From Xanthobacteraceae bacterium (GTDB lineage: Bacteria; Pseudomonadota; Alphaproteobacteria; Rhizobiales; Xanthobacteraceae), in assembly GCA_029239875.1 (NCBI GenBank), contig JARBUD010000005.1:1-64000 (forward strand): a stretch of DNA of 64,000 bases, read 5' to 3'. Below, in pieces: positions 1 through 64,000 of the stretch. The first letter of the stretch is position 1; each line of letters starts with the position of its first letter. The notes under the pieces are model-generated. The model had not been told where the DNA came from, made no database searches, and saw nothing but the letters and a program-made list of their open reading frames with translations. The position numbers and the translations under genes were made by a program.

Positions 1-1347
<1,347 letters not shown>

Positions 1348-2556
1348 TCACGTCGCTTCCGCCGCGATCCGCTCCAGCGCCCCAGCATCCATCGGAAACC
1401 CCGCCTCGATCCAGGCTTCCTCGGCGCGCTTGAGGGCGGCGCCCAGCGCCGGGCCAGGCTGGAGCCCGCGGGCAATGAAATCGGCCGCCTTCAAGGGAAA
1501 CACCGGGATCGGCCAGCCGGCGGCGAGGCCTGCCAGCGCGCGCCAGCCCTCGTCGTCGAGCGGCGCGCCGGAGCGGGCGAAGGCGATCAGCGCGCGATCC
1601 TGAAAGGCCTCGCGGCCCATGCGGTAGAGGAACGCCTTCTGGCCCTTCTCGCACATGCCGGGCGTCGGCGCGGGGCCGGCGAGCGCGGCGAGGCGCGTCG
1701 CCTCGGCGTTGGAGAGCCGCAGCCCCTCGCGCAGGGCCTCCGCGTCCTCACCTGGGCGCACCGCCAGCGCGCCGAGCCGGCGCACCGCGTCGGGAGCCAT
1801 GCCCAGCGCCGCCTCGACTTCCACGAGCCGCGCGAAGGTCTTCACGTCCCCGGCGCGACCCAGTACCGGCTCCAGCAGATCGGCCGCGTCCATCTGCTCG
1901 AGCGTCTCGGCCGCACGGGGGGCGACCAGCAGCTTCATCGTCTCCGCCCGCACGCGCTCGCGCGAGAGGCGGTCCAGCCCCTCGCGGTTACGCACCGCCG
2001 CTGCCAGCGCGGCCTCATCCAGCGCGCCCTTGCCATAGGCGGCATGGAAGCGGAACAGCCGCAATATGCGCAGATAATCCTCGCGGATGCGCACATCGGC
2101 GTCGCCGATGAAGCGCACCCTGCCCGCTTTGGCATCCGCCTCGCCGCCGACGAGGTCGACCAGTTCGCCCGCGCGGGTGAGGTAGAGCGCGTTCATGGTG
2201 AAGTCGCGCCGCTCGGCGTCATGCGCCCAGCTGCGCCCGAAGACCACGCGCGCGCGCCGCCCGTCGGTCTCGACGTCCTCGCGCAGCGTCGTCACCTCAT
2301 AGGGCTCGCCCGCGGCGACCACGGTCACTGTGCCGTGCTCGACGCCGGTCGGCACCGCCTTGAGCCCGGCGGCACCGGCCCGGCGCGTCACTTCTTCCGG
2401 CAAGGCGGTCGTGGCGATGTCGATGTCCGAGCGCACGCCGCGCCCGATCAGCCAGTCGCGCACCGCGCCGCCGACGATGCGTGCCTCCTCGCCCTCGCCG
2501 TCGAGCGCGGCGAGCACGCGGGCGAGGCCCGGCCGGCCCTCAAGCAAGGGATTCAT
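1348..2556 (-). CDS. cca: CCA tRNA nucleotidyltransferase
   Basis: Adds or repairs the 3'-CCA of tRNAs using CTP and ATP in the cytoplasm. The 402-residue protein has the class II nucleotidyltransferase signatures in order: GGAVRD near residue 27, the metal-binding DIDIATTALPEE, ERRDFTMNALYL, and the RIREDYLRILRLFRF motif of the RNA-binding head. The length is normal for the short alphaproteobacterial form without an HD domain. The ATG at 2556 overlaps the stop of the DUF6111 gene (ATGA), so it is translationally coupled as the last gene of a four-gene operon. A longer upstream reading frame exists but is only read-through of that operon's other frames. Confidence 0.93.
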   Translation of the reverse strand: MNPLLEGRPGLARVLAALDGEGEEARIVGGAVRDWLIGRGVRSDIDIATTALPEEVTRRAGAAGLKAVPTGVEHGTVTVVAAGEPYEVTTLREDVETDGRRARVVFGRSWAHDAERRDFTMNALYLTRAGELVDLVGGEADAKAGRVRFIGDADVRIREDYLRILRLFRFHAAYGKGALDEAALAAAVRNREGLDRLSRERVRAETMKLLVAPRAAETLEQMDAADLLEPVLGRAGDVKTFARLVEVEAALGMAPDAVRRLGALAVRPGEDAEALREGLRLSNAEATRLAALAGPAPTPGMCEKGQKAFLYRMGREAFQDRALIAFARSGAPLDDEGWRALAGLAAGWPIPVFPLKAADFIARGLQPGPALGAALKRAEEAWIEAGFPMDAGALERIAAEAT

Positions 2557-2813
2557 TCGACGTGCCCCGGCACCAGCACGCCGTTCTCCCAGGTCGGCGG
2601 CACGTAGCGGCCCGTGGTCGGCCCGCGCCCGGCGACCTCGATGAAATAGAGGCTCAGCGCCACCAGCAGCACTGCCGCCACCGAGCAGCCGATGAGCGCC
2701 CGCAGCGACCAGCCGTCCAGCAGCGAATCCACCTTGCGCCCGAAGCGCAGATAGAGCGCGAAGGCGATGAAGGGCACCAGGAACAGCGCCAGCTCGGCGA
2801 CAATGCGGACCAT
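2553..2813 (-). CDS. DUF6111-family small membrane protein
   Basis: 86-residue inner-membrane protein of unknown function. Two hydrophobic segments are visible (about residues 5-22 and 38-58), with a basic loop between them (LRFGRK) and a C-terminal proline-rich stretch ending GRYVPPTWENGVLVPGHVE. The size and this C-terminus fit the small alphaproteobacterial DUF6111 family. Its start overlaps the Nudix gene stop and its stop overlaps the cca start, both as ATGA, so it sits tightly inside the DUF1285-Nudix-DUF6111-cca operon. No function can be assigned from the sequence. The family call is from memory of the pattern, not from a search. Confidence 0.8.
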   Translation of the reverse strand: MVRIVAELALFLVPFIAFALYLRFGRKVDSLLDGWSLRALIGCSVAAVLLVALSLYFIEVAGRGPTTGRYVPPTWENGVLVPGHVE

Positions 2814-3484
2814 CAGGCGTAAATCCGCTCATAGAGGCTGCGCAGGATGCCGGCGGTGACACCCCAGATGAAGCGCTTCTCATAGGCCATGGCGTGGAAG
2901 GTGCGCCGCAGCCCCTCCGCCTCGCGGGTGTGGCGCTGGTGGTTGGCCGGGCTCATCAGGAAGTCGAGCGGCACCTCGAAGGCCTCGTCCACCTCGCTGG
3001 GATTGAGCGTCAGGCCGAATTCCGGCCGCACCAGCCCGACCACCGGCACGATGCGGAAGCCGGTGCGCGAGAGGTACGGGTCGAGATAGCCGAGCGGCGA
3101 GACGAGGTCGCGCGACAGGCCGACCTCCTCTTCCGCCTCGCGCAGCGCCGCGTCGAGCGGACCGGCGTCGGCGGGGTCGATCTTGCCGCCGGGAAAGGCG
3201 ATCTGGCCGGAATGGCTCGGCAGATGCGGCGAGCGCAAGGTGAGCAACACGCTCGGCTGTTCGCGGGCGATGACAGGGATCAGCACCGCCGCGGCGCGGA
3301 CGGGGCGGCCGTCGACCAGCGGACGGAATTCGGGGGTCAGCTCATGGTCGCCGCGCGGCGCCTCGCCGTCGAGGTCAGGCGCGTGCAGCAGCCGGGCGCG
3401 GGCGCGGGCGACGAAGTCGTCCAGCGCGAGCGCAGAGCTTGGGGCATCGGCAGTGGCGGCGGAAGGCACAGGCACGGCGGTCAT
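2813..3484 (-). CDS. CoA pyrophosphatase, Nudix family (NudL/YeaB-like)
   Basis: Predicted to hydrolyse the pyrophosphate bond of coenzyme A or related nucleotides. The 223-residue protein carries the family motif SGQIAFPGGKIDPAD followed by ALREAEEEVGL, the CoA-type variant of the Nudix box (REAxEEVGL supplies the metal-binding glutamates). I chose the ATG at 3484, which overlaps the DUF1285 stop (ATGA); the frame stays open further upstream inside that gene but those codons are not family-like. It is second in the operon ending in cca, a frequent alphaproteobacterial arrangement. The substrate is inferred from the motif variant. Confidence 0.9.
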   Translation of the reverse strand: MTAVPVPSAATADAPSSALALDDFVARARARLLHAPDLDGEAPRGDHELTPEFRPLVDGRPVRAAAVLIPVIAREQPSVLLTLRSPHLPSHSGQIAFPGGKIDPADAGPLDAALREAEEEVGLSRDLVSPLGYLDPYLSRTGFRIVPVVGLVRPEFGLTLNPSEVDEAFEVPLDFLMSPANHQRHTREAEGLRRTFHAMAYEKRFIWGVTAGILRSLYERIYA

Positions 3485-4095
3485 AGGCTCTCTTTCACGG
3501 TCTCGGCGGGCGCGAGGGTGAAGAACGCCCCGCCGGAAGCGACACCATAGACGGCCCGCCCCTCGACCACCCGCTCCTCCGCCCGCTCGGCGAGGTCGAG
3601 GAACACCGCGCGGGTCAGCCGCGCCCACAGTCCGCGGCGGACATAGATATAGGGACGCAGCTCGCCGCCCGCTTGTGCGTCGAAGCGTAAGGGGTGCTCC
3701 TTATCGCAGCGCACGAGGTCGTCGAGATTGGTGCGGAAGACCAGGACCGGCCCCTGCCCGCCCTCCTCCACCGCCATCTCGACGGCGAGGAAGGGCGCGT
3801 CCTCCACCTTGATGCCGAGCTTCTCCACCGGCGTGACGAGGACATGGCGCTCGCCCTCCCGCCGGAGCACGGAGGCGAACAGGCGCACCAGCGCCGCGCG
3901 GCGGATCGGCCGGCCCTCATGGTGCCAGACGCCCTCGCGGTCGATCACGATGTCGACGTCGCCGCAATCGGGCGGATTCCAGCGCTCGATCGGCGGCAGG
4001 GCCCGCTCGGGAGCCGTCCCCATCATACGCACCAATTCGTCAAGTCGGCCGGAAGCCTCTGAAACCATGGCTAAATCCGTGTCACACATACGCAA
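3481..4095 (-). CDS. DUF1285 domain-containing protein
   Basis: Conserved cytoplasmic protein of unknown function, up to 204 residues. The body from about residue 40 contains the DUF1285 pattern (CGDVDIVIDREGVWHHEGRPI, then RRAALVRLFASVLRRE, VTPVEKLGIKVEDAPFLA and LRPYIYVRRGLWARLTRAVFLDL). No signal peptide or membrane segment is seen. The ATG at 4095 gives the longest protein; a second ATG at 4068 (MVSEASG) is equally possible and would remove nine residues. It is the first gene of the DUF1285-Nudix-DUF6111-cca operon, and its promoter lies in the divergent region shared with moxR. Confidence 0.87.
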   Translation of the reverse strand: MRMCDTDLAMVSEASGRLDELVRMMGTAPERALPPIERWNPPDCGDVDIVIDREGVWHHEGRPIRRAALVRLFASVLRREGERHVLVTPVEKLGIKVEDAPFLAVEMAVEEGGQGPVLVFRTNLDDLVRCDKEHPLRFDAQAGGELRPYIYVRRGLWARLTRAVFLDLAERAEERVVEGRAVYGVASGGAFFTLAPAETVKESL

Positions 4096-4239
4096 TCGCG
4101 CAGTCGTGATCCCCCGCCCGATAGTCGACGCGATGGCAAGATAGCGTAAGCTTGCCCTTTCGAAAGCCCGCGTCGGTCATTCCGGCCTACGCTGAAACGG
4201 AACGTGGATGGTATCTGGCTGGTGCATTGCAATATTGTT

Positions 4240-4254
4240 TGTTGCGATGCAACA
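4240..4254. promoter_or_regulatory. Perfect inverted repeat upstream of the moxR operon
   Basis: TGTTGC-GAT-GCAACA, a perfect 6-bp-arm palindrome, lies 53 bp before the MoxR start in the 211-bp divergent region between the DUF1285 and MoxR genes. A second partial copy (ATTGCAAT) sits just upstream at about 4226-4233. The region is markedly more AT-rich than its surroundings, as expected of promoters. The binding protein is unknown. Confidence 0.4.
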
Positions 4255-4306
4255 TAGCCGGCGCGGGAAGTTTGGGCTCTGAGTCTTTGGATTTGAGGAG
4301 CACGAC

Positions 4307-5317
<1,011 letters not shown>

Positions 5318-5431
5318 GCCCTTGGCTGCCGGCCCCTGGCCGGCGCCTTGCATCGCAGGCGGCGCAAGCGGCCCTATATACCGCCTAAATCGCGGCCCCC
5401 GGCCGCGCAGTGCAGACGAGGACCTGATCGG

Positions 5432-6400
5432 GTGGAGTTCGACGCCGATACAGCCGTGCGAAGTGCCGCGCAGGACGCGGCAGGCCTGGTGGCCGCCATG
5501 CCCCGCCTGGTGCTGGAGGCGCGCAAGATCGCGGCAAGCGTCTATCACGGGCTGCACGGGCGCCGCCGCGCCGGCTCGGGCGAGAATTTCTGGCAGTACC
5601 GCCGCTTCATGGACGGCGAGCCGTCGAACCGCGTCGACTGGCGCCGCTCGGCGCGCGACGACCATCTCTATGTGCGCGAGCGCGAATGGGAGGCCGCCCA
5701 CACGGTGTGGATCTGGCCGGACCTCTCCACCTCCATGGTCTTCGCCTCGCCCCTCGTCTGGGAAACCAAGCGCGACCGCGCGCTCATCGTCGCCTTCGCG
5801 CTGGCCGAGCTGCTGGTGCGCGGCGGCGAGCGCGTCGGCATCCCCGGCATCATGAACCCCTCCGCCTCGCGCGGCATCGTCGAGAAGATGGCCGAGGCGC
5901 TGGTGCACGCGCCGAGCCTGCCGCAGAGCCTGCCGCCCGCCTTCTCGCCCTCCCCGCTCGCCGAGGTGGTCGTTCTCGGCGACCTGTGGAGCCCGACCAA
6001 GGAGGTCGTGGCGAGCCTGATCGGCCTCTCCGCTTCCGGCGCGCACGGCCATGTCGTGCAGATCTGCGACCCGGCGGAGGAGACCTTCCCCTATTCCGGT
6101 CGCGTCGAGTTCCGCGAGCCCGAAAGCGGACTGATGCTCACCATCGGCCGGGCCGAGACGGTGCGCGAGGAATATGTCGAGCGCGTCGCCACCCACCGCG
6201 CCATCATCCGCCGCGAGGCGGAGCGGCGGACCTGGAGTTTCCTCATCCACCGCACCGACCGCCCGGCGAGCGAGTTGCTGCTGGCGCTGCACGCCCGCAT
6301 GAGCGGCGGCCACGGCGCCGTGGCCCCGAGCGAAGGCGGCGTCACCGGCGAGACGGGACGCGACGAAGCCGGGCACGGCGAATCGGGGCGCGCGGCATGA
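5432..6400 (+). CDS. DUF58 domain-containing protein of the MoxR operon
   Basis: 322-residue DUF58 protein, the usual partner of MoxR ATPases; the biochemical role is not established. The diagnostic segment GSGENFWQYRRFMDGEPSNRVDWRRSARDDHLYVREREWE lies near residues 48-87 (quoted here as its key words: RxFxxGExxxxVDWRxSAR). A VWA-like fold follows. I placed the start at the GTG at 5432, preceded by GAGG about 10 bases upstream; the frame is open to a TTG at 5348, but those 28 residues are basic and unconserved. Its TGA overlaps the ATG of the next gene (ATGA), so the two are coupled. Confidence 0.88.
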   Translation: MEFDADTAVRSAAQDAAGLVAAMPRLVLEARKIAASVYHGLHGRRRAGSGENFWQYRRFMDGEPSNRVDWRRSARDDHLYVREREWEAAHTVWIWPDLSTSMVFASPLVWETKRDRALIVAFALAELLVRGGERVGIPGIMNPSASRGIVEKMAEALVHAPSLPQSLPPAFSPSPLAEVVVLGDLWSPTKEVVASLIGLSASGAHGHVVQICDPAEETFPYSGRVEFREPESGLMLTIGRAETVREEYVERVATHRAIIRREAERRTWSFLIHRTDRPASELLLALHARMSGGHGAVAPSEGGVTGETGRDEAGHGESGRAA

Positions 6401-9294
6401 CCGGTCTGCTCGGACTGCCCCTCGCCTTCACCACGCCGCTGCTGCTGGCGGCCCTCGCCGGCTTGCCGCTGCTGTGGTTCCTGCTGCGCCTCGTGCCGCC
6501 GCGCCCGCGCCGCATCGCCTTCGCGCCGACCCGGCTGCTGCTCGACATCCCGCCCAAGGAGGAGACCCCGGCGCGCACGCCCTGGTGGCTCACCGCGCTG
6601 CGGATGCTGCTCGCCGCCATCATCATCTTCGCCGCCGCCGGACCGATCTGGAACCCGCCGGTCGCAGGTCCCGCCGCCTCCGGCCCGGTGGTGCTGCTGA
6701 TCGATTCCGGCTGGCCCTCCGCCGCGAGCTGGGCGGCGCGCCGCGCCAGCGCCGAGGGCATAGTCGCCGACGCCGACATCGCCGGCCGCGGCATCGTGCT
6801 GGTGCCGACCGGCGATCCGCCGCTGGAGCCGCGGGTGATGATGCCGACCGAGGCGCGCGAGCGCCTGCGCACCCTCGCCCCCGTGCCGCACATGCCCGAC
6901 CGGGCGCAGGCGCTGTCCAGCCTCTCCAAGGCGCTCGCGGCCGCGCCGGAAGCCTCCGTCATCTATCTCTCCGACGGCGTGGCGCTGGAGGGCGGCGAAG
7001 GCGTGCCCGCCGACATCGCCGCCACGGTGGGCAACCGCCCGCTGACCACCCTGGTCGACGGCGTCGAGGAGCCGCTGGCGCTCACCGCCGCTGACAACGC
7101 GGTGGACGCGCTCACCGTCAAGGTCATCCGCGCCGACCGCGACACGCTCTCGCGCGCCGGCACGGTGCGCGCGCTCGACATGCGCGGCCTGCCGCTCGGC
7201 AACGCCGCCTTCAGCTTCGAGCCGGGTGCCAAGGAGACCGAGGCGCGCTTCGACCTGCCGGTCGAGATTCGCAACGAGGTGGCGCGGCTGGAGATCGTCG
7301 ACGAGGCCTCCGCCGGCGCGGTGGCGCTGCTCGACAAGCGCTGGCGCCGGCGCGCGGTCGGCCTCGTCTCCGGCACCACCGCCGACCAGCGCCAGCCGCT
7401 GCTGGCGCCGTCCTACTATCTCACCCGCGCGCTCGGCCCCTTCGCCGACATCCGCACCGCCGAGGGCGCCGGCTCCAGCGAGGCGGTGGACCGCTTCATC
7501 GACAGCAAGCTGCCGGTGATCATCCTCTCCGACGTCGGCACGCTGCAGCCGGAGACGCAGGCGCGGCTCGCCCGCTGGATCGAGGGCGGCGGCGTGCTGA
7601 TCCGCTTCGCCGGTCCGCGCCTCGCCAACGGCTCCGACGAGCTCGTCCCGGTCACGCTGCGGCGCGGCGGGCGCGTGCTCGGCGGCTCGCTCTCCTGGGA
7701 GCAGCCGCAATCGCTCGGCAGCTTCTCGTCCGACGGCCCGTTCCGCGACGTGCCGGTGCCGAACGACGTCACCGTCGAGCGCCAGGTGCTGGCCGAGCCG
7801 GACGGGCTGCTCGCCTCGCGCACCTGGGCGACGCTGTCGGACGGCACGCCGCTGGTCACCGGCGAGCGGCGCGGCGCCGGCACGCTGGTGCTGTTCCACG
7901 TCACCGGCGACACCTCGTGGTCGAACCTGCCGATCTCCGGCGCCTTCGTCGACATGCTGCGCCGGGTGGTCTCGCTCGGCGGCGCCAGCGCGGCGGAGGT
8001 CGCCGCCGACCAGAACGGCGCGGGCGCCACCGCTGGCGAGACCGTCGCGCCGAGCCGCCTGCTCGACGGCTTCGGCGCCTTCCGCCCGACCACCCCGACC
8101 GCCAGGGCGATCCCCGTAGGCTACAATGGCCGCGCCACCGCCGACCATCCGCCCGGCTTCTACGGCCCGCCCGAAGGGCTGGTCGCGGTCAACGCGCTGC
8201 TGCCGCGCGACCGCCTCGCCGCGCTCGATCTGTCCGGCCTCGGCAGCATCGAGCCCTATCGCGACGCCACGCCGCGCGACCTGCGCGCGCCGCTGCTGCT
8301 GGCGCTGCTCGCCCTCATCCTGGTCGACGCCATGATCGTGTTCCTGCTCGCCGGCGGCTTCTCGCGGCTCACCGCCCGCCGCGCCGCCGGCGCCGCCACG
8401 CTGCTGCTCGCGCTCGGCCTCGCCGCCGCGCTTCCCGTGCCGCCGGCGCATGCCCAGCCCAAGCCCCTTGCGCAAGCCGCTCCCAATGCCGCGCCAGCGG
8501 CCCCGGCCAAGACGGCCGACAAGCCGATGACGCCGGCCGAGGCGGACTTCGCCATCCAGGCCACCAGCGCCACCCGGCTCGCCTATGTCGTCACCGGCGA
8601 TGCCGAGACCGACGAGGTCAGCCGCGCCGGGCTCAAGGGCCTGACCTCCTTCCTCAGCGAGCGCACCGCGCTGGAAGCCGGCGAGCCGATGGGCGTCGAC
8701 ATCTCGCGCGACGAGCTCTCCTTTTTCCCGCTGCTCTACTGGCCGATCATCCCCGGCACCGCCCAGCCGAGCCGCGAGACGCTGGCGCGCATCGACGCCT
8801 TCATGAAGCAGGGCGGCACCATCGTCTTCGACACGCGCGACGCCGAGACCACCCTGCCCGGCTCGAACGGCGCGGGCTCGCCGGCCAACGACACGCTGCG
8901 CGCCATCCTCGGCGGGCTCGACATCCCCGAGCTCGAACCCGTTCCCCGCGACCACGTGCTCACCAAGGCGTTCTACCTGCTGCGCGACTTCCCCGGCCGC
9001 TTCACCGGCGGCACCACCTGGGTGGAGGCTCTGCCGGCGGCGCAGGACGGAGAGGAGCGCCCGGCCCGCGCCGGCGACGGCGTCTCGCCGGTGATCATCA
9101 CCTCCAACGACCTCGCCGGCGCCTGGGCGGCCGACGATGACGGCCAGCCCATGCTGCCCGTCTCCGGCGGCGGCCAGCGCCAGCGCGAGCTCGCCTACCG
9201 CGCGGGCGCCAACCTCGTCATGTACGTGCTGACCGGCAACTACAAGGCCGACCAGGTCCACGTCCCGGCGCTGCTCGAAAGGCTCGGCCAATGA
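6397..9294 (+). CDS. DUF4159 / BatA-type N-terminal membrane protein
   Basis: 965-residue inner-membrane protein. Residues 1-80 match the aerotolerance-regulator (BatA) N-terminal domain with helices at ~8-28 and 61-79 around the conserved PPRPRRIAFAPTRLLLD segment. A long soluble region follows, with a glutamine-amidotransferase-like fold suggested around residues 350-450. Two helices lie near 628-650 and 660-685, and the chain ends in a DUF4159 domain (~700-960; LSFFPLLYWPI, FMKQGGTIVFDTRD). The second helix pair ends PPAHAQ, like a secretion signal, so DUF4159 is probably periplasmic. It overlaps both neighbours by 4 bp. The longer upstream frame runs through the DUF58 gene and was rejected. 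Confidence 0.9.
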   Translation: MTGLLGLPLAFTTPLLLAALAGLPLLWFLLRLVPPRPRRIAFAPTRLLLDIPPKEETPARTPWWLTALRMLLAAIIIFAAAGPIWNPPVAGPAASGPVVLLIDSGWPSAASWAARRASAEGIVADADIAGRGIVLVPTGDPPLEPRVMMPTEARERLRTLAPVPHMPDRAQALSSLSKALAAAPEASVIYLSDGVALEGGEGVPADIAATVGNRPLTTLVDGVEEPLALTAADNAVDALTVKVIRADRDTLSRAGTVRALDMRGLPLGNAAFSFEPGAKETEARFDLPVEIRNEVARLEIVDEASAGAVALLDKRWRRRAVGLVSGTTADQRQPLLAPSYYLTRALGPFADIRTAEGAGSSEAVDRFIDSKLPVIILSDVGTLQPETQARLARWIEGGGVLIRFAGPRLANGSDELVPVTLRRGGRVLGGSLSWEQPQSLGSFSSDGPFRDVPVPNDVTVERQVLAEPDGLLASRTWATLSDGTPLVTGERRGAGTLVLFHVTGDTSWSNLPISGAFVDMLRRVVSLGGASAAEVAADQNGAGATAGETVAPSRLLDGFGAFRPTTPTARAIPVGYNGRATADHPPGFYGPPEGLVAVNALLPRDRLAALDLSGLGSIEPYRDATPRDLRAPLLLALLALILVDAMIVFLLAGGFSRLTARRAAGAATLLLALGLAAALPVPPAHAQPKPLAQAAPNAAPAAPAKTADKPMTPAEADFAIQATSATRLAYVVTGDAETDEVSRAGLKGLTSFLSERTALEAGEPMGVDISRDELSFFPLLYWPIIPGTAQPSRETLARIDAFMKQGGTIVFDTRDAETTLPGSNGAGSPANDTLRAILGGLDIPELEPVPRDHVLTKAFYLLRDFPGRFTGGTTWVEALPAAQDGEERPARAGDGVSPVIITSNDLAGAWAADDDGQPMLPVSGGGQRQRELAYRAGANLVMYVLTGNYKADQVHVPALLERLGQ

Positions 9295-11363
9295 ATCTCG
9301 GCCTCGCCTTCGATCCGCTCATCCCGCTGCCCTGGCTGATCGCCGTCGCGGTCGCTGCCGCCGCGGTGGCGCTGCTGGTCATCGTCTCGCGCACCCGCGG
9401 CTCGCTGCTGCGCGCGCTCGCCATCGCCCTCGCCCTGCTGGCGCTGGCCAACCCCTCGCTGACGCGCGAGGAGCGCGAGCCGCTCTCCACCGTCGTCGCC
9501 GTCGTCGTCGACAAGAGCGCGAGCCAGCAATTCGGCGACCGCACGCAGATGACCGAGGCCGCCCGCGCCGAGCTCGAGACCCGCCTCGCCCGGCTGAAGG
9601 AGCAGGGCGCGGAAATCCGCTTCATCGATGCCGGCGGCGGCGCCGGCGAGGTGGACGGCACGCGCCTGTTCACCGCGCTCTCCGCGGGCCTCGCCGACGT
9701 GCCGCCCGAGCGGGTGGCCGGCGCTATCTTCCTCACCGACGGGCGGGTTCACGACATCCCGGCGACCATCGCCGCGCTCGGCTTCCGCGCGCCGGTGCAC
9801 GCCATCATCTCCGGCCAGGAGGGCGAGCGCGACCGCCGCGTGGCGCTCACTTCCACCCCGCGCTTCGGCATCGTCGGCCAGCGCCAGACGGTCGGCTACC
9901 GCGTCGAGGACGAGGGCGCCCCCGCCGGTGCCCGCGTCTCCGTCACCGTGCGCCGCGACGGTGAGGTGGTGGCCCGGCCCATCGTCACCGCCGGCCAGCC
10001 GGCCAGGGTCGACGTCGAGATCACCCATGCCGGCGCCAACATCATCGAGATCGAGGCCGCCGGCCTCGACGGCGAGCTGACCCCGGTCAACAACCGCGCC
10101 GCGCTGTCGATCGACGGCGTGCGCGACAAGCTGCGCGTGCTCCTCGTCTCCGGCGAGCCGCATGTAGGCGAGCGCACCTGGCGCAACCTCCTGAAGTCCG
10201 ACGCGAATGTCGACCTCGTGCACTTCACCATCCTGCGCCCGCCGGAGAAGCAGGACGGCACGCCGATCAACGAATTGTCGCTGATCGCCTTCCCGACCCG
10301 CGAGCTGTTCCAGCAGAAGATCAAGGATTTCGACCTGATCATCTTCGACCGCTACGCCCAGCAGGGCGTGCTGCCGATGATCTATTTCGACAACATCGTG
10401 CGCTACGTCGAAGAGGGCGGCGCGCTGCTGGTGGCCGCCGGCACCGACTACCTCTCGGACGGCTCGGTCTACTACACCCCGCTCGACGCCATCCTGCCGG
10501 CGGCGCCCACCGGCCAGATGACCGAGACGCCCTACCGCGCCCGCCTCACCCAGGCCGGTCAGCGCCATCCGGTCACCCGCGCCCTCCCCGGCTCGCAGAG
10601 CGACCCGCCGGCCTGGGCGCGCTTCTTCCGCATCATCGACACCAAGGACGTGCACGGCACCAGCGTGATGGACGGGCCGGACGGCAAGCCGGCCGTGCTG
10701 CTCGACCGCGTCGGCGAGGGCCGCGTCGCGCTGCTGCTGTCCGACCAGTTCTGGCTGTGGGCGCGCGGCTTCGAGGGCGGCGGGCCGCATATCGACCTGC
10801 TGCGCCGGCTCTCGCACTGGCTGATGAAGGAGCCCGACCTCGAGGAGGAGCGGCTGAAGATGGTGGCCCATGGCGGCGATATCGTCGTCGAGCGCCAGAC
10901 CATGGGCGACACTGTCCCGCCGGTGACCATCACCACCCCGACCGGCCAGACCCGCAGCGTCACGCTCGCCTCCGCCGCGCCCGGCCTGTTCCGCACCACC
11001 TTCCCGGCCGACATGCTCGGCCTGTGGCGGGCGAGCGACGGCACCCACACGGCTCTGGTCAATGTCGGCCCGCTCAACCCGCGCGAATTCGCCGAGGTGA
11101 CCTCCACCACGCAGGTGCTGCGCCCGACGGTGACCGCCACCGGCGGCGGCGTCTGGCGCATGGCCGACCTCTCCGGCGGCGTGCCGCGCGTGGTGGCGGT
11201 GCGCTCGGGCGAGCGCTTCGCCGGCGAGGACTGGATGGGCCTCGCCATGCGCGACGTCTCGGTGGTGCGCGGGCTCGGCCTGTTCCCGCTCTTCGCCGGC
11301 CTGTCGGGCCTGCTGATCCTGCTCGCCGGCGTCGCCGCCGCCTGGGCCCGCGAGGGCCGCTAG
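9291..11363 (+). CDS. VWA-like membrane protein with C-terminal helix
   Basis: 690-residue membrane protein closing the MoxR operon. Two N-terminal helices (residues ~10-30 and 37-55) are followed by a VWA-like domain whose MIDAS start is present as DKSAS (DxSxS, near residue 72) and FLTDGRVHD (near 152). The middle (~280-480) resembles a glutamine-amidotransferase-like fold (VLLVSGEPHVGERTWRN, EGGALLVAAGTDYL). A last helix lies at ~660-682 before a short basic tail. The start overlaps the DUF4159 stop (ATGA). A BatB-like role, a membrane-anchored metal-dependent adhesion partner of MoxR, is inferred from the context and the DxSxS motif. Confidence 0.88.
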   Translation: MNLGLAFDPLIPLPWLIAVAVAAAAVALLVIVSRTRGSLLRALAIALALLALANPSLTREEREPLSTVVAVVVDKSASQQFGDRTQMTEAARAELETRLARLKEQGAEIRFIDAGGGAGEVDGTRLFTALSAGLADVPPERVAGAIFLTDGRVHDIPATIAALGFRAPVHAIISGQEGERDRRVALTSTPRFGIVGQRQTVGYRVEDEGAPAGARVSVTVRRDGEVVARPIVTAGQPARVDVEITHAGANIIEIEAAGLDGELTPVNNRAALSIDGVRDKLRVLLVSGEPHVGERTWRNLLKSDANVDLVHFTILRPPEKQDGTPINELSLIAFPTRELFQQKIKDFDLIIFDRYAQQGVLPMIYFDNIVRYVEEGGALLVAAGTDYLSDGSVYYTPLDAILPAAPTGQMTETPYRARLTQAGQRHPVTRALPGSQSDPPAWARFFRIIDTKDVHGTSVMDGPDGKPAVLLDRVGEGRVALLLSDQFWLWARGFEGGGPHIDLLRRLSHWLMKEPDLEEERLKMVAHGGDIVVERQTMGDTVPPVTITTPTGQTRSVTLASAAPGLFRTTFPADMLGLWRASDGTHTALVNVGPLNPREFAEVTSTTQVLRPTVTATGGGVWRMADLSGGVPRVVAVRSGERFAGEDWMGLAMRDVSVVRGLGLFPLFAGLSGLLILLAGVAAAWAREGR

Positions 11364-11438
11364 CCTACTCCCGCCCTTGTGACTGGGTCGGTCGCCGCCC
11401 CTGCCCTAGCTTCCGGGGCATCCACGGCATTCGTTTCC

Positions 11439-11529
11439 CCTCATGGCCGGGCTTGACCCGGCCACCCAGAGTCCAGCCGGGCGATCTCGGCGCGCAGTCC
11501 GGGTCCCCGGGTCAAGCCCGGGGATGAGG
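11439..11529. repeat. Dispersed palindromic element, type C (TTGACCCGG/CCGGGTCAA)
   Basis: Inverted repeat whose left arm begins CCTCATGGCCGGGCTTGACC and whose right arm ends CCGGGTCAAGCCCGGGGATGAGG. It fills most of the 215-bp gap after the MoxR operon. The same word pair is a common rhizobial intergenic palindrome. It could act as a transcription terminator for the operon. Confidence 0.7.
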
Positions 11530-11578
11530 GAAAAGGGTGCTGCCATTCAGAACGCTACCACCACGGAGCTCCCCACCG

Positions 11579-12574
11579 GTGAACGCCGCCCGCCTGTGCC
11601 TGTACGCCGCCCTCGCCCTCCTCGCCGCCGCGGCGCCCGCCGCCGCCCAGACCTACGGTCCACAGCTTGAAGGCTTCGACTATCCCTACCCGCTGAAGCG
11701 CTTCGACTTCACCTCGCAGGGCAAGCCGATGTCGATGGCCTATATGGACATCGCGCCGAGCGGCACGGCGAACGGGCGCACCGCGGTGCTGCTGCACGGC
11801 AAGAACTTCTGCGGCGCCACCTGGGAAGGCACGATCAAGGTGCTGAGCGAGGCCGGCTTCCGCGTCGTGGTGCCCGACCAGATCGGCTTCTGCGCCTCGA
11901 CCAAGCCGGACGCCTACCAGTTCAGCTTCAACCAGCTCGCCGACAACACCAGCAAGCTGCTCGCCTCGCTCGACATCGGCAAGGCGACCGTCATCGGCCA
12001 TTCCATGGGCGGCATGCTGGCGGCGCGCTACGCGCTCAGCTTCCCCGACGCGACCGAGAAGCTGGTGATGGTCGATCCGCTCGGGCTGGAGGACTGGAAG
12101 GCCAAGGGCGTGCCCTACGCCACCATCGACCAGCTCTACCAGCAGGAGCTCAAGACCAGCTTCGATTCCATCAAGGCCTACCAGCTCAAGTTCTACTACA
12201 ACGGCCAGTGGAAGCCGGAATATGACCGCTGGGTCGCCATGGCCGCCGGCCTCTATGGCGGGCCGGGCAAGGAGATCGTCGCCCGCAACCAGGCGCAGAC
12301 CTCCGACATGATCTACACCCAGCCGGTGCTCTACGAATTCGGCGCCGTCCGCGTGCCGACCCTGCTCATGGTCGGCGCCCTCGACAGGACCGCGCCCGGT
12401 GCCAACCGCGCCGCGCCGGAGGTGGCGAAGACGCTGGGCAACTATGCCGAGCTCGGCAAGCAGGCGGCGAAGGCGATCCCCGGCGCCCGGCTGATCGAGT
12501 TCGAGAAGCTCGGCCACTCGCCACAGATCGAGGCGCCGGAGGAATTCCACAAAGCATTGATGGGCGCACTCTGA
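11579..12574 (+). CDS. Secreted alpha/beta hydrolase
   Basis: Alpha/beta-hydrolase-fold enzyme, 331 residues, substrate unknown. From the GTG at 11579 (GGAG ~10 bases upstream) it begins with a clean signal peptide: NAARLCLYAALALLAAAAP then AAAQ. An alternative GTG at 11537 adds 14 unrelated residues ahead of the signal and is less likely. The fold markers are the oxyanion segment LLHGKNF, nucleophile elbow GHSMGG (serine near residue 142), an aspartate in GALDRTAP and the histidine in LGHSPQIEAPEEF. The mature protein is probably periplasmic. It stands alone between a palindromic element and the DHFR-like gene. Confidence 0.85.
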   Translation: MNAARLCLYAALALLAAAAPAAAQTYGPQLEGFDYPYPLKRFDFTSQGKPMSMAYMDIAPSGTANGRTAVLLHGKNFCGATWEGTIKVLSEAGFRVVVPDQIGFCASTKPDAYQFSFNQLADNTSKLLASLDIGKATVIGHSMGGMLAARYALSFPDATEKLVMVDPLGLEDWKAKGVPYATIDQLYQQELKTSFDSIKAYQLKFYYNGQWKPEYDRWVAMAAGLYGGPGKEIVARNQAQTSDMIYTQPVLYEFGAVRVPTLLMVGALDRTAPGANRAAPEVAKTLGNYAELGKQAAKAIPGARLIEFEKLGHSPQIEAPEEFHKALMGAL

Positions 12575-12639
12575 ACCTCTGGTCGCGGCGCCCGCGGCCG
12601 GCCATGCTCGCCCTCCTTCGAATCGACGGGAGCGCGCTC

Positions 12640-13170
12640 ATGGGCATCATCCGCGGCTTCATCGCCGCCAGCCTCGACGGCTACATCGCCGACCGCGACG
12701 GCGGGATCGGCTGGCTGACGCCGTTCGACGGCGTCGACTACGGCTATGCCGGCTTCATCGCCGAGATCGGCACGGTGGTGATGGGCCGCACGACCTATGA
12801 CGACGTCGCCGGCTTCGAGGGCGGCTGGCTCTATGCCGGCAAGCGCGCCCTCGTCGTCACCTCGCGGCCGCTGGCCGGCGCCCCCGCCGGCGTCGAGGCG
12901 TGGCGCGACGGCGTGCCGGCGCTGATCGATCACCTGCGGGAGCAAGCGCAGGCCAGCGACGACGTCTGGGTGATCGGCGGCGGCGGGCTGCAGGCGGCCT
13001 TCATCGCCGCCGGCGCGCTCGCCCGGCTCGACCTGTTCGTCATCCCCGTGCTGCTCGGCGGCGGCGTTTCGCTGTTCCCGCCGGGCGAGACGCCTTCGCG
13101 CGGCCTGACGCTCGAAGAAACCGAAAGCTACGCCAACGGCATGGTGCGGCTGCGCTACGCGCTGACCTGA
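12640..13170 (+). CDS. Dihydrofolate reductase family protein (RibD C-terminal-like)
   Basis: 176-residue cytoplasmic protein of the RibD C-terminal / DHFR-like reductase family, often annotated as YyaP/YwjB-like; the substrate is unknown. It begins GIIRGFIAASLDGYIADRDGG, has the NADPH-site words VVMGRTTYDDV and ALVVTSRPL, the glycine run VIGGGGLQAAF, and LPVLLGGG-type FVIPVLLGGGVSLFP. The ATG at 12640 with GGGAG seven bases upstream is preferred to an ATG at 12604, which would add 12 unconserved residues. It ends four bases before the stop of the convergent GNAT gene. Confidence 0.87.
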   Translation: MGIIRGFIAASLDGYIADRDGGIGWLTPFDGVDYGYAGFIAEIGTVVMGRTTYDDVAGFEGGWLYAGKRALVVTSRPLAGAPAGVEAWRDGVPALIDHLREQAQASDDVWVIGGGGLQAAFIAAGALARLDLFVIPVLLGGGVSLFPPGETPSRGLTLEETESYANGMVRLRYALT

Positions 13171-13174
13171 CGCC

Positions 13175-13711
13175 TCACGCCGCCGGCGCGTGGCGGGAAA
13201 AATCCTTGCGCACCGCGCCGCGCACCTCGTCCAGGGCAAGGCCGTCCATCACGAAGGCCAGTACCCGGTGCGGGTCCACCGGGCCGGGCAGGCTCACCTG
13301 GCCGCCCGGCACGCGCTGGAAGCCCATGCGGCCATAATAGGGCTCGTCGCCGACCAGCAGGACCAGACGCGCCGCGCCGGGCCGCCCGGCATCGGCGCGC
13401 GCGGCGTCGAGCGCCCGCTCGACCAGCCGCCGGCCGATGCCGTGCGAGCGGAAGGGCGGCTCGACGGTGAGCGGACCGAGCAGCAGGCCGGGCACCTCGC
13501 CGACGAGGACCGGGGTCAACCGTACCGAACCCACCAGCATGGTGCCGATATAGGCGGTGAAGGAGAGGTCGCGCCGGTGCGGGTTGCTCTCGCGCAGCCG
13601 GTAGGCGGTGCGGGCGAAGCGGCCGGGCCCGAAGGTGCGCGCCACCAGCCGCTCGATCGCGGCGTCGTCGGAGGGATTCTCGGGCAGAAGGGTGATGGAA
13701 AGCTCGGTCAT
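13175..13711 (-). CDS. GNAT-family N-acetyltransferase
   Basis: 178-residue acetyltransferase (COG3153 type), acetyl acceptor unknown. The acetyl-CoA loop is RSHGIGRRLVERALDAAR (R-x-x-G-x-G/A), preceded by LLLGPLTVEPPF; the C-terminal part LVGDEPYYGRMGFQRVPGG is the usual predicted-acetyltransferase ending. The ATG at 13711 is the natural start; the longer frame up to 13807 lacks conserved residues. It is convergent with the DHFR-like gene and divergent from the second GNAT. Confidence 0.9.
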   Translation of the reverse strand: MTELSITLLPENPSDDAAIERLVARTFGPGRFARTAYRLRESNPHRRDLSFTAYIGTMLVGSVRLTPVLVGEVPGLLLGPLTVEPPFRSHGIGRRLVERALDAARADAGRPGAARLVLLVGDEPYYGRMGFQRVPGGQVSLPGPVDPHRVLAFVMDGLALDEVRGAVRKDFSRHAPAA

Positions 13712-14012
13712 GATGGGTCTCGGACGCTCAATACTCGGCAGGCACGCCGCCGCACCGAGCGTCCGCGCCTCACGGCCGCCGGCGGGCAGAAAAGGACAGG
13801 CACGCACGCGCGCTGGCGCGGCGGGCTCGCTCGTCTCGTCGTCGCTGGGCCGGCATCCGGATCATCGGGAGCTTCCTCGAAAGTGGGGCGCCCGATAGCA
13901 CAGCGCGGAGAAGAGGTCGAGAGCGGGCGTGGCCTCGACCGGATCGACGCCGCGTTACAACCCTGGACGAAGCGGCATAGGATAGAGCCGTCCCTCCTCG
14001 TCCGTGATCTTC
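13712..14012. other. Divergent intergenic region between two GNAT genes
   Basis: 301 bp without a supportable gene. It must hold the promoters of the two divergent acetyltransferase genes. Several reading frames cross it, but none has a ribosome binding site or protein-like composition. No strong palindrome or known sigma-factor signature was recognised. Confidence 0.6.
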
Positions 14013-14555
14013 ATGTCCGCCGATATCGACGCCATCACCCTGCGCCCCCTCGCCACCTCCCCGGAAACCATCGCCGCGCTGAGCACCCTCCTCGTCGAGA
14101 CGGTCGCCGCCGGCGGCTCGGTGAGCTTCATGCACCCGCTCAGCCATGAGGACGCCGCCGCCTTCTGGCGCGGCTCGCTGGAAGCGGCCGCGCGCGGCGG
14201 GCGCGTGGTGCTCGGCGCCTATGCCGGCGAGGCGCTGATCGGCACGGTGACGCTGCTGCTCGACCTCCCGCCCAACCAGCCGCACCGGGCCGAGATCGCC
14301 AAGATGATGACGCTGCCCGCCCATCGCGGCCGCGGCGTCGCCCGGGCGCTGCTGCGCGAGGCCGAGGACATCGCGGCGGCGCGTAGGCGCACGCTGATCG
14401 TGCTCGACACGGCTGCTGAGGAAGGCGCTTCCGGCTTCTACGAGAAGCTCGGCTATGTCCGCGTCGGCGAGATCCCCGACTTCGCGCTGAAACCCCATGG
14501 CGGCCTCACCGGCACGCTGATCTACTTCAAGCGCCTCGCGCCTGCGGCCGCCTGA
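14013..14555 (+). CDS. GNAT-family N-acetyltransferase
   Basis: 180-residue acetyltransferase of unknown acceptor. The acetyl-CoA-binding segment is AEIAKMMTLPAHRGRGVARALLREAEDIA (key RGRGVA near residue 108), followed by LIVLDTAAEEGASGFYEKLGYVRVGEIPDFAL, the standard strand 5 to C-terminal pattern. This resembles aminoglycoside-type or stress-related GNATs of soil alphaproteobacteria, but resistance cannot be inferred. The ATG at 14013 was chosen over a GTG three codons earlier. It is divergent from another GNAT gene. Confidence 0.9.
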   Translation: MSADIDAITLRPLATSPETIAALSTLLVETVAAGGSVSFMHPLSHEDAAAFWRGSLEAAARGGRVVLGAYAGEALIGTVTLLLDLPPNQPHRAEIAKMMTLPAHRGRGVARALLREAEDIAAARRRTLIVLDTAAEEGASGFYEKLGYVRVGEIPDFALKPHGGLTGTLIYFKRLAPAAA

Positions 14556-14567
14556 GCGGCGCCCGCT

Positions 14568-14583
14568 TTAACCATTCCGAGTC
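14568..14583. promoter_or_regulatory. CtrA-type half site and GANTC site before the diguanylate cyclase
   Basis: TTAACCAT at 14568-14575 matches the CtrA half-site known from Caulobacter, and GAGTC (GANTC, the CcrM methylation word) follows at 14579-14583. Both lie ~100 bp upstream of the diguanylate cyclase start. Each word alone can occur by chance. Their adjacency and the sciP gene two kilobases downstream make cell-cycle control plausible. Confidence 0.35.
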
Positions 14584-14677
14584 GATACATGCGCAGGCGG
14601 ATGTTTCCGCGCCCGCAATAGGTTAATTTCATGCCAGCGCGCGGCTGCGGACCGCGTGCGGGGAGCGTGCAGGCATC

Positions 14678-16582
14678 ATGGGCGAAGACCATCCATCGAC
14701 CGGGGCGTCGCCGGGCCGTTTCGGCCGCCAGCTCGCGGTCTTCGGCCTCGCCGTCGGCTGCCTGCTGGCGATCGGCGTCGGCATCGTCCTCATCGAGTTC
14801 CGCCATGCCGCGATCCACCGCGACGAACAGGAGCTCAAGCGCATGGCGCTCGTGCTGGCCGAACAGGCCGAGCGTGCGTTCCAGTCGCTGGAAGCGGCGC
14901 AGACCGGCCTGCAGCAGGAGATGCGCAACCAGGAGATCGATACGCAGGAGGAGTTCCGCGACCAGAAGAACGACGCCGACATCCACGCCTCGCTGCGCCA
15001 GCGCATCGAGGGCCTCGCCCATGTCGACCTCCTCGCGCTGATCGACGACCAGGGTCACGTGGTCGGCCATTCGCATCCCCTGCCCATGCCCGACGGCAAT
15101 CTGTCGAACCGCGAATTCTTCACCGTGCTGCGCGACGGGCCGGCCGACGCCCGCTACATCTCCGCGCCGCTGACCGATCCGGACGGCACGGTGTGGACCG
15201 TCCACATTGCCCAGCGCGTCACCGGCCAGGACGGTGCGTTCCTCGGCGTGGTGCTCGGCGCGGTGCGGCTGCCCTATTTCGAGTCGCTCTACGGCACGGT
15301 CGCCGCCACCTCGGGCGACGTCATCTCGCTCGTCCATGGCGACGGCGACGTGCTCGCCCGCTATCCCGCGCTGCCCGGCCGCCCGCAGGACGGCGCCACC
15401 AATCCGCTGGCCGCGTCGCAGAAGGCGCCGGCCGTGCCCGCGGGCGAGATGGAGCATCTCGGCATCACGCCGCACGACTTCACCGCAGCGCACAAGCTGG
15501 AGAAATATCCCATCGAGGTGCGGGTCAGCCGCGCCGCCCATGAGGTGCTGCGCGGCTGGCACCAGGAGGCGCTGGTGATTGCCGCCGGCGCCGGCCTGGT
15601 CGAGCTCGGCCTCGCCGGCATCGTGCTGCTCGGCGTGCGGCAGATCCGCAGCCAGGGCCGGCTCGCCCATGCCGAGCGCGAGCGGCGGGTGCAGGACATG
15701 CGCTTCGCCACCGCCATGGAACATCTGAGCCAGGGCGTGTGCATGCTCGACCGCGAGGGCCGCGTCGCCGTGGTCAATCCGCGCCTGCGCGAGATGCTGT
15801 CGCTGCCGGCCGGGCAGCCCCTGAGCGGGCTGAGCCTGGGGCAGTTCGCCCGCATGGCGGTGGCGGCGCACGCGGTGACGCCGGCCGATCTGCGCTATCT
15901 GCGCCGCGCCGTCAGGCAGCTCCCGGAGGCGCGGCCGGCCTCGATCAGCTGGCATCTGGCGGATGGACGGATCTTCGTCGTCGAAGTCGACTCCACCCCC
16001 GACGGCGGCTGGCTGGCGACGCTGGAGGACGCCACCGAGCGCCACCTCGCCGAGGCGCGCATCTTCCATCTCGCCCATCATGATCCGCTCACCGGCCTCG
16101 CCAACCGCACGCTGTTCTCCCAGCGCCTGAGCGAGGCGATCGCCCGTGCGGGCGCCGGCGTGCCGGGGGCGCTGCTGCTGATCGACCTCGACCGCTTCAA
16201 GCGGGTCAATGACGAGTTCGGCCATCCGGTCGGCGACGCCCTGCTCGTCGCCGCGGCCGAGCGGCTGCGCGTCTGCCTGCGCGAGGGCGACCTCGCGGCC
16301 CGGTTAGGGGGCGACGAATTCGCGGTGATCCAGGCCGGCGGCACCCAGCCGGACGGCGCGCGGGCGCTCGGCGCCCGGCTCGTCGCCACGCTCGGCGCAC
16401 CCTATGAGCTCGATGGAAATCGCCTGGAGGTCCGCGCCTCGGTCGGCACCGCCGTCATCGGTTCCGGCGACGACACGCAGACGCTGATGCGCAAGGCCGA
16501 CCTCGCGCTCTACCGCGCCAAGGACGGCGGCCGCGCGCGCCATGTGCTGTTCGGCGAGGAGGACGCCTCCTCGCTCCAGTGA
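14678..16582 (+). CDS. Membrane sensor diguanylate cyclase (dCache-PAS-GGDEF)
   Basis: 634-residue enzyme making cyclic di-GMP from GTP. Helices at ~19-41 and ~296-318 bracket a periplasmic sensor of the double-Cache type (LSNREFFTVLRDGP, VWTVHIAQRVTGQDGAFLGVVLG). A cytoplasmic PAS domain (~345-460, HLSQGVCMLDREGRVAVVNPR) leads to the GGDEF domain (~465-630). The active-site motif is exactly GGDEF (residues 544-548), and the inhibitory I-site RxxD is present as REGD five residues before it, so activity with product feedback is expected. The ATG at 14678 was chosen for the Met-Gly-Glu start before the first helix. Upstream lie a CtrA-like half site and a GANTC site. Confidence 0.93.
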   Translation: MGEDHPSTGASPGRFGRQLAVFGLAVGCLLAIGVGIVLIEFRHAAIHRDEQELKRMALVLAEQAERAFQSLEAAQTGLQQEMRNQEIDTQEEFRDQKNDADIHASLRQRIEGLAHVDLLALIDDQGHVVGHSHPLPMPDGNLSNREFFTVLRDGPADARYISAPLTDPDGTVWTVHIAQRVTGQDGAFLGVVLGAVRLPYFESLYGTVAATSGDVISLVHGDGDVLARYPALPGRPQDGATNPLAASQKAPAVPAGEMEHLGITPHDFTAAHKLEKYPIEVRVSRAAHEVLRGWHQEALVIAAGAGLVELGLAGIVLLGVRQIRSQGRLAHAERERRVQDMRFATAMEHLSQGVCMLDREGRVAVVNPRLREMLSLPAGQPLSGLSLGQFARMAVAAHAVTPADLRYLRRAVRQLPEARPASISWHLADGRIFVVEVDSTPDGGWLATLEDATERHLAEARIFHLAHHDPLTGLANRTLFSQRLSEAIARAGAGVPGALLLIDLDRFKRVNDEFGHPVGDALLVAAAERLRVCLREGDLAARLGGDEFAVIQAGGTQPDGARALGARLVATLGAPYELDGNRLEVRASVGTAVIGSGDDTQTLMRKADLALYRAKDGGRARHVLFGEEDASSLQ

Positions 16583-16611
16583 CAAGACTGGCCGGCGCGG
16601 CGCCCCAAACG

Positions 16612-16637
16612 AAAAGGGCCGGGCAGATGGCCCGGCC
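16612..16637 (-). terminator. Rho-independent terminator of sciP
   Basis: On the minus strand, GGCCGGGC-CATCT-GCCCGGCC forms an 8-bp GC stem (16617-16637) followed by CTTTTCGTTT. It lies 30 bp beyond the sciP stop. On the plus strand no T tract follows, so it serves sciP rather than the diguanylate cyclase. Confidence 0.75.
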
Positions 16638-16666
16638 GCTCGTCAGTCGAATTTAGGCGTGCCGGC

Positions 16667-16942
16667 TTACTGCCGGTACTGCTGAATGCGGGTGGTACGC
16701 AGGCCGGCAAGACCGTGCCGGTCGATAGAAGCCTGCCAGGAAAGAAACTCTTCGGTGGTCAACGTATAGCGGTTGCAGGCTTCCTCGAGGCTGAGGAGCC
16801 CGCCACGGACGGCGGCGACGACCTCCGCCTTGCGGCGGATAACCCACCGCCGGGTGTTGGACGGGGGCAGGTCGGCAATGGTCAGCGGACTTCCGTCCGG
16901 CCCGATTACATATTTCACCCTCGGGCGGTAGGGCTCTGTCAT
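16667..16942 (-). CDS. sciP: SciP (DUF1153), CtrA-antagonising transcription factor
   Basis: 91-residue DNA-binding protein that in Caulobacter binds CtrA and blocks CtrA-activated transcription in G1. The sequence is the near-invariant family signature: RPRVKYVIGPDGSPLTIADL, RRWVIRRKAEVVAAVRGG, LLSLEEACNRYTLTTEEFLS, and the C-terminus GLAGLRTTRIQQYRQ. I use the ATG at 16942; a TTG at 16957 would add five residues (MSERN) seen in some homologues, so the start is uncertain. Monocistronic, with a terminator just beyond its stop. It marks the host as an alphaproteobacterium with the CtrA cell-cycle circuit. Confidence 0.96.
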   Translation of the reverse strand: MTEPYRPRVKYVIGPDGSPLTIADLPPSNTRRWVIRRKAEVVAAVRGGLLSLEEACNRYTLTTEEFLSWQASIDRHGLAGLRTTRIQQYRQ

Positions 16943-17235
16943 GTTACGCTCACTCAATACACACGACCAATGACAGCAGCATATCTGGCGAGTTTTAAAT
17001 ATTCTCCTAAGCGAATCACGTATCGGTGAGCGTGAACTGGTGGCGGCTTCGTTAATATTTACGCAGGACTTTGTTTACCCTTCATGCCGCAACGGCAGCA
17101 TTACCCGGATGGGGCGCTACGCCGGGTGGTTACATCCATCGCCGAAGTCGGGGAAAGCGCAGGGTTCATAGAACGGCCATCCTGTCCTATATAGGGAGGC
17201 ACCCTGCGCAGACCGTAGCCGCCCGTACCTGGTCC
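16943..17235. promoter_or_regulatory. sciP/mnmA divergent promoter region
   Basis: 293-bp region, AT-rich around 16995-17070. It contains a CcrM-type site GAATC (17013-17017) and TTAA words near 16996 and 17053. I could not find a full TTAA-N7-TTAA CtrA box. It must carry the sciP promoter on the minus strand and the mnmA promoter on the plus strand. The mnmA frame is open through part of it but lacks a plausible start. Confidence 0.45.
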
Positions 17236-18423
17236 ATGATCCGTCTCGACGATACATCCCGCCCCCCGAGCCAGACGCGCGTCGTCGTCGCGATGTCCGG
17301 CGGCGTGGATTCCTCGGTCGTCGCCGCGCTCTATGCAAAGGCGGGCTACGACGTGGTCGGCGTGACGCTGCAGCTCTACGACCATGGCGAGGCGATGCAT
17401 CATCGCCCGGGCGCCTGCTGCGCGGGCCAGGACATCTATGACGCCCGCACCGTGGCCGAGAAGCTCGGCATCCCGCACTACGTGCTCGACTATGAGAGCC
17501 GCTTCCGCCACGCGGTGATCGAGCGCTTCGCCGACGCCTATGCGGCCGGCGAGACGCCCATCCCCTGCGTCGACTGCAACCGCACGGTCAAGTTCCGGGA
17601 CCTCTTGGAGACCGCGCGCGACCTCGGCGCCGACATCCTCGCCACCGGCCACTACGTCACCAGCCGCGCGCTGGAGGGCGGCCGCCGGGCGCTGTTCCGC
17701 CCGCTCGACGAGAGCCGCGACCAGAGCTACTTCCTCTATGCCACCACGCAGGAGCAGATCGACATGCTCCGCTTCCCGCTCGGCGAGACCACTAAGCCGG
17801 AAGTGCGGGCGCTGGCGGAGGAGTTTGGCCTCAAGGTCGCCGACAAGCCGGACAGCCAGGACATCTGCTTCGTGCCGAACGGCCACTACACCGCCATCGT
17901 CGAGAAGCTGCGCCCCGAGGCGGCCGAGCCGGGCGAGATCGTGCATCTCGACGGCCGCGTGCTCGGCCAGCATGCCGGCGTGATGCGCTACACCATCGGC
18001 CAGAGGAAGGGCCTCGGCATCGCCGCCTCCGAGCCGCTCTACGTGGTCGGCATCGATGCCGGCCGCCGCCGCGTGCTGGTCGGCCCGCGTTCGGCGCTGG
18101 GCGTCTCGGCGATCCGCATCGACGAGGTGAACTGGCTCGGCGACGAGCCCTTGGACGCGGCGGCCGATGCCGGCCGCGACATCCATGTGAAGGTGCGCTC
18201 GGCGCGCGCGCCCGTCCCCGGCCATCTCGCCCGCGCGGGCGACGGCGGCATCGAGGTGCATCTGTCGAACGCCGAGGAAGGCGTGGCGCCGGGGCAGGCC
18301 TGCGTCTTCTACGAGGACGACGGCGCCGGCGCGCGGCTGCTCGGCGGCGGCGTCATCCGTCGCGCGCGGGAACCTTTCACCGCGCTGACACGTGACATGG
18401 AGATGATGGCGCGTTCGGCGTGA
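17236..18423 (+). CDS. mnmA: tRNA-specific 2-thiouridylase MnmA
   Basis: Thiolates uridine 34 of tRNA-Lys, -Glu and -Gln. The 395-residue protein has the ATP-pyrophosphatase loop SGGVDSS (residues 21-27), the catalytic cysteine region [17 protein letters not shown], the substrate loop [11 protein letters not shown], and the second redox cysteine in [13 protein letters not shown]. The C-terminal PUA-like and beta-barrel domains are complete ([23 protein letters not shown]). The ATG at 17236 is the first start giving a normal N-terminus; the frame stays open 165 bases upstream without family-like sequence. Confidence 0.96.
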
Positions 18424-18470
18424 GTCGACTGCGCCTGCAACGGCAAGCTGGGCCTAAGGGGGGACCAATC

Positions 18471-19154
18471 ATGACCACCGATCTCGACCGCTCCACCGTC
18501 GAGGAAGCCTATGCGCGCTGGGCTCCGGTCTATGACGTGGTGTTCGGCGCCGTCTTCGAGGCCGGCCGCAAGGCGGCGATCAAGGCGGCGGAGCGGATCG
18601 GCGGTCGCATCCTCGAATTCGGCGTCGGCACCGGCATCGCCCTGCCCAATTACAGGCGCACCAACCGCCTCGTCGGCGTCGACATCTCCGAGCCCATGCT
18701 GCAGAAGGCGCGCGAGCGGGTGGAGAAGGAACGGCTCGACCATGTCGAGGGGCTCTGCCTGATGGACGGCGCCCATATGGGCTTCGCCGACAATTCCTTC
18801 GACGTCGTCATCGCCCAATTCGTCATCACCGTGGTGCCGCAGCCCGAGGAGACGCTGGACGAGATGGCCCGCGTGCTGAAGCCCGGCGGCGAGATCATCC
18901 TGGTCAACCATCTCGGCGCCGAAGACGGCCCCCGCGCCGCCTTCGAGAAGTGGTTCGCCCGACGCGCGCGCAAGCTCGGCTGGCGCCCGGAATTCCAGTT
19001 CGCGCGCCTGCGCAACTGGGCGGTGCAGAACGGCACCGTCGACCTCCCCGTCGCCAAGGATGTCGGCCTCGGCATGTACACCATGGTCCGCTTCCGCAAG
19101 CGCAGCGAGGCGGAAGTGGCCGGGGCGGTCGAGGGCGTGAAGCTGGCGGGTTAA
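18471..19154 (+). CDS. Class I SAM methyltransferase, probable phosphatidylethanolamine N-methyltransferase (PmtA-like)
   Basis: 227-residue UbiE-like methyltransferase. The SAM motif I is ILEFGVGTGIALP (near residues 45-57), motif II NRLVGVDISEPML, then SFDVVIAQFVITVVP and RVLKPGGEIILVNH. The start YARWAPVYDVVFGAVFEAGR and the segment FEKWFARRARKLGWRPEF match, from memory, rhizobial PmtA proteins that methylate phosphatidylethanolamine towards phosphatidylcholine. Other small-molecule substrates remain possible. The ATG at 18471 follows AAGGGGGG; the frame also opens at a GTG overlapping the mnmA stop, but that adds 17 unconserved residues. Confidence 0.82.
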   Translation: MTTDLDRSTVEEAYARWAPVYDVVFGAVFEAGRKAAIKAAERIGGRILEFGVGTGIALPNYRRTNRLVGVDISEPMLQKARERVEKERLDHVEGLCLMDGAHMGFADNSFDVVIAQFVITVVPQPEETLDEMARVLKPGGEIILVNHLGAEDGPRAAFEKWFARRARKLGWRPEFQFARLRNWAVQNGTVDLPVAKDVGLGMYTMVRFRKRSEAEVAGAVEGVKLAG

Positions 19155-19157
19155 CGC

Positions 19158-19256
19158 CGTCATCCCGGCCGCAGCGAAGCGGAGAGCCGGGATCGGTTCC
19201 CAATTTGAGAGCGGCACGCGATCCCGGATAGGACCTGCGGTCCTTCCGGGATGACG
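19158..19256. repeat. Dispersed palindromic element, type B (GTCATCCCGG...CCGGGATGAC)
   Basis: Starts CGTCATCCCGG and ends CCGGGATGACG, with internal arms GCCGGGATCG and CGATCCCGG. It fills the gap between the convergent PmtA-like and YqjG-like genes. A second copy lies at 51818-51906. It is a typical small intergenic palindrome and could serve as a bidirectional terminator. Confidence 0.75.
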
Positions 19257-19263
19257 TCGGTGG

Positions 19264-20238
19264 TCATGCCTTCTGCCACCCCAGCTCCGGCCCCACCGGC
19301 ACGATGCCCGTCGGGTTGATGGTCTTGTGGCTCTCGTAATAGTGCCGCTTGATGTGGGTGAGGTTCACCGTCTCGGCCACGCCCGGCAGGGCGTAGAGGC
19401 TCTTCAGGAAACGCGACAGGTTCGGGTAATTCGCGATGCGGCGGATGTTGCACTTGAAGTGGCCGACATAGACCGCGTCGAAGCGGATCAGCGTGGTGAA
19501 CAGGCGGATGTCGGCCTCGGTGATGGTCTCGCCCATCAGCCATGAGCGGGCGGACAGGCGCTCTTCCAGCTCGTCCAGCATCGCGAACAGCGCCCGCACC
19601 GCCTCCTCATAGGCCGCCTGCTTCGTCGCGAAGCCGGCCTTGTAGACGCCGTTGTTCACCGCGTCGTAGACGCGCGCATTGAGCGCGTCGATCTCCGCGC
19701 GCAGCTCCTCGGGATAGTAGTCGTGGCCGTCGTCGGTGAAGGCGCCGAAGGCGGCGTTGAACATGCGGATGATCTCCGCCGATTCATTGTTCACGATGGT
19801 GCCGCGCTTGCGATCCCACAGCACCGGCACGGTGACGCGGCCGGAATAGGCGGCGTCGGCCTGCGTGTAGACCTCGTAGAGCCGCTGCTTGCCGAGCACG
19901 CTGTCCTCGGTCGCGCCCTCGCTGCGGCGCGCGGCATGGTCGGCGAAGACCCAGCCTTCCTCGCCCATGAACGGATCGACGACGGAGAAGGAGACCACGC
20001 CGTCCAGCTTCTTCAGCTTGCGCATGATCAGCGTGCGGTGCGCCCAGGGGCAGGCATAGGAGACGTAGAGGTGGTAGCGCCCCGCCTCGGCCTCGAAGCC
20101 GCCCTCGCCCGTCGGGCCGGGCGTGCCGTCAGGCGTGATCCAGTTGCGGAAGCTGGTGACGGTGCGCACGAAGCGCCCGCCCGTGCTCGCCGTGTCGTAC
20201 CATTTGTCGACCCATTTGCCTTCGACCAGCAGTCCCAT
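19264..20238 (-). CDS. yqjG: Glutathionyl-hydroquinone reductase (YqjG/EcGST-Xi type)
   Basis: Xi-class glutathione transferase that reductively removes glutathione from glutathionyl-hydroquinones. The 324-residue length is diagnostic. The active-site motif is SYACPWAHR with cysteine at residue 63. The thioredoxin-fold part continues VTVPVLWDRKRGTIVNNESAEIIRMFN, and the helical domain contains LMGETITEADIRLFTTLIRFDAVYVGHFKCN, a family hallmark. Start ATG at 20238. It lies 70 bp downstream of phnN on the same strand but is not obviously part of phosphonate metabolism. Confidence 0.94.
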   Translation of the reverse strand: MGLLVEGKWVDKWYDTASTGGRFVRTVTSFRNWITPDGTPGPTGEGGFEAEAGRYHLYVSYACPWAHRTLIMRKLKKLDGVVSFSVVDPFMGEEGWVFADHAARRSEGATEDSVLGKQRLYEVYTQADAAYSGRVTVPVLWDRKRGTIVNNESAEIIRMFNAAFGAFTDDGHDYYPEELRAEIDALNARVYDAVNNGVYKAGFATKQAAYEEAVRALFAMLDELEERLSARSWLMGETITEADIRLFTTLIRFDAVYVGHFKCNIRRIANYPNLSRFLKSLYALPGVAETVNLTHIKRHYYESHKTINPTGIVPVGPELGWQKA

Positions 20239-20307
20239 GCGCGCCTCCTTGGCCTCACGGATGGGATACCCCTGCCCCGGTCGCGAGGAAAGGGAGGCGC
20301 GGCCGGC

Positions 20308-20907
20308 TCAGAGGCCGCGCAGATACGCCGCCAGCCGCTCGCCCGCGGCGTCCACCGCGTCGACATTGTAGATGCGCAAATCCGGCGGCGCGTCGAGGGC
20401 CGGTTCGCGGGCGAGGCGTGCGGTCACCTCCGCCGTCGTCTCTCGGCCGCGCGCGGCGATGCGTTCCGCCAGGATTTCAAGCGGCGCCGTCACATGCACC
20501 ACCTTCACCCCGGCGAAGCGCGCCCGCGCCTCGCGGATCGCCGCGCGCGAGCCGTTGGCGACCACGGTGCGCCCGGCGGCGATATCCTCCGCCACCTCCG
20601 GCCCCAGCGCATAGGAGAGCCCGTTGGCGCGCCAGTGCAGCGGATAGCGGCCGAGCGCGAGGTCGCGGGCGAACGCGGCCTCGTCGATGGCGACATGGTT
20701 CTCGGTGGCGTCCACCGCGCGGGTGATGCGCCGGCGCGCAAAGGCGATGTCCGCGCGGGCGGCAAGCGACCGCTTCGCATAGGCGATCAGCGTGTCCTTG
20801 CCGGCGCCGGAAGGCCCGACCACCAGCACCAGCAGCCCCGGCCCCAGCAGGCCGGCCTCGGCCGGCGGACAATCCGCGCCGGTGCCCGCGCTTGTGCCTT
20901 CGCTCAC
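20308..20907 (-). CDS. phnN: Ribose 1,5-bisphosphate phosphokinase PhnN
   Basis: Phosphorylates ribose 1,5-bisphosphate to PRPP, recycling the ribose product of the carbon-phosphorus lyase pathway. 199 residues with Walker A GPSGAGKDT (31-39) and a guanylate-kinase-like body: RRRITRAVDATENHVAID, FARDLALGRYPLHWRANGLSYALG, TVVANGSRAAI. I chose the GTG at 20907, which overlaps the phnM stop (GTGA); the frame extends 24 bases further but inside phnM. It is the last gene of the phnGHIJKLMN operon. Confidence 0.93.
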   Translation of the reverse strand: MSEGTSAGTGADCPPAEAGLLGPGLLVLVVGPSGAGKDTLIAYAKRSLAARADIAFARRRITRAVDATENHVAIDEAAFARDLALGRYPLHWRANGLSYALGPEVAEDIAAGRTVVANGSRAAIREARARFAGVKVVHVTAPLEILAERIAARGRETTAEVTARLAREPALDAPPDLRIYNVDAVDAAGERLAAYLRGL

Positions 20908-22043
20908 GCCACCCGCTCCCCGTCGCGCCACACCGCGCGCGCCACCGGCGCCGGGCCGGCATCGGAGACGCGGACGATATCCGCCTTCAGCCCTTGCGCC
21001 AGCCGGCCGCGATCCGCAAGCCCCGCGGCGTCGGCCGGGTTGGCGCTGACCATCGCAACCGCCTGCGGCAGGCCGATGCCCTCCACCAGCCCCGGCAAGG
21101 CGAAGGCGGCGAGCAGCAGGCTGCCCGGCACGTAGTCGGAGGACATGATGTCGAGCACGCCCCGCCGCGCCAGGCTCTCGGCCGCGACATTGCCGGTGTG
21201 CGAGCCGCCGCGCACGATGTTCGGCGCGCCCATCAGCACGCGGATGCCGGCGGCATGCGAGCCGTCCGCCGCAAGATCGGTGGTGGGGAACTCGGCGATG
21301 GCGACGCCGTCCTCGATCGCCTCCGTGACATGCTCGTCGGTGGCGTCGTCATGGCTCGCCAGCGCGATGCCGCGGGCGCGCGCCAGCTCCACCAGCCGCG
21401 CGCGGTTGGCGCCGGCATGCAGCGTGTGCGACCTCATGCGCTCGGTGACGATGATGTCCATCTCGTCGTCGGTCAGGCCGCCTTTCTTCTTGTAGTAGGT
21501 ACGGAATTTCTCCTCGGTGAGGAATTGCCGCTGGCCGGGCGTGTGGTCCATCAGCGAGATCAGGCGCACATCGGTCGCCTCCATCAGCGCCTGCGCATCC
21601 TCGACCACGCCGTCCGCCGCCACCTCGCAGCGCAGATGCACATGGTGCTCGGCGCGCAGCAGGCCGGCCTCGCTCGCCTGCCTGATGGTGGCCGCCAGCA
21701 GCGGCGCGTCGCCAGCCATCTCGATGGCGCGCTTGTCCGGCCAGACGCGCAGGGAATCGAACACGGTGGTGATGCCGGCGCTGGCGATCGCCGCGTCATA
21801 GGCGGTCACGGCCGCGAAGGCGTTCCACATCACCCGCGGGCGCGGATAGAGATGGCCCTCGACATGGTCGGTATGCAGCTCGACGAAGCCGGGCAGCAGA
21901 TAGTCGCCGCCCATGTCCAGCGCCGCGCGCGGCGCGGTGCCCTCGCCAATCTCGGCGATGCGCCCGTCGCGCACCACCAGATGCCCGTGCCGCACCTCAT
22001 CGGGCAGCACGAGGCGCGCATTGGCGAACACCGTCTCGGTCAT
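20904..22043 (-). CDS. phnM: Alpha-D-ribose 1-methylphosphonate 5-triphosphate diphosphatase PhnM
   Basis: Amidohydrolase that removes pyrophosphate from the phosphonate ribose triphosphate before C-P bond cleavage. The 379-residue protein has the metal-binding PGFVELHTDHVEGH (HxDxxEGH), AEHHVHLRCE, the family hallmark LMDHTPGQRQF, ASHDDATDEHV and the final metal aspartate in DIMSSDYVPGSLL. All expected ligands are present. Start ATG 22043, 45 bp after phnL; its stop overlaps phnN. Confidence 0.96.
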   Translation of the reverse strand: MTETVFANARLVLPDEVRHGHLVVRDGRIAEIGEGTAPRAALDMGGDYLLPGFVELHTDHVEGHLYPRPRVMWNAFAAVTAYDAAIASAGITTVFDSLRVWPDKRAIEMAGDAPLLAATIRQASEAGLLRAEHHVHLRCEVAADGVVEDAQALMEATDVRLISLMDHTPGQRQFLTEEKFRTYYKKKGGLTDDEMDIIVTERMRSHTLHAGANRARLVELARARGIALASHDDATDEHVTEAIEDGVAIAEFPTTDLAADGSHAAGIRVLMGAPNIVRGGSHTGNVAAESLARRGVLDIMSSDYVPGSLLLAAFALPGLVEGIGLPQAVAMVSANPADAAGLADRGRLAQGLKADIVRVSDAGPAPVARAVWRDGERVA

Positions 22044-22088
22044 ATGTCCTCACGGCGCCGGTGCGCCGCCTCCTTCAAGTCGCAGGCT

Positions 22089-22790
22089 TCACGCCGCCTT
22101 GGCGAATTCCGTTACGTCGATGATCCGGTCGCACACCGCCTCGCGCACCTCGGCATCGTGGAAGATGCCGAGGATGGCGACGCCGGCCCTCTTCTTCTCC
22201 TCGATCAGGCCGATCACCACGGCGCGGTTGGCGGCGTCGAGCGAAGCGGTCGGCTCGTCCATCAGCAGCAGCGGGCGGTGGGCGATGAGGCCGCGAGCGA
22301 TGTTCACCCGCTGCTGCTCGCCGCCGGAAAAGGTCGCCGGCGGCAGGCTCCACAGCCGCTCCGGCAAATTGAGCCGGGCGAGCAGCGCGCGCGCCTTGGC
22401 CAGCGCCTCGTCGCGGTCGACCCCGTCATGGATGAGCGGCTCGGCCACCACGTCGAGGGCGGAGACGCGCGGGATGACGCGCAGGAACTGGCTGACATAG
22501 CCCATGGCGGTCTCGCGCAGGCGGATCAGCCTTCGCGGGCCGGCATGCGCCACATCGACCGTCTCGTCACCGTCGCGCACGAGAATGGCGCCCTGGTCGA
22601 CGCGGTAATTGCCGTAGACCATCTTGAGCAGCGAGCTCTTGCCCGCGCCCGAAGGGCCGCCCAGCGCCACGCATTCGCCGGCGAACAATTCGAAGCCGGC
22701 GCCGGAGACCACCGGCAGCCGCGCCCCGTCGCGCAGATGCAGCACGAAGGTCTTGGCGACGCCGGAGACTTCGAGGATTGGTTCGCTCAT
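22089..22790 (-). CDS. phnL: C-P lyase subunit PhnL (ABC-type ATPase-like)
   Basis: 233-residue ABC-fold protein of the phosphonate methylphosphonylation machinery that works with PhnGHI and PhnJ rather than as a transporter ATPase. Walker A GPSGAGKSSLL, signature FSGGEQQRVNIARG and Walker B LLLMDEPTASLD are intact, and RLIRLRETAMGYVSQFLRVIPRVSALDVVAEPL is typical of PhnL. Start ATG 22790, seven bases beyond the phnK stop. Confidence 0.95.
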   Translation of the reverse strand: MSEPILEVSGVAKTFVLHLRDGARLPVVSGAGFELFAGECVALGGPSGAGKSSLLKMVYGNYRVDQGAILVRDGDETVDVAHAGPRRLIRLRETAMGYVSQFLRVIPRVSALDVVAEPLIHDGVDRDEALAKARALLARLNLPERLWSLPPATFSGGEQQRVNIARGLIAHRPLLLMDEPTASLDAANRAVVIGLIEEKKRAGVAILGIFHDAEVREAVCDRIIDVTEFAKAA

Positions 22791-22797
22791 ATCGCCC

Positions 22798-23580
22798 TCA
22801 CACCGCCAGCACCGAGGAAACCAGCAACTGCGTATAGGGCTCGCGCGGGTCGTCGAGCACCTGGTCGGTGATCCCAGTCTCGATCACCCGGCCCTGCCGC
22901 ATCACCACCATGCGGTGGGAGAGCAGCCGCGCCACGGCGAGATCGTGGGTGACGATGATCACGGCGAGGCCGAGATCGGTCACGAGGCCGCGGATAAGGT
23001 CGAGCAGCCGCGCCTGCACGGAGACGTCGAGCCCGCCGGTGGGCTCGTCCATGAACACCAGCCGCGGACGCGTGACGAGGTTGCGGGCGATCTGCAGGCG
23101 CTGGCGCATGCCGCCGGAGAAGGCGCGCGGGTCGTCGTCGATGCGGTCGCCGGCGATCTCCACCCGGCCGAGCCAGTCCAGCGCTTCCTCGCGGATGTTG
23201 CCGTAGTGCCGCCAGCCGACCGCCATCAGCCGCTCGCCGACATTGCCGCCGGCCGAGACCGCCATGCGCAGCCCCTCCGCCGGGTTCTGTCGTACGAAGC
23301 CCCAATCGGTGCGCATGAGCAGCCGCCGCTCGGCCGCGCCGAGGCTGGCCAGATCCGTCAGCGCGCCGTCGCGCAGGCGATAGGAGACGCGGCCGGAAGT
23401 GGGCGCGAGCTCGGTCGAGAGCAGGCTGAGCAGGGTCGACTTGCCCGAACCGGACTCGCCCACCACCGCCAGCACCTCGCCGGGATAGACTTCCAGCGAG
23501 ACGTCGCGGCAGCCGATGCGGGCGCCGTAATTCTTGGAAAGGCCCTCGGCGACGAGGAGGGGCTGCTCGGTGGCGGTCAT
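22798..23580 (-). CDS. phnK: C-P lyase subunit PhnK (ABC-type ATPase-like)
   Basis: 260-residue ABC-fold subunit that binds the PhnGHIJ core. Motifs: Walker A GESGSGKSTLLS, the PhnK-typical RTDWGFVRQNPAEGLRM, signature FSGGMRQRLQIARNL and Walker B LVFMDEPTGGLDVS. Start: the ATG at 23580 has AAGGAG seven bases upstream, while the GTG two codons earlier would be one base from that site, so the ATG is preferred. A long palindromic element separates it from phnJ, the only sizeable gap in the operon. Confidence 0.95.
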   Translation of the reverse strand: MTATEQPLLVAEGLSKNYGARIGCRDVSLEVYPGEVLAVVGESGSGKSTLLSLLSTELAPTSGRVSYRLRDGALTDLASLGAAERRLLMRTDWGFVRQNPAEGLRMAVSAGGNVGERLMAVGWRHYGNIREEALDWLGRVEIAGDRIDDDPRAFSGGMRQRLQIARNLVTRPRLVFMDEPTGGLDVSVQARLLDLIRGLVTDLGLAVIIVTHDLAVARLLSHRMVVMRQGRVIETGITDQVLDDPREPYTQLLVSSVLAV

Positions 23581-23623
23581 AGCCACGCTCCTTCACTGGC
23601 GAGGCGGGCCATGCGCGGCTTCA

Positions 23624-23726
23624 GCATCCTTCGAGGCCCGGCTCTGCCGGGCACCTCAGGATGAGGACGCACATTAAGATGAACCTCATCCTGAGGTGCG
23701 AGCGCAGCGAGCCTCGAAGGATGCTC
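23624..23726. repeat. Dispersed palindromic element, type A, inside the phn operon
   Basis: Two inverted copies: 23624-23666 (GCATCCTTCGAGGC to GCACCTCAGGATGAGG) and 23684-23726 (CCTCATCCTGAGGTGC to GCCTCGAAGGATGC). Together they can fold into a large hairpin between phnJ and phnK. Further copies occur at 45331-45437 and 56381-56555. In this position it may set the relative level of the messages before and after it. Confidence 0.85.
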
Positions 23727-23749
23727 ATCCGGGCAAGGACCATGCATCG

Positions 23750-24631
23750 TCACGCCCCCATCTCCCCGCGATGCCCCTCTTCCTGCCGCGTATTGCAGAA
23801 ATCGGTGTCGGAGCAGACGAACATCCGCCCACCCTTGTCGTCGAGGATCACCTCGTCGAGATAGGCGCCCGTAGCCCCGCACAGCGCGCAGGGCTTGGCG
23901 AAGCGCTGCACCTTGAACGGATGGTCCTCGAAGTCGAGCGAGCGCACCTTCGTGTGCGGCGGGATGGCGTAGATGCGCTTCTCGCGGCCGGCGCCAAAGA
24001 GCTGCAGCGCCGGGCTGTCGTCCATCTTCGGGTTGTCGAATTTGGGGATCGGCGATGGGTCCATCACATAGCGCCCGGCGACCTCGACCGGATAGGCATA
24101 GGTCGTGGCGATATGCCCGTGCCGGGCGATGTCCTCGTAGAGCTTCACATGCATCAGCCCGTATTCGGCCAGCGCGTGGAGCTGGCGCGTCTCGGTCTCG
24201 CGCGGTTCGAGGAAGCGCAAGGGCTCGGGGATCGGCACCTGATAGACGAGGATCTGGTCCTCGCGCAGCTTCGTCTCGGGGATGCGGTGGCGGGTCTGGA
24301 TCACCGTCGCCTCCGTGGTGGACGTCGTGGTCGCCACTCGCGCGGTCTTCTCGAAGAAGCCACGGATCGCCACGGCATTGGTCGTGTCGTCCGCCCCCTG
24401 GTCGATGACCTTCAGCACATCGTCGCGGCCGAGCACGGCGGCGGTGACCTGCACGCCCCCCGTTCCCCAGCCATAGGGCATCGGCATCTCGCGCGCGGCG
24501 AACGGCACCTGATAGCCGGGAACGGCGATCGCCTTGAGGATCGCCCGGCGGATCATCCGCTTGGTCTGCTCGTCGAGATAGGCGAAGTTGTAGGTGATCT
24601 GCGGCATGCCGCCGACATCGCTGGCGCTCAT
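23750..24631 (-). CDS. phnJ: C-P lyase radical SAM catalytic subunit PhnJ
   Basis: Catalyses radical SAM cleavage of the carbon-phosphorus bond. 293 residues. Visible are the conserved AVPGYQVPFA (glycine 39, equivalent to the radical-bearing Gly32 of the E. coli enzyme) and MPMPYGWGTGGVQ. The C-terminal iron-sulfur cysteines are CALCG and, 20-30 residues later, FVCSDTDFC. The ATG at 24631 overlaps the phnI stop. A much longer open frame runs upstream through phnI and is an artefact of high GC. Confidence 0.97.
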   Translation of the reverse strand: MSASDVGGMPQITYNFAYLDEQTKRMIRRAILKAIAVPGYQVPFAAREMPMPYGWGTGGVQVTAAVLGRDDVLKVIDQGADDTTNAVAIRGFFEKTARVATTTSTTEATVIQTRHRIPETKLREDQILVYQVPIPEPLRFLEPRETETRQLHALAEYGLMHVKLYEDIARHGHIATTYAYPVEVAGRYVMDPSPIPKFDNPKMDDSPALQLFGAGREKRIYAIPPHTKVRSLDFEDHPFKVQRFAKPCALCGATGAYLDEVILDDKGGRMFVCSDTDFCNTRQEEGHRGEMGA

Positions 24632-25746
24632 TCCGCGGCCTCCTTCATCTCCGCTTCGTGCTCGGCGCGCATGCGGCGCACGAGATCGAGCTCGGCCTGG
24701 AAATCGACATAGTGCGGCAGCTTCAGATGCTCGACGAAGCCGGTCGCCTGCACGTTGTCGCAATGGGAGAGCACGAATTCCTCGTCCTGCGCCGGGGCGC
24801 TCTGCTCCTCGCCGAGTTCCTTCCAGCGCAGCGCCCGCTCGACCAGCGCCATGGACATGGCCTTGCGCTCGCACTGGCCGAAGACGAGGCCGTAGCCGCG
24901 GGTGAACTGCGGCGGCACCTCGGCCGAGCCCTTGAACTGGTTGACCATCTGGCACTCAGTGACCTGCACCGTGCCGAGCGACACCTCGAAGCCGAGCTCC
25001 GGCACCTCGAAGATCACTTCGACGTCGCCGAAGCGGATCTCGCCGACGAAGGGATGCGAGCGGGCATAGCCGCGCTGGGTGGAATAGCCGAGCGCGAGCA
25101 GATAGCCCTCGTCGCCGCGCGCCAGCGTCTGGAGGCGGGTCGCCCGGTCGACGGGATAAGCGACCGGCGCGCGGGTGATGTCGAAGGGCTCGGCGCCGTC
25201 GTCGGCGGGGGAGGCTTCGATCAGCCCCTCCTGCCCCAGCAGGTCGGTGACGCGCGGCATCGCCACCGGTGCGGCCGGGATGTCACCGATGTCACCACCG
25301 CTTGCCACCGGTGAGTCACCGGAAATGTCACCATTTTCGCCACCACCCAGCGCGGTATCCAGCAACCTGTGGGTATAGTCGAAGGTCGGCCCGAGAAGCT
25401 GCCCGCCGGGCAGGTCCTTGAAGGTCGCCGAGACCCGCCGGCGCACCAGCATGCGAGAGGTATCAAGGGGTTGCGCATTGCCGAAGCGCGGCAGCGTGGT
25501 GCGGAAGGCCCGGATTAGGAAGATCGCCTCGATCAGGTCGCCACGCGCCTGCTTCACCGCGAGGCTGGCGAGTTCGATATCGTAGAGCGAGCCTTCCGCC
25601 ATGACCCGATCCACCGCGAGCGTCAGTTGCGCCGCGATCTGGTCGAGCCCGATGGAGGGCAGATTCTCGTTTCCGCGCCGGCGCTTAGCCAGAAGCGCAT
25701 GCGCGTTGCGGATGGCCTTCTCGCCGCCCTTGGCTGCCACATACAT
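24628..25746 (-). CDS. phnI: C-P lyase core subunit PhnI
   Basis: Nucleosidase-like subunit which, with PhnG, PhnH and PhnL, replaces adenine of ATP by the phosphonate. 372 residues with the family N-terminus MYVAAKGGEKAIRNAHALL, LVRRRVSATFKDLPGGQLLGPTFDYTHRLLD, and C-terminal YGLVFGQCERKAMSMALVERAL and SHCDNVQATGFVEHLKLPHYVDF. Odd: residues ~133-165 form a Gly/Asp/Ser/Pro-rich insertion (GGGENGDISGDSPVASGGD and following) encoded by degenerate TCACC-containing repeats at 25278-25345. Start ATG 25746. Confidence 0.95.
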   Translation of the reverse strand: MYVAAKGGEKAIRNAHALLAKRRRGNENLPSIGLDQIAAQLTLAVDRVMAEGSLYDIELASLAVKQARGDLIEAIFLIRAFRTTLPRFGNAQPLDTSRMLVRRRVSATFKDLPGGQLLGPTFDYTHRLLDTALGGGENGDISGDSPVASGGDIGDIPAAPVAMPRVTDLLGQEGLIEASPADDGAEPFDITRAPVAYPVDRATRLQTLARGDEGYLLALGYSTQRGYARSHPFVGEIRFGDVEVIFEVPELGFEVSLGTVQVTECQMVNQFKGSAEVPPQFTRGYGLVFGQCERKAMSMALVERALRWKELGEEQSAPAQDEEFVLSHCDNVQATGFVEHLKLPHYVDFQAELDLVRRMRAEHEAEMKEAAE

Positions 25747-25750
25747 CGGC

Positions 25751-26347
25751 TCAGCTCTCCCTGACCGTCACGGAACGCGGCAGCCCGGCGACCCCGCCGG
25801 GGCCGGCGAGCAAGAGGTCGACCCCGCGCGGGAACAGCGCCCGGTTCGCCGCCATGCGGGCGGCGAAATCCGCCGGCAGCGGCGCCGCGCCGAAGGACGT
25901 TTGTCCTTTGATTCCAGGCCCTTCGAGGATGAAACGAGCATCGCTGAAGCCGGCGACCTGCACGATCAGCGTGGCGGAAGCGTCGGGGAATTCCGGCAAA
26001 CCCTGCGGAAAGGCGCTGAAATCCGGCATCTCCAGCGGATCGGAAAGGATCGCGAACCGCGCCTCGCCGGGCTCTTCGAGGATCGCCGCCCCAGTGTGGA
26101 AACGCAGGAAATCCACCACTTCCGGCACGGCGGCCAGCGCCGCGTCGAGCCACAGCGGCGTCTCGTAATCGCACAGCGCCAGCACCAGCGCCGCCGCCTC
26201 GGGCGAGAGCGGCGCGGGCGGCGTGAGATCGGTCGCGAGCGCCTCGACCCGGCCGGGCCGCGCCAGCGCCCACATGGCCGCGCGGAACGCGGCCTGCGAC
26301 TCGCCGACGGGATCATCGAAACCGCGTGCAAGTACCTGAGCGGACAT
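25751..26347 (-). CDS. phnH: C-P lyase core subunit PhnH
   Basis: 198-residue dimeric subunit of the PhnGHIJ core, structurally related to PLP-enzyme folds but without PLP. It matches the family start ARGFDDPVGESQAAFRAAMWALARPG, the middle ALCDYETPLWLD and FHTGAAILEEPGEARFAIL, and the end GVDLLLAGPGGVAGLPRSV. It is four bases upstream of phnI and one base after phnG. Start ATG 26347. Confidence 0.95.
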   Translation of the reverse strand: MSAQVLARGFDDPVGESQAAFRAAMWALARPGRVEALATDLTPPAPLSPEAAALVLALCDYETPLWLDAALAAVPEVVDFLRFHTGAAILEEPGEARFAILSDPLEMPDFSAFPQGLPEFPDASATLIVQVAGFSDARFILEGPGIKGQTSFGAAPLPADFAARMAANRALFPRGVDLLLAGPGGVAGLPRSVTVRES

Positions 26348-26348
26348 C

Positions 26349-26825
26349 TCAATCCTCCCCGCGCACGAGGGTGAAGAAGTCGACCTTGGTCGCCGCCGTC
26401 TCGGCCCGCGCCTCGTCCGCCTCGGCCTCGAGCCGCGCCTTCAGCGACGCCAGCGCAGCCTCGACGGCGTCGCGCCGCTCCTCGTCCTGCCACAGCGCAT
26501 CGATGATCGCCGCCGCTCGGGCGGCACCGACATCGCGGCCGAGCCGGTAGGCGAAGCCGGTGGCGCCGCCTTCCAGATGCACCGCCGCCCGGCTCACCGT
26601 CGCCTCGCCGAGGTTGAATGGCGCGCCGTCGCCACCGGTCCGCCCGCGCAGCATGACGAGGCCCGTCTCGGTGGGACGCAGGTCGGAAGCCGCGGGAATC
26701 GGCGCGAGCCGCGCCAGCATGGCGTGGAGCTCGGACGCGCTCGCCCGCGCCAGCAGCGCCATCGTGGCCTGTCGCGCGGCACGCAAGTCGCTGCCGTCGT
26801 TCAGATTTTTCTTCAGAGCCTGCAT
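26349..26825 (-). CDS. phnG: C-P lyase core subunit PhnG
   Basis: 158-residue first structural subunit of the C-P lyase. Family words include ARQATMALLARASASELHAML, PTETGLVMLRGRTGGDGAPFNLGEATVSRAAVHL and GFAYRLGRDVGAARAAAIIDAL. The ATG at 26825 is used; the longer frame to 26903 crosses the phnF operator. As first gene of phnGHIJKLMN it reads away from phnF, and its promoter overlaps the palindrome at 26874-26897. Confidence 0.93.
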   Translation of the reverse strand: MQALKKNLNDGSDLRAARQATMALLARASASELHAMLARLAPIPAASDLRPTETGLVMLRGRTGGDGAPFNLGEATVSRAAVHLEGGATGFAYRLGRDVGAARAAAIIDALWQDEERRDAVEAALASLKARLEAEADEARAETAATKVDFFTLVRGED

Positions 26826-26873
26826 CGGGGATCCGGAACGCGCCGCGCGTCGAGCCTGTTTACTTGTCGACGG

Positions 26874-26897
26874 ATTTGTATAATGATCTATACAAAT
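26874..26897. promoter_or_regulatory. Probable PhnF operator, perfect 9-bp-arm palindrome
   Basis: ATTTGTATA and TATACAAAT flank a 6-bp centre ATGATC, a perfect inverted repeat between divergent phnF and phnG. It contains TATAAT (26879-26884) on the plus strand and TATACA on the minus strand with TTGCCT 15 bases upstream, so binding would block both promoters. GntR/HutC regulators such as PhnF bind palindromes of this kind. It also covers an ATG at 26883 that could otherwise start phnF. Confidence 0.8.
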
Positions 26898-26930
26898 AGG
26901 CAAGCGCAGAAATCACCGGACGACGCGAAT

Positions 26931-27707
26931 ATGAGCGACAGCGACGACAGCGCCGTGACGACATGGAGCGAGGCCGAGCCCGGCGACGACGTCGCCCGCG
27001 GCACCGGCGTCGCGCTGTGGAAGCAGATCGCCGAGCGCATCGAGGCGGACATCGTCGAGGGCCGCCTCGCCCCCGGCATGCGCCTGCCGACCGAGATGGA
27101 GCTGGCCGAGCGCTTCGGCGTAAACCGCCACACGCTGCGCCGCGCGCTCGCCATGCTTACCGAGCGCCGGCTGATCGAGGCGACGCCGGGGCGCGGCACC
27201 TTCGTCAAGGAGCCGCCGATCCGCTATCCGATCGGCCCCCGCACCCGCTTCTCCGAGATCGTCGCGCGCGAGGGCCGCGCGCCCAGCGGCCGGCTCATCG
27301 GCTCGCGCATCGAGCCGGCGAGCGCCGAGATCGCCGAGGCGCTGCATCTTCCGGTGGGCGCGGACGTGCTCCGGGTCGACCTGCTGCGCGAGGCGGACGG
27401 CGTGCCGATCACCATCGGCTCGCACTGGTACGACGCCGAGCGCTGCCGCGACCTCGACCTCCTCCTCGCCGCCACCGGCTCGGTGACGCGGGCGCTGGAG
27501 ACGCTCGGCCTCGGCGACTACCGCCGGCTGGAAACGCGCATCACCGCCCGCCCCGCCGACGAGGAGGAACGCCGCCGGCTCAGCCTGCCGGCGGGCCGCG
27601 TGGTCATGGTGGTAGAATCGATCAATGGCGACGCGCAGCGCCGGCCGATCCAGTATACACGGGCGCGCTTCTGCTCCGACCGCGTGCAGCTGATAGTGAA
27701 GAACTGA
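26931..27707 (+). CDS. phnF: GntR/HutC-family phosphonate operon regulator PhnF
   Basis: 258-residue transcriptional regulator. An N-terminal winged helix (LWKQIAERIEADIVEGRLAPGMRLPTEMELAERFGVNRHTLRRAL, quoted by its key words) is followed by a UTRA effector domain (VLRVDLLREADGVPITIGSHWYD; RRPIQYTRARFCSDRVQL). The start used is the ATG at 26931, since an in-frame ATG at 26883 lies within the operator palindrome. Divergent from phnG, with a flavoprotein gene 11 bp downstream. Autoregulation and control of phnGHIJKLMN are inferred from the operator. Confidence 0.92.
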   Translation: MSDSDDSAVTTWSEAEPGDDVARGTGVALWKQIAERIEADIVEGRLAPGMRLPTEMELAERFGVNRHTLRRALAMLTERRLIEATPGRGTFVKEPPIRYPIGPRTRFSEIVAREGRAPSGRLIGSRIEPASAEIAEALHLPVGADVLRVDLLREADGVPITIGSHWYDAERCRDLDLLLAATGSVTRALETLGLGDYRRLETRITARPADEEERRRLSLPAGRVVMVVESINGDAQRRPIQYTRARFCSDRVQLIVKN

Positions 27708-27718
27708 CAGGACCTCCA

Positions 27719-28327
27719 ATGGCCCGCCTCACCTCTCCCGAACAGCTCCGCGCGCTCTACGCGCGCCCGCGCGAGCGCAGCCGGCGCAAGGTGCTCCCAG
27801 TACTGGATCCGCATTGCCGGAGCTTCATCGCCCTGTCACCGCTAGTGATGCTGGCGAGCTTCGGTGCTGACGGGCGCGCCGACGTCACCCCGCGCGGCGA
27901 CACGCCGGGCTTCGTTCAGGTCGAGGACGCCGGCGCGCTGCTGCTGCCGGACCGGCCGGGCAACAACCGGCTGGACACGCTCACCAATCTGCTCGCCAAC
28001 CCGGCGATCGGCCTGCTCTTCATCATCCCCGGTGTCGACGAGACGCTGCGCGTCAATGGCCGCGCCTTCATCCATGACGACGCGGATCTCCTCGCCCGCT
28101 TCGAGGTGGACGAGCGCCTGCCCGTCACCGTGCTGCGCATCGAGGTCGAGGAAGCCTATCTGCACTGCGCCAAGGCGTTCATGCGCTCGCACGCCTGGGA
28201 TGCGTCGAGCTTCGTCGAGCGCGCGCGCCTGCCGTCGATGGGCGAGATGCTGCGCGACCAACTCAACCTCGCCACCGCGGAAACGCAGGCGGAAATGCTC
28301 GAGCGCTACAAGGCGACGCTCTACTGA
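27719..28327 (+). CDS. PPOX-class FMN-binding protein (pyridoxamine-phosphate oxidase-like)
   Basis: 202-residue split-barrel flavoprotein of the PNPOx-like superfamily, close in pattern to the probable FMN-dependent DR_2398/MSMEG_1061 type. Landmarks: SPLVMLASFGADGRADVTPRGD, LLLPDRPGNNRLDTLTNLLANPAIGLLFIIPG and ETLRVNGRAFI, then CAKAFMRSHAWD. The reaction is unknown. It follows phnF by 11 bp on the same strand, so it is likely co-expressed and under PhnF control. A role in handling a phosphonate-derived product is a guess. Confidence 0.88.
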   Translation: MARLTSPEQLRALYARPRERSRRKVLPVLDPHCRSFIALSPLVMLASFGADGRADVTPRGDTPGFVQVEDAGALLLPDRPGNNRLDTLTNLLANPAIGLLFIIPGVDETLRVNGRAFIHDDADLLARFEVDERLPVTVLRIEVEEAYLHCAKAFMRSHAWDASSFVERARLPSMGEMLRDQLNLATAETQAEMLERYKATLY

Positions 28328-28336
28328 GCGCGCCCG

Positions 28337-28630
28337 TTACCGCGCCAGCAGCCGGTTCTTGATCAGCCCAACCACGATCTGGACGACGGCGCCGGCAACG
28401 CCGCCGCCGACGAACTGACCGGCCAGGGCGGCGATGTCGATCCCCGCCGTCGCGTCGCCGGTCGCGCCGCCCAGCAGCGCGCCGAGCAGCTGTCCCCCGC
28501 CCACGCCACCAATGGCGCCGGCGATCAGATTGCCGATGTTTCCGAGATCACTGTCCGGGAGCAGCTTGCCCCCGGCCGTTCCGCCAACCGCTCCGCCGAC
28601 AAGCTGCGCGATAAGAGCTTCAATAGGCAT
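28337..28630 (-). CDS. Glycine-zipper small membrane-associated protein
   Basis: 97-residue protein of unknown function, rich in small residues. GxxxG-type repeats recur throughout (VGGAVGGTAGGK, IAGAIGGVGGGQLLGALLGG, GQFVGGGVAGAVVQIVVG) and suggest packed membrane-inserting helices. The only basic residues cluster at the C-terminus (KNRLLAR). Start ATG 28630. It is convergent with the PPOX gene and preceded by an unusually AT-rich region. It resembles short rhizobial conserved hypotheticals; no family name is claimed. Confidence 0.75.
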   Translation of the reverse strand: MPIEALIAQLVGGAVGGTAGGKLLPDSDLGNIGNLIAGAIGGVGGGQLLGALLGGATGDATAGIDIAALAGQFVGGGVAGAVVQIVVGLIKNRLLAR

Positions 28631-28659
28631 GTCGATCCCCTCTCCAGCCGAATCGCTTC

Positions 28660-28781
28660 ACCTTAGCACGAAGAAGATGACGACAGTATTCGACGTATTC
28701 TTATTATTATTGCTCGAATTAAAATATCCGATGACTTGGAGATCAATTGTCAGAAAATGCGCATAATTTCCATGAATACGC
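28660..28781. other. AT-rich intergenic block
   Basis: About 120 bp of much lower GC than the surroundings, including TTCTTATTATTATTGC and AATTAAAATATCC. It holds the promoter of the glycine-zipper gene on the minus strand and the 3' end of the alpha-hydroxy-acid oxidase transcript. No known motif or gene was identified. Confidence 0.5.
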
Positions 28782-29876
28782 TCATTCCGGCCATATGACC
28801 TCCGGGCCGATCTCAGCGAGCGTGCGGCAGCCGGTGAGCACCATCGCCACCTCGAACTCGCAGCGCAGAAGATGCAGCACATGGGCGACGCCGGCCGGGC
28901 CGGCCACCGCCAGCCCGTAGAGATAGGGCCGACCGACCATCACCGCAGAGGCGCCGAGCGCCAGCGCCTTCAGCACGTCGGTGCCGCGGCGTATGCCGCC
29001 ATCCATCAGCACCGGCACGCGGCCAGCCACCTGCCGCACGACGCTCGGCATCGCGTCGAGGCTCGCCGGCACGGTATCGAGCACCCGGCCGCCATGGTTC
29101 GAGACGACGATGCCGTCGGCGCCGTGGCCGATCGCCAACTCCGCATCCTCCGGCGCCATGATGCCCTTGAGCAATATCGGCAGCCGGGTCACGGAGCGCA
29201 GCCACGCGATGTCCGTCCAGCGCGCGGTGACGTCGAGATAGCCGCGGAACATCAGGCTCTCGCCCAGCGCGGCCTCGGCGACGTAATCGGTGTGCAGCCC
29301 GCGCGTATTGGCGTGCTCGGAAAGCTTGGGCGGCCTGTACCCAGCGCGCTGCTCCCGGTTGCGCGGGCTGAAGACGGGTGAATCGACGGTCACCACCAAC
29401 GCGCCATAGCCCGCCGCCTCGGCGCGGCGCACCAGCTCGGCGGTGAAGCCGCGATCGTGCTGGATATAGAGCTGGAACCACAGCGGCGTGCGTGCGGGCT
29501 TCGCAATCTCCTCCAGCGTGAGGTCGGATTCGGTGCTCACCACCATGCCCGCCCTCGCCCCGCCCGCCCCGATCACGGTGGCGATCTCGGCCTCCGGCGC
29601 TGCGAGGCGGTGATGCGCGGTGGGCGCCAGCAGGATCGGATAGTCGAAGGACTGGCCGAACAGCGTCAGCACCGTGCCTCCGCCGCTGAAGTCGCCGAGC
29701 ACGCGCGTGCGCAGCTTCAGCCGGTCGAAGGCCTCGCGGTTCCAGCGGATGGTGATCTCGTCCGCCGCGCCGCCGGAATAATAGGCGAAGGCCTCGGAGC
29801 TCAGGCGCTCGCGCGCCAGCCGCTCATAGTCGTCCACCGCCACCACGCCGGCGGGGATCTCATAGCTTCTCGTCAT
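28782..29876 (-). CDS. FMN-dependent alpha-hydroxy-acid oxidase/dehydrogenase
   Basis: 364-residue TIM-barrel enzyme oxidising an L-2-hydroxy acid (lactate/glycolate/mandelate family). Conserved elements: AFAYYSGGAADEITIRWNREAFDRL near the N-terminus, FMN-binding PTAHHRLAAPEAE, the active-site loop SNHGGRVLDTVPA with the base histidine, and LMDGGIRRGTDVLKALALGASAVMVGRPYLY. No long membrane-anchoring loop is seen, so the protein is probably soluble. The substrate cannot be told apart from sequence alone. Start ATG 29876; monocistronic. Confidence 0.9.
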   Translation of the reverse strand: MTRSYEIPAGVVAVDDYERLARERLSSEAFAYYSGGAADEITIRWNREAFDRLKLRTRVLGDFSGGGTVLTLFGQSFDYPILLAPTAHHRLAAPEAEIATVIGAGGARAGMVVSTESDLTLEEIAKPARTPLWFQLYIQHDRGFTAELVRRAEAAGYGALVVTVDSPVFSPRNREQRAGYRPPKLSEHANTRGLHTDYVAEAALGESLMFRGYLDVTARWTDIAWLRSVTRLPILLKGIMAPEDAELAIGHGADGIVVSNHGGRVLDTVPASLDAMPSVVRQVAGRVPVLMDGGIRRGTDVLKALALGASAVMVGRPYLYGLAVAGPAGVAHVLHLLRCEFEVAMVLTGCRTLAEIGPEVIWPE

Positions 29877-30049
29877 GCGGTCCCCGAATGCCCCGGCTCC
29901 TCATCACCCTCTGTCGCGCATCCCTGCCCGGCTTCATAATCCTTTGCCGGGCGTCATGCAGCATCGGGGGGCACCAACGGGCCATTAACCGCGCCGGCCC
30001 TATGCTGCGGATAGGACACCGACCGGCGGCGAAGCGAGGGCACGAGGCG

Positions 30050-30643
30050 ATGGACGAGAGCGAGCGCTCATCCGGCGACACGCCCGGCCTGTCGCTGCGC
30101 GAGGCCATCCGCGCGGCGCGGGTGGAAGCCGCCGAGCGCACGGGCGTCATCGTCGAACTGCGCGACGCCAGCCTCGCCCGGCTCTCCATGCTCAACGAGT
30201 TGCTCGATCCGGTCTTCGCCGAGGTGCCGCTGGAGCATGCCGACCTGTTCGACCGCGGGCTGATGCCCGGCGAGACGCCGCGCCTCTTCGTCGACATGGT
30301 CGCGCATGTCGCCCTCGGCCGCGACCGGCGCACGTACCGCTTCCTGCAGGACACCCGCTCGGGTCGGCGTGTGCTGGCCGAGAGCACCAACCCGCACGAC
30401 ATCGTCGACGCCGTCACCCGCTACATCGCCCGCCGGCTGATCGCCCGCGAGCAGGCCATGGTCGCGGTGCAAGCGCCGCCGGAGGCCGAGCCGCACCCGG
30501 CGCCGCACCATCCCGCCGCCACGCCGGCGCAGCCGCCGCACGGCCGGGGACGCGCCTTCGGCTTCTTCGTCCTGGGACTGGTGATCGGCGCCGTCGCCAT
30601 GCTGGCGCTGCTGGTGCTGAACCCGGAATTCAGCGTCCGCTGA
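30050..30643 (+). CDS. Conserved protein with C-terminal transmembrane helix
   Basis: 197-residue protein of unknown function. Residues ~15-145 are soluble and mixed alpha/beta (LREAIRAARVEAAERTGVIVELRDASLARL, LFVDMVAHVALGRDRRTYRFLQDT), followed by a Pro/His-rich linker (EAEPHPAPHHPAATPAQPPH) and one helix (~172-192, FGFFVLGLVIGAVAMLALLVL), so it is tail-anchored with the bulk in the cytoplasm. The ATG at 30050 has GAGG upstream; an open frame to 29888 lacks conserved features. It overlaps the convergent phosphoesterase gene by 14 bp. Confidence 0.82.
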   Translation: MDESERSSGDTPGLSLREAIRAARVEAAERTGVIVELRDASLARLSMLNELLDPVFAEVPLEHADLFDRGLMPGETPRLFVDMVAHVALGRDRRTYRFLQDTRSGRRVLAESTNPHDIVDAVTRYIARRLIAREQAMVAVQAPPEAEPHPAPHHPAATPAQPPHGRGRAFGFFVLGLVIGAVAMLALLVLNPEFSVR

Positions 30644-31556
30644 TCGCCTCGGTGAGCACGCGCACGGTGCGCGTCGCCACATTCGCGTCGCCGCGCTGGA
30701 AGCCGCGCGTCTCCAGCGTGCAGCGCCAGGGGAAGGCCGCGTCGACGCGCTCGATGCGGTAGAGATGATAGCCGCCCGGCCAGTGCCGGTCGTCCGGCCC
30801 GGCGGCGAAGGACGGCGCCTCCACCACCGGGATCAGCCCGGAATGCGGCCCGGGCAGCATCTCGACCATCGGGACATGGTCGTGGCCGCAGATGATCAGC
30901 TCGGCGCCATGGCGGGCGAACACTTCGCGCACCGCCTCCTCGTCGATCAGCCGCTTGTGGCCGGCGCGCCAGCCGCAGGGCGGGTGATGGATCATGACGA
31001 CGCGGAACAGACCCTCAGTGGCGAGTTTGTCCAGCACCCGGCCGAGCCGCTCGCGCTGCGCCCGTCCGACCTTGCCCGTCGCCATGAAGGGATGGGTGGG
31101 CACGGCGGTGGAGACGCCGACCAGCGCCACGCCGTCGCGCCGGCGCACGAAGGGGAAGGCCTCCTCGGCGGTGACGTCGCCGTTCACCCCGTCGCCGCGC
31201 ATGTAGTCGCCCCAGTTGAGCAGCGAATGATGCGCGGTGGAGCGGACATAGGCGTCGTGATTGCCGGGAACTACCGTCACGTCATGCCCGTCGCCGAGTG
31301 AGCGCAGGAAGTTCAGCCCGGTGGCGAATTCGGCGGCGAGGCCGACATTGACGAGGTCACCGGTGACAGCGATGTGGTCCGGCGCCATCGCCTTGATGTC
31401 GGCCACCAGCAGGTCGATGGTGGCGATGTTGAATCGGTGCTGGCGCCCGCGCCGCCAGTTGATGACGCCCAGCGCCCGCTTGCCGGCGAGCTCGGCGAAG
31501 CGCGCGCGGGGAAGCGGTCCCAGATGGGCGTCGGTGACATGGGCGAGGACAAACAC
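30630..31556 (-). CDS. Metallophosphoesterase
   Basis: 308-residue calcineurin-like phosphoesterase, substrate unknown. All dimetal motifs are visible in order: HVTDAHLG (DxH), VTGDLVN (GD), VPGNHDAY (GNHD), MIHHPPCG (H) and ICGHDHVPM (GHDH). The start is a GTG at 31556 with AAGGAAG upstream; no ATG fits the conserved VFVLAHVTDAHLG N-terminus. It is divergent from the Nudix gene, with only 30 bp between the starts, so the two share a promoter region. Confidence 0.92.
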   Translation of the reverse strand: MFVLAHVTDAHLGPLPRARFAELAGKRALGVINWRRGRQHRFNIATIDLLVADIKAMAPDHIAVTGDLVNVGLAAEFATGLNFLRSLGDGHDVTVVPGNHDAYVRSTAHHSLLNWGDYMRGDGVNGDVTAEEAFPFVRRRDGVALVGVSTAVPTHPFMATGKVGRAQRERLGRVLDKLATEGLFRVVMIHHPPCGWRAGHKRLIDEEAVREVFARHGAELIICGHDHVPMVEMLPGPHSGLIPVVEAPSFAAGPDDRHWPGGYHLYRIERVDAAFPWRCTLETRGFQRGDANVATRTVRVLTEAISGR

Positions 31557-31586
31557 GGGGGCTTCCTTACCAGTCCGGAGCGGGAG

Positions 31587-32087
31587 ATGGAAAGCTCCCC
31601 CAGCGGCAGTCCGGTCACCCCCATACCGGCCTCCCGCAGGCTGCTGGTGCGCCTGCTGCACGGCTGGGGCCGGCTGACGCGCGGCGTCACGCTCGGCGTG
31701 CGTGCCGTGGTGATCAACGAGGACGGCGCCATCCTGCTGCTGCGCCACACCTATGTGCCCGGCTGGCACCTGCCGGGCGGCGCGGTCGATCCGGGCGAGA
31801 CCATTGAGGCCGCGGTCGTCCGCGAGCTGTTCGAGGAGACCGCCGTCACCCCCACCGCGCCGGCCCGGCTGCACGGGCTCATGCTCAATTTGCATCTCGG
31901 CGCGCGCGACCATGTGGCGGTCTATGTGGTCGAGCACTTCACGCAAGCGCCGCCGCGCGTGCCCAACCATGAGATCGCCGAGATTGGCTTCTTCCCGCCC
32001 GGGGCGCTGCCCGAGACGACCTCACCGGCGACGCGCCGGCGCATCGCCGAGGTGCTGTCCGGCGCCCCCGCCGCCGCGCTCTGGTGA
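31587..32087 (+). CDS. Nudix hydrolase
   Basis: 166-residue Nudix enzyme. The Nudix box is complete: GGAVDPGETIEAAVVRELFEET followed by AV, matching GX5EX7REUXEEXGU at about residues 63-85. The N-terminal RRLLVRLLHGWGRLTRGVTLGVRAVVINEDG places it with the group that often carries an N-terminal amphipathic segment; the substrate is unknown. The ATG at 31587 is preceded by GGAGCGGGAG. It is divergent from the phosphoesterase gene. Confidence 0.9.
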   Translation: MESSPSGSPVTPIPASRRLLVRLLHGWGRLTRGVTLGVRAVVINEDGAILLLRHTYVPGWHLPGGAVDPGETIEAAVVRELFEETAVTPTAPARLHGLMLNLHLGARDHVAVYVVEHFTQAPPRVPNHEIAEIGFFPPGALPETTSPATRRRIAEVLSGAPAAALW

Positions 32088-32269
32088 AGGCCGGCGCGAT
32101 TGCCGCTTCCGGTTGCGCGGAAGTCCCGCTAGCTTTTACCGTTCGCGGGCGGGGGCATCCGTTCGACCGACAACGGGCGCAAGGCTCGCCTTGGGCGGGC
32201 GACGGGACGTAGCGGGCGGAACCTTTTGCTCGCTCCCGACATAGACGAGCGTGCGGAAGGGTGCGTGTC

Positions 32270-34546
32270 GTGAGCGAGGATGCGGGAGTATCGGACCGCC
32301 TGCTGTCGGTGATGAGCTCCTTCGTCGCCGGGCTGAACCATCCGCTCGACTGGCGTAGCGCCCTCGCCGCTCTCTTGCCGCGGCTCGCAGTTGAACTCGA
32401 GCTCAGCCGGGTCGCTCTTTTCGAGGTGCATACGTCACCCGGTGCCGGCCTCGGCGTCACCTGCCGCGTCGACTGGGCGCGCCCGGGCCTTGCCTCCCTC
32501 GCTGACAACACCCACCCGCCCGTGCGTCCCGTCGACGCCGATGCCTGCCAGCGCGACTGGGCGGAGCGGCGCACGCGGGGCGAAGTGATCGAAGGCCGCA
32601 CCGAGGACCTCGACGGCTATCTCGGCGCCTTCTTCCGTGCCGCCGGCATCGTCAGCTTCTACACCGTGCCGGTGATGGTGGAGGGGCGCTGGTGGGGCCA
32701 TTTCTGCCTCAGCTCCGACAACCGCGATCGGGCCTGGAGCAAGGAGGAGCGCACCGCCTTCCAGGCGTTCGCGGGACTGATCGCGCTGGCAGTGGAACGC
32801 TCGCGCGCCGGGCGCGAACTCAGCGAGGCGACGCGCCTCGCCATGCTGTCGGCGGCGCTCGACGCCATCGTCACGGTCGACGAGGCCGGACAGATCGTCG
32901 ATTTCAATCCCGCCGCCGAGGCCATGTTCCGCTACAGGCGGGCGGAGGTGATCGGCCGCTCGCTCGGCGAGACCATCGTGCCGCCCAACCTGCGGAACGC
33001 GCATCTCAGCGGCATGACGCGCTACATGTCCGGCGCGGCGCCGCACATATTGGGCCGGCGGATCGAGATCGAGGCCTGCACCTCCGATGGCGAGGTCTTC
33101 CCGGTCGAGCTCGCCATCACCGAGATCCGGACCGAGCACCGGCGGCTGTTCACGGCATATCTGCGCGACATCTCCGACCGCATCCGCGCCAAGGAGGCGC
33201 TGGAACGGCTCGCCTATACCGACACCATCACCGGCCTGCCGAACCGCGCCGGCCTGGTGCGCCTCGTCGACGCCGAGGGGCGCGAGCCGGCGGGCGCGCT
33301 GGTGATGCGGCTGCCGGACCTCGCCATCCTCTCCGCCAGCCTGGGGGAGGACTTCATCGGGCCGCTGATGGTCGCGCTCGCCGACCGGCTGCGCACGCAT
33401 CTGCCGGCCGACGCGCGGCTCGCCCGCACCGGCGAGAGCGAGCTGGCGCTCATCCTTGCCGACCAAGGAGAACCCGAAACGCTGGGCGCCGAGATCGAGG
33501 AGTTGCTGCACGCGCCGCTGGAAAGCGAGGGCCGCCGGTTCTACCTGCACGCCGAGATCGGCATGGCCACCGGGCCCGGACGCACCGAGCAGATCCTGCG
33601 CAATGCAGAGATGGCATCGCGCGCCGACCGCGGCGGGCGCTGGCAGGTGTTCGACGAATCACTGCGCGCCGACCACCAGCACCGGCTCGATCTCGAAAAC
33701 GCGCTGCGCGAGGCGGTGACGAGCCAGTCCGACGAGCTCTATCCGGTGTTCCAGCCCATCGTCGACAGCCGCACCGGCATGGTGGCCGGCTTCGAGGCGC
33801 TCGCCCGCTGGGAGCACCCAAGGCTCGGCGCGGTGCCGCCGGCCGACTTCATCCCGCTCGCCGAGGCGGTAGGGCTGATGGACCGGCTCGGTGACCTGAT
33901 CATGGATCGCGCGGTGAAGGCCTGTGCCCGCTGGAATGCCGGAAGGCACGCGAGCGGGGCGCCGCTGCGCTACGTCTCGGTCAATCTCGCCGCGCCGCAG
34001 CTTGCCGCGCCCGACCTCGCCGCCCGCATCGCCGCCATCCTCGCCCGCCACGGCGTCGAAGGCGCGCAGGTGCGGCTGGAACTCACCGAAAGCACGCTCC
34101 TTGCCCAGCCGGCCACGACGGCGAACGTGCTGCAGCAATTGAAGGCGCTCGGCTGCACGGCGGCGATCGACGATTTCGGCACCGGCTATTCCAGCTTCAG
34201 CTATCTCCAGCACCTACCCGTCGACGTGCTGAAGATCGACCGCTCCTTCATGCCGGATCTGGCGAGGGAATCGCGTGCGCGAAAAATCGTGGCGGTGATG
34301 GTGGACCTCGCCCATGCGCTCGGCATGTCGGTGGTGGCGGAGGGCATCGAACATCCCGAGACGCTGCGCGAAGTGGAGGCGATCGGCTGCGACTTCGTGC
34401 AGGGCTTTCTCACCGGCCGACCGATGCGCTTCGAGGACGCGTTGGTGCATCCGGATGGGATTACCTGGCCTTCGAGCCAGTTGCGCAACGACGACGCCGG
34501 CAAGGCCGCCCCCTCGGCGGCGGACACACGCCGTTCGGCTCCGTAA
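32270..34546 (+). CDS. GAF-PAS-GGDEF(degenerate)-EAL cyclic di-GMP phosphodiesterase
   Basis: 758-residue cytoplasmic signalling protein. A GAF domain (~15-180) and PAS domain (~190-305, DAIVTVDEAGQIVDFNPAAEAMF) precede a GGDEF domain whose signature is TGESEL (near residue 387) instead of GGDEF, so it cannot make c-di-GMP. The EAL domain (~485-735) keeps its catalytic residues: FEALAR (E509), the asparagine of SVNLAAPQL, LELTES, IDDFGTGYSS, LKIDRSF, VVAEGIE and VQGFLTG. It should degrade c-di-GMP. The GTG at 32270 has GGAAGG nine bases upstream; a GTG three codons earlier directly abuts that site and is less likely. Confidence 0.93.
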   Translation: MSEDAGVSDRLLSVMSSFVAGLNHPLDWRSALAALLPRLAVELELSRVALFEVHTSPGAGLGVTCRVDWARPGLASLADNTHPPVRPVDADACQRDWAERRTRGEVIEGRTEDLDGYLGAFFRAAGIVSFYTVPVMVEGRWWGHFCLSSDNRDRAWSKEERTAFQAFAGLIALAVERSRAGRELSEATRLAMLSAALDAIVTVDEAGQIVDFNPAAEAMFRYRRAEVIGRSLGETIVPPNLRNAHLSGMTRYMSGAAPHILGRRIEIEACTSDGEVFPVELAITEIRTEHRRLFTAYLRDISDRIRAKEALERLAYTDTITGLPNRAGLVRLVDAEGREPAGALVMRLPDLAILSASLGEDFIGPLMVALADRLRTHLPADARLARTGESELALILADQGEPETLGAEIEELLHAPLESEGRRFYLHAEIGMATGPGRTEQILRNAEMASRADRGGRWQVFDESLRADHQHRLDLENALREAVTSQSDELYPVFQPIVDSRTGMVAGFEALARWEHPRLGAVPPADFIPLAEAVGLMDRLGDLIMDRAVKACARWNAGRHASGAPLRYVSVNLAAPQLAAPDLAARIAAILARHGVEGAQVRLELTESTLLAQPATTANVLQQLKALGCTAAIDDFGTGYSSFSYLQHLPVDVLKIDRSFMPDLARESRARKIVAVMVDLAHALGMSVVAEGIEHPETLREVEAIGCDFVQGFLTGRPMRFEDALVHPDGITWPSSQLRNDDAGKAAPSAADTRRSAP

Positions 34547-34618
34547 GGCTGCCTCTGGTCACGGCGGCTGCGGCGTCCCATATCGCTCGTCGGATCACAA
34601 GCCGCCGAGGAGCACAGC

Positions 34619-34858
34619 ATGGCACACATCACCTATCAGATCGTCGAGCACGATGGCGGCTGGGCGTATAAGCTCGGGGACGTCTTCTCTGAGACCTTTC
34701 CCACCCATGATGAAGCCCGCCGCGCCGCCGAACGCGTCGCCCACGAGCAGTCCCGCCCCGGCGAGACCACCTCGATCGAGTACGAGGACAGGTCCGGCAA
34801 GTGGCATGAGGAAACGGCCCGAGGCGACGACCGCCCCGACGCCGAGGTGAAGGGCTGA
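34619..34858 (+). CDS. DUF2188-type small protein
   Basis: 79-residue acidic cytoplasmic protein. The pattern ITYQIVEHDGGWAYKLGDVFSETFPTHDEARRAAERVAHEQ matches the short DUF2188 fold (one copy, residues 4-45), followed by a charged tail. Start ATG 34619 with GAGGAG upstream. It opens a run of small stress-type genes on the plus strand. No EcfG promoter was found immediately before it. Function unknown. Confidence 0.82.
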   Translation: MAHITYQIVEHDGGWAYKLGDVFSETFPTHDEARRAAERVAHEQSRPGETTSIEYEDRSGKWHEETARGDDRPDAEVKG

Positions 34859-34954
34859 TCGGCCTTTCACGCACTCCCCGGAAATCGGTCCGCGCGATAG
34901 CGTGGCAGGACGTGGACCCGAGCCAGGGCGGCTCAGGGACCGTCCTGCTGCGTC

Positions 34955-35203
34955 TCAGCCATTGAGGTGAGCGGCAACGTCCTTCTCGCCGACCGTGACG
35001 ATGCTCGACAGCCGCGGGCTCCACTCGAACTTCTCGGTCGCGATGGCCTCGAGAAGACGGCGGTGCCTTACGCTGATCTCCTGTGTCGCCTTCAGCCCGA
35101 GAGCACGGATCGCGTCTTCATGGACGACGCACTCGACACCGTGCGGCAGCCGGAATTGCAGAGGCGTGGCGGGAGAGGACGATACCTGAGGCTGGTCGCG
35201 CAT
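34955..35203 (-). CDS. DUF1488-like small protein
   Basis: 82-residue cytoplasmic protein. PLQFRLPHGVECVVHEDAIRALG and then ISVRHRRLLEAIATEKFEWSPR resemble the DUF1488 pattern (a hydrophobic strand, a conserved glycine, a helix with R..IEAIA.KF); the family call is tentative. Start ATG 35203 with AGGAGTG upstream. On the minus strand GCAAC-N17-CGTT lies ~25 bp before the start, one mismatch from an EcfG promoter. It is transcribed against its neighbours. Confidence 0.7.
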   Translation of the reverse strand: MRDQPQVSSSPATPLQFRLPHGVECVVHEDAIRALGLKATQEISVRHRRLLEAIATEKFEWSPRLSSIVTVGEKDVAAHLNG

Positions 35204-35376
35204 GCTGGCACTCCTGTTGGCGGCCTACAACGCTCGACCCCGCCATCGGGTTGCAGGCCCCAGGATATTTCAGGGCGCGTCGGGCGCATCGGCATCGACG
35301 AAAAGCACCGCAGACTCCGCGCCCAGCCGCCATCCGCGACCGGGAGCGCCGGTCACCTCGCTCATCCACATGTGCT

Positions 35377-35402
35377 GGAACGCTGTCGACGAGCACCACG
35401 TT
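35377..35402 (+). promoter_or_regulatory. EcfG-type general-stress promoter
   Basis: GGAAC at 35377-35381, 17 bases, then CGTT at 35399-35402. This matches the alphaproteobacterial EcfG consensus GGAAC-N16/17-CGTT exactly. It is 23 bp before the DUF2934 start codon. Confidence 0.8.
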
Positions 35403-35425
35403 GTTGCCGCAGGCAGGAGGAAGCC

Positions 35426-35770
35426 ATGGACGAGAGAGAAGAACGGATACGCGAGCGCGCCCACCGACTGTGGGAAGAGGAAGGCCGGCCCGATGGACGA
35501 GCCGAGGATCACTGGTTCCAGGCGAAGGAAATCGTCGCGCTGGAGGACGGGCATGACGAGACCCTGAAGCCGATCGGATCGCCGGACGAGCCGGTGGAGC
35601 CGATCGAAGCCCTCACCAATGCGGGGGAGTTCCCCACGCTGACGGATCAGGGCGAGATGCAGCCTCCCCATCTGCCCGACGCGGCGCCGTCATCGGAGGC
35701 CGCGCAGGGCAGCGCGCCGAAAGCAGCGCCACGTCGCCGGTCCTCCAATGCCGCGAGCGCGCTTCGCTGA
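35426..35770 (+). CDS. DUF2934 domain-containing protein
   Basis: 114-residue hydrophilic protein. The N-terminus MDEREERIRERAHRLWEEEG followed by RPDGRAEDHWFQAKEIV is the DUF2934 signature (residues ~5-42); the rest is acidic, proline-rich and probably disordered, ending in a basic AAPRRRSS stretch. Start ATG 35426 with a strong AGGAGG. An exact EcfG promoter lies just upstream, which predicts induction by the general stress response. The next gene starts 11 bp later, likely in the same transcript. Confidence 0.88.
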   Translation: MDEREERIRERAHRLWEEEGRPDGRAEDHWFQAKEIVALEDGHDETLKPIGSPDEPVEPIEALTNAGEFPTLTDQGEMQPPHLPDAAPSSEAAQGSAPKAAPRRRSSNAASALR

Positions 35771-35781
35771 AGGGGGACCAC

Positions 35782-36042
35782 ATGATGACCGACATGAATG
35801 CGGGTCGCCCCTCCAAGGCTGACAGTCTGCCGGCGAGCGAGGTGACGACAACCCAGAAGGTGCAGGACGCGGCGGCAGCGGCCGAGGAGCTGATCTCCCG
35901 GCTGGGCAAGCGCGGCGTCGACGCCTATCGGAGCGGCAACGAGGCCGTTGCCGCGCATGTCGATCCCCTCCCCGGGATGCTCGTCGCCGCAGCCGCAGGC
36001 TTCTTCATCGGGTGCCTGTGGGCCTCGGGACGGAACACGTGA
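35782..36042 (+). CDS. DUF883-like tail-anchored small protein
   Basis: 86-residue protein with a soluble helical part (VQDAAAAAEELISRLGKRGVDAYRSGNEAVAAHV) and a C-terminal membrane segment PLPGMLVAAAAGFFIGCLWA followed by SGRNT. The layout matches ElaB/YqjD-type DUF883 proteins that tether to the inner membrane and are stress-induced. Start ATG 35782 after AAGGGGG; a second ATG follows at the next codon. Co-transcribed with the DUF2934 gene by spacing. Confidence 0.8.
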   Translation: MMTDMNAGRPSKADSLPASEVTTTQKVQDAAAAAEELISRLGKRGVDAYRSGNEAVAAHVDPLPGMLVAAAAGFFIGCLWASGRNT

Positions 36043-36210
36043 CGGTGGTTCGCCATCGGAGGATACCCCCGATGGCGCCGCTTCCGAGACGATCTCGGAT
36101 GCATCGAACAGTCCAAAGAACTATTTCGATACCGAGGAGCAAGTATCGACAACTACTATTATGACGATGCCTTCGCATCGAACCGAATTCGATTTTTATG
36201 CTCTTTTTCC

Positions 36211-36235
36211 GGAACGATCGCCGGCAGGCTCCGTT
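36211..36235 (+). promoter_or_regulatory. EcfG-type general-stress promoter
   Basis: GGAAC at 36211-36215, 16 bases, then CGTT at 36232-36235, an exact match to GGAAC-N16-CGTT. It lies 27 bp before the start of the secreted protein gene, at the end of an otherwise AT-rich 220-bp gap. Confidence 0.85.
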
Positions 36236-36262
36236 GACTCTTCATCACACAAGGAGAATCAC

Positions 36263-36553
36263 ATGAGCTTCGCGAAGACGACTTCTTTCGCCGCGCTTGC
36301 TGCGCTGCTGGCCCTCGGCGGCCCGGCGCTGGCCCAGAGCGGCGGCACCACCACGCAGTCGCCCCCGGCCGCCGGCGCCACCAATCTGAACCCGGATGGC
36401 CGCGCCACGGGTGGCTCGAACCCTGTGGATTCCACCGCCGGCTCCACCGAGGGCCGCAACACCACCGTGAAGCCCGGCGACCAGAACGCGGCCGGCAGCG
36501 GTAATTCGGACGATGGACGCCGGGACTGCACCAACCAGCAGACTCCCTGCTGA
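36263..36553 (+). CDS. Small secreted Ser/Thr/Gly-rich protein
   Basis: 96-residue exported protein of unknown function. Signal peptide MSFAKTTSFAALAALLALGG then PALAQ, with cleavage after Ala-Gln likely. The mature part is low-complexity and hydrophilic (QSGGTTTQSPPAAGATNLNP, DSTAGSTEGRNTTVKPG) and ends with two cysteines, CTNQQTPC, that could form a small disulfide. ATG 36263 with AAGGAG. An exact EcfG promoter precedes it and a strong terminator follows, so it is a monocistronic stress gene. Confidence 0.87.
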   Translation: MSFAKTTSFAALAALLALGGPALAQSGGTTTQSPPAAGATNLNPDGRATGGSNPVDSTAGSTEGRNTTVKPGDQNAAGSGNSDDGRRDCTNQQTPC

Positions 36554-36576
36554 CGCGTTTCGCAACTCGCGAATGG

Positions 36577-36603
36577 AGGCCGCCCTTCCGGGGCGGCCTT
36601 TTT
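36577..36603 (+). terminator. Rho-independent terminator
   Basis: AGGCCGCC (36577-36584) pairs with GGCGGCCT (36592-36599), closing a CTTCCGG loop, followed by TTTTT. It ends the transcript of the small secreted protein. Confidence 0.92.
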
Positions 36604-36635
36604 CATGTCCGGTCGAGGATGGGCACCGTCGACCG

Positions 36636-37034
36636 CTACTCCCGCGACGCCAGGCAGGGATCCAACACCACATGATGATCGTCCAGCCGGCTATATCCGC
36701 CGCCGAACACCACGACGTCGCCGCGCGAGAGGTCGTTGGCGCTGTAGGTGACGCACATCACCTGCACCTGGGCGGGCTCGCACATCAGCAGATAGGCCAT
36801 GACGCCGTCGGTATGTACGCCCGTGAGCACCCCCTTGATGCCGAGCGTGATGCGGTTCTCGGTCCTCGGTGCCGCGTCGGCCCAGCGGCGCATCGTCTCG
36901 CAGCTGGCGAGCGTCTCCGGATAGGCCTCTCCCGGCCGGAACGGGCTGGCCGGATCGCAGCAGGAGCTGTCGGCCGATGACGGCTGCGCCGACAGCACAA
37001 GAGCGGAAACCAGCAAGGACCGAAGCGCCGCCAT
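36636..37034 (-). CDS. Secreted cysteine-containing protein
   Basis: 132-residue hypothetical exported protein from the ATG at 37034. Signal peptide MAALRSLLVSALVLSAQ then PSSA. The mature chain has five cysteines (SSCCDPA, ASCETM, MCEPAQ, QVMCVTYS) plus one near the C-terminus (LDPCLASRE), so disulfide bonding outside the cytoplasm is likely. The central ENRITLGIKGVLTGVHTDGVMAYLLMCEP looks like a beta-rich core. No family recognised. The frame is open to 37232, but only the ATG at 37034 gives an export signal. Confidence 0.72.
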   Translation of the reverse strand: MAALRSLLVSALVLSAQPSSADSSCCDPASPFRPGEAYPETLASCETMRRWADAAPRTENRITLGIKGVLTGVHTDGVMAYLLMCEPAQVQVMCVTYSANDLSRGDVVVFGGGYSRLDDHHVVLDPCLASRE

Positions 37035-37341
37035 CTCGACCACCAGATTGATGCCACGCCGTCCATGATGGCGAACCATGTGGCGGCATACCGGCGGGAA
37101 CTGCAGCCTTTCCACGCTGCTGCGGCCACACCCGCACCGGACTACGAATCCGCGCGCCATGTGCAGTATCGCACCCTCGCGCCCCGCGATCTGTGATATG
37201 CTCCGTTGTCGCTCGGGTAATGTATGCGACACGTGCCGGGGGCAGACGGCCCCGCCGGTCGAGATGTGAGGTCAGGCCTCCGCCATCCCCACCGCCCCGA
37301 ACTCGATTCACCGGCAGTCGTCGGTGGCGCGTGGTTATTTC
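37035..37341. other. Intergenic region between divergent small genes
   Basis: 307 bp between the start of the secreted cysteine-containing protein (minus) and the small plus-strand gene. It should carry both promoters. No EcfG pattern, clear palindrome or further gene was recognised. Confidence 0.5.
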
Positions 37342-37557
37342 ATGAACAAGGCAGTGGAAGACCGTGCACGGGCGCAATGTGCGCTCGACGCGAGGATCGC
37401 GGGGGTTGCGGGGAGACGGATTCCGGGCGTCGTCGAACGCCTGTGGCCGGTGGCCGCCCGGGAAATGATGGGCGTCCTGGACCCCGAAGCCCTGGCCGAG
37501 CCGCCGGATCTGGCGCAACGCGAGGCCGAGTACCGGAAGATGAAACGCACTCTCTAG
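37342..37557 (+). CDS. Small hypothetical protein
   Basis: 71-residue charged, helical protein with no recognised domain, signal or membrane segment: NKAVEDRARAQCALDARIAG, VERLWPVAAREMMGVLDPEA, and an end rich in charged residues (QREAEYRKMKRTL). The ATG at 37342 is used; a GTG at 37324 would add six residues. No convincing ribosome binding site was seen, so the gene is plausible rather than certain. Confidence 0.45.
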   Translation: MNKAVEDRARAQCALDARIAGVAGRRIPGVVERLWPVAAREMMGVLDPEALAEPPDLAQREAEYRKMKRTL

Positions 37558-37708
37558 GGTGCGGCTTCGGGAGCCAACGCTCGAACCCGGTTCAACGTGT
37601 ATTGCGGCCGTCGCCGCGGATGTCCGCAGTATCCACAGTCAATGATGAGGAACGCAGGAACCAAGCACGCCAGCGCGAGTTTCAGCAGCGTTAGCCAGGA
37701 TTTCCGCC

Positions 37709-37990
37709 ATGAAAACCCCCGCCGTCGATATCCCTGCGCAGTCGGAAAGCTATTTCATTCTCTATTATGCCGAGCAGCCCCAGGGGGGCGTGATGGGGCC
37801 GATCAAGCGAGCACGCTTCGCCTCGGTCGCCGAAGCCGTCGACAAGGCGCATGAGATGCGGCACTCGCCGCGCTTCAGCCCGCTCGAGGTGCGAGATCCC
37901 AAGGATAATCTGATCACCTGCGCGCTCATGGGCTGGCGCGTCCCCGCGCTTCACCGGCAACTGGCGCCCCAGGTGCGGCGCGCGAGCTAA
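37709..37990 (+). CDS. Small conserved-looking hypothetical protein
   Basis: 93-residue cytoplasmic protein with alternating strand and helix character: ESYFILYYAEQPQGGVMGPI, KRARFASVAEAVDKAHEMRH, FSPLEVRDPKDNLITCALMGW. This beta-alpha-beta pattern resembles DUF2188-like stress proteins, but no family is claimed. Start ATG 37709 after a weak AGGAT. Reading frame on the other strand has less protein-like composition. A weak GC hairpin (38016-38031) follows. Confidence 0.62.
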   Translation: MKTPAVDIPAQSESYFILYYAEQPQGGVMGPIKRARFASVAEAVDKAHEMRHSPRFSPLEVRDPKDNLITCALMGWRVPALHRQLAPQVRRAS

Positions 37991-38064
37991 GCCTGTGCCG
38001 CGGACAGCGGATTCGGGCCGCAGAGGCGGCCTTCTCCCAATCTGTGAAGGCTCTCGGGTTGTCG

Positions 38065-38141
38065 TGGTAGCGGGAGAGGGACTTGAACCCCCGACCCCAG
38101 GATTATGATTCCCGTGCTCTAACCAGCTGAGCTACCCCGCC
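38065..38141 (-). tRNA. tRNA-Met (CAU), elongator
   Basis: 77-nt cloverleaf on the minus strand: GGCGGGG acceptor arm, D-arm TAGCTCAGCTGGTTAGAGCA, anticodon arm CGGGA-ATCATAA-TCCTG with anticodon CAT, T-arm with GGTTCAAGTCC, and an encoded 3' CCA. The acceptor pairs G-C at position 1 and the overall sequence fits elongator tRNA-Met rather than initiator; the tRNA-Ile2 alternative (CAU, lysidine-modified) seems less likely from the body sequence. Confidence 0.95.
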
Positions 38142-38253
38142 ACGACGCTCCGGCGATGATGCCGATTGCAGAGTGGGCGGGATATAAGGAAGCCAGCCGG
38201 ACGGTGTCAAGGCGGGAACGACGCCGACACATGCTTGTGGTCCCGCGCAGGCC

Positions 38254-38493
38254 TCACGCCGTCGCCATATGCGCGAGGCGCAAGCCGTGCGCGAGGAACA
38301 TCAGCCACAGCACCTCGTCCCATGAGGTGAACGGGTCCGGATCAAAACGGTAGCGGCGCATCACCGCCAGAATCGCAGTGAACCACGCCAGCACCGACAG
38401 CCACGCGAGGGCGGCGAGCACCAGCGCGAGCGCGAGCTTGGCAACGAAGCGGCCCACTGTACGCGAGGACACCTCGTCGATCTTGAGGATCAC
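38254..38493 (-). CDS. Small inner-membrane protein
   Basis: 79-residue membrane protein of unknown function from the GTG at 38493, which has a strong AGGAGG seven bases upstream. A charged N-terminus (ILKIDEVSSRTVGRF) leads to a long hydrophobic region (VAKLALALVLAALAWLSVLA and WFTAILAVM), then a basic-aromatic loop RRYRFDPDPFTSWDEVLWLM and a short tail. One or two helices are expected. Its start overlaps the stop of a 25-residue upstream ORF (GTGA), so the two are coupled. Confidence 0.72.
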   Translation of the reverse strand: MILKIDEVSSRTVGRFVAKLALALVLAALAWLSVLAWFTAILAVMRRYRFDPDPFTSWDEVLWLMFLAHGLRLAHMATA

Positions 38494-38567
38494 CGCCCCG
38501 CCTCCTGGCGCCGGCCGCGCGGCTCCAGCACGCCGACCAGCATCCGCCACACGCTCATCAGGGTCAT
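38490..38567 (-). CDS. 25-residue micro-ORF coupled to the membrane protein
   Basis: Encodes MTLMSVWRMLVGVLEPRGRR plus QEAGR from the ATG at 38567, preceded by GGGAGG five bases upstream. Its TGA overlaps the GTG of the downstream membrane-protein gene, and the AGGAGG of that gene lies within it. It begins with a hydrophobic-aromatic half and ends strongly basic. It could be a membrane-associated micro-protein or simply a coupling leader. It is below normal annotation cut-offs. Confidence 0.5.
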   Translation of the reverse strand: MTLMSVWRMLVGVLEPRGRRQEAGR

Positions 38568-38614
38568 GCCCGCCTCCCATGCGCAGGAAAGAGCGGTCCT
38601 TCTGCCGCGCCGGC

Positions 38615-38694
38615 GCATAAGGGATCGATGCGTTTCTCGCGCCCGGGCCATAAGCCGGCGGTCAAAGCCGCACTGACTTATGCCCCCCTTATGC
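38615..38694. promoter_or_regulatory. Cluster of four CATAAG/CTTATG repeats
   Basis: GCATAAGGG (38615-38623) and its perfect inverse CCCTTATGC (38686-38694) flank two more copies of the core, CCATAAG (38648-38654) and CTTATGC (38677-38683). They lie in the divergent gap between the micro-ORF operon and the small gene at 38787. Such clustering suggests operator sites for an unidentified regulator. Confidence 0.4.
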
Positions 38695-38786
38695 CGGAGG
38701 CCTCATCTTCCCATCGCGCCTTGAGACGGTCCTGCCTAGCTTTCCGTTGCGGCGCACATTCCGCGCCGAAAACCCGGCAGAAAAGC

Positions 38787-39017
38787 ATGAGCAGTCTCAA
38801 ATGCAGGATCGCCGATCGCATCGTTCCGGTCGTCAATCATCTGCGTTTCGCCGTCGGCAGGGATGCCGTCGGCCATTGGGTCGCCCTCGAGCTTCACGGA
38901 CGCGGCGGCGGGTTCTTCCGCTCCAAGGAAGCCGCCCTGCACTATGCCATGGCCGAATGCGGCGGACGCCGGCGCGCGGTCCGCGTCTCGCGCCGTCCGC
39001 TCCCGCTCTCCTTGTGA
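38787..39017 (+). CDS. Small hypothetical protein
   Basis: 76-residue basic protein: an N-terminal strand region (CRIADRIVPVVNHLRFAVGR), VGHWVALELHGRGGGFFRSKEAALHYAMAEC, and an arginine-rich end. The GGFFRSKEAALHYA segment resembles DUF2188-like folds. Start ATG 38787; the first Met is followed by SSLKC. The DapA-like gene begins 12 bp after its stop, so they are probably co-transcribed. Function unknown. Confidence 0.65.
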   Translation: MSSLKCRIADRIVPVVNHLRFAVGRDAVGHWVALELHGRGGGFFRSKEAALHYAMAECGGRRRAVRVSRRPLPLSL

Positions 39018-39029
39018 AGGAGGCCTCCC

Positions 39030-39932
39030 ATGCTCAGCGGCGTCTTCGTCCCGCTCGTCACGCCTTTCCTCGCCACCGCCGTCGACGAGGATTCCTTCGC
39101 CCATCACGTCGAGACGCTTCTGGCGGCAGGCGTCGGCGGCCTCATCGCCGGTGGGATCGCCGGTGAGGGCCCGACCCTCACCCCCCGCGAGAAGGAGCGC
39201 CTCGTGCGCATCGCGGTCGAGGCGGCCGGCCGGCGCGTGCCGGTCGTCGCCGCCACCGGCACCAATTCCACCGCCGCCACCATCGAGGCCACCCGCATGG
39301 CACGACAGGCCGGCGCCTCGGCGGCACTGGTGGTGACACCCTATTACAACAAGCCCGGCCAGGAGGGCATGTACCGGCACTTCGAGGCGGTGGCACGCGC
39401 CGTCGACCTGCCGCTCATCCTCCATAACGTGCCCCAGCGCACCAATGTGACGCTGGCGCCCGAGACCATCGACCGGCTCGGGCAGTTGCCCAGCATCTTC
39501 GCCTTGCTCGACGAGAGCGAGGACTTCGCCCGCCAGCGTGTGGTGGCGGAGGCCTGCGCCGACCGGCTCTGGCGAATCGCCCCTTCTAGCCTCAGCGCCT
39601 TCCTTCCCGGGCTGCGGCCACCGCGCGCCTGCCTTGAGCCGGCCGCCAACATCGCCCCGCGCCTGTGCGGCCGGCTGTGGGAACTCCGGCTTGCCGGCAA
39701 GGGCAAGGAGGCGGCCGAGCTCGCCGCCGCGCTCACCACGCTGAAATATGCGCTGGACCTCGAACCTGAGCCGGTGGGCGTCAAATACGCTGTGTCGCTG
39801 ATGACACCGACCTTCGGCTCGGAGCTGCGGTTGCCCCTCACCCCGCCGAGCCCCTCCTCGGCCTCGGCCATCCGTGTCGCGATCGCGGCGCTCGCCGGCG
39901 TGCATGACCGCGCGCTGCATCATCTGGTGTGA
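39030..39932 (+). CDS. Dihydrodipicolinate synthase-family protein lacking the catalytic lysine
   Basis: 300-residue (beta/alpha)8 protein of the DapA/NanA aldolase family. Early motifs are normal: GVFVPLVTPF, GGIAGEGPTLTPREKERL (family GE..TL..E), and TPYYNKPGQEGMYRHF with the conserved tyrosines (residues 105-106). The Schiff-base lysine of the usual KEAxGD motif is replaced: the aligned segment reads LLDESED, with Leu160 at the lysine position. The later SGDD-type loop is also changed (APSSLSAFLPGL). It therefore cannot work by the normal aldolase mechanism. Start ATG 39030 after GGAGG. Confidence 0.85.
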   Translation: MLSGVFVPLVTPFLATAVDEDSFAHHVETLLAAGVGGLIAGGIAGEGPTLTPREKERLVRIAVEAAGRRVPVVAATGTNSTAATIEATRMARQAGASAALVVTPYYNKPGQEGMYRHFEAVARAVDLPLILHNVPQRTNVTLAPETIDRLGQLPSIFALLDESEDFARQRVVAEACADRLWRIAPSSLSAFLPGLRPPRACLEPAANIAPRLCGRLWELRLAGKGKEAAELAAALTTLKYALDLEPEPVGVKYAVSLMTPTFGSELRLPLTPPSPSSASAIRVAIAALAGVHDRALHHLV

Positions 39933-39934
39933 AC

Positions 39935-40141
39935 ATGTCCCGCATCGAAGATCACCCGCTGCGCCACCGCCGCCGCCATGCGGCACGCTATGCCAGCAGC
40001 CAGCAGCTCATGACCCGCATGGCGGTGGTGATGAGCCTGCTCTTCGCCCTCAGCATGGTGCTGAGCCACCTGACCCGCCCGGCGACGGACGCATCCTCCG
40101 TCGATGCCAAGATAGAAACCGTCGCGCCACCAGCGCGCTGA
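39935..40141 (+). CDS. Small single-pass membrane protein
   Basis: 68-residue protein: a basic N-terminus (HRRRHAARYASSQQL), one hydrophobic segment TRMAVVMSLLFALSMVLSHL (about residues 27-46), and a short polar tail. It begins three bases after the DapA-like stop, an operon spacing. The ATG at 39935 was chosen; a GTG two codons earlier overlaps the previous stop. It ends three bases before the stop of the convergent acyltransferase gene. Function unknown. Confidence 0.6.
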   Translation: MSRIEDHPLRHRRRHAARYASSQQLMTRMAVVMSLLFALSMVLSHLTRPATDASSVDAKIETVAPPAR

Positions 40142-40144
40142 CGC

Positions 40145-41962
40145 CTATTGCTGCGCCGCCAGCCCTGTCGCCGACGGCAGGCGGGCGGCGATCAGCCTTG
40201 CCGCGGCAAGGCTCGGATGGTTGTCGTCGAACAGGAGCGGCGCCCCGTCCACCAGCATGGAGCAGGCCGCGTCGCGGCAGAAGATGTCGGCCGGGCGGAT
40301 CACCCGCACGCGCGGGTCCAGCCCGGCCAGCGCCGCGCTCAGCGTCTCCGCCGGCCGGGCGAAGGACGGATCGCGCCCGAAGGCGAGATGGGTGGGCACG
40401 TCGACCTCCGGGCTCGGCATCGGCCCGACGAGCACCACCTCGCGCCCGGCCTCCGCCAGAGCATTGGCCGCGGCGACGATGCCCGCGACGGCCTTGCCGT
40501 CCAGTACCGGATAGAACGCGGCGAGGATCACCGGCCCCTGGCCATCTGGCGCGCCGAGCGCCGCCAGCACGCTGTCATTGTGCTCCTGGCAATCCGGCCG
40601 CTCGGCACGGGCATAGCCGAGCGCCGGCGGGCAGCCGGAATAAGTGATCACCGTGACCCCGTAGCCCAGCGCCGCCAGCGCCGAGGAGAGTTCGACGCCA
40701 TGGCTGTCGGCCCACACCGTCACCTCGCCCTTCGTCCCCTCTCCGACCTTGCAGTAGCCGCCCGGACGGTCGATCCCGGCGCTGAGGTGGCAATCGAGGC
40801 GCAGCGGGCTGATGTCGAAGCGCGCGCGGTCATAGGCCAGCGCCTGCGCGTCGAAGCGGCCGAAATTGCCGTGCGCGGCGCGCAGCACACTGGTCGCCGC
40901 GAACACCGCGATGGCCCCCGCAGCGGTGGCCGCGAGCAGCTTGCGCGTCGGCACGACCTGCCGGTTGCGGAACGGCTGCTCGATGAAGCGCCACGATAGA
41001 TAGCCGAGCAGCAGCGACAGGCAGAGGACGACGACGGGACCCGCCGGCCCGGGATCGAACGCGCCGCCGCGCGCGAAGACGACGATCGGCCAGTGCCAGA
41101 GATAGAGCGAATAGGAGATCAGCCCGACGCCGACCATGAGCGGCGTCGACAGCAGCCGGCCGGCGAACGTGCCGGGTGCCGCGTGGATCAGCAGCGCGGC
41201 GCCGACGACCGGCAGCGCCGCGTGCCAGCCGGGAAAGGGCGTACCTGCGTCGAAAGCGAAGATGGCGAAGCCGAGCAGCGCGAGGCCGGCGCTCGCGAGC
41301 GCCTCGTTCAGTGCCCGCCCGCTCTGCGCCGGCAGATAGGTGAGCAGGCTGCCGGCCAGCAATTCCCACGCGCGCATCGGCAGCAGGTAGAAGCTCGCCT
41401 CTGGATAGCGGGGGGTCAGCGCGACGCACAGGCCGAAGGACAGGAGGGCGAGCCCCGCGAGCAGCGCCAGTTGCGCTCCCCGCGCAAGGCGCGAGACTGC
41501 AAGCACGACCAGCGGCATGAAGATGTAGAACTGCTCCTCCACCCCGAGCGACCAGGTGTGCAGGAAGGGCTTGGTCTCCGCCGCCGGCGCGAAATAGCCG
41601 GAGCTCAGCCAGAAATGGATGTTGGCGACGAAGCCGAGCGCGGAGAGCGCCTGCTTCGGCACGTCGCGGTTCATGCTCGGCAGCAGGAACACGCCCGAGA
41701 GCAGCACCGTGGCGATGCTCATGACGATCAGCGCCGGCAGGATCCGGCGGATGCGCCGCTCGTAGAAGCGGGCGATCGACCAGCGCCCGCTCTCTGCCTC
41801 GCGGCGCAGGATGGCGGTGATCAGGTAGCCGCTGATGACGAAGAACACGTCGACGCCGACATAGCCGCCGGAGACGAGCGGCACGCCGGCATGGAAGAGC
41901 AGCACGGCAAGCACCGCGACCGCGCGCAACCCGTCTATGTCCGCCCTGTACGACAACGCCAT
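40145..41962 (-). CDS. OafA/YrhL-type acyltransferase with SGNH domain
   Basis: 605-residue O-acyltransferase that probably acetylates a surface polysaccharide or peptidoglycan. The acyltransferase-3 membrane domain (~1-360) begins YRADIDGLRAVAVLAVLLFH and GYVGVDVFFVISGYLIT, has FYERRIRRILPAL and the active-site-proximal LHTWSLGVEEQFYI. The periplasmic SGNH domain (~390-600) keeps VWADSHGVELSSAL and the C-terminal DDNHPS (DxxH). Start: ATG 41962; a TTG at 41998 would add 12 residues without a good ribosome site. Convergent with the small membrane gene. Confidence 0.92.
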   Translation of the reverse strand: MALSYRADIDGLRAVAVLAVLLFHAGVPLVSGGYVGVDVFFVISGYLITAILRREAESGRWSIARFYERRIRRILPALIVMSIATVLLSGVFLLPSMNRDVPKQALSALGFVANIHFWLSSGYFAPAAETKPFLHTWSLGVEEQFYIFMPLVVLAVSRLARGAQLALLAGLALLSFGLCVALTPRYPEASFYLLPMRAWELLAGSLLTYLPAQSGRALNEALASAGLALLGFAIFAFDAGTPFPGWHAALPVVGAALLIHAAPGTFAGRLLSTPLMVGVGLISYSLYLWHWPIVVFARGGAFDPGPAGPVVVLCLSLLLGYLSWRFIEQPFRNRQVVPTRKLLAATAAGAIAVFAATSVLRAAHGNFGRFDAQALAYDRARFDISPLRLDCHLSAGIDRPGGYCKVGEGTKGEVTVWADSHGVELSSALAALGYGVTVITYSGCPPALGYARAERPDCQEHNDSVLAALGAPDGQGPVILAAFYPVLDGKAVAGIVAAANALAEAGREVVLVGPMPSPEVDVPTHLAFGRDPSFARPAETLSAALAGLDPRVRVIRPADIFCRDAACSMLVDGAPLLFDDNHPSLAAARLIAARLPSATGLAAQQ

Positions 41963-42070
41963 TCCGCTGGTTCCGGCACGCTGAAGCCTGCGGAGCAAGG
42001 CGCACCGCGCCTGCGACTCTTAAGGTAGGAGGCGCAGAGGTATCAACTCGCGCCGGAGGGCCGGAAAGCA

Positions 42071-42097
42071 GAAAGCCCGGCACGAGGCCGGGCTTTC
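42071..42097 (-). terminator. Rho-independent terminator of the BA14K gene
   Basis: Perfect 11-bp stem, GAAAGCCCGGC with GCCGGGCTTTC, and a 5-base loop. On the minus strand it is followed by a pyrimidine-rich TGCTTT. It lies just past the BA14K stop and upstream of the acyltransferase. The A/T ends of the stem also allow termination in the other direction. Confidence 0.8.
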
Positions 42098-42119
42098 GCA
42101 TCGAATATGTCGGCGTGGC

Positions 42120-42599
42120 TCAGTAGGGCGAGACGCACTGCTGGCGCGGGCCGTTATAGGGCTGGAACGTGTTGTCGTAGGCGCGATAGGAGCGGTACGT
42201 CTGGGCGCACCACTGCACGTGCCCGTTGCCGCCGCCACCCGGCACGACATAGGTCGGCTGGGACTGCGCCGCAATGGCGCCGCCGATCAGCGCGCCGGCG
42301 GCGAAGGCACCGGCGGGGAACCACCAGCCATTATACTGGCGGTAGCCGGGCCGGTAGTAGTTGTAGCCGCGGTGGCCGTTGTAATAGCCGTAACGGCCGC
42401 TGCGGTAGAATCCCTGGCGAGCCCCCTGCCTGTATCCCTGCCTATATCCCTGCCGGTAAGCCGGGCGATACTGCACATTCTCGATGCCCGATGCCGGCCT
42501 CTCAATGCCCGTCGGGTTCCATGGCGCCGACATGGCCGGAACGACGCTGGAAGTAACCAGCGTTGCGGCGGCAGCGAGAGCGATCGTGACTTTCTTCAT
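42120..42599 (-). CDS. BA14K-family secreted lectin-like protein
   Basis: 159-residue exported protein. Signal peptide [20 protein letters not shown] then PAMSA. The mature chain has a tandem QGxR stretch (four QGYR/QGAR-like units), a Tyr/Gly-rich region, and a hydrophobic glycine-zipper helix ([13 protein letters not shown]). It ends in the BA14K motif [20 protein letters not shown] followed by [10 protein letters not shown] with two cysteines. The family is known from Brucella as an immunoreactive protein. ATG 42599 has a GGAGG nearby; an upstream Met in frame is not part of a signal. A terminator follows. Confidence 0.9.
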
Positions 42600-42807
42600 C
42601 GCGGCATTCCTCCGAAAATACAGTCCATTACTCATGGGTAACGCCCTGTCGATGAATGCCCACTGAACGAAATCTGTCGGAGATGTGGCAGATTGCTGAA
42701 TACCCGTTCAGCAAGGGCGGATGGGCGGACGGTATCCGCCGGGCCAACGCGACGAGGGCGCGAGGCGTTCCGCCCCGCGCCCCGCGACATTTCGAAAGTG
42801 AACGCCT

Positions 42808-43242
42808 TCAGTCCTTGCCGGGATCGGCGGTGAAACCCGCCGCGGCGATGCCGGCGCCCGCCGCCGCCTCGTCATTGTCTGAGGTGTCGCCGGAGATGCC
42901 GACCGCGCCGACCACCGCGCCAGCAGCGTCGCGGATCAGCACGCCGCCCGGCACCGGAACCAACGCACCGCCGCTCACATGGCTCGCCGCGGCGATGAAG
43001 AAGGCCTGTTCCTTGGCCCGCTTGAACAGCGAGCGCGAGCCCATGCCGAGGGAGAGCGCGCCATAGGCCTTACCGTGCGCGACCTCGAAGCGCTTCAGGC
43101 TGGTGCCGTCCTCGGCGGCGGCGACCTTCACCGCGCCGCGGACGTCGAGCACTACCACCGCCATCGGGGCAAAATTGCCCTTGCGGCAATGGTCGAGCGC
43201 GGTGGAGAGGATGGTCTGGGCGGCGTTCAGGCTGAGGCTCAT
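42808..43242 (-). CDS. GlcG/HbpS-family protein
   Basis: 144-residue protein of the GlcG/HbpS (COG3193) family, whose members bind heme or cobalamin or accompany glycolate oxidase; its function here is unknown. Features: LNAAQTILSTALDHCRKGNFAPMAVVVLDVRG, FEVAHGKAYGALSLGMGSRSL, ISGDTSDNDEAAAGAGI. The ATG at 43242 overlaps the tctA stop (ATGA), so it ends the tctCBA operon. Its place beside a 2-hydroxy-acid dehydrogenase echoes glcG in glc operons. Confidence 0.9.
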   Translation of the reverse strand: MSLSLNAAQTILSTALDHCRKGNFAPMAVVVLDVRGAVKVAAAEDGTSLKRFEVAHGKAYGALSLGMGSRSLFKRAKEQAFFIAAASHVSGGALVPVPGGVLIRDAAGAVVGAVGISGDTSDNDEAAAGAGIAAAGFTADPGKD

Positions 43243-44777
43243 GGACGGCTGCTCTCGCTGGTGGGCGCGCTCGCGGGTGCGTGCCCGGAGCCGCGGATCA
43301 TGTCGATCACCTTTCCGATAAGCGGCCAGAACAGCATGATCAAGGCCAGGGTGGTGATGGTGCCGACCAGCTTGTTCGACCAGAAGATCGACAGCCCGCC
43401 ATCGAGGCCGATCATCGACTGGCGGAAGGCGTCCTCGGCCTTGTCGCCGAGCACCAGCGCCAGGGTCAGTGGCGCCAGCGGTATACCGATCTTCTTGAAG
43501 ATGTAGCCGATCACGCCGAAGCCGAGCATCAGCCAGATGTCGAACATCGCGTTCTGCACCGCGAAGGCACCAATGGCGCAGGAGACGATGATCATCGGCG
43601 CGATGGTGGCGAAGGGCACGCGCAGCACCGAGGCGAAGAGCGGCACGGTGGCGAGCACGATGATCAGGCCGGCGATGTTGCCGAGATACATGGAGGCGAT
43701 GAGGCCCCAGACGAAGTCCTTCTGCTCGACGAAGAGCAGTGGACCCGGCTGCAGGCCCCACACCATCAGGCCGCCGAGCAGCACCGCCGCCGTGCCCGAA
43801 CCGGGAATGCCGAGCGCCAGCATCGGCAGCAGCGCCGAGGTGCCGGCGGCATGGGCCGCGGTCTCGGGCGCCAGCACGCCCTCGATCTTGCCCTTGCCGA
43901 AGCTCGCGCCCTCGCGGGAGAAGCGCTTGGCCAGGTTGTAGCCCATGAAGGAGGCGGCGATGGCCCCGCCCGGCGTGATGCCGAGCCAGCAGCCGATGGC
44001 GCTCGAGCGCAGCAGCGTCATCCAGTAGCGCGGCAGCGTCATCCAGGTCTGCCACACCACCTTGAGGCGGATCTTCGCTTCCTGCCCCTTGAAGGCGAGA
44101 TGCTCCTCCATGGCCAGCAGGATCTCGGAGATGCCGAACAGGCCGATCACCGCGACGAGGAAGTCGAAGCCGCGCAGCATCTCGATCGAGCCGAAGGTCA
44201 TGCGCAGCTCGCCGGACACCGTATCCATGCCGACGGCCGCCAGCAGGAAGCCGATGGCGAGCGAGATGATGATCTTGTGGCGGGCTTCCTTGCCGAGGCC
44301 GACGAAGGAACAGAAGGTCAGAAGATAGACCGCGAAGAATTCCGGCGGGCCGAAGCGCAGAGCGAAGGTCGCGATCCACGGCGCCAGGAAGGTGATCAGC
44401 ATCACCGCCACGATGGAGCCGACGAAGGAGGCGGTGAAGGCGGCGGTGAGAGCCTCGGCCGCCTCGCCCTTCTGCGCCATCGGGTAGCCGTCGAATGTCG
44501 TCGCGACCGACCATGCCTCACCCGGTATGTTGAACAGGATCGAGGTGATGGCGCCGCCGAACAGCGCCCCCCAATAGATGCACGACAGCAGCACGATGGC
44601 TGAGGTCGGGTCCATGGTGAAGGTGAGCGGCAGCAGGATGGCGACGCCGTTCGGCCCGCCGAGGCCCGGAAGGACGCCCACAAGGATGCCGAGGCAGATG
44701 CCGACCAGCATCAGCATCATGTTGTGGAAGGTGAGGAGGACGCCGAAGCCGTGGAACAGTGAATCGAGTGCTTCCAT
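43239..44777 (-). CDS. tctA: Tripartite tricarboxylate transporter large permease TctA
   Basis: 512-residue TctA-family permease with about 12 helices. Family signatures: GILVGVLPGLGGPNGVAILLPLTF near residue 30, SCIYWGALFGGAITSILFNIPGE, and GIPGSGTAAVLLGGLMVWGLQPGP near residue 330. It forms the channel of a tripartite tricarboxylate transporter with TctB and the periplasmic TctC. Start ATG 44777; the gap to tctB is 11 bp. Substrates of this family include citrate and other carboxylates; nothing in the sequence fixes the ligand. Confidence 0.95.
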   Translation of the reverse strand: MEALDSLFHGFGVLLTFHNMMLMLVGICLGILVGVLPGLGGPNGVAILLPLTFTMDPTSAIVLLSCIYWGALFGGAITSILFNIPGEAWSVATTFDGYPMAQKGEAAEALTAAFTASFVGSIVAVMLITFLAPWIATFALRFGPPEFFAVYLLTFCSFVGLGKEARHKIIISLAIGFLLAAVGMDTVSGELRMTFGSIEMLRGFDFLVAVIGLFGISEILLAMEEHLAFKGQEAKIRLKVVWQTWMTLPRYWMTLLRSSAIGCWLGITPGGAIAASFMGYNLAKRFSREGASFGKGKIEGVLAPETAAHAAGTSALLPMLALGIPGSGTAAVLLGGLMVWGLQPGPLLFVEQKDFVWGLIASMYLGNIAGLIIVLATVPLFASVLRVPFATIAPMIIVSCAIGAFAVQNAMFDIWLMLGFGVIGYIFKKIGIPLAPLTLALVLGDKAEDAFRQSMIGLDGGLSIFWSNKLVGTITTLALIMLFWPLIGKVIDMIRGSGHAPASAPTSESSRP

Positions 44778-44788
44778 GGGGTCCTCCT

Positions 44789-45295
44789 TTAGAAACCGAA
44801 CGCCGCTTCGAGCGGACCCTTGGGCAGCAGCACGTTGAACTGCACGTCGAAGATGTAGAACATCAGCCCGGAGAAGATCAGGCCGGTGAGCAGCGACTTC
44901 CAGACCGACAGCTTGCCGATGAAGATCATGAACGCCGAGACGAAGACGAAGCTCGCCACGTAGAGACCGATCAACTGCACGAGGAAGACGAAAAGGATGG
45001 TCGGGATGAACACCCGCAGCACCCGCCCGAAGGCGGAGCGGCCGACGAACACCTCCTCGCGCAGTTCAGCGCTGCGCAGCGCGGACACGATGCCGACGAG
45101 GCTGGCGCCGCCGAGCAGCACCGACAGGTAGAACGGGAAATAGCCGGCCTGCGGCCCGTCCGGCGCCCAGCCGGCGCCGATGCGCCAATTGTCCCAGCCG
45201 AGGAAGACGGCGACGCACAGCAGCAGCGCCATCACAACCACTTCGACATTACGCGTCGACGTCAGCGCGGCATCCGCGTTCGGGTCATCGGACAT
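44789..45295 (-). CDS. tctB: Tripartite tricarboxylate transporter small permease TctB
   Basis: 168-residue small membrane subunit with four predicted helices (NVEVVVMALLLCVAVFLGW; AGYFPFYLSVLLGGASLVGI; RVLRVFIPTILFVFLVQLIGLYVASFVFVSAFMIF; LLTGLIFSGLMFYIFDVQF). The last, with LLPKGPLE, is typical of TctB. ATG 45295. A palindromic repeat separates it from tctC, where internal termination or mRNA processing could raise the binding protein relative to the permease. Confidence 0.93.
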   Translation of the reverse strand: MSDDPNADAALTSTRNVEVVVMALLLCVAVFLGWDNWRIGAGWAPDGPQAGYFPFYLSVLLGGASLVGIVSALRSAELREEVFVGRSAFGRVLRVFIPTILFVFLVQLIGLYVASFVFVSAFMIFIGKLSVWKSLLTGLIFSGLMFYIFDVQFNVLLPKGPLEAAFGF

Positions 45296-45330
45296 CGGTT
45301 TTCTCTCCAGAGTGTCATGGTCCCGATGGA

Positions 45331-45437
45331 CCTCATCCTGAGGTGCCCGGCCGGAGGCCGGCCTCGAAGGATGCTCGCTTGAGCCCGCTGTAACGACCAT
45401 CCTTCGAGGCTCGCTGCGCGAGCACCTCAGGATGAGG
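45331..45437. repeat. Dispersed palindromic element, type A, between tctC and tctB
   Basis: Copies at 45331-45376 (CCTCATCCTGAGGTGCCCGG to GCCTCGAAGGATGCTC) and 45398-45437 (CATCCTTCGAGGC to GCACCTCAGGATGAGG) form an inverted pair. Same family as 23624-23726 and 56381-56555. Confidence 0.85.
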
Positions 45438-45500
45438 GTGTACGGGGACGGCGAAACGGTGCCGCCGACGCCTCGGGCGAGGTGCCGGCGGCGGGAGGCG

Positions 45501-46520
45501 TCAGTTCGTGGCGACGAAGCCAGACTGGGTCATGAGATCCTTGTAGAGGGCCTCGTCCTTCTCGAGGAACTTGACCATCTCTTCGCCCTTCAGGTCAGAG
45601 CCCTTCAGCGCCTGCTTCTCAAGGTATTCCTTGAATTCCTTGGTCTGGGTCAGCCTGTCGAGCATGTCCTGATAGAAGGCGACCTGGTCCGGGGTCACGC
45701 CCGAGGGCAGGAACACGCCGCGTAGCATGATCCACTGGAAGTCGATGCCCTGCGACTTGCAGGTCGGGATGTCCTTCCATGACTTGTCCGCGGTGACCTT
45801 GGCCGGATAGTTCATGACCTCGTTGTCGAACACGCAGAGCGCCTTCACCTGCCCGGCGCGCCACACGGCGATGTTCTCGGACGGGTTGTTGACGTTGACG
45901 CGGATATGGTCGCCGACCAGCTGGGTCGCTGCCTCGCCACCCGACTTGTAGGGGATGTAGCTGAACTTCACCCCGGCGATGCGCTCGATGGCGGCGCTGA
46001 GGATGTGGTCCTCGCGCTTGGAACCGGTGCCGCCCATCTTGAAGGCGCCCTCAGGCTCCTTCTTCACGGCAGCGATCAGGTCCTGCGCGGTGTTGTAGGG
46101 CGCGTTGGCGTTCACCCACAGCACGAAATTGTCGAAGGCGAGGATGCTGATCGGGGTGAGCTTGCGCCAGTCGAAGGGCAGCTTGTTCGCCAGCGGCAGC
46201 GTGTAGATGGCCGAGTTGGAGATGACCATCTTGTAGGGGTCGCCGGCGCTCGCCAGCATGTCCATCAGGCCCTCGCCGCCATTGGCGCCGCCCTTCAGCG
46301 TCACCACGATGGGGGTGGGCGAGAGTTTATTGTTCTGGATGGCCGCCTGCATCATGCGCGCCATCTGGTCGGAAGCGCCGCCGGCGCCGGCGGGCACGAT
46401 GATCTCGATCGGCTTGGTGGGCTGCCAGGCGGCGGATGCGCTCGGCGCGCCCGACAGGCTCAGGCCGGTCAGGCAGGCCGCGAGCACGGCGGTGCGCCTG
46501 GAGACGAAGCTCTCAAACAT
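45501..46520 (-). CDS. tctC: Tripartite tricarboxylate transporter substrate-binding protein TctC
   Basis: 339-residue Bug-type periplasmic binding protein. The signal region has a twin-arginine-like SRRTAVLAACLTGLSLSGAP ending SASA. The mature protein begins WQPTKPIEIIVPAGAGGASD, a family hallmark, with VVTLKGGANGGEGLMDM and the ligand-pocket region ISNSAIYT, then VKFSYIPYKSGGEA. ATG 46520 with GAGAGG upstream. Highest-level gene of the operon by position. A palindrome TGCATT-CAT-AATGCA lies ~80 bp before its start. Confidence 0.93.
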   Translation of the reverse strand: MFESFVSRRTAVLAACLTGLSLSGAPSASAAWQPTKPIEIIVPAGAGGASDQMARMMQAAIQNNKLSPTPIVVTLKGGANGGEGLMDMLASAGDPYKMVISNSAIYTLPLANKLPFDWRKLTPISILAFDNFVLWVNANAPYNTAQDLIAAVKKEPEGAFKMGGTGSKREDHILSAAIERIAGVKFSYIPYKSGGEAATQLVGDHIRVNVNNPSENIAVWRAGQVKALCVFDNEVMNYPAKVTADKSWKDIPTCKSQGIDFQWIMLRGVFLPSGVTPDQVAFYQDMLDRLTQTKEFKEYLEKQALKGSDLKGEEMVKFLEKDEALYKDLMTQSGFVATN

Positions 46521-46596
46521 ACGTCGTTCCTCTCTTGTGACGGCGCCCGATTGTTCCCGGACGTCCGAATGCGTTTCCTGAAGTCTTTTTGAGTTA

Positions 46597-46611
46597 TGCA
46601 TTCATAATGCA
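46597..46611. promoter_or_regulatory. Palindrome TGCATT-CAT-AATGCA before tctC
   Basis: Perfect 6-bp arms with a 3-bp spacer, 77 bp upstream of the tctC start, in an AT-rich promoter region. Fourteen of the 15 bases recur at 49687-49701, between the divergent dehydrogenase and aminotransferase genes. Probably an operator of the FadR-type regulator at 51112. Confidence 0.65.
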
Positions 46612-46650
46612 ATATGTGTCCGCGAAATCAAGCGGACTTTTGGCACGGCT

Positions 46651-49623
46651 CTATTCTGCCGCCTCCATCTCCCGCGTCACGCCGGCGCGGGCCGCCGCGA
46701 CGCTGCGGGCCAGAACCTCGATGACATGGATCGCCTCGCGCTGTGCGCCGTCATGGATCTGGTGACGGCACGACGTGCCGTCGGCCACGACCAGCGTGTC
46801 CGGCTCGGCCTTTCGCACCGCCGGCAGCAGCGAGAGCTCGGCCATGGCGAGCGAGGTGTCGATGGTCTCGGCGTGATAGCCAAAGGCCCCGGCCATGCCG
46901 CAGCAGCTCGATTCCACCGTCTCGACCTTCAGCCCCGGCACGAGGCGCAGAGCCTTCTCCACCGCGCCCATCGCGCCGAAGCTCTTCTGGTGGCAATGGC
47001 CGTGCAGCAGCGCCTTCTCCGCCACCGGCGCCAGCGGCAGGACGAACCGCCCGGCGTCGATCTCGCGGGCGATGAACTCCTCGATCAGCAGCGCATGGGC
47101 GGAAAGCCGCTGCGTCCCCTCCCCCGGCAGCATGGAGGGCAACTCGTCGCGGAAGGCGAGCAGGCAGCTCGGCTCCAGCCCGACCACCGGCACGCCGCGG
47201 GCGATGAAGGGGGCGTAGGTCTCAACCACGCGCGCCGCCTCCGTCTTCGCCTCGTCGACGAGGCCGGCGGAGAGGAAGGTGCGCCCGCAACACAGCGGTC
47301 GGCTCGCCCCGTCCGCCGGGCGCGGCATGTGCACTCGGTAGCCGGCGGCGGTGAGCACCTCCAGCGCCGCGACCACGTTCTCCTTCTCGAACCAGCGATT
47401 GAAGGTGTCGGCGAACAGAACCACCTCGCGCCCATCCTCCGGGCCGAAGGCGCCCTGCTCCTCACGGAAGGCATCCGGGCGCCAGCGCGGCAGCGAGCGC
47501 CGCGCGCTGAACTGGGCGACGATTTCCGAGAGCTTCGCCGCGCCCGGGAGCGTGTCGCGCAGGTTCAGCAGCCACGGCACCTTCGAGGCCAGCGCTGCAT
47601 AGCGCGGCAGATAGGCGACAAGCCGCTGGTGCAGGCCGATGCCCTTCGCCTTCGCCCGCGCCGCCAGCGCCTCGATCTTCATCTTGGCCATGTCGACGCC
47701 GGTCGGGCATTCGCGCCGGCAGCCCTTGCAGGAGACGCACAGCTTCAGCGTCTCCATCATCTCGTCGGAAGCGAGCGCGTCCGGGCCGAGGCGGCCGGAG
47801 ATGGCGAGGCGCAGCGTGTTGGCGCGTCCGCGCGTCACGTCCTTCTCGTCGCGGGTGACGCGGTAGCTCGGGCACATCACGCCGCCCGCCATCTTCCGGC
47901 AGGCGCCGTTGTTGTTGCACATCTCGATGGCGCCCTGCAGGCCGCCGCCGGCGCCACTATAGCCGGTCCAATCGAGCGCGGCCGGGATGGGGGCGACCTT
48001 GTAATCGGGCGCGTAGCGGAACAACGAGCGGTCGTCGAATTTCGGCGGACGGACGATCTTGCCGGGATTGTAGAGCCCGTTCGGATCGAAGCGGTCTTTC
48101 ACCTCCTCGAAAGCGTGGACCAGCCGCTGCCCGAACATCTTCTCGTGGAACTCGGAACGGACGATGCCGTCGCCATGCTCGCCGGAATGCGAGCCCTTGT
48201 ACTCGCGCACCATGTCGAAGGCTTCCTCGGCGATGGCGCGCATCGCCTTCACATCCTTCTCCTGGCGGAGGTTCAGCACCGGGCGGACGTGCAGGCAGCC
48301 CTCGGAGGCATGCGCGTACCAAGTGCCGCGGGTGCCGTTCTTCTCGAACACCTCGGTCAGCCGCGCCGTGTAGTCGGCGAGGTGCTCCAGCGGCACGGCG
48401 CAGTCCTCGACGAAGGAGACCGGCTTTCCCGCCTCCTTCATCGACATCATGATGTTGAGCCCGGAGGTGCGCACATCGGCGATAGCAGCCTGCAAGCCCG
48501 CCTCGCGCACCGGCACGACGCCACCCCACTGCGCGCCGCTCCTGTCCCAGCCGAAGCCGAGATCGCCCATGGTCTCTTCCAGCAGCTTCAGCCGCCGCTC
48601 GTTCTCGGCCTCGTCCTCGGCGAACTCGACCAGGAGGATCGCTTCCGGCCTGCCCTGCACGAACTGCTTGAGCGTCGCCTGGAACATCGGGATCTCGCTC
48701 GCCAGCGCGAGCAGGGTCGAATCTACCAATTCCACCGCGATGGGCTTGAGCTTCACGAGATGCTGGGCGGCATCCATCGCCGCGTAGAAGCTGCCGAAAT
48801 GGCAGGCGCCGATTACCTTCTTGCCGATCAGCGGCCAGAGCTTGAGCTCGATCCGGGTCGAATAGGCGAGCGTACCTTCCGAGCCGACGAGGATATGGGC
48901 GAGGTTGTAACCGCGCCCATCCGGCAGCAGCGCGTCGAGATTGTAGCCACCGACGCGCCGCTGCACCTTCGGGAAGCGCAGCGCCACCTCCGCCGCCTCG
49001 CGCGCCCCGAGTTCGATCAGGTCACGGGCGAGCGGCGCCAGCGGCGAATCGGGCGGCAGGCCGGACAGGTTGTGGTCGACCGTGCCGAAATGCGCCTTGG
49101 TGCCGTCGGCCAGCATGGCGTCGATGGAGATGACGTTGTCACGCATCGTGCCGTAGCGCAGCGAGCGCCCGCCGCAGCTATTATTGCCGGCCATGCCGCC
49201 GATTGTGGCGCGGCTGGCGGTCGATACGTCGACGGGGAACCACAGCCCGTGCTGCTTCAGCGATCGGTTGAGGTCGTCCAGGACGATGCCCGGCTCGACG
49301 ATGCAGCGCCCGCCCTCGACGTCGAGTTCGAGGATGCGGTTGAGGTGCTTTGAGCCGTCGACCACCAACGATTCGTTGATGGTCTGGCCGCATTGCGAGG
49401 TTCCCCCGCCGCGCGGCGTGACCGGGATGCCCTCGGCCCGCGCCAGCGCGATGGCGCGCTCGGCCTCTTCCGTGCTGCGCGGCACGACCACGCCCACCGG
49501 CATGATCTGGTAGAATGAGGCGTCCGTGGCATAGCGCCCGCGATTGAAGCGGTCGAACCATACGTCACCCGTCACTTCCGCCTTCAGGCGCCGCTCCAGT
49601 CCGGGCGCCAGCCGTGCCGCCAT
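46651..49623 (-). CDS. Fused FAD-linked 2-hydroxy-acid dehydrogenase with Fe-S/CCG domains
   Basis: 990-residue fusion like YdiJ/D-2-hydroxyglutarate dehydrogenase. Order: FAD-binding PCMH domain (~40-190, VTPRGGGTSQCGQ and ATIGGMAGNNSCGGRSLRYG), FAD-oxidase C-terminal domain (~270-540; SGEHGDGIVRSEF), two ferredoxin-type cysteine clusters (CNNNGACRKMAGGVMCPSY near 566 and CVSCKGCRRECPTG near 628), then CCG domains (CCGRTFLSAGL, HGHCHQKS, SSCCGMAGAFGYH). It resembles GlcD and GlcF in one chain and should oxidise a D-2-hydroxy acid and pass electrons to quinone. Exact substrate unknown. ATG 49623 with GGGAGAG. Confidence 0.93.
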   Translation of the reverse strand: MAARLAPGLERRLKAEVTGDVWFDRFNRGRYATDASFYQIMPVGVVVPRSTEEAERAIALARAEGIPVTPRGGGTSQCGQTINESLVVDGSKHLNRILELDVEGGRCIVEPGIVLDDLNRSLKQHGLWFPVDVSTASRATIGGMAGNNSCGGRSLRYGTMRDNVISIDAMLADGTKAHFGTVDHNLSGLPPDSPLAPLARDLIELGAREAAEVALRFPKVQRRVGGYNLDALLPDGRGYNLAHILVGSEGTLAYSTRIELKLWPLIGKKVIGACHFGSFYAAMDAAQHLVKLKPIAVELVDSTLLALASEIPMFQATLKQFVQGRPEAILLVEFAEDEAENERRLKLLEETMGDLGFGWDRSGAQWGGVVPVREAGLQAAIADVRTSGLNIMMSMKEAGKPVSFVEDCAVPLEHLADYTARLTEVFEKNGTRGTWYAHASEGCLHVRPVLNLRQEKDVKAMRAIAEEAFDMVREYKGSHSGEHGDGIVRSEFHEKMFGQRLVHAFEEVKDRFDPNGLYNPGKIVRPPKFDDRSLFRYAPDYKVAPIPAALDWTGYSGAGGGLQGAIEMCNNNGACRKMAGGVMCPSYRVTRDEKDVTRGRANTLRLAISGRLGPDALASDEMMETLKLCVSCKGCRRECPTGVDMAKMKIEALAARAKAKGIGLHQRLVAYLPRYAALASKVPWLLNLRDTLPGAAKLSEIVAQFSARRSLPRWRPDAFREEQGAFGPEDGREVVLFADTFNRWFEKENVVAALEVLTAAGYRVHMPRPADGASRPLCCGRTFLSAGLVDEAKTEAARVVETYAPFIARGVPVVGLEPSCLLAFRDELPSMLPGEGTQRLSAHALLIEEFIAREIDAGRFVLPLAPVAEKALLHGHCHQKSFGAMGAVEKALRLVPGLKVETVESSCCGMAGAFGYHAETIDTSLAMAELSLLPAVRKAEPDTLVVADGTSCRHQIHDGAQREAIHVIEVLARSVAAARAGVTREMEAAE

Positions 49624-49686
49624 GATGTCGTCTCTCCCTCGCGTCCATCCGATCGCCGGCGCGACCCGATGGACTTGGACGAATTT

Positions 49687-49709
49687 TGCATTCATAATTC
49701 ATTTATGCA
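49687..49709. promoter_or_regulatory. Second TGCATTCATAAT-type operator
   Basis: TGCATTCATAATTCA at 49687-49701 matches the tctC palindrome in 14 of 15 positions, and continues to ATGCA at 49705-49709, giving outer arms TGCAT/ATGCA. It sits between the divergent dehydrogenase and aminotransferase starts and could control both. Confidence 0.6.
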
Positions 49710-49787
49710 AGATGGGGCGCCGGAAAACAGGTTCCGGCCCGCCATTCGAGAAGGGACGCGCCCAGCGCGCCAAGGGAGAGAAGACCG

Positions 49788-50993
49788 ATGTCCAGCAATG
49801 CCGCCCGGGTCGCGGGTCGCCATTTCCTGCAAATTCCGGGACCGACCCCGGTGCCTGACCGCATCCTGCGGGCGATGGACATGCCGACCATCGACCACCG
49901 CGGTCCCGAGTTCCAGAAGCTCGGCAAGCGCGTGCTGGAAGGCATGAAGTCGATCTTCAAGACCGCCAATCCGGTCATCATCTACCCGGCCTCTGGCACC
50001 GGCGCGTGGGAAGCCGCGCTCGCCAACGTGCTTTCCCCCGGCGACAAGGTGCTGATGTTCGAGACCGGCCATTTCGCCACGCTGTGGAAGAACATGGCGA
50101 TCAAGCTCGGCCTGCATCCCGAGTTCATCCCTTCCGACTGGCGCATCGGCGCGGATGCCGCCGCCATCGAGGCGCGGCTGCGCGAGGACAAGAACCACGA
50201 ATTCAAGGCGGTCTGCGTCGTCCATAACGAAACCTCGACCGGCTGCATCTCGCTCATCCCCGAGGTGCGCAAGGCCATCGACGCCGCCGACCATCCGGCG
50301 CTGCTCCTCGTCGACACCATCTCGTCGCTGGCCTCGATCGACTACCGCCATGACGAGTGGGGCGTCGACGTCACCGTCTCCGGCTCGCAGAAGGGCCTGA
50401 TGCTGCCGCCGGGCCTGTCCTTCAACGCCCTCTCGCCCAAGGCGCTGGCGGCGGCCAAGAAGTCGACCACGCCCAAGCTTTTCTGGTCGTGGGAGGAGAT
50501 GCTGCCGCACAACGAGAAGGGCTTTTTCCCCTACACGCCCGGCACCAACCTGCTCTACGGACTCGCCGAGGCCATCGACATGCTGCACGAGGAAGGCTTG
50601 GACAACGTCTTCGCCCGCCATGATCGCCATGCCGAGGCCACCCGCGGCGCGGTGCGCGCCTGGGGCCTCGAGGTGCTCTGCCGCGAGCCGAAGTACTATT
50701 CCTCCTCGCTGACCGCGGTGATGATGCCCGAGGGCCACGACGCCGACGCCTTCCGCGAGAAGACGCTGAACCATTTCGACATGTCGCTCGGCACCGGCCT
50801 CACCAAGCTCAGCGGCAAGGTGTTCCGCATCGGCCATCTCGGCGACACCAACGACCTGACCATCCTCGGCGCGCTGTCGGGTGTGGAGATGGGCCTGTCG
50901 ATCGCCGGCGTGCCGCACAAGAAGGGCGGCGTGCAGGCGGCGATGGACTATCTGACCGAGTGCGCCAGCGGCGCCCTGCGCGCTGCCGCCTGA
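49788..50993 (+). CDS. Serine/alanine--glyoxylate aminotransferase family enzyme
   Basis: 401-residue class V PLP aminotransferase that transfers amino groups to glyoxylate. Landmarks: GRHFLQIPGPTPVPDRILRAM, YPASGTGAWEAAL, VHNETSTGC, LLVDTISSLAS and VTVSGSQKGLMLPPGL with PLP lysine 202. The KEVFRIGHLG-type element appears as KVFRIGHLGDTNDL. This pattern fits serine-glyoxylate aminotransferases of methylotrophs and photorespiratory-type pathways. ATG 49788 with GGGAGAG. Divergent from the dehydrogenase, whose glyoxylate-type product it may consume. Confidence 0.93.
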   Translation: MSSNAARVAGRHFLQIPGPTPVPDRILRAMDMPTIDHRGPEFQKLGKRVLEGMKSIFKTANPVIIYPASGTGAWEAALANVLSPGDKVLMFETGHFATLWKNMAIKLGLHPEFIPSDWRIGADAAAIEARLREDKNHEFKAVCVVHNETSTGCISLIPEVRKAIDAADHPALLLVDTISSLASIDYRHDEWGVDVTVSGSQKGLMLPPGLSFNALSPKALAAAKKSTTPKLFWSWEEMLPHNEKGFFPYTPGTNLLYGLAEAIDMLHEEGLDNVFARHDRHAEATRGAVRAWGLEVLCREPKYYSSSLTAVMMPEGHDADAFREKTLNHFDMSLGTGLTKLSGKVFRIGHLGDTNDLTILGALSGVEMGLSIAGVPHKKGGVQAAMDYLTECASGALRAAA

Positions 50994-51111
50994 CCCGGCG
51001 GCAGCCTGAAATCGGCGCCGGCTTGCGTAATTCGCCGGCCGGCGCAATTTTGGGGAATCTATCTGCCCCTCAGCCGCGCCGGGCGCGCGGCATTTTGGAG
51101 AGAACCGCCGC

Positions 51112-51798
51112 ATGGCGATGTCGGAGACCGCCATCATCCCGCGCCGCAGCCTGCACGACGAGCTGGCCGCGCAGCTGCGCGACATGCTCATGCGCGGCGA
51201 CCTCAAGGCCGGCGACAAGATCTCCGAACAGGCCCTGTGCCAGCGCTTCGGTGTCTCGCGCACGCCGCTGCGCGAGGCGCTCAAGGTGCTCGCCAATGAG
51301 GGGCTGCTGATCCTCTCGCCCAATCGCGGGGCCAGCGTCGCCCGCGTCTCGCCCGAGGAAGTGGACGAGCTGTTCCCGATCATGGGGGCGATGGAGGGGC
51401 TGGCCGGCGAGGCCGCCTGCGCCCGCGCCACCGACGCCGACGTCGCCCGCGTGCAGGCCATGCATGACGAGATGCTGGAGTTCTACCGCGCCGGCGATCC
51501 GGCCGGCTATCTGCGGCTCAACCGCCGCATCCACGAGGCGTTCTTCGAGATCGCCGGCAACTCCGCGCTGACGCAGTTCTACCAGACCCTCATGGTGCGC
51601 ATCCACGCGGTGCGCTTCATTGCCCAGAAGTCCAGCGAGCGCTGGCGCGAGGCGGTCGACGACCATGAGGAGATGATGGCAGCGCTCAAGGCCCGCGACG
51701 GCGTGCGGCTCGGCACCGTCCTCAAGGAGCATCTGCGCCACAAGGCCGGTATGGTGCACGAATCGCTCGACGAGTTGGACAGCCGCGCAGCGGAGTAA
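51112..51798 (+). CDS. FadR-subfamily GntR transcriptional regulator (FCD domain)
   Basis: 228-residue regulator. Winged helix at ~12-75 (SLHDELAAQLRDMLMRGDLK and LCQRFGVSRTPLREALKVLA), then an FCD ligand-binding domain (LNRRIHEAFFEIAGNSALTQFY, RWREAVDDHEEMMAALKARDG with its metal-type histidines). It follows the aminotransferase gene by 118 bp on the same strand. Control of the tct operon and of the dehydrogenase/aminotransferase pair through the TGCATT palindromes is inferred. Start ATG 51112 after GGAGAG. Confidence 0.92.
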   Translation: MAMSETAIIPRRSLHDELAAQLRDMLMRGDLKAGDKISEQALCQRFGVSRTPLREALKVLANEGLLILSPNRGASVARVSPEEVDELFPIMGAMEGLAGEAACARATDADVARVQAMHDEMLEFYRAGDPAGYLRLNRRIHEAFFEIAGNSALTQFYQTLMVRIHAVRFIAQKSSERWREAVDDHEEMMAALKARDGVRLGTVLKEHLRHKAGMVHESLDELDSRAAE

Positions 51799-51817
51799 AC
51801 CGGCGCTCCCCTTGCAT

Positions 51818-51906
51818 CGTCATCCCGGACGGCCGTTAGGCCGATCCGGGATCGCGCAAACATCGGAGAGCGATCCCGGCTCTCGCTACGCTCGGCCCGG
51901 ATGACG
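51818..51906. repeat. Dispersed palindromic element, type B, second copy
   Basis: CGTCATCCCGG at the left and CCGGATGACG at the right, with internal GATCCGGGATCG and CGATCCCGG arms. It lies between the regulator gene and the convergent azoR gene. Confidence 0.75.
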
Positions 51907-51914
51907 ACAAAACT

Positions 51915-52514
51915 TCACGCCGCCCGCAGCTCGCCCGCGTTCTTCAGCGCGCCTTCCAGCGCGCTCTCGCGCAGGCCCATGGTGATGCCGTCGGCATGTA
52001 TGAATTCCGGCTCGCTCACGCCGATGAAACCAAGGATCCAGCGCAGATAGGTCTCGGCATGCTCGGCCATGGCGGCGAAGGCCGGGTCGGCATAGATGCC
52101 GCCGCGCGACAGCGCCACGATCACCCGCTTGTTCCCCGCCAGACCCTGCGCCTTGCCGTCCGCATAGGCAAAGGTCTTGCCCGGCACGAGGATGCGGTCG
52201 ATCCAGGCCCGAAGCTGAGTAGGAACGGAGAAGTTGTACATCGGCGCGCCGATGACCACGATGTCGGCGGCGAGGAACTCGTCCAGCGCCTGCTGGCTCG
52301 GCGCATCACCCTTGCCGCCGGTGATCGGGTGGTCGGCCGGCATACTGGCGGGCGTCGCGTGCGGCAGCGGCTCGGCCGCGAGGTCGCGATAGACGACGTG
52401 GAGCGAGGGCTCGGCAGCGGTGAGGCGGGCGACGATCGCCGCGCTGACCTGGCGACTCACCGAATGGCCGCCGAGAATGGAGGAATCGATATGCAGAAGG
52501 GTACGGGTTGCCAT
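51915..52514 (-). CDS. azoR: FMN-dependent NADH-azoreductase
   Basis: 199-residue flavodoxin-like quinone/azo reductase. Motifs: [17 protein letters not shown] (phosphate-binding SxxxxxSxS), [19 protein letters not shown] (FMN-binding MYN) and [10 protein letters not shown]. These match the AzoR family closely. ATG 52514. It is divergent from an HxlR-type regulator 106 bp away, a common pairing in which the regulator responds to quinones, azo compounds or electrophiles. Confidence 0.95.
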
Positions 52515-52535
52515 GTGTTGATACCGTGATAATCC

Positions 52536-52552
52536 GGTTACGAATTGTGACC
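52536..52552. promoter_or_regulatory. Candidate HxlR operator between azoR and its regulator
   Basis: GGTTACGAATTGTGACC, an imperfect inverted repeat (GGTTAC/GTGACC, five of six pairs), in the divergent intergenic region 22 bp before the azoR start. Assignment to the HxlR protein rests only on location. Confidence 0.35.
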
Positions 52553-52620
52553 TGGACTAATTACGTACCCATCCTCATATTGCGCAAGAACGCACATCAC
52601 CCATACCGAGGCACACGGAA

Positions 52621-53049
52621 GTGACTGAGGCACATCATGATTTTCAAAGCGAGGGCTGCCGCGAGGTGAGCCGCGTGCTCGCCCGCATCGGCGACAAATG
52701 GAGCGTGCTCATCGTCATGATGCTCGCTGACGGCCCTCGCCGCTTCAACGAGATGAAGCGGCTGATCAACGGCATCTCGCAGCGCATGCTCACCCTCACC
52801 TTACGCGGCCTGGAGCGCGACGGGCTGGTCTCGCGCACCGTCTACCCCACCATCCCGCCGCGCGTGGACTACGAGCTCACCCCGCTCGGCCATTCGCTGC
52901 GCGAGCCGGTGATGGCGCTCGGCCAATGGGCGCTGGCCAACACCGGCGCGATCGCGCAGGCCCAGGCGCAGTTCGACAAGCGCTGCACCGACGAGGGCAA
53001 GGGCCTACGCAGCAGCACGAACAATGGCCGCGCAGGGCGCGCGGCATGA
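52621..53049 (+). CDS. HxlR-family transcriptional regulator
   Basis: 142-residue winged-helix regulator. [47 protein letters not shown] is the HxlR DNA-binding core (with one cysteine, Cys in EGCREV, that could sense thiol-reactive ligands), followed by [30 protein letters not shown]. The start is the GTG at 52621; no in-frame ATG precedes the core. Its stop overlaps the ABM-domain gene (ATGA). Probably controls azoR and this operon. Confidence 0.92.
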
Positions 53050-53360
53050 TCATCCTCATCAACGTCTTCACCGTCGCCCCCGCCAACCAGCAGCGGCTGA
53101 TCGAGATACTGACGGCGGCGACGGAGGGCTCGGTCAACCGCGCCGAGGGCTTCATCTCGGCGACGCTCCACCGCAGCCTCGATGGCACGAAGGTGACGAT
53201 GTACGCGCAATGGCGTCGCCTGGAGGATTACGAGGCCATGCGCCGCGCGCCCGGCCCGCTGCCCTTCTTCGAGGAGGCACTGTCCATCGCCACTTTCGAT
53301 CCCGGCATCTATCAGGTGGTGCGCAGCTTCACCCCCGACAGAGGCGAAGCCGCCTGCTGA
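53046..53360 (+). CDS. Antibiotic biosynthesis monooxygenase (ABM) domain protein
   Basis: 104-residue dimeric ferredoxin-like-fold protein. [44 protein letters not shown] and LEDYEAMRR are the ABM/DUF4188-like pattern; members oxidise quinones or are small accessory proteins. The start overlaps the hxlR-type gene stop by four bases, so it is translationally coupled. Together with azoR it points to quinone or aromatic stress handling. Confidence 0.88.
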
Positions 53361-53384
53361 GCGGGAGGCTCAAGCCTCCAATCC

Positions 53385-53395
53385 TAATTATTGAT
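53385..53395. promoter_or_regulatory. Motif TAATTATTGAT before the second FadR-type regulator
   Basis: The 11-bp word TAATTATTGAT lies 66 bp before the regulator start and recurs exactly at 54232-54242 before the CaiB-type gene. This is an AT-rich word in a GC-rich genome, so identical copies at two linked promoters suggest an operator of the regulator encoded between them. Confidence 0.55.
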
Positions 53396-53461
53396 GCAAA
53401 GCGGCCCGTGCGGTAGTTTCCCCGCAGCGCCCCGGCGCTGCGCAAGCTCAAGGACCGCCGA

Positions 53462-54187
53462 ATGCCCGCCGCCCCGATCGTCCGCCACTCCCTGCACGAA
53501 TCGCTCGTGGCGCCGCTGCGCGAGATGATCCTGCAGGGCGAACTCAGGCCCGGCGACAAGGTGCCGGAGGAGCAGCTCTGCGAACGGTTCGGCGTGTCGC
53601 GCACCCCGATCCGCGAGGCGCTGAAGGTGCTCGCCGCCGAGGGCGTGCTGCAGATCCTGCCGCATCGCGGCGCCATCGTCGCCCGCATCACCGAGGAGCA
53701 GGTCGAGGAGTTGTTCCCGATCATGGCCTCGCTGGAGCGCCTCGCCGGCCGGCTCGCCGCCGCCCATGCGAGCAACGCCGACATCGCCCGCGTGCGGGCG
53801 CTGCACGACCGCATGATCGACCATTTCGAGAAGGGCGAGGAGGTCGAGTATCTCAGCCACAACCGACTGATCCACGAGGCGTTCTTCGACCTCGCCGGCA
53901 ATGCGACGCTCGCGGCCTTCTACCAGCAGATCCTCACCCGCATCCACGCCTGCCGCTTTGTGATGCGCAAGAGCCGCGAGCACTGGACCGCCGCCGTAGC
54001 CGACCATGAGAAGATCATCGCCGCACTGGAGGCACGCGACGGCGAGCGACTCGGCGATCTCCTGGAGGTGCATGTCACCGGCACCACCGCCGGCATCGCC
54101 CACGCCTTCATCGCCCGCATGAAGGAGGAGGCGCAGGAAGTCCCCGCCGCCCACGCCCGCCGCAACCCGAGCCGCCTCACCGCCTGA
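53462..54187 (+). CDS. FadR-subfamily GntR transcriptional regulator (FCD domain)
   Basis: 241-residue paralogue of the regulator at 51112 (the two align throughout). Winged helix: SLHESLVAPLREMILQGELR, LCERFGVSRTPIREALKVLAAEG; FCD domain: HNRLIHEAFFDLAGNATLAAFY, HWTAAVADHEKIIAALEARDG. ATG 53462. It precedes the CaiB/enoyl-CoA gene pair by 76 bp and likely regulates them and itself through the repeated TAATTATTGAT motif. Confidence 0.92.
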   Translation: MPAAPIVRHSLHESLVAPLREMILQGELRPGDKVPEEQLCERFGVSRTPIREALKVLAAEGVLQILPHRGAIVARITEEQVEELFPIMASLERLAGRLAAAHASNADIARVRALHDRMIDHFEKGEEVEYLSHNRLIHEAFFDLAGNATLAAFYQQILTRIHACRFVMRKSREHWTAAVADHEKIIAALEARDGERLGDLLEVHVTGTTAGIAHAFIARMKEEAQEVPAAHARRNPSRLTA

Positions 54188-54231
54188 AAGCACCATCCCG
54201 CCCGCGACAGCGGGCTCCGCATCTCGATCTG

Positions 54232-54242
54232 TAATTATTGAT
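54232..54242. promoter_or_regulatory. Motif TAATTATTGAT before the CaiB-type gene
   Basis: Exact second copy of the motif at 53385. Here it continues to TAATTATTGATTA, giving TAAT/ATTA arms around a 5-bp centre. It is 21 bp upstream of the CoA-transferase start, where a bound repressor would block transcription. Confidence 0.55.
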
Positions 54243-54263
54243 TAGAGTCGAAAGGCCAAACCG

Positions 54264-55535
54264 ATGAGCGACGTTCTGGACCAGACCCGGCAGGCGGCAG
54301 CCGCCCCGCAGCGCGAGGTGCAACCGACCACGGCCGCCCGGCCCCTGCCGCTCGCAGGCGTGCGCGTGCTCGACGTCAGCCAGGTCATGGCCGGCCCCTA
54401 TAGCTGCATGCTGCTCGGCGATCTCGGCGCCGACGTCATCAAGATCGAGCCGCCCGGCACCGGCGACCAGACGCGCGGCGCCATGGGTTTCAAGATGAAG
54501 GGGCCCGACAGCATGGGCTTCCTCAACATGAACCGGAACAAGCGCTCGCTCGCCGTCAACCTCAAGAGCGAGGCCGGCCGCGAGGTGTTCTACGAGCTGG
54601 TGAAGAGTGCCGACATCCTGGTCGAGAACTATCGGCCCGGCGTGATGAAGAAGCTGAAGTGCGACTACGAGACGGTGCGTGCGCTCAATCCGCGCCTCGT
54701 CTACGTCTCCATCTCCGGCTTCGGCCAGACCGGTCCCTGGGCTGGGCGACCCGGCTTCGATTTGATGGCGCAGGCCATGTCCGGCGTGATGAGCGTCACC
54801 GGCCATCCCGGCGGCCCGCCGGTCAAGGCCGGCGTGCCGGTCGCCGACATTGGCTGCGGCCTGTTCGCCACCCATGCCGCGCTCGCCGCCTATATCGGCG
54901 CGAAGAACACCGGCGAGGGCCAGTATATCGACGCCTCGCTGTTCGAGGCGGCGCTCGCCTTCTCGGTGTGGGACATCTCCGAATATTGGGGCCGCGGCAC
55001 GCAGCCGATCCCGCTCGGCACCGCCAACCGCATGAGCGCGCCCTATCAGGCGGTGAAGTCGAAGGACGGCTATTTCGTCATGGGCGCCACCAACCAGAAG
55101 CTCTGGGTGCAGCTCTGCGAGGTCATCGGCCGCCCGGACCTCGTCGCCGATCCGTGCTTCGCGACCAACCCCGACCGCCTTGCCAACCGCGAGGCGCTGA
55201 TCGAGGAGCTGGAGAAGGCCTTCGTCACCCGTACATCCGACGAATGGGTCGAGGCACTGCTCGCCGCCGGCATCCCGGCCGGCACCATGTACAGCTATCC
55301 CGAGGCCTTCGAGAGCGAGCACGGCCAGCACCGGCAGATGCGGCTCGAGATCGACCATCCGAACGAAGGCAAGGTGTCCAATATTGGCTTTGCGGTTAAG
55401 CTCACCGGCACGCCGCAGCAGGTGCGCCGGCCCCCGCCGCTGCTTGGCCAGCACAGTGGGGAAATCCTCAACGAGATCGGCCTCGACGGCTCGGCCGTCG
55501 AGGACCTCGCCGCCCGCGGAGCCTTCGCCTCATGA
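54264..55535 (+). CDS. CaiB/BaiF family CoA transferase (type III)
   Basis: 423-residue type III CoA transferase that moves CoA between carboxylic acids. Motifs: PLAGVRVLDVSQVMAGPYSCMLLGDLGADVIKIE, MNRNKRSLAVNLKSEAGREV, VYVSISGFGQTGPWAGRPGFDLMAQAMSG with the catalytic aspartate 166, and YIDASLFEAALAF. A 35-residue unconserved N-terminal extension precedes the fold. Start ATG 54264. Its stop overlaps the hydratase-like gene by 4 bp, so the two act together: activation of an acid as CoA ester, then modification. Acid unknown. Confidence 0.93.
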   Translation: MSDVLDQTRQAAAAPQREVQPTTAARPLPLAGVRVLDVSQVMAGPYSCMLLGDLGADVIKIEPPGTGDQTRGAMGFKMKGPDSMGFLNMNRNKRSLAVNLKSEAGREVFYELVKSADILVENYRPGVMKKLKCDYETVRALNPRLVYVSISGFGQTGPWAGRPGFDLMAQAMSGVMSVTGHPGGPPVKAGVPVADIGCGLFATHAALAAYIGAKNTGEGQYIDASLFEAALAFSVWDISEYWGRGTQPIPLGTANRMSAPYQAVKSKDGYFVMGATNQKLWVQLCEVIGRPDLVADPCFATNPDRLANREALIEELEKAFVTRTSDEWVEALLAAGIPAGTMYSYPEAFESEHGQHRQMRLEIDHPNEGKVSNIGFAVKLTGTPQQVRRPPPLLGQHSGEILNEIGLDGSAVEDLAARGAFAS

Positions 55536-56335
55536 GCCTCGCAGCCACGTCCGACGCGCCGCCCTCCGATCAGGGCACGGTCCGCTTCACCCGCGACGGC
55601 GCGGTCGCCCACCTCGTCTTCGACCGGCCGGCCGCCCGCAACGCCATGACCTGGCGCATGTATGAGGAACTCGCCGCCGCCTGCGCAGCGATCGCCGAGG
55701 ACCGCTCGATCCGCGTCGCCGTGCTGCGCGGTGCCGGCGGCAAGGCCTTCGTCGCCGGCACCGACATTGAGCAATTCCGCAGCTTCACCTCGGGCGACGA
55801 CGGCATCGCCTATGAGGCGGCGGTCGAGCGCTATGTCGGCGCGCTGGAGACGCTGCCGGTCCCGACCGTCGCGGTGGTCGAAGGCTGGGCGGTCGGCGGC
55901 GGCATGATGCTCGCCAATGCCTGCGATTTCCGCCTCGCCACGCCCGGCGCGCGCTTCGGCGTGCCGATCGCCCGCACGCTGGGAAACTGCCTCTCCGCCA
56001 ACAATCTGCGCCGGCTGACCTCGACGCTCGGCGCACCGCTGGTGCGACGCATGCTGCTCTGCGCCGAGACGCCGGCGGCCGAGGAGATGCCGCCGAACTA
56101 TGTCACTGTGGCGTCCGCCGAGGCCATCGACGCCGAGGTGGAAGCGCTGTGCGGCCGTCTCGCTGCCAATGCGCCGATCACTTTGCGCGTCACCCGCGAG
56201 ATGCTGCGCCGCCTCGCCGAGGACCCGCAGGCGGCCGACGCGGACCTGTTGCGCGAAACCTATGGCAGCGCCGATTTCCGCGAGGGCGTGGAGGCTTTCC
56301 TCGCCAAGCGCCCGCCGGTCTGGCGGGGGCAGTAG
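55532..56335 (+). CDS. Enoyl-CoA hydratase/isomerase-fold protein
   Basis: 267-residue crotonase-superfamily member. CoA-binding AAGGKAFVAGTDIEQF and oxyanion-hole VEGWAVGGGMMLANACDFRLA are normal. The position that usually holds the first catalytic glutamate (PE in the crotonase signature) reads PI (Ile146), and the next helix SANNLRRL replaces the usual glycine-rich turn. So it may not be a true hydratase; isomerase, hydrolase or lyase activity is possible. It overlaps the CaiB-type gene and is likely part of the same CoA-dependent pathway. Confidence 0.9.
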   Translation: MSLAATSDAPPSDQGTVRFTRDGAVAHLVFDRPAARNAMTWRMYEELAAACAAIAEDRSIRVAVLRGAGGKAFVAGTDIEQFRSFTSGDDGIAYEAAVERYVGALETLPVPTVAVVEGWAVGGGMMLANACDFRLATPGARFGVPIARTLGNCLSANNLRRLTSTLGAPLVRRMLLCAETPAAEEMPPNYVTVASAEAIDAEVEALCGRLAANAPITLRVTREMLRRLAEDPQAADADLLRETYGSADFREGVEAFLAKRPPVWRGQ

Positions 56336-56380
56336 TTTTCGATCGTCATTCGGGCAGAAACGCCGCTTCCGCCAATAGAC

Positions 56381-56555
56381 CGTCATCCTGAGGTGCCCGG
56401 CGTTAGCCGGGCCTCGAAGGATGCTCGTCTGGGTGCGCTTAAACGACCATCCTTCGAGGCTCCCCCGGATCAAGTCCGGGGTCGCACCTCAGGATGACGA
56501 CGCATTGTGGGTCAGGCCCTGAAATGCCCGGCCAATGGCCGAGCCTCGAAGGATG
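56381..56555. repeat. Dispersed palindromic elements, type A, three units
   Basis: Units at 56381-56426 (CGTCATCCTGAGGTGC to GCCTCGAAGGATGCTC), 56448-56499 (inverted; interrupted by CGGATCAAGTCCGG), and a degenerate third at 56511-56555 (GGCCCTGAAATGCCCGGCC to CTCGAAGGATGG). They fill the gap between the convergent hydratase-like and aapJ-like genes. Confidence 0.85.
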
Positions 56556-56561
56556 GCCGCC

Positions 56562-57575
56562 TCACCTGATCGGCGGGGCGTACTGGATGCCGCCGGCGCT
56601 CCAAAGCTGGTTGATGCCGCGCGGAATACCGAGCTTCGACTGGGTGCCGATATTGCGCTCGAACACCTCGCCGTAATTGCCGACATTCTTGACGATGCGC
56701 ACCGCCCAGTCCTTGGTCAAGCCGAGCTGTTCACCATAGCTGCCGTCAGTGCCGACGAAGCGCTGCACGTCGGGCTTCTGCGACTTCAGCGCCTGCTCCA
56801 GCGTCGCCTGGCTGATGCCGAGCTCTTCGGCGTTCAGGAGGGCGTAGAAGCTCCACTTGACGGCGTTCAGCCACACATCGTCGCCCTGGCGCACCACCGG
56901 GCCGAGCGGCTCCTTGGAGATCACGTCGGGCAGCACGATGTAGTCGGCCGGCTTGGCGAGGCGCAGCCGCAGCGCATAGAGCTGCGACACGTCGGTGGTG
57001 AGCACGTCGCACTTGCCCTCGTCATAGGCCTTCACGACCTCGTCGACGGTCGGCAGCTCGATCAGCTCGAGCGCCATATTGTTCTGCTTGAAGAAGTCCC
57101 GCGCATTGCCGACGCTGGTGGTGCCGCTCTGGGTGCAGACCTTGGACTTGTCGAGCTCCAGCGCGGTGTCGACCTTCTTCGCCACCGGGACGAGGAAACC
57201 CTGGCCGTCATAGTAGGAGACCGCGGCGAACAGCAGCTTGAGGTCGGCCTCGCGCTGCATTGTCCAGGTGGAGTTGCGCGAAAGCAGATCGATCTCGCCC
57301 TTCTGTAGTGCCGGGAAGCGCGCATCGGCCGAGAGTGGCACATATTCGACCTTCGAGGCGTCGTCGAAGATCGCCGCCGCCACGGCGCGGCAGAAATCGA
57401 CGTCGAAGCCCGACCACTGGCCCTTGTCGTCCTTGGCCGAGAAGCCCGCGAGGCCCTGGCTGACGCCGCATTTCAGCGTGCCGCGGGCCTTCACGTCGGC
57501 GAGCGTATCGGCATGACCGAGGCCGGCCGTCACGAAGATGCCGGCCGCGGCCAGCGCAAATGCGATCTTTTTCAT
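56562..57575 (-). CDS. aapJ: Amino-acid ABC transporter substrate-binding protein, AapJ/BztA-like (orphan)
   Basis: 337-residue periplasmic binding protein for general L-amino-acid uptake. Signal peptide MKKIAFALAAAGIFVTAGLG then HA. The mature chain has LKCGVSQGLAGFSAKDDKGQWSGFDVDFCRAVAAAIF, the family words LLSRNSTWTMQREA, CTQSGTTSVGNARDFFK and NGGIQYAPP-type SAGGIQYAPPIR at the end. No aapQMP permease or ATPase genes are near it, so it is an orphan whose partner may be elsewhere. ATG 57575 follows GGGGGAAAC. Confidence 0.9.
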   Translation of the reverse strand: MKKIAFALAAAGIFVTAGLGHADTLADVKARGTLKCGVSQGLAGFSAKDDKGQWSGFDVDFCRAVAAAIFDDASKVEYVPLSADARFPALQKGEIDLLSRNSTWTMQREADLKLLFAAVSYYDGQGFLVPVAKKVDTALELDKSKVCTQSGTTSVGNARDFFKQNNMALELIELPTVDEVVKAYDEGKCDVLTTDVSQLYALRLRLAKPADYIVLPDVISKEPLGPVVRQGDDVWLNAVKWSFYALLNAEELGISQATLEQALKSQKPDVQRFVGTDGSYGEQLGLTKDWAVRIVKNVGNYGEVFERNIGTQSKLGIPRGINQLWSAGGIQYAPPIR

Positions 57576-57624
57576 GTTTCCCCCAGATCGATCGATGTCG
57601 CCTGGACGCACGGAACTCTGAGAC

Positions 57625-58257
57625 TCAGAGCTCCGGCGCCTGACGAATGACGACCTTGGTGCCGACCGGCACGCGGTTGAAGAGATCCTGCACGTCCGGA
57701 TTGATCAGACGGAAGCAGCCCGAGGAGACGGCCATGCCAATGGTGTCGGGCATGTTGGTGCCGTGAATGCGGTAGACCGTGGAGCCGAGATAGAGCGCGG
57801 CGGCACCCATCGGGTTGCCGGGCCCGCCGGCCATCCAGCGCGGCAGATAGGGCTGGCGCTGGATCATCTCCGGCGGCGGCGTCCAGTCCGGCCACTCGGC
57901 CTTGCGGCTCACCTTCTGCAGGCCGGCCCACTGGAAGCCGTCGCGCCCGACACCGATGCCGTAGCGCAGCGCCCGGTTGTCGCCCTGCACGAAATAGAGG
58001 AAGCGCTCATTGGTGTGGATGATGATGGTGCCCGGCGCCTCGTTGGTGCGGAAATACACCGGCTGGCGGCGGAAGGCCGGATCGAGTTGCTCCTCTTCCG
58101 CCGAAGGCACGTAGCCCGGCTTCTCCGGAACGTCGACGATCTGGCTGCCCAGCGTCGCCGGCGGCCGCACCTGGGCGTCGGCGGCGGAAAAGGACAGGGC
58201 GGCCAAGATCGCCACACTCGCAGCGGCCAGCGCTGCTCCCGTCATGCGAAGACGCAT
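57625..58257 (-). CDS. L,D-transpeptidase (YkuD domain)
   Basis: 210-residue exported enzyme that forms 3-3 peptidoglycan cross-links or anchors proteins to the wall. Signal peptide RLRMTGAALAAASVAILAAL ending SAADA. YkuD domain (~80-205): IIIHTNERFLYFVQGDNRALRYGIGVGRDGF, GNPMGAAALYLG, and the catalytic YRIHGTNMPDTIGMAVSSGC followed by FRL, with His and Cys present. ATG 58257 is preceded by AAGGGGGAG; a GTG two codons earlier would fall in that ribosome site. Confidence 0.93.
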   Translation of the reverse strand: MRLRMTGAALAAASVAILAALSFSAADAQVRPPATLGSQIVDVPEKPGYVPSAEEEQLDPAFRRQPVYFRTNEAPGTIIIHTNERFLYFVQGDNRALRYGIGVGRDGFQWAGLQKVSRKAEWPDWTPPPEMIQRQPYLPRWMAGGPGNPMGAAALYLGSTVYRIHGTNMPDTIGMAVSSGCFRLINPDVQDLFNRVPVGTKVVIRQAPEL

Positions 58258-58374
58258 TCTCACTCCCCCTTGGATGGCTGCGGCGGGCCTGGGCTGGCCG
58301 GCACCGAGTCACGGGTCGCTCCCGACTACCGATCGAACGGGGGAAATGCCAGCAAGTCAATCACAGGAAGATGA

Positions 58375-58408
58375 AATCTGCGCCGGTACCGTTCCACCGG
58401 CGCAGATT
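58375..58408 (-). terminator. Terminator hairpin after xylA
   Basis: Perfect 13-bp stem, AATCTGCGCCGGT with ACCGGCGCAGATT and an 8-base loop, beginning five bases beyond the xylA stop. On the minus strand the stem is followed by TCATCTTCC, so the U tract is weak. It marks the end of the regulator-xylB-xylA operon. Confidence 0.75.
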
Positions 58409-58412
58409 GGGA

Positions 58413-59732
58413 TCAGCGCAGATAGCTTCCGACCAGCGCCTCGAAGCGCTCCTGGCGGCCCGAGCGTGGCTGCGGATCGAGGCCCTGTGCCTCGACGCGG
58501 GCTGCGATCGCTTCGAGCGACGCACCTTCTCCGAGCATCGCCCTGTTCTCCGGCTCGCCCCAGCCGGCATAGCGAGCGTCGACCGCCTTCCTGAGTGCGC
58601 CATCCTCGAACATGTCGGCGGCGATCAGCAGCGCCCGCGCGCAGACGTCGATGGCGGCGGCGTGGGCGAGCACGAGGTCCTCCGGCTCGATCGATTGGCG
58701 GCGGATCTTGGCGTCGAAATTGGTGCCGCCGGTGGTGTAGCCACCGGCCTTCAGGATCTCGTAGAAGGCGAGCGCGGTGTCCTCGACATTGGTCGGGAAC
58801 TGGTCGGTGTCCCAGCCGGACTGGGCGTCGCCCTTGTTCATGTCGATCGAGCCGAAGATGCCGAGCGCCGTTGCCATGGCGATCTCGTGCTCGAAGCTGT
58901 GGCCGGCGAGCGTTGCGTGGTTGGCCTCGATGTTGACTTTAACCTCCTTCTCCAGCCCGGCGCGACAGAGCAGGCCGTACACCGTGCCGACATCGAAGTC
59001 GTACTGGTGCTTGGTCGGCTCCTGCGGCTTCGGCTCGATCAGGATCGTACCCTTGAATCCGATCTTGTATTTGTGCTCGACGACGAGGTTGAGGAAGCGG
59101 CCCATCTGGTCGAGCTCGCGCGGCAGCGAGGTGTTGAGCAGCGTCTCGTAGCCCTCGCGCCCGCCCCACAGCACATAGTTCTGGCCGCCGAGCTCGTGCG
59201 TCACCTCCAGCACGTTCTTCACCTGCGCCGCGGCATAGGCGAAGACGTCCGGGTCGGGATTGGTGGCGGCGCCGGCCATGAAGCGGCGATTGGAGAACAG
59301 GTTCGCCGTGCCCCAGAGCAGGCGGACCTTCTCGGTCTCCATCTTCTTCGCGAAGATATCGGCGATAGCGCGGACATTCGCATTCGATTCCTTCAGCGAC
59401 TTGCCCTCGGGGGCAATGTCGCGGTCGTGGAAGGCGAAGAACGGCACGTCGAGGATGCGGAACAGCTCGAAGGCGACCTCGGCCTTGGCCCGCGCCAGCT
59501 CCATCTCGTCGCTGCCGTGCATCCACGGGCGCAGAAAAGTCTCGCCACCGAACGGGTCGCCGCCCGGCCAGGTGAAGCTGTGCCAGTAGGCGACGGCGAA
59601 GCGCAGATGCTCCTCCATGCGCTTGCCGAGCACCATGCAGTTCTTGTCATACCAGCGGTAGACGAAGGTATCCCGGCTCGTCGGACCGGCATATTTCAGC
59701 GGTGCGATCTCGGGAAAGAAGCGGGCGTTCAT
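58413..59732 (-). CDS. xylA: Xylose isomerase XylA
   Basis: Converts D-xylose to D-xylulose. The 439-residue class II enzyme has the active-site segments [13 protein letters not shown] (histidine base), [40 protein letters not shown] and [21 protein letters not shown], with both metal sites complete. ATG 59732 overlaps the xylB stop by four bases. It is the last gene of the operon, with a strong hairpin just beyond. Confidence 0.97.
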
Positions 59733-61186
59733 GGGGTCACTCCCTTGAGGGCGGGGTACAGCGCCCGGTAGAGCGCGTGCCGTTCCGCATAGGCGGCTTG
59801 AAGGATGGGATCTGGCGCGATGGTTTCGATGCGGCGCGGCGGCAGGCAAATCGCCGCCGGGCTCTCGCCGGTCGCCGCCATGCGGGCGAGCCGCGCGGCG
59901 CCGAACGCCCCGCCCCGCTCGCCGTCCTCGACGCGGTGGAGCGGCAGGCCGAGCACGCTCGCCAGCACCGCGATCCAGAAGCGCGAGCGAGAGCCGCCGC
60001 CGATCACGTCGGCCTCGGTGAGCTTCGTGCCGGCGGCGGCGAGCGCGTCAAGGCAGTCCTTGAAGGCGAAGGCGACGCCTTCCAGCACCGCCTGCGTCAT
60101 CGCCTCGCGCGAGGCGTCATGATCAAGGTCGATGAAGGCGGCGCGGATCGCCGTGTCGTTGTGCGGCGTGCGCTCGCCGGAGAGATAGGGCAGGAAGATG
60201 GCCCGCGAGGGCGCGTCCGGCGCCTCGCCGAGCGGCGCCAGCAACTCGCCCGGCGCCACCTTGGTCGCGCCCGACCACCAGCCGAGCGCCGAGGCGGCGG
60301 AGAGGATGACGCCCATCTGGTGCCAGGTCGCGGGGATGGCGTGGCAGAAGGCGTGCACGCTGGAGCGCGGGTTCGGCGCGTAGCGGTCGGTGGTCGCCCA
60401 CAGCACGCCCGAGGTGCCGAGCGAGACGAAGGCATCGTTCGCATGGAACGCGCCGAGGCCGATGGCGCCGGCGGCGTTGTCCCCTGCCCCGCCCGCCAGC
60501 ACCGGGGGCGTCGCCATGCCCCAGCGGGCGGCGAGGTCCGGCTTGATCTTACCCGCCGCCGCGCTGCCCTCGACGAGGCGCGGCATGAAGGAGCGGTCCA
60601 TATAGGTCGCCGCCAGTGCCGCGTCCGACCAGTCGCGCTTGCCGACGTCGAGCCAGAGCGTGCCGGACGCGTCCGACATCTCCTCGACCATCTCGCCGGT
60701 CAGGCGATAGCCGACATAGGCCTTGGGCAGCAGCACCTTGGCCGTGCGGGCGAAGATGTCCGGCTCGTGCTTGCGCACCCAGAGCAGCTTCGGCGCGGTG
60801 AAGCCGGGAAAAGCGAGATTGCCGGCGACCTCATGCAGGTCGGGGAAGCGCTCCTCCAGCTCGCGGCACTCGGCGGAAGCGCGGCCGTCATTCCACAGGA
60901 TAGCCGGGCGCAACACGTCGCCATTTTTGTCTAAAAGCACGGCGCCGTGCATCTGGCCGGAAAGGCCGACGCCGCGCACGGCCGCGAGCGCCTGCGAGTT
61001 TTCGGCCTTCAGCCGGTCGATGCTGGCGAGCGTTGCTTCCCACCATTCCTCCGGACTCTGTTCGCTGAAGCCCCGCTGCGGACGGGAGATCGCCAGTGGC
61101 GTCTCCGCCGTCGCGATGACGGTCTGCGCGTCGTCGACCAGCACCGCCTTGATGGCGGAGGTCCCGATGTCGAGGCCGAGAAACAT
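59729..61186 (-). CDS. xylB: Xylulokinase XylB
   Basis: Phosphorylates D-xylulose to enter the pentose phosphate pathway. 485 residues of the FGGY kinase family: [77 protein letters not shown] and [23 protein letters not shown]. Length and motifs are normal. ATG 61186, 35 bp after the regulator gene stop. Coupled to xylA. Confidence 0.96.
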
Positions 61187-61221
61187 GCCTCACGCCCTTT
61201 CGGCACGGTTGGAGGGGAAAG

Positions 61222-62259
61222 TCACGGCAGGTTGTCCCGCACGAAGATGTCGATGCGGATGCGCTCCTGCTCGTCGAGCAGCGGCTCGCCGGCGCAATGC
61301 GCCAGCAGCACCCGGGCAGCCGAGCGCGACTGGTGGCCGGGGTCTTGGTTGATCACCGCGTCCATCACCCCGCGCAGCAGGAAGCGCCGCGTGTCGTCGG
61401 TGAGGTCATGGCCGATGAAGATGAGGTCGGAGGCGCGGTTGGCGGCGGAGATCGCCGCCGCTATGCCGCGATTGCCGGCGCCGACATTGTAGAGGCCGAC
61501 GAGGTCCGGCGCGTCCCGCAGCATCTGCGAGACGATGGCCTCGGTGCGCTCGTCCTCGTCGAGGCTCTCATGCGCCGGCAGCACCTTCAGCGCCGGATAT
61601 TCGCCGGCCAGCACCTGGGTGAACCCGAACTGGCGCTCGGCATGGTCGCGCAGCGCCGGCGTGCCGACGATCAGGCCGACCGAGCCGCGCCGGCCGCCGG
61701 CGAAGCGGCCGAGCAGCGTCGCGGCCGTTCGGCCGGCGGCGATGTTGTCGATGCCGACATAATGCAGCCGGTGCGAGGACGGCACGTCCGAGACCAGCGT
61801 CACCACAGCGATCCCGGCGGCGGTGAGATCGTCGATCGCCGCCCGCACGGTCGGGTGGTCGAGCGCCACCACCGCCACGCCGTCATAATGGCCGATCAGC
61901 CCTTCCAGCGCCGACGCCAGCGTCTCGGGCTCGAACACGTCGACCCGCAGCGTGTCGATATAGGCGTTGTCGGCGGCGAGCCATGCGGCGGTGTTGGCCA
62001 CCTGCTCGGCGAGCGTGCGCATGAACACGTTGGCCCCGACCGGCAGCACAAAGCAGAAGCGGTAGGTCGAACCACGTGCGAGCCGCGCCGCGGCAAGGTT
62101 AGGCCTGTAGCCGAGCCGGACCACCGCGTCCTTCACCCGCTCGGCGGTGACGCCTCGCACGCCCGTGCGGCCGTTGAGCACGCGGTCGGCGGTCGCCAGC
62201 GACACGCCGGCCTCGCGTGCCACATCTTGCAAGGTTATGCGCGAAGCGCCTCTGGACAT
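61222..62259 (-). CDS. LacI-family regulator of the xylose operon
   Basis: 345-residue LacI/GalR regulator. Helix-turn-helix at 8-30: ITLQDVAREAGVSLATADRVLNGRTGV; hinge helix NLAAARLARGSTY; the sugar-binding periplasmic-fold domain follows (DGVAVVALDHPTVRAAIDDL, YVGIDNIAAGRTAATLLGRF, GLIVGTPALRDHAERQFGF, GAGNRGIAAAISAAN). As first gene of the operon before xylB and xylA it should autoregulate and respond to xylose; this is inferred from location. ATG 62259. Confidence 0.92.
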   Translation of the reverse strand: MSRGASRITLQDVAREAGVSLATADRVLNGRTGVRGVTAERVKDAVVRLGYRPNLAAARLARGSTYRFCFVLPVGANVFMRTLAEQVANTAAWLAADNAYIDTLRVDVFEPETLASALEGLIGHYDGVAVVALDHPTVRAAIDDLTAAGIAVVTLVSDVPSSHRLHYVGIDNIAAGRTAATLLGRFAGGRRGSVGLIVGTPALRDHAERQFGFTQVLAGEYPALKVLPAHESLDEDERTEAIVSQMLRDAPDLVGLYNVGAGNRGIAAAISAANRASDLIFIGHDLTDDTRRFLLRGVMDAVINQDPGHQSRSAARVLLAHCAGEPLLDEQERIRIDIFVRDNLP

Positions 62260-62400
62260 GCGGCAAGGATGCCCTCAAAATCTGAGGTGCGCAACTCATG
62301 GATTGAGGTGATCCACTAGACCAAATATCGAAGGCGTGATGGCTCACGATTTGTTACGTTGGCCGCAGTCACCCGGATTGGTGAGGTGTCTGAAGATGTG

Positions 62401-62418
62401 TCGACCCGTTGCGGTCGA
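62401..62418. promoter_or_regulatory. Candidate operator between the divergent xyl operons
   Basis: TCGACC-CGTTGC-GGTCGA, perfect 6-bp arms. It lies in the 292-bp region between the LacI-type regulator (minus) and xylF (plus), 134 bp before the xylF start. LacI-family operators are palindromes with a central CG pair, and this one lacks an ideal match, so the assignment is weak. No other strong palindrome was seen in the region. Confidence 0.3.
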
Positions 62419-62551
62419 TCAACAATTTGACGAAACTTGAATCTTTCTGAGGTTCGGACGTCAGGAAAGATCGCGGCACGCGCCTTCTTGTAGGCAGGAG
62501 GCGGCCAAGCCCGACGGCCACGACATATCGCACCCATTTTGGGAGGAACGC

Positions 62552-63592
62552 ATGAAGCTGAAACTGATGATCACCGCCGCTGCCTTCGCCACCGTCATGG
62601 CGGCCGGCGCGGCTCGCGCCGCCGAGCCCGTGGTCGGCGTGAGCTGGTCCAACTTCCAGGAAGAGCGCTGGAAGACCGACGAAGCCGCGATCAAGAAGGC
62701 ACTCGCCGCCGCCGGCGCCAAGTACATCTCCGCCGATGCGCAGTCCTCGGCCTCCAAGCAGCTCTCCGACGTCGAGGCGCTGATCGCCCAGGGCGCGAAC
62801 GCCCTCATCATCCTGGCGCAGGATTCCGACGCCATCGCCCCCGCCATCGCCAAGGCCGAGGCCGAGGGCATCCCGGTGGTCGGCTATGACCGCCTGATCG
62901 AGATCCCCTACGCCTACTACATCACCTTCGACAACAAGGAGGTCGGCCGCATGCAGGCGGCTGAGGTCCAGAAGCTGGCGCCGAAGGGCAACTACCTCTT
63001 CATCAAGGGCTCTTCGGCCGATCCGAACGCCGACTTCCTGTTCTCCGGCCAGATGGAAGTGCTCAAGCCCGCCATTGACAAGGGCGACATCAAGAATGTC
63101 GGCGAGGCCTATACGGATAGCTGGCTGCCCGCCAACGCTCAGAAGAATACCGAGCAGTTCCTGACCGCCAACAACAACAAGGTCGACGCCGTCGTCGCCT
63201 CCAATGACGGCACCGCCGGCGGCGCCGTCGCCGCGCTCGCCGCTCAGGGCCTCGCCGGCTCCGTGCCGGTCTCCGGCCAGGATGCCGACTTCGCGGCGCT
63301 GAACCGCATCGCTCTCGGCACCCAGACCGTATCGGTGTGGAAGGACTCCCGCGAGCTCGGCAAGCGCGCTGCGGAGATCGCCCTCCAACTCGCCAAGGGC
63401 ACCGACCCCAAGTCGATCGAGGGCACGGCGACCTTCTCCGGAGGCCCGAAGAAGGTGCCGATGAACTCGACTTTCCTGAAGCCGGTTCCGATCACCAAGG
63501 ATAATCTCGGCGTGATCATCGAGGCTGGCTGGGTGCCGAAGGCGACCGTCTGCCAGGGCGTAAAGCCGGGCACCGTCAAGGCCTGCGACTGA
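62552..63592 (+). CDS. xylF: D-xylose ABC transporter substrate-binding protein XylF
   Basis: 346-residue type I periplasmic binding protein. Signal peptide [19 protein letters not shown] then AARA. The mature chain matches Xyl[111 protein letters not shown] and [20 protein letters not shown] 62552 with GGGAGG. Divergent from the regulator, so xylose uptake and catabolism are probably co-regulated. Confidence 0.96.
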
Positions 63593-63604
63593 GCCAGGCC
63601 GATC

Positions 63605-63662
63605 GCGGCGGGGGCCGACCCCGCCGCCTGCCCACCGGGGCGCCCGCGCGGGTCGCGCGGGC
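63605..63662 (+). other. Two stem-loops between xylF and xylH
   Basis: GCGGCGGGG (63605-63613) pairs with CCCCGCCGC (63619-63627), and GCCCGCGC (63642-63649) pairs with GCGCGGGC (63655-63662). No T tract follows. Such intercistronic stems after a binding-protein gene commonly protect the upstream mRNA, letting it be made in excess over the permease. Confidence 0.7.
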
Positions 63663-63677
63663 AGCAGGAGGATGCCC

Positions 63678-64000
<323 letters not shown>

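Follow-up and report, generated by a model that had tools for sequence, protein, structure and literature searches.

The window, the whole stretch of 64,000 nucleotides analysed here, contains a block of ten genes (34619-39017) that the preliminary description regarded as a single island controlled by PhyR and the sigma factor EcfG, which raises the question of how many of these genes EcfG is likely to transcribe and where the island begins and ends. Under stress, an HWE kinase phosphorylates PhyR, which then captures the anti-sigma factor NepR and frees EcfG. The most probable answer (about 0.78, judged from sequence) is that a strain-variable 1.77-kb cassette within the block is a general-stress unit of this Ancylobacter genome, transcribed by EcfG as proposed below.

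Limits of the cassette

Alignment by blastn with G009, the closest relative examined at this locus, showed that 1,771 bp (34864-36634) are present here and absent there; the G009 counterparts of window positions 34863 and 36635 are 2638499 and 2638509, only 10 bp apart. This segment, to which no strand is assigned, contains exactly four EcfG-associated genes: a DUF1488-like gene (34955-35203, minus strand, 82 aa), a DUF2934 gene (35426-35770, plus strand, 114 aa), an ElaB/YqjD-like gene referred to as 883-like (35782-36042, plus strand, 86 aa) and a gene for a small exported protein (36263-36553, plus strand, 96 aa). Presence or absence between relatives at a fixed site, the criterion for a mobile genomic island, was thus found for 34864-36634 in comparison with one relative. 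No common repeat of at least 9 bases was found between the two ends compared, and no recombinase was found among the Pfam matches of the four proteins. Because the two flanking genes (DUF2188 at 34619-34858, plus strand; a conserved gene of 132 aa at 36636-37034, minus strand) are adjacent only here and in G009 among 30 DUF2188 loci examined, a gain of the cassette here and a loss in G009 would look the same.

The limits first given to the island, 34619-39017, were therefore too wide. The DUF2188 label is sound (30.1 bits against a Pfam gathering cut-off of 22), but no site with one mismatch or fewer occurs in the 150 bases upstream of that gene or of the genes at 36636, 37342, 38254 and 38787, and DUF2188 was rejected as an EcfG target here. 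A site with one mismatch that had not been described before, GGAAC-N16-AGTT (37657-37681, plus strand), lies 52 bases before the gene at 37709-37990; it is identical in G009 and missing at nine of 11 homolog loci (where the start codons are uncertain), for which reason this gene was also rejected. A tRNA-Met gene (38065-38141), likewise new to the description, lies inside the block. That the entire block is one EcfG island is very improbable. At -49 to -52, four of its ten genes do show a site with no more than one mismatch, compared with 0.29% of control positions (the four-of-ten figure is biased, since its motifs were the reason for choosing this block), and such a site is frequent among DUF2188 homologs elsewhere (16 of 30 loci, at -57 to -45), although their exact matches (4/30) are fewer than those of the best permuted motif (5). 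Against these points stand the five genes that have no site here, DUF2188 included, the end of the present/absent segment at 36634, and the presence of the tRNA and of conserved genes devoid of the motif within the block. The proposal of EcfG control thus survives for the four genes of 34864-36634 and not for the other six, five of which have no motif and one an unconserved site.

Promoter motifs

Two exact matches to the EcfG motif were reported in the preliminary description and are indeed present on the plus strand: GGAAC-N17-CGTT (35377-35402), 23 bases from the ATG of the DUF2934 gene at 35426, and GGAAC-N16-CGTT (36211-36235), 27 bases from the ATG of the exported-protein gene at 36263. 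The motif with one mismatch ahead of the DUF1488-like gene, GCAAC-N17-CGTT (35229-35254, minus strand), was also found, starting 51 bases before the ATG. A third exact site in the window, on the minus strand at 42771-42746, had been overlooked. The window contains three exact matches where 0.52 are expected (two of 100 shuffles reach three), and the genome contains 85, as opposed to 37 for the pattern read backwards, so a single exact match is weak evidence. A strict placement test, requiring a start codon with a Shine-Dalgarno sequence 10-60 bases downstream as well as coding composition, was passed by 28 of 84 distinct motif sites and, for a control motif made in this case by reversing each half, by one of 39 (Fisher p = 7e-5). 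The site at 35377 passes; the site at 36211 fails because the composition of its protein misses the coding-composition cut.

In the following counts of motifs upstream of homologs, in which related genomes do not contribute independent upstream regions, the controls are permuted motifs and the real motif is excluded from the means. The highest counts left among the permutations, 10 loci both for DUF2934 and outside Ancylobacter, come from motifs that read the real site with a shift of frame (GAACG...; ...GTTC).

The DUF2934 gene and its neighbors

The best 80 of 509 confirmed DUF2934 loci were surveyed. The exact motif GGAAC-N16/17-CGTT lies upstream of 22 of 30 loci with that of the window included, and 21 of 29 without it, whereas 359 other permuted motifs average 0.13 at the 30 loci. 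When spacers of 10-23 bases were tried, only 16 (six loci) and 17 (16 loci) occurred at the exact sites, and the sequence between the boxes varies. Outside Ancylobacter, the exact motif was found at 14 of 64 loci (mean of other permutations 0.095), and a relaxed motif, GGAAC-N17/18-GTT, at 25 of 64 (29 other permutations: mean 0.34, maximum 3). The exact motif is missing at eight of the 30 loci and at 50 of the 64; it is present at the genome's own DUF2934 paralog on C49. EcfG control of the DUF2934 gene is well supported by this conservation as a prediction. The family assignment made previously is secure for the head domain (Pfam PF11154, E 1.8e-14, 53.5 bits against a gathering cut-off of 22). 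An AlphaFold2 model places helices at residues 3-19 and 26-46, followed by a low-confidence tail; its mean pLDDT is 73.5, and by block only residues 1-40 exceed 90. No solved structure in PDB resembles the protein by sequence (best E 0.26), and Foldseek gave no match to the model with E up to 0.001. In a Sinorhizobium fredii mutant, a DUF2934 gene is among the induced genes beside genes for sigma-32, a ferritin-like protein and CsbD, a profile that its authors consider consistent with starvation (PMC9100948). No link of DUF2934 to EcfG or the general stress response was found in the library searched.

The 883-like gene begins 11 bases after the DUF2934 gene, with which it probably shares a transcript and a promoter here. 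In 13 of 16 homologs it has an exact motif of its own (mean of other permutations 0.06), and its predicted control by EcfG is well supported by the operon here together with these promoters in relatives. The label DUF883-like, given to it at first, falls below the family cut-offs: the protein of the window has no Pfam match, and among 17 family members only three match DUF883_C (best E 0.003) and three the N-terminal model (best E 0.022), short of the gathering score, while a generic transmembrane model matches seven. A sequence search of PDB with the family gave nothing at E below 0.2. Like ElaB/YqjD (DUF883) of Escherichia coli, the 883-like protein is small, with a hydrophobic glycine-rich C-terminal tail 3-9 residues from the end. 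The profile match between them (P 92%) is above 100 of 100 shuffles, and the likeness resides mainly in the tail (P 80% for the tail alone, 1.6% for the head alone); the conserved YxxxN...D.P that precedes the tail in 883-like proteins was not seen in ElaB/YqjD. Both would be under general-stress control, by RpoS for ElaB in E. coli (PMC6389858) and by EcfG, as predicted, for the 883-like gene.

For the DUF1488-like gene, control by EcfG is possible: both homologs (n = 2) have GAAAC-N16-CGTT, at -60 and -58. The DUF1488 assignment falls short of the Pfam gathering score, with no match for the protein itself and a match below the cut-off of 22 for one of the two homologs (E 0.0053, 17.2 bits).

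The exported-protein gene

The protein encoded at 36263-36553 has a signal peptide, read by eye, and a conserved C-terminal DC...QTPC; a contig scan found no relatives and a genome search found five weak ones. The gene is followed by a terminator-like hairpin with a run of T (36571-36604, plus strand; -24.1 kcal/mol, z -3.6, none of 200 shuffles as good), which a pattern scan did not list. A purely accidental match at 36211, which would leave only the DUF2934 operon under EcfG, is rather unlikely. Such a reading would accommodate the abundance of exact sites in the genome by chance, the failure of this site in the strict placement test, and the finding that no exact or one-mismatch motif occurs in the 300 bases upstream of the homologs, where the -10 element is GATT instead of CGTT. 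It would leave unexplained that GGAAC is found at -51 to -55 in all five homologs (-52 here) with the -10 element equally spaced, and a CATT -10 element has been published for an EcfG-dependent gene for a small secreted protein (PMC6599016). EcfG control of the exported-protein gene is rated as likely.

The regulators and the regulon

Genes for an ECF sigma factor, NepR, PhyR and an HWE kinase are found together in the genome (C16), and nepR and phyR are separated by exact motifs in divergent orientation. NepR and PhyR score above their Pfam cut-offs; the ECF sigma factor adjoining nepR was named EcfG by position. GGAAC-like -35 elements are common to other ECF groups. With PhyR and the query set aside, a search with the EcfG protein matched seven further stretches of the genome at an E value of 8e-4 or lower, the best (C4:137318) with 37% identity; these matches and the GATT of the exported-protein homologs would suit promoters that are real but read mainly by another or several ECF sigma factors. 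This is improbable, since the same motif flanks nepR and phyR and precedes typical EcfG targets, and CGTT with a spacer of 16 or 17 fits the published EcfG motif GGAAC-N17-20-GTT (PMC6599016). Other predicted targets of EcfG in the genome include Ku, topoisomerase IB, trehalose-phosphatase, DUF892, PRC-barrel and DJ-1/PfpI proteins and a sigma-70-type factor; the EcfG list of Sphingomonas melonis likewise includes Ku, topoisomerase IB and PRC-barrel (PMC6599016).

Transcription by EcfG thus remains the preferred reading. The genome resembles S. melonis Fr1 in promoter form, gene distance, regulator locus and target types (PMC6599016), and all four cassette genes can tentatively be placed in the regulon by a GGAAC-N16/17-CGTT-type promoter at promoter distance: the DUF2934 and exported-protein genes by exact motifs, the 883-like gene through its operon and the DUF1488-like gene by a motif with one mismatch. 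None of the papers found names the cassette genes as targets of PhyR-NepR-EcfG; they are well-supported candidates, predicted from sequence, for new targets of a known regulon, of which a considerable share has no known function according to the S. melonis study (PMC6599016).

Proposed function and significance

Once freed, EcfG would direct RNA polymerase to two promoters. The one at 35377-35402 would yield a joint transcript encoding the DUF2934 protein and the small tail-anchored membrane protein; the one at 36211-36235 would yield a transcript for the Ser/Thr/Gly-rich exported protein, ending at the hairpin 36571-36604. Transcription of the DUF1488-like gene may come from the weaker site. 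By analogy with ElaB/YqjD, the tail-anchored protein is probably an inner-membrane protein whose helical head faces the cytosol, and it probably helps to protect the membrane or ribosomes. For the DUF2934 protein, the probable role is that of a two-helix adaptor in the cytosol, with its tail flexible. These roles rest on weak likeness; the motifs, their conservation, the sigma-factor locus and the presence/absence limits are observed. A broader and more doubtful reading is that DUF2934 is a recurrent family of general-stress effectors in Alphaproteobacteria, partnered at the inner membrane by the C-tail-anchored ElaB/YqjD-like protein, and that the genes travel as small cassettes carrying their own promoters, which could function in any recipient strain since each already has EcfG.

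The presence of the cassette here and its absence from G009 suggest that a single event can add members to the regulon or remove them. The useful part of the result is DUF2934 as a recurrent general-stress gene: an exact stress promoter that recurs across several genera while the sequence between its boxes is free to vary makes a better candidate for experiments than a motif match in one genome.

Extent of the variable cassette

Aligned to G009, the closest relative examined at this locus, window positions 34863 and 36635 fall 10 bp apart; the 1,771 bp in between (34864-36634) are therefore absent there. The preliminary description had proposed an island covering 34619-39017; a present/absent segment does exist, comprising not that whole block but exactly four genes, which encode a DUF1488-like protein (34955-35203, minus strand), a DUF2934 protein (35426-35770, plus strand), a C-tail-anchored ElaB/YqjD-like protein termed 883-like (35782-36042, plus strand) and a secreted protein (36263-36553, plus strand). 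No shared end repeats of at least nine bases were found at the segment, and its distribution could reflect either gain or loss. Elsewhere, G009 encodes a DUF2934 and an 883-like protein, both genes having an exact EcfG-type motif (GGAAC-N16/17-CGTT); its DUF2934 protein matches a paralog on contig C49 of our genome at 61% over the full length, versus 52% over 60 residues for the cassette copy. G009 also lacks 37132-37581 (450 bp, gene 37342). A further segment absent from G009, 40159-42049, has about the length of an acyltransferase-like orf (40145-41998, minus strand), and a tRNA-Met gene (cat) is located at 38065-38141 on the minus strand, within the originally proposed block.

EcfG-type motifs and regulators

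The two motifs first noted for the alphaproteobacterial general-stress sigma factor EcfG are exact and correctly positioned: GGAAC-N17-CGTT (35377-35402) precedes the DUF2934 gene and GGAAC-N16-CGTT (36211-36235) the secreted-protein gene, both on the plus strand. In our genome (5.07 Mb, 71 contigs) there are 85 exact matches versus 37 for the backwards-read pattern, so about half could be due to chance; exact sites are nevertheless enriched before genes, as a strict start-codon test is passed by 28 of 84 distinct sites versus one of 39 control sites. Site 35377 passes this test and site 36211 fails it. A third exact motif of the window (42746-42771, minus strand) precedes, at a distance of 146 bases, the gene of a putative secreted protein on that strand and is kept in G009 (one contig of 4,765,023 bases), where the region is nearly identical.

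Contig C16 encodes NepR (E 5e-17), PhyR (PhyR_sigma2, E 7e-25, plus a receiver domain), an HWE-domain kinase (E 8e-27) and, adjoining nepR, an ECF sigma factor scoring above the cut-off of NCBIfam PRK12540, which is named EcfG from this position and established knowledge. Divergent exact motifs (113741-113765, minus; 113807-113831, plus) separate nepR from phyR. An EcfG motif and targets have been published for S. melonis (excerpt of PMC6599016).

Candidate promoters of the cassette genes

The secreted protein has five Ancylobacter homologs sharing its N-terminus, EGRNTT and a C-terminal DC...QTPC. GGAAC is kept 51-55 bases before the start in all five, followed by N16-GATT where the window has CGTT. 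In the window, the gene is followed by a strong hairpin accompanied by a run of T. A conserved block upstream of the homologs (L023-L027), GGAAC-N15-GGATTATTCC, may represent a variant -10 element of EcfG or a promoter for another ECF factor.

The DUF1488-like gene has only two homologs among 60 relatives. Its proposed one-mismatch site, GCAAC-N17-CGTT, is indeed present at -51, and GAAAC-N16-CGTT precedes both homologs (-60 and -58); together these sites are only suggestive of a promoter. Many homologs of the neighboring DUF2188 gene (34619-34858, plus strand) have GGAAC-N17-xGTT at about -46 (L084-L101), which is missing from the copies of the window and G009; promoter loss may therefore have happened here.

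Only 11 bases separate the DUF2934 stop from the 883-like gene, which has no motif of its own in the 150 bases upstream. Of 16 homologs, 13 carry an exact motif no more than 250 bases before the start (at -52 to -58 in ten); in three relatives (G013, G014, G018) a second DUF2934-type gene is upstream of the homolog, and in two (G006, G017) the DUF2934 and 883-like genes are adjacent and face each other. The original DUF883-like label does not reach the Pfam cut-offs for DUF883. Profile comparison with E. coli ElaB/YqjD gave P 92%, above 100 of 100 shuffles in both controls, a likeness that comes mostly from the tail; a hydrophobic stretch ends 3-9 residues from the C-terminus in all 17 members. 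ElaB of E. coli is controlled by RpoS and OxyR (excerpt of PMC6389858).

Excerpts of published studies list a DUF2934 gene among induced genes of S. fredii, with a mutant profile called consistent with starvation (PMC9100948), and place DUF2934 in a catalog of released proteins of Asaia (PMC12502724) and, for Rhizobium, next to quorum-sensing genes (PMC13133039). The paralog on C49 likewise has an exact motif upstream. Its stress cluster (C49:72400-76900, L133) is denser in motifs than the cassette, with four exact ones within 2.3 kb; they precede the paralog itself, genes for a DUF892 protein and topoisomerase IB, and a small gene without a Pfam match.

When 300 bases upstream of 30 DUF2934 loci from 61 genomes were surveyed, 22 loci, including our own, had the exact motif (spacer 16 in six, 17 in sixteen); no other spacer from 10 to 23 occurred at the 30 loci, and the other 359 box permutations averaged 0.13. 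Some of the remaining eight have one-mismatch sites. In a wider named collection (best 80 of 509 confirmed loci), 64 loci are outside Ancylobacter: the exact motif occurs within 150 bases in 14 of them (seven from Pleomorphomonas), versus three on the opposite strand, and a relaxed form, GGAAC-N17/18-GTT, in 25 (mean 0.34 and maximum 3 for 29 other permutations). Even the relaxed site is missing from 39 of these 64; the link between DUF2934 and the motif is therefore not universal but recurrent, with relaxed or exact sites among these best 80 in Pleomorphomonas, Rubellimicrobium, Chthonobacter, Aurantimonas, Oceanibaculum, Amorphus, Chelatococcus, Azorhizobium, Chelativorans and Shinella.
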